Shown: positions 1 to 6,572 of the stretch, one piece after another
Numbering within the stretch: position 1 is the stretch's first letter
Layout of the letters: the number at the start of each line of letters is the position of its first letter
DNA from: Solirubrobacterales bacterium
Lineage (GTDB): Bacteria; Actinomycetota; Thermoleophilia; Solirubrobacterales; Solirubrobacteraceae
Direction: 5' to 3'
Length of the DNA stretch: 6,572 nucleotides
Assembly (NCBI GenBank): GCA_003157595.1
Contig: PMKB01000310.1
Coordinates: forward strand, 1-6,572
Translations under genes and position numbers: made by a program
The notes under the pieces: generated by a model
The model's input: the letters and a program-made list of their open reading frames with translations, nothing else
Told to the model about the DNA's origin: nothing
Databases searched by the model: none

Positions 1-393
1 ACCACCCAGTACCTCGAGGAGGCCGATTTCCTCGCCGATCGCATCGCGGTCATCGACCGCGGTCGGACGATCGCCGTCGGCACGGCTGACGAGCTGAAGA
101 GCCAGGTCGGCGGCGAGCGCATCGAGCTGACGCTGGCACGCGGCTCGGACCTTGACGCCGCGTCCGCGGCACTTACGCCGCACGTCGACGGCCCGGTGCG
201 GATCGAGGCGGAGACCCGCCACATCTCGGCCGCCGCGGCCGACGGCGCGCGCCGCCTGGCCGACGTCGTGCGCGACTTCGACGCCGCCGGGATCTCGATC
301 GAGGACCTGGCGGTGCGCCGGCCCACGCTCGATGACGTCTTCCTCGCACTCACCGGCCACGGCGCCGAGGACGAGGAGGCGCAGGCGGCATGA
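1..393 (+). CDS. ABC exporter ATP-binding protein, C-terminal part (DrrA-type), 5' truncated by the window
   Basis: This is the tail of an ABC ATPase that would power the permease immediately downstream. The frame is open from base 1 to a TGA at 391-393 (130 residues visible). It begins just after the switch histidine, reading TTQYLEEADFLADRIAVIDRG, the usual post-H-loop segment of DrrA-type (drug/daunorubicin-resistance) exporters. The Walker A, signature and Walker B motifs lie upstream of the window. The C-terminal extension ends in RRPTLDDVFLALTGHGAED, a pattern typical of the DrrA subfamily, which carries an extra regulatory domain after the nucleotide-binding domain. The stop overlaps the permease start in an ATGA quartet, so the two are almost certainly translated together. 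The family assignment is from these motifs. The substrate (drug, glycolipid or other) cannot be read from the sequence. Confidence 0.9.
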   Translation, partial: TTQYLEEADFLADRIAVIDRGRTIAVGTADELKSQVGGERIELTLARGSDLDAASAALTPHVDGPVRIEAETRHISAAAADGARRLADVVRDFDAAGISIEDLAVRRPTLDDVFLALTGHGAEDEEAQAA

Positions 394-1187
394 ACGCCGA
401 CGCCCAGCGCCACGGCTGGCTCTACTGGCAGGTCTCCGACGCGATCGTGCTGACCGAACGCGCGCTTCGTCACATCCCGCGCAACCCGGAGCTGTTGATC
501 TTCTCGACGATCCAGCCGGTGATGTTCGTGCTGCTGTTCCGCTATGTGTTCGGCGGCGCGATCAAACTGCCGCCCGGGGTCTCCTACGTCAACTACCTGA
601 TGGCCGGCGTGTTCGTGCAGACCGTCGCGTTCGGCTCCTTCACAACCGGCGTCGGGATGGCCCAGGACCTGCAGACCGGCCTGATCGACCGCTTCCGCTC
701 GCTGCCGATGTCGCGTGCCGCCGTGCTGCTCGGCCGCACCCTCTCGGATCTCGTGCGCAACACCTTCACGGTCGGCGTGATGCTCGCCGTCGGCCTGCTC
801 GTCGGCTTCGACCCGCAGGGCAGCGGACTGGAAATCGCCGGCGCGATCGGCCTGCTGCTGTTGATGAGCTTCGCCTTCTCCTGGGTCGGCGCGACGGTCG
901 GGCTGGCGGTCCGCAACGTCGAGGCGGTGCAGTCCGCCGGCTTCATCTGGCTGTTCCCGTTGACCTTCGCCTCGAGCGCGTTCGTGCCGACCACCTCGAT
1001 GCCGGCCGGGCTGCGCGCGTTCGCGAACAACCAGCCGATCACCCACATCATCAACGCGGTCCGCGACTGGAGTCTCGGCGTGCCGGTGGGATCAAACGGC
1101 TGGCTGGCCGCGCTCTGGTGCGTCGGCATCGTCGCCGTCTTCGTGCCGCTGTCCGTTCGACTCTACCGCCACGCCGCCTCCACCTAG
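390..1187 (+). CDS. ABC-2 type exporter permease (DrrB-type)
   Basis: This 265-residue integral membrane subunit pairs with the preceding ATPase to form an export pump. It has the usual ABC-2 layout: a cytosolic N-terminus, then hydrophobic segments at about residues 37-55, 68-88, 122-140, 148-172, 181-200 and 238-257. The loop after the second segment contains GLIDRFRSLPMSRAAVLLGR (residues 97-116), the conserved coupling-loop signature of DrrB-like permeases. FANNQPITHIINAVR (residues 211-225) before the last segment is also typical of the family. The ATG at 390 overlaps the upstream stop by four bases, so the start is well supported and translation is coupled. Length is normal and there is no sign of damage. 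The transported substrate is unknown; antibiotic or lipid export is a family-level expectation only. Confidence 0.92.
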   Translation: MNADAQRHGWLYWQVSDAIVLTERALRHIPRNPELLIFSTIQPVMFVLLFRYVFGGAIKLPPGVSYVNYLMAGVFVQTVAFGSFTTGVGMAQDLQTGLIDRFRSLPMSRAAVLLGRTLSDLVRNTFTVGVMLAVGLLVGFDPQGSGLEIAGAIGLLLLMSFAFSWVGATVGLAVRNVEAVQSAGFIWLFPLTFASSAFVPTTSMPAGLRAFANNQPITHIINAVRDWSLGVPVGSNGWLAALWCVGIVAVFVPLSVRLYRHAAST

Positions 1188-1208
1188 CGCCCGCGCCGGC
1201 GCCCGAGC

Positions 1209-1331
1209 CTAAGTGTGGTGCCCGCCGGGGACCAGCAGCGCGAGCGCGATGCCGAGCGCGGCGGCCAGCACCATCAGCATCGCGACGCGGCGCAGGTAGG
1301 GGCGAAACTCGGGTGGCAGCCTGTTCAGCAC
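1209..1331 (-). CDS. possible 40-residue single-span membrane peptide
   Basis: A short minus-strand frame ends at a TAG (1209-1211) and, from a GTG at 1331, encodes 40 residues. It has a basic, proline-containing start (NRLPPEFRPYLRRV) followed by one clear hydrophobic helix at about residues 16-34 and a short tail, PGGHHT. Codon third positions are almost all G or C, as in neighbouring real genes. The basic-then-hydrophobic layout fits a small inner-membrane protein. Against it: I see no good ribosome binding site, the start could also be a GTG at 1397 (62 residues), and the frame stays open far upstream antisense to the importer, which is common by chance in GC-rich DNA. It would converge on the exporter permease and diverge from the importer. 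No function is proposed. Confidence 0.35.
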   Translation of the reverse strand: MLNRLPPEFRPYLRRVAMLMVLAAALGIALALLVPGGHHT

Positions 1332-1370
1332 GGGTCTGGCGGCGGTCGCTCGCGTGCTCCGCGCGCTTGC

Positions 1371-1381
1371 GGGATCATCCC
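1371..1381. promoter_or_regulatory. small palindrome just before the importer operon
   Basis: The sequence gggatcatccc is a 5+1+5 inverted repeat ending 10 bases before the ATG of the substrate-binding lipoprotein gene. It could be an operator half-pair or a weak hairpin near the ribosome binding site. An AGG at 1382-1384, seven bases before the ATG, is the only Shine-Dalgarno-like match. Short palindromes of this size are expected by chance, so this is a weak call. No TPP riboswitch core is visible in the 204-base gap before the operon. Confidence 0.2.
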
Positions 1382-1391
1382 AGGCTGCGCA

Positions 1392-2369
1392 ATGCACGCT
1401 CTCGCCATCCGCATTCTCGCCGCGGCGCTCGCGACGCTTGCGCTCGCCGGCTGCGGCGGTGCCGGCGCCGGCGGCCTCGCGCACGCCACGCTGGTGCTGG
1501 ACTTCGTGCCGAACGCCGTGCACGCCGGGATCTACCGCGCGCTCGCGGCCGGCTACTACCGCCAGGCCGGGATCGATCTGACCGTGATCCCGCCGGGGTC
1601 GACCTCGACGACGCTCGAGCTGGTCGACGCCGGTAAGGCCCAGTTCGGCCTCGCCGACGCGATCGACGTGGCGCAGCAGATCGCCGAGGGCCGCGACGCG
1701 AAGGCGATCATGGCGATCGTCCAGCGCCCGCTCGGCGCGCCGATCGCGCTGGCGAGCGAGCATCTGCGCTCGGCGGCGCAGCTGGTCGGCAAGACGGTCG
1801 GCACCACCGGTGTGCCGTCCGACCTCGCGGCGCTCGACACGGTCGTCGCGCACGCGGGCGGCAACCCGGCGAAGGTGCACGTCGTGACGATCGGATTCGA
1901 CGGCGTCGCCTACCTCGAGTCCGGCAAGATCGCCGCTTTCACCGGCTACTGGCCCGACGACGGCGTGACGCTCCAGGTCGGCGGCTACCCGATCACCGTC
2001 TTCAAGCTCGACCACAACGGCGGCCCGGCATATCCGGGGCTGGTCGCCTTCACCACGCGGTCGCTGATCAGCAAGGACCGCTCGCTGGTCCGCGGTTTCG
2101 TGCGCGCCACCGTGCACGGCTATGAGGACACGCTGCGCGACCCCCGGCGCAGCCTCGCCGATCTGCTCACCGCCAATCCCTCGCTCGAGCGCAAGCTCAC
2201 GCGCGCTTCGCTCGCGGCCTATTTGCCGATCTTCGACGCCGGCGGCGTTCCCGACGGCACGCTCGTCTCCGCGCGGATCGCGGCGCTGTCGAGCTGGCTG
2301 CTCCGCAACCACCTGATCGCGCGGCCCGTCAGCGCCGCGCTGTTCGGCACGAATGCGTTCCTGCCGTGA
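1392..2369 (+). CDS. substrate-binding lipoprotein of an ABC importer (NMT1/THI5-like, ThiY-like)
   Basis: This 325-residue protein would capture a small solute outside the membrane and deliver it to the ATPase/permease pair encoded next. The ATG at 1392 is chosen because it gives a clean lipoprotein signal peptide: a basic residue at R7, a hydrophobic core, then the lipobox LAGC with the lipidated cysteine at residue 21. The frame stays open upstream to 1215, but that extension has no signal-peptide character. Mature residues 34-48 read LVLDFVPNAVHAGIY, closely matching the start of NMT1/THI5-like proteins that bind thiamine pyrimidine precursors (ThiY), where the pattern is D-(W/F)-x-PN-x-x-H-x-G-(I/L)-Y. 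The central segment, with STSTTLELVDAGKAQFGLAD and later GKTVGTTG, follows the type II periplasmic-binding fold. Related families bind taurine, alkanesulfonates or nitrate, so the ligand remains an inference. The stop overlaps the next start (GTGA). Confidence 0.9.
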   Translation: MHALAIRILAAALATLALAGCGGAGAGGLAHATLVLDFVPNAVHAGIYRALAAGYYRQAGIDLTVIPPGSTSTTLELVDAGKAQFGLADAIDVAQQIAEGRDAKAIMAIVQRPLGAPIALASEHLRSAAQLVGKTVGTTGVPSDLAALDTVVAHAGGNPAKVHVVTIGFDGVAYLESGKIAAFTGYWPDDGVTLQVGGYPITVFKLDHNGGPAYPGLVAFTTRSLISKDRSLVRGFVRATVHGYEDTLRDPRRSLADLLTANPSLERKLTRASLAAYLPIFDAGGVPDGTLVSARIAALSSWLLRNHLIARPVSAALFGTNAFLP

Positions 2370-3154
2370 AGCTCGCGGCGGAAGGGCTCGCGAAGCGGTT
2401 CGCGGGCGGCGTCGAGGCGCTCGCCGACGTCTCGATCGAACTGGCGGCGGGCGAGTTCGTCTCGATCGTGGGTCCGAGCGGCTGCGGGAAGTCGACACTG
2501 CTGGCGATGCTCGCAGGGCTGCTCGAGCCGAGCGCGGGGCGGATCCTGCTCGACGGGGTGGCGGCGCGCGACGGGGTGGCGGCGCGCGACGGGCTGCTCG
2601 GGCGGATCGGCTACATGCCCCAGCGCGACCTGCTGATGGAGTGGCGCACCACGCTGCAGAACGCCACTCTGGGCCTCGAGCTGGCGGGCGTCGCACGCGC
2701 GGCGGCGCGCGAGCGGGCGCTCGCCGAGGTCGGGCGGTTCGGACTCGCCGGCTTCGAGGACCGCCGGCCCTCGGCGCTCTCCGGCGGGATGCGCCAGCGC
2801 GCCGCGCTGCTGCGAACGTTCCTCGCGGGCCGCGACATGATGGTGCTGGACGAGCCGTTCGGCGCGCTCGACGCGCTGACCCGCGAGGCAATGCGTGAAT
2901 GGCTGCTCGGCGTCTGGGAGTCCGATCGCAAGACGATCCTGCTCGTCACGCACGACGTCGAAGAGGCGGTGTTCCTCTCCGACCGCGTCTATGTGATGTC
3001 GGGGCGCCCGGGGCGCATCCGGACCGCGGTCGAGGTGTCGCTGCCGCGCCCGCGCACGCTCGAGCTGACGGCCACGCCGGCGTTCGCGGAGCTCAAGGCA
3101 CGCCTACTCGCGCCGCTACGCGAAGAGGCCCGCTCCGCGCTGGGGTCCGCATGA
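2366..3154 (+). CDS. importer ATP-binding protein (SsuB/TauB/ThiZ-type)
   Basis: This 262-residue ATPase energises the importer. All nucleotide-binding motifs are present in order: Walker A GPSGCGKST (residues 36-44), Q-loop MPQ (Q86), signature LSGGMRQR (138-145), Walker B MMVLDEP with D162 and catalytic E163, D-loop GALD, and switch histidine H196 in LLVTHDVEEAVFLSDRV. The DVEEAVFLSDRV ending is characteristic of the nitrate/sulfonate/taurine and thiamine-precursor ATPase group. The GTG start at 2366 overlaps the stop of the binding-protein gene (GTGA), and the TGA overlaps the permease ATG, so all three genes are translationally coupled. One oddity is a perfect 18-base tandem duplication that adds six residues (DGVAAR twice, residues 63-74) between the Walker A region and the Q-loop. 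It keeps the frame and lies in a usually variable surface loop. Confidence 0.95.
   Translation: MKLAAEGLAKRFAGGVEALADVSIELAAGEFVSIVGPSGCGKSTLLAMLAGLLEPSAGRILLDGVAARDGVAARDGLLGRIGYMPQRDLLMEWRTTLQNATLGLELAGVARAAARERALAEVGRFGLAGFEDRRPSALSGGMRQRAALLRTFLAGRDMMVLDEPFGALDALTREAMREWLLGVWESDRKTILLVTHDVEEAVFLSDRVYVMSGRPGRIRTAVEVSLPRPRTLELTATPAFAELKARLLAPLREEARSALGSA
2552..2587 (+). repeat. perfect 18-bp tandem duplication inside the ATPase gene
   Basis: The unit gacggggtggcggcgcgc occurs twice back to back (2552-2569 and 2570-2587), followed by a partial third copy, gacggg. Each unit encodes DGVAAR. Because 18 is a multiple of three, the duplication is in frame. Perfect identity of both copies, including third positions, suggests a recent slippage event or an assembly artefact. 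The same peptide segment is normally present once in related ATPases. Confidence 0.95.
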
Positions 3155-3987
3155 GCACGACCGGGACGCGACTGGCGCTGGCGCTCGGCGGGCGACTCGA
3201 GCCGCGACCGCACGCCGCCCCCGGCCGTCGTCGCGGCGTCGTCGGGCGCGTGCTGGCGCCCATGGTCGTCGGCGTCCTGCTGCTCGCGCTCTGGCAGAGC
3301 TACGTGGCACTGTCCGGCGTGCGCGAGGGAACCTTCCCCTCGCCGCTCGAGGTGGCCGATGCGCTCGTGCGTGACCGCAGCCTGCTGTTGTCGAGCGCTT
3401 GGACGACGCTGTCGGAGATCCTGCTCGGCTACGGTGTCGCGATCGTCGTCGGCATCGCGCTCGCGACGGCCGTTTCGAGCTCGCGCCTGATCGAGCGCGC
3501 GATCTACCCGTGGCTCGTCGTCTCCCAGATGATCCCGATCCCGGCGATCGCCCCCGTCGTCGTGTTGTGGACCGGCTTCGACATCCGGCCCAAGCTGATC
3601 GTCATCGCGCTGGTCACCTTCTTCCCGATCGCCGTCAACACGATCGACGGCCTGCGCGCGACCGATTCCGAGCTGGTCGGCTTACTGCGGACACTCGGCG
3701 CCGGCCGCTTGGACGTCTTTCGCATCGCCCGCCTCCCCAACGCGCTGCCCTACGTCTTTTCGGGGCTGCGCGTGTCGGCCGCATTCGCCGTGATCGCGGC
3801 TGTGTTCGCCGAATGGGTCGGGTCGACGAGCGGCCTGGGCGTGCTGATCCTCGACTACGGCAACCAGGCGGCCACCGCAGACGTCTTCGCCACGGTCTTC
3901 GTGCTGGCGCTGATCGGCGTTGCGCTGTTCGCAGCCGTCGGGATCGTCGAGCGGCTGGCGGTCCCGTGGTGGCAGGTCGAGCAGTGA
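3151..3987 (+). CDS. importer permease (SsuC/TauC/ThiX-type, BPD transport inner-membrane domain)
   Basis: This 278-residue protein forms the membrane channel of the importer. The ATG at 3151 overlaps the ATPase stop (ATGA), which fixes the start. After a basic cytosolic N-terminus (residues 1-33) come hydrophobic spans at about 34-52, 86-108, 119-140, 147-166, 208-223 and 247-268. Residues 172-206 hold the EAA-type cytosolic loop that docks on the ATPase, with the conserved glycine (TLGAG, 181-185) and IARLPNALPYVFSGLR. EWVGSTSGLGVLI (221-233) is a hallmark of this subfamily. QMIPIPAIAPVVVLW (126-140) is also family-typical. It closes the operon: a GC hairpin lies just downstream, followed by the tRNA gene. 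Function as a solute permease is secure; the solute is not. Confidence 0.94.
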   Translation: MSTTGTRLALALGGRLEPRPHAAPGRRRGVVGRVLAPMVVGVLLLALWQSYVALSGVREGTFPSPLEVADALVRDRSLLLSSAWTTLSEILLGYGVAIVVGIALATAVSSSRLIERAIYPWLVVSQMIPIPAIAPVVVLWTGFDIRPKLIVIALVTFFPIAVNTIDGLRATDSELVGLLRTLGAGRLDVFRIARLPNALPYVFSGLRVSAAFAVIAAVFAEWVGSTSGLGVLILDYGNQAATADVFATVFVLALIGVALFAAVGIVERLAVPWWQVEQ

Positions 3988-3994
3988 CGGCGCA

Positions 3995-4037
3995 CGCGGC
4001 CCGCGCGCGGGAAGGCCCGCCCCGACCGCGGGCCGCG
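3995..4037 (+). terminator. GC-rich stem-loop after the importer operon
   Basis: An 11-base perfect inverted repeat, cgcggcccgcg (3995-4005) and cgcgggccgcg (4027-4037), flanks a 21-base loop, starting 8 bases after the permease stop. Its position between the operon end and the tRNA gene fits a terminator. There is no T-run after the stem, so it is not a classic intrinsic terminator, but T-poor hairpin terminators are common in high-GC actinobacteria. Confidence 0.5.
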
Positions 4038-4055
4038 ACAGCGACGAAGGCCCGA

Positions 4056-4061
4056 TACGAT
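4056..4061 (+). promoter_or_regulatory. candidate -10 element of the tRNA-Thr promoter
   Basis: TACGAT lies 14 bases before the tRNA and matches the TANNNT -10 pattern of housekeeping sigma factors. The best -35-like match, gcgaca at 4035-4040, has a short 15-base spacing and overlaps the preceding hairpin, so the promoter is tentative. Confidence 0.3.
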
Positions 4062-4074
4062 CAGCGACCGACTC

Positions 4075-4147
4075 GCCGACGTAGCTCAGCTGGTAGAGCA
4101 CTTCACTCGTAATGAAGGGGTCCCCGGTTCGAGTCCGGGCGTCGGCT
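4075..4147 (+). tRNA. tRNA-Thr (anticodon CGT)
   Basis: A complete cloverleaf folds by eye. The acceptor GCCGACG (4075-4081) pairs with CGTCGGC (4140-4146), followed by discriminator T (4147). The D-arm is GCTC...GAGC. The anticodon stem is CTTCA/TGAAG (4101-4105 and 4113-4117) around loop CTCGTAA, with anticodon CGT at 4108-4110, reading ACG codons (threonine). The T-arm is CCCGG-TTCGAGT-CCGGG. A T discriminator is usual for bacterial tRNA-Thr. CCA is not encoded. The 3' half, from the end of the 5' anticodon stem onward, is repeated at the window end. That fits an element that rebuilt this tRNA from its own att sequence on integration. Confidence 0.97.
4105..4128 (+). repeat. attL core of an integrated element, inside tRNA-Thr
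   Basis: These 24 bases are repeated exactly at 6549-6572. Identity starts at the last base of the 5' anticodon stem (4104 and 6548 differ), covers the anticodon loop and variable region, and enters the T-stem, where the window ends. Tyrosine integrases commonly cross over at the anticodon loop, so location and orientation fit an att core. The true core may extend to the tRNA 3' end (4147). Confidence 0.85.
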
Positions 4148-4457
4148 TGGAAAAGCCCAGGAAATCAGCGATTTCGGATTTCGGATTTCGGCTGATGGGC
4201 GCAGTGCGTAGACGAGTGCCCCGAGTTCCGCAGTTGGTAGTGACACGAATCGGCTGAGCGTGAGGAGGCGGAGCTTCTTAGCTCTCTTGCGGGGGCTGCT
4301 TCGGTCATTCTGGGCGATGCTCTGGCCCTACGGCTTGGCGCCGACGCATCGCGCGAGGCGCGACACGCTGGTCGGCGTTGGAGCCGCCATCGGGAGAAGG
4401 CGATCCGCCTTATTCGCTTAGCTCGCGCCGCTCCGGATGCCTTGTCCGGGAAGAGTC
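4148..4457. other. 310-base gap between the tRNA and the cargo gene; no convincing gene
   Basis: This left arm of the element has no gene I can support. It begins with a triple 7-base repeat (4170-4190). A tiny hairpin, aaggcg-atc-cgcctt (4397-4411), lies about 47 bases past the cargo stop and might help end the cargo transcript, though it is short and lacks a T-run. A plus-strand frame from 4244 to a TAG at 4520-4522 reads plausibly as protein (for example EEAELLSSLAGAAS, then HREKAIRLIRLARAA) with G-rich first codon positions. It has no ATG, GTG or TTG start and overlaps the cargo 3' end antisense, so it may be a decayed gene or chance. Confidence 0.5.
4170..4190 (+). repeat. three tandem copies of GATTTCG beside attL
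   Basis: Three perfect gatttcg units (4170-4176, 4177-4183, 4184-4190) lie 22 bases after the tRNA end. The ttcgg they contain is the reverse complement of the ccgaa in the hexamer array next to the right att site. The reverse complement of ggatttcgg also differs by one base from ccgaatcc at 6494-6501. Arm-type integrase binding sites are typical in this position, so that role is inferred. Confidence 0.85.
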
Positions 4458-5390
4458 CTAGCGAGGAGCGACGTTCGGCCCTTCCCTCAAGAACTCGTCC
4501 TGAAACCCTTTGCTCAGCATAGCTAAAGCCATCCGGTGGTCGCTCTGGCCCAGGTGATTCGGCGGACCGCTCGGCGTGTTGTTTACATCTAAGATGTAAA
4601 GAAGGCCATCTCCGGTATCGCGTACTATGTCGATTTCCCCATAATCGAGGCCCGACAAACGACTGAACGCCAGAATTTTGTCGCATTCCGACGGACTCAG
4701 CACATCCGCCGTATTGGCGATGTCAACTCGGGTGTTTGTGTTGCTGAACCGCGTGCTAACGGGTCGATATTTTAGATATATGAAGGGAACCGATGCTCCG
4801 ATAACGGGCACCCTGATGTCAAGCACGCCGTCTCCTACCACCTCATTATTGATCAGTCTCTGGTAAATGTAGCCCTTTTCGGCGCTCACGGGACACTGCA
4901 CGATGTTTCCATCGTGCTTGCCGTTGGCACTCGACTTCATTACACATGGCCCGCAAAACTTCTGTGGGTCAACGAAGGTACTACGGCCAAAGACATCGCT
5001 AAAAACGCTTTCGACGCGCTCTTTGCTTATGTCGTACGAGCCGCCGTTCACGACGGTGTAACGCCGGCCCAGCTGCACAAGTTCCTCACTCTCTACTCTC
5101 TTTGTGGTGTCTTGATAATGAATGACTAAGGTTGGGCTAGACCCGAGGCTCTGCGTAACCTTGCAGCCTAGAATATGCGCGATCTTATATAGGACGTGCG
5201 ATTGGTGTGGTACCTCTGGGTAAAACAGGATGGTTTTGCTACTCCCTGCCCGGATTACAGTCCAGACGTACAGACATTTGTATCGGAGGACAGACAGGCT
5301 ACCCCGCGGGCCTAGGTGATAGACCAGGCTAGTAAACCGGTAGAGCGGGGTCCGCTTCAAGCGGGCCGGGAAAATAGCAGCGAGCCGCAC
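4458..5390 (-). CDS. ATP-grasp-fold protein of unknown substrate (element cargo)
   Basis: From a GTG at 5390 this gene encodes 310 residues. The C-terminal two thirds has the outline of an ATP-grasp ligase: a nucleotide-contacting lysine candidate in CVMKSS (K152), a hinge-like YIYQRLI (175-180), DIRVPVIG with D191 and R193, a basic strand YLKYRPVSTRFSNTNTR (205-221), and the metal-binding end GLDYGEIDIVRD...LYILDVNNTPSGPP, where E252, D268 and N270 are the likely Mg-ATP ligands. Residues 50-140 would be the pre-ATP-grasp domain (LVIHYQDTT near 88-96). Such enzymes join a carboxylate to an amine or similar through an acyl-phosphate; the substrate here is not recognisable. GC is about 47-48% in sampled stretches, against about 75% in the host operon, pointing to transfer. 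Start choice is uncertain: the frame stays open to a GTG at 5525, but that would overlap the integrase N-terminal coding region. No strong ribosome binding site is seen at either. Confidence 0.8.
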   Translation of the reverse strand: MRLAAIFPARLKRTPLYRFTSLVYHLGPRGSLSVLRYKCLYVWTVIRAGSSKTILFYPEVPHQSHVLYKIAHILGCKVTQSLGSSPTLVIHYQDTTKRVESEELVQLGRRYTVVNGGSYDISKERVESVFSDVFGRSTFVDPQKFCGPCVMKSSANGKHDGNIVQCPVSAEKGYIYQRLINNEVVGDGVLDIRVPVIGASVPFIYLKYRPVSTRFSNTNTRVDIANTADVLSPSECDKILAFSRLSGLDYGEIDIVRDTGDGLLYILDVNNTPSGPPNHLGQSDHRMALAMLSKGFQDEFLREGPNVAPR

Positions 5391-5502
5391 GGCGAGATTG
5401 TTGCACAGGCAGCGCGCGCGTCCACGGCAATACTCGTTCCGGCACAAGGGGCGGCAGCGGTCTCGCAGCTTCCGCACGCTCTCTGAAGCGGTCCGCTTCA
5501 AG
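5349..5502 (+). repeat. 13-base direct repeat spanning the cargo/integrase junction
   Basis: GGTCCGCTTCAAG occurs at 5349-5361 (inside the start of the cargo gene) and 5490-5502 (inside the integrase gene), 141 bases apart, with further similarity just after if a two-base gap is allowed. Read on the plus strand, both copies encode VRFK in the integrase frame. This might mark an old duplication or the joint where the cargo was added. A repeat of this length can also arise by chance in a GC-rich window. Confidence 0.4.
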
Positions 5503-6572
5503 GGCCAGGTGGTCGCGGGGGACACTCAGCCAACGTCCCGAGAGCCGTTCAGGCGCTATGGCGAGCGATGGATCGAGTCGGACTCCGGCCGCACGTCGGG
5601 CGGCGTAGGGAGCGTCACGCGCGACAGCTATGCGGACGCGATCGCGCGCATCGCCATCCCGTACTTCGGGGCAACTCGCATGGACGAGATCGACGCCCCG
5701 ATGCTTCGCGACTTCATCGCGTCGCTTGCCGCCAAGCAGCTTGCGCCGTCCACGGTTCGCCGCTACTACGCGCCCGTCCGCGCGCTTCTCGCTACGGCCT
5801 ACGAGGATGACCTCATTCGCTCGAACCCGGCATCCAACGTGCGAGTGATCGTGTCGAGGACGACGGCGAGGAAGACGCGGTTGACCCCTGACCAGACTCG
5901 CGCGCTCCTTGCACAGATGCCTCCCGAGCACGCCGATCTCGCCTACGTCCTGGCCGCAACCGGACTGCGGATCGGCGAGGCGCTCGCGGCGAGGTGGACC
6001 GATCTCGGCCAGAGCGTCGATGGGCGGCCTGTGTTGACGGTGCCGAAGTCTAAGACCCCCTCTGGGCGGCGCGTGATTCCGCTGTCGCCAGAGACCGGCC
6101 ACCGCCTCCTCCGGCGCCGATCCGACGCGACATTCGCCGAAGACGCCGATCCGATGTTCCCCAACAGGTTCCGGGAGCCAATCGACGTCCACAACTATCG
6201 CCAGCGCATCTTCAACCCCGCTGCGAAGAAAGCTGGCGTCGCCTGGGCTACCCCGCACACCTTGCGGCACGGCCTCGCGAGCCTGATGGCGGATCATGGC
6301 CTCACTGCGTCGCAGATCGCGTCGCAACTGGGTCACGCGGATGGTGGCGTGCTCGCGCTCAGGACGTACATCCACGCCGAGCTGATCGACGCTCCGGACT
6401 TCATTGACGGTTCGCTCGCTGCGATTCGCGAGGGTCAACGCTGGGGTCAACACCGCACCCGAACCTCCCCGAACGTCACGCGACCTAGAACGCCCGAATC
6501 CCAGGGCGTTCCGAACCCTTCCGAACGCCTCCGAACCCGCCGATCAGAACTCGTAATGAAGGGGTCCCCGGT
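5401..6572 (+). CDS. tyrosine recombinase / phage-type integrase, 3' end open at window edge
   Basis: This site-specific recombinase probably catalyses integration and excision at the flanking tRNA-Thr sites. Numbered from the TTG at 5401, an AP2-like arm-binding domain is visible at 8-36 (QYSFRHKGRQRSRSFRTLSEA), a SAM-like core-binding domain at about 48-145, and the catalytic domain from about 160. All six catalytic residues are present: R190 (TGLRIGE), K218, H286 and R289 (PHTLRHG), H312 (QLGHA) and nucleophile Y323 (RTYIHA). The frame is open from 5344 with no ATG before the arm domain; TTG at 5398 or 5401 is the best start, since the GTG at 5509 would delete that domain. There is no stop in the window: the frame continues about 48 residues past the usual end of the fold, through phased repeats and the att core. 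Sampled GC is about 67%, between host and cargo. No ORF finder requiring ATG would report it intact. Confidence 0.92.
   Translation, partial: MHRQRARPRQYSFRHKGRQRSRSFRTLSEAVRFKGQVVAGDTQPTSREPFRRYGERWIESDSGRTSGGVGSVTRDSYADAIARIAIPYFGATRMDEIDAPMLRDFIASLAAKQLAPSTVRRYYAPVRALLATAYEDDLIRSNPASNVRVIVSRTTARKTRLTPDQTRALLAQMPPEHADLAYVLAATGLRIGEALAARWTDLGQSVDGRPVLTVPKSKTPSGRRVIPLSPETGHRLLRRRSDATFAEDADPMFPNRFREPIDVHNYRQRIFNPAAKKAGVAWATPHTLRHGLASLMADHGLTASQIASQLGHADGGVLALRTYIHAELIDAPDFIDGSLAAIREGQRWGQHRTRTSPNVTRPRTPESQGVPNPSERLRTRRSELVMKGSP
6432..6451 (+). repeat. pair of GGGTCAAC direct repeats, 12 bases apart
   Basis: gggtcaac occurs at 6432-6439 and 6444-6451, just inside the right end of the element and before the CCGAAC array. 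Paired direct repeats in this position could be integrase arm sites. They also lie in the open integrase frame and encode GQ-R/H there. The spacing of 12 bases is a whole number of codons, so coding constraint cannot be excluded. Confidence 0.5.
6459..6536 (+). repeat. 10-bp-phased CCGAAC array beside the right att site
   Basis: CCGAAC occurs at 6459, 6469, 6511, 6521 and 6531, with a variant CCGAAT at 6494. Within each cluster the copies are exactly 10 bases apart, close to one helical turn. The last three form 10-base units: ttccgaaccc, ttccgaacgc, ctccgaaccc (6509-6538). A 10-base period is not a codon multiple, so it reflects DNA-level structure rather than protein repeats. Arrays like this next to att cores are known to bind excisionases or integrase arm domains; that role is inferred here. 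Confidence 0.8.
6488..6511. repeat. 8-bp inverted repeat inside the phased array
   Basis: gaacgccc (6488-6495) and gggcgttc (6504-6511) are perfect inverted repeats around an 8-base loop. It could be a protein-binding dyad or a weak hairpin terminator for the integrase, but no T-run follows and the integrase frame has no stop before it. Confidence 0.5.
6549..6572 (+). repeat. attR core: partial copy of tRNA-Thr, cut by the window end
   Basis: This is an exact 24-base copy of 4105-4128 in the same orientation, lacking the 5' half of the tRNA. Such a 3' tRNA fragment is the usual scar at the distal end of a tRNA-integrated element. The window stops inside it, so I cannot see whether identity runs on to the tRNA 3' end or what lies beyond. 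Confidence 0.85.

Follow-up and report, generated by a model that had tools for sequence, protein, structure and literature searches.

Can a unit of 2444 bp, holding one integrase gene and one cargo gene between two copies of a tRNA-Thr gene end, move by itself? The question is raised by a locus in the draft genome (73% complete) of a Solirubrobacterales bacterium of the Solirubrobacteraceae (GCA_003157595.1, contig PMKB01000310.1), from which a stretch of 6,572 nt, here called the window, was analysed. The island at tRNA-Thr(CGT) is probably what deletion has left of a larger integrative element, a remnant without autonomy, and possibly a CIME-like mini-island that is movable in trans.

Boundaries of the island

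The tRNA-Thr(CGT) gene occupies positions 4075-4147 of the forward strand, is intact after the insertion, and shares upstream synteny with G001-G003. Its 3' part, from 4105, forms attL, with a core of about 46 bp on the same strand (4105-4150). A reading made earlier from the sequence only had described a 24-base perfect repeat of the tRNA-Thr gene bracketing about 2.44 kb, and this description is correct. The first 24 bases of the attL core (4105-4128) recur without mismatch at 6549-6572, at a spacing of 2444 and again on the forward strand, as the start of the attR core. The chance expectation for such repeat pairs is about 8e-8 with equal base use.

The contig runs to 7119, which is 547 bases beyond the window. 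After NN at contig positions 6573-6574, attR continues as CGGCTTGG; the sequence after the gap reads CGGCTTGGCACAAAG, the tRNA 3' end plus TTGG. The gap lies inside the second repeat and masks about 14 of its bases. P0121, the element's own database protein (100% identical), ends SELVMKGSPVRVRASAWHKALYSQEL, an unbroken translation of the repeat followed by the right flank. Because P0121 reads through the repeat and the tRNA 3' end resumes past the gap, the repeat can be set at about 46 bp, reaching the tRNA 3' end as the earlier reading had expected. At up to two mismatches, GGTTCGAGTCCGGGCGTCGGC occurs once in the source genome, which is to be expected when the gap interrupts the second copy.

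A larger island extending past 6572 is ruled out. The tRNA 3' end comes next, and then an unrelated flank with the start of an epoxide-hydrolase-like gene (PF06441), so that the locus is a bounded unit and not the edge of something longer. A search of 41 genomes (own included) for an empty site joined exactly to this right flank found none; the flank matched in 14 of them, again counting its own, and the other 13 did so only through stretches shorter than 80 bases, none of which was accepted as the same flank. In two of three congeners, the same three upstream genes stand beside the tRNA gene with no 43-nt 3' copy at up to nine mismatches. Inside the unit, the claim that nothing else is recognisable holds for ten further frames of at least 50 amino acids, none of which has a Pfam match at E <= 0.01.

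An integrase without its start

The integrase gene is located at 5398-6572 on the forward strand, and its frame crosses attR to stop in the right flank at contig position 6612. It encodes a tyrosine integrase whose catalytic domain scores 66.4 bits against PF00589 (cut-off 27.1). The frame is open for 404 codons spanning the NN gap, and in the alignment R191, K219, H287, R290, H313 and Y324 are retained. We take these R-K-H-R-H-Y positions to be the catalytic residues of tyrosine recombinases. Given the open frame and kept catalytic residues, the integrase may still be active. There is no clear signal of decay either, because the nine places at which the protein departs from columns of at least 90% conservation (four of them in the joint region) fall inside the range of 0-16 found in its relatives.

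The integrase had been called intact-looking, which does not apply to its 5' end. The window has no counterpart of residues 1-33 of the relative P0123, which matches the source genome only from about residue 34 (34 or 35). In alignment A2, the HPGI-F/Y-KKG segment is filled throughout in 31 of 34 rows. The exceptions are the window, P0121 (which comes from this element) and P0149, whose sequence starts within the segment. The predicted fold of P0123 has strands at residues 25-28, 31-38 and 41-47 and a helix at 50-62. The integrase is therefore without about 33 residues with which other members of its family begin, predicted to form the first strand and part of the second in the N-terminal domain. 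It does not have the complete N-terminal domain of its own subfamily.

Because the integrase lacks this front part, the island is likely unable to move by itself. An autonomous minimal element, in which the shortened protein starts at TTG 5398 or 5401 and can still excise both genes as a unit and integrate them, is very unlikely. The domain score, the catalytic residues, the frame across the gap and the retention of arm clusters at both ends all speak for such autonomy. Against it stand a predicted N-terminal domain deprived of its start and the lack of any match to excisionase-like families in the integrase, the cargo or the ten further frames. These same frames contain no family of a conjugation or mobilization module, and no FtsK-like Tra or Rep gene family was found among the element frames searched.

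Integrases of this subfamily (E <= 1e-60) occur in one of 145 other genomes of the family and in six of 398 others of the class. A scan of genome contigs returned at least 80 loci, with one close relative among the matches listed (58%, Conexibacter arvalis), and a scan of viral contigs returned 14, one at 44%. P0123 has 1213 matches in phage records, none of them at 60% or above and the best listed at about 30-32%. In the source genome no close full-length integrase was seen, the best four of six other matches being 27-31% identical in this 73%-complete assembly.

The cargo gene and its joint with the integrase

The cargo gene lies on the reverse strand at 4458-5390. Its start is placed at GTG 5390 by alignment to P0002, and the longest frame starts at 5525. 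The earlier assignment of a single ATP-grasp gene is backed by predicted structure and not by family models, since no Pfam or NCBIfam model scores above cut-off. The AF2 model has a mean pLDDT of 86.8, and its Foldseek rows include PsnB, LysX/ArgX, Ddl and ITPK1 (best E 2.9e-8, probability 1.00, TM only 0.30-0.55); the predicted fold is ATP-grasp-like. With a GC content of 0.536, compared to 0.716 upstream and 0.671 in the integrase, the cargo is foreign. Homologues are found in none of 60 near relatives and, with a cut-off of E <= 1e-10, in five of the 398 other genomes searched in the class, so few that the cargo is no usual companion of this integrase. Alignment searches located it at three loci in viral contigs, and two plasmid records carry it at 34%. 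Phage records hold no DNA similar to the element.

Cargo-side DNA stands in place of the missing integrase start, and the joint between them falls at 5431-5441, without strand. Similarity to the cargo relative P0001 ends at 5435, and integrase similarity begins at 5431-5441. P0001 is 95% identical over 91% of the query, and its match to the window starts with residue 20, at position 5435. The preceding residues differ, and these first 19 might be an over-called start. A joint of this kind would also arise if a complete integrase had been misjoined to cargo DNA in a draft assembly, the real element being larger. There are NN gaps at contig 6573 and 6922, and the contig of P0001, at only 1366 bp, is too short to show neighbours. 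However, the joint itself has no gap. P0121, whose cluster has four members from three contigs (the longest of 39,099 bp), likewise starts inside, at MVAGD, where gene calling would probably have extended an intact gene further. Misassembly is thus a highly improbable source of the truncation.

Arm sequences

The repeat clusters that had been pointed out at both ends are real concentrations. The 100 bp to the left of attR hold six CCGAA and the 100 bp to the right of attL three TTCGG, in each case the maximum among all 100-bp windows. Over the whole window CCGAA is in mild excess (26 versus 17.0 expected; four of 200 shuffles reach as many). The left cluster at 4171-4191, to which no strand is assigned, consists of ATTTCGG three times in tandem, putative integrase arm-type sites. 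The right (P) arm at 6429-6548 on the forward strand combines GGGTCAAC repeats with the six CCGAA.

The window arm was compared with 23 pre-core segments, three of which (L064_9125, L064_10689 and L232) beat all 300 dinucleotide shuffles; similarity to the other 20 was not above shuffles. The three represent two islands at tRNA-Thr(CGT), one in Conexibacter arvalis (L064) and the other a 1.6-kb Fic island (L232) that has no integrase match and comes from a different family within the order. L232 is linked with the window arm but has no link to the L064 arms at a score of 30 or more; L083, whose copy extends over the tRNA 5' half, was for that reason excluded from this comparison. When the window arm and these three are combined into a sequence model, it scores 28.9 bits (E 5.2e-7) at the attP of a viral contig, which was not among the sequences used and adjoins the 44%-identical integrase. 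The L171 arm is not above shuffles pairwise (94/300), and about 13 core positions contribute to its model score. Arm A is rare, being strong in three of 232 genomes. Another 18 genomes show weak R1 matches (E 5e-4 to 0.01), which go uncounted under stricter filters; those of G148 and G114 lie beside att cores and have scores that include core. A second arm family likewise pairs integrase-bearing islands with integrase-less ones. The arm data fit non-autonomous derivatives that would rely on a full-length integrase.

Other islands at the same tRNA gene

The L064 island encodes an integrase of full length (364 aa, 58% identical) and also HTH genes, among them an HTH_17 gene immediately upstream of the integrase. 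This integrase ends at 6276, and the arms are located at 9004-9136 and 10571-10700 with integrase fragments nearby. Gene and arms are therefore apart, and what pairs this integrase with arm A is a shared island and not adjacency.

Short islands without an integrase match are common at tRNA-Thr(CGT). Among nine other units of less than 2.5 kb, eight match none of 13 integrase queries and the ninth only by a fragment. These counts, together with the truncation, leave the proposed autonomous two-gene element unsupported. As to the further suggestion of a family of gene-delivery cassettes, the data support a recurring series of att-flanked islands that sit at this tRNA gene and hold one gene each, the cargo differing among them. 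A more specific proposal is tentative and rather doubtful as it stands. Solirubrobacterales tRNA-Thr(CGT) genes may host a class of one-gene att cassettes of 0.85-2.4 kb (cargo ATP-grasp, Fic, glyoxalase-like and DUF4442). These would retain the core and the P arm that belong to one particular integrase family but no working integrase, and full-length islands with the same arms would move them in trans, in a MITE-like or CALIN-like lifestyle based on tyrosine integrases that target tRNA genes.

Origin and mobility

The remnant may have arisen as follows. An element with a full-length integrase would have recombined into the anticodon-loop/3' part of the tRNA gene, restoring the gene with its own copy. 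A later rearrangement would have brought foreign, ATP-grasp-bearing DNA up against the interior of the integrase 5' end, with loss of the rest. The truncated integrase is predicted to have little or no affinity for arm sites. With core and arms preserved, the integrase of a full-length relative would nevertheless be able to excise and integrate the unit in trans, or an incoming element could carry it in cis by accretion.

Deletion may instead have left ordinary debris, a dead fragment of an island that is fixed at a much-used tRNA gene, its cargo kept or drifting. This account shares the deletion origin and denies only movement in trans or in cis. It is a credible possibility, if not the favoured one, given how common integrase-less islands are at this tRNA, how rare arm A is, and that no close helper integrase was seen in the genome. 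The cargo frame is open, however, and arm similarity persists between the window and an island in another family of the order.

Integrase-less islands are easily dismissed as dead, and P-arm groups pair them with integrase-bearing islands at the same tRNA. Such groups offer a way to ask from sequence which cassette could be moved by which helper, and make the tRNA-Thr(CGT) islands a compact system for testing trans-mobilisation of tRNA islands. The truncated integrase is also a caution: an open frame alone is no proof that a small tRNA-flanked integrase unit is autonomous.

Comparison with known systems

Among titles and abstract openings, nothing was found on this element, and no paper was found that joins ATP-grasp, genomic island, integrase and tRNA-Thr. 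One close resemblance is to CIMEs, which PMC7563491 and PMC5704250 describe as decayed att-flanked units without transfer genes, those with cargo being 1.2-13 kb in S. salivarius. Like them, the element retains flanking att core repeats and has no conjugation or mobilization family in the frames searched. Unlike them, it keeps a long integrase remnant, has no tandem ICE or IME on its 7.1-kb contig, and resides in a different host group. MGIs, in the sense of PMC7563491, have an integrase while signature genes of conjugation or of prophages are absent, and the same is true of this element. The examples described there are 28-38 kb, and the integrase of the present element is truncated. For S. 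meliloti, PMC11476347 gives 3.24 kb as the size of the smallest phage-related sequence.

The target is shared with AICEs of actinobacteria and pSE211-type integrases, six closely related ones of which insert in a tRNA-Thr gene according to sections of PMC3218068. The L060 island at the same tRNA has an FtsK/SpoIIIE-family gene, whereas the window, unlike AICEs, has none. Integrase-less cargo islands beside related integrase-bearing ones are also described for Dehalococcoides ssrA in passages of PMC3146451, whose authors consider the cargo islands possible CIMEs; those islands differ in using a serine recombinase and an ssrA target. CALIN and MITEs, as treated in part of PMC11389934, are moved in trans, having kept recognition sites and lost the enzyme, and gene deletion is the current paradigm of their origin. 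The present element differs in having tyrosine-integrase arms and a tRNA core, and its own movement in trans is a prediction.

Boundaries, cargo and genomic setting

The 2,444-bp island at tRNA-Thr(CGT) is a bounded unit: it carries a low-GC cargo gene and a truncated integrase and has retained its att cores and arms. Its contig (7,119 bases) belongs to a draft genome, probably metagenome-assembled, with 358 contigs and 73% completeness. The intact tRNA gene lies at 4075-4147, and the perfect 24-base direct repeat of its 3' half claimed by the sequence-only reading is present at 4105-4128 and 6549-6572. When the contig is extended past 6572, as that reading proposed, NN is followed by CGGCTTGGCACAAAG, where the tRNA end resumes. 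P0121, listed as the window's own integrase, spans this gap without a break as ...VMKGSPVRVRASAWHKALYSQEL, giving first the repeat in translation and then the right flank. Hence the repeat is about 46 bp long, with about 14 bases concealed by the gap. The repeat clusters noted at both ends also hold up: the 100 bp preceding attR contain six copies of CCGAA and the 100 bp following attL three of TTCGG, each the top count among the 100-bp windows scanned.

The cargo gene (4458-5390, 310 codons) has a GC content of 0.536, versus 0.716 upstream and 0.671 in the integrase. A search at E <= 1e-3 finds 126 homologues; the 120 listed include Mycobacterium and Pontibacter proteins and three fusions with glycosyltransferase domains. 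Its predicted structure is similar to ATP-grasp enzymes with modest TM-scores, and from the nearest folds one might guess that it ligates a peptide or amino acid.

Immediately upstream of the tRNA gene are NMT1-like, ABC ATPase and permease genes, named from reading of the sequences (the ATPase also by Pfam domain search). Each of the three congeners (G001-G003) has these genes next to the tRNA as well. The ATPase gene of this host operon carries an 18-nt in-frame tandem duplication at 2552-2587. In G001 and G002, no 43-nt 3' copy is found at <=9 mismatches within 10.3 and 15.8 kb downstream, respectively; G003 has an 851-bp island at the tRNA by this test. A looser 35-nt test adds one copy at 3.8 kb in G002 and a second at 8.7 kb in G003. 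An exact empty site is not demonstrated among the congeners because the right flank is not common to them.

A truncated integrase

Pfam matches the integrase catalytic domain at 66.4 bits. The closest solved structures by sequence (6en0, 6emy and 6emz, titled 'Int protein') are presumably Tn1549 Int. The gene had been described as intact-looking, a view that fails at its start. The HPGI-F/Y-KKG segment is complete in 31 of 34 aligned integrases; it is missing from the window and P0121, and P0149 lacks part of it. Similarity to the full-length relative P0123 begins only at P0123 residue 34. In the predicted fold of P0123 (mean pLDDT 79.4; blocks of ~79-88 across residues 11-60), the absent part is the first of three strands and a portion of the second, ahead of helix 50-62. 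Such integrases generally have an arm-binding N-terminal domain, to which the missing part would correspond by analogy; Pfam names no arm-binding domain in five full-length relatives. The longest integrase frame has TTG start codons at 5398 and 5401, and the DNA upstream of 5431 is common to the cargo relative P0001, as far as 5435. GGTCCGCTTCAAG occurs at 5349-5361, in the cargo start region, and again 141 bases away within the integrase (5490-5502), possibly as microhomology or by chance.

Other islands at the same tRNA

The 43-nt test, applied to 33 tRNA-Thr(CGT) loci of relatives, several of them cut off by contig ends, finds a 3' copy downstream at six; L083, one of the six, has a 5' copy as well and is a tRNA duplicate. 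The 35-nt test finds 3' halves at a slightly different six and a 5' half at L083 (1/33). A strict 3'-half pattern is matched in 133 of the 232 genomes of the order. The paired copies among the matches listed set a lower bound, and 11 regions were fetched from the pairs seen.

Most of the short islands compared at this tRNA have no integrase match. Eight of nine other units under 2.5 kb (L051, L055, two in L072, L232, two in L233, and L235) have no match to 13 integrase queries at E <= 1e-2, and neither does the 15.6-kb L242 island. In the remaining unit, which is the second one of L064 (Conexibacter arvalis), the queries match a C-terminal integrase fragment only. Pfam searches of ten frames from the short islands find glyoxalase, APS kinase, HTH, DUF6036, Fic and DUF4442 domains and no integrase, though a very different integrase could escape both the queries and Pfam. 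One att-flanked 1.2-kb unit (L072 3125-4206) pairs an HTH gene with a DUF6036 nucleotidyltransferase, without an integrase match, in what looks like a toxin-antitoxin layout.

Integrases adjoin tRNA-Thr(CGT) in the opposite orientation at L074, L077 and L189, so this tRNA probably serves several integrase types. At L064 7900-10731, two more att copies with integrase fragments close by are probably a tandem of decayed units. On the viral contig L171 (IMG/VR 3300050821_004187, 10900-11150), a 44%-identical integrase is followed directly by the tRNA-Thr(CGT) 3'-end core. No tRNA gene is found within this 21-kb locus, and the core is probably a free attP with the same specificity.

Arm groups

An all-against-all comparison of 23 arms gives 253 pairs, of which 25 reach a score of 30 or higher and in every case exceed 300 plain shuffles. 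Three groups emerge from these 25 pairs, save one weak L060-L064 link: A (window, L064, L232), B (L051, L055, L234, L235, L236, L237) and C (L238, L240, L241). The window arm resembles both L064 copies and that of the Fic island L232 (none of 300 dinucleotide shuffles reaches these scores); the same test finds no similarity to the other 20 segments, L171 included. L232 is tied to group A solely via the window arm. Group B arms carry the motif GTGTCCCGAA..ATGTCCC..AACTC, and their islands are all at the same tRNA-Thr. Islands with and without integrase matches fall into the same arm group: L064 with L232 in group A, and L234, L236 and L237 with L051, L055 and L235 in group B.

A sequence-only model of the four group-A arms and 14 core positions finds the putative attP of L171, a locus held out of the model, at 28.9 bits (E 5.2e-7); the match includes ~13 core positions, and the core alone reaches at most ~11 bits elsewhere in the same search. 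Across the order, strong matches occur in 3 of 232 genomes, every one a source of the model. This makes arm A rare, and its one independent line of support is L171.

Origin and classification

We infer that the unit arose by deletion and that it would move with help. The claim of a matched helper is weakened because the full-length L064 integrase does not adjoin the arms. Since the truncated integrase may still be functional, the unit is not assigned outright to the cis-mobilizable elements (CIMEs); by the definition in PMC7563491, it is CIME-like.
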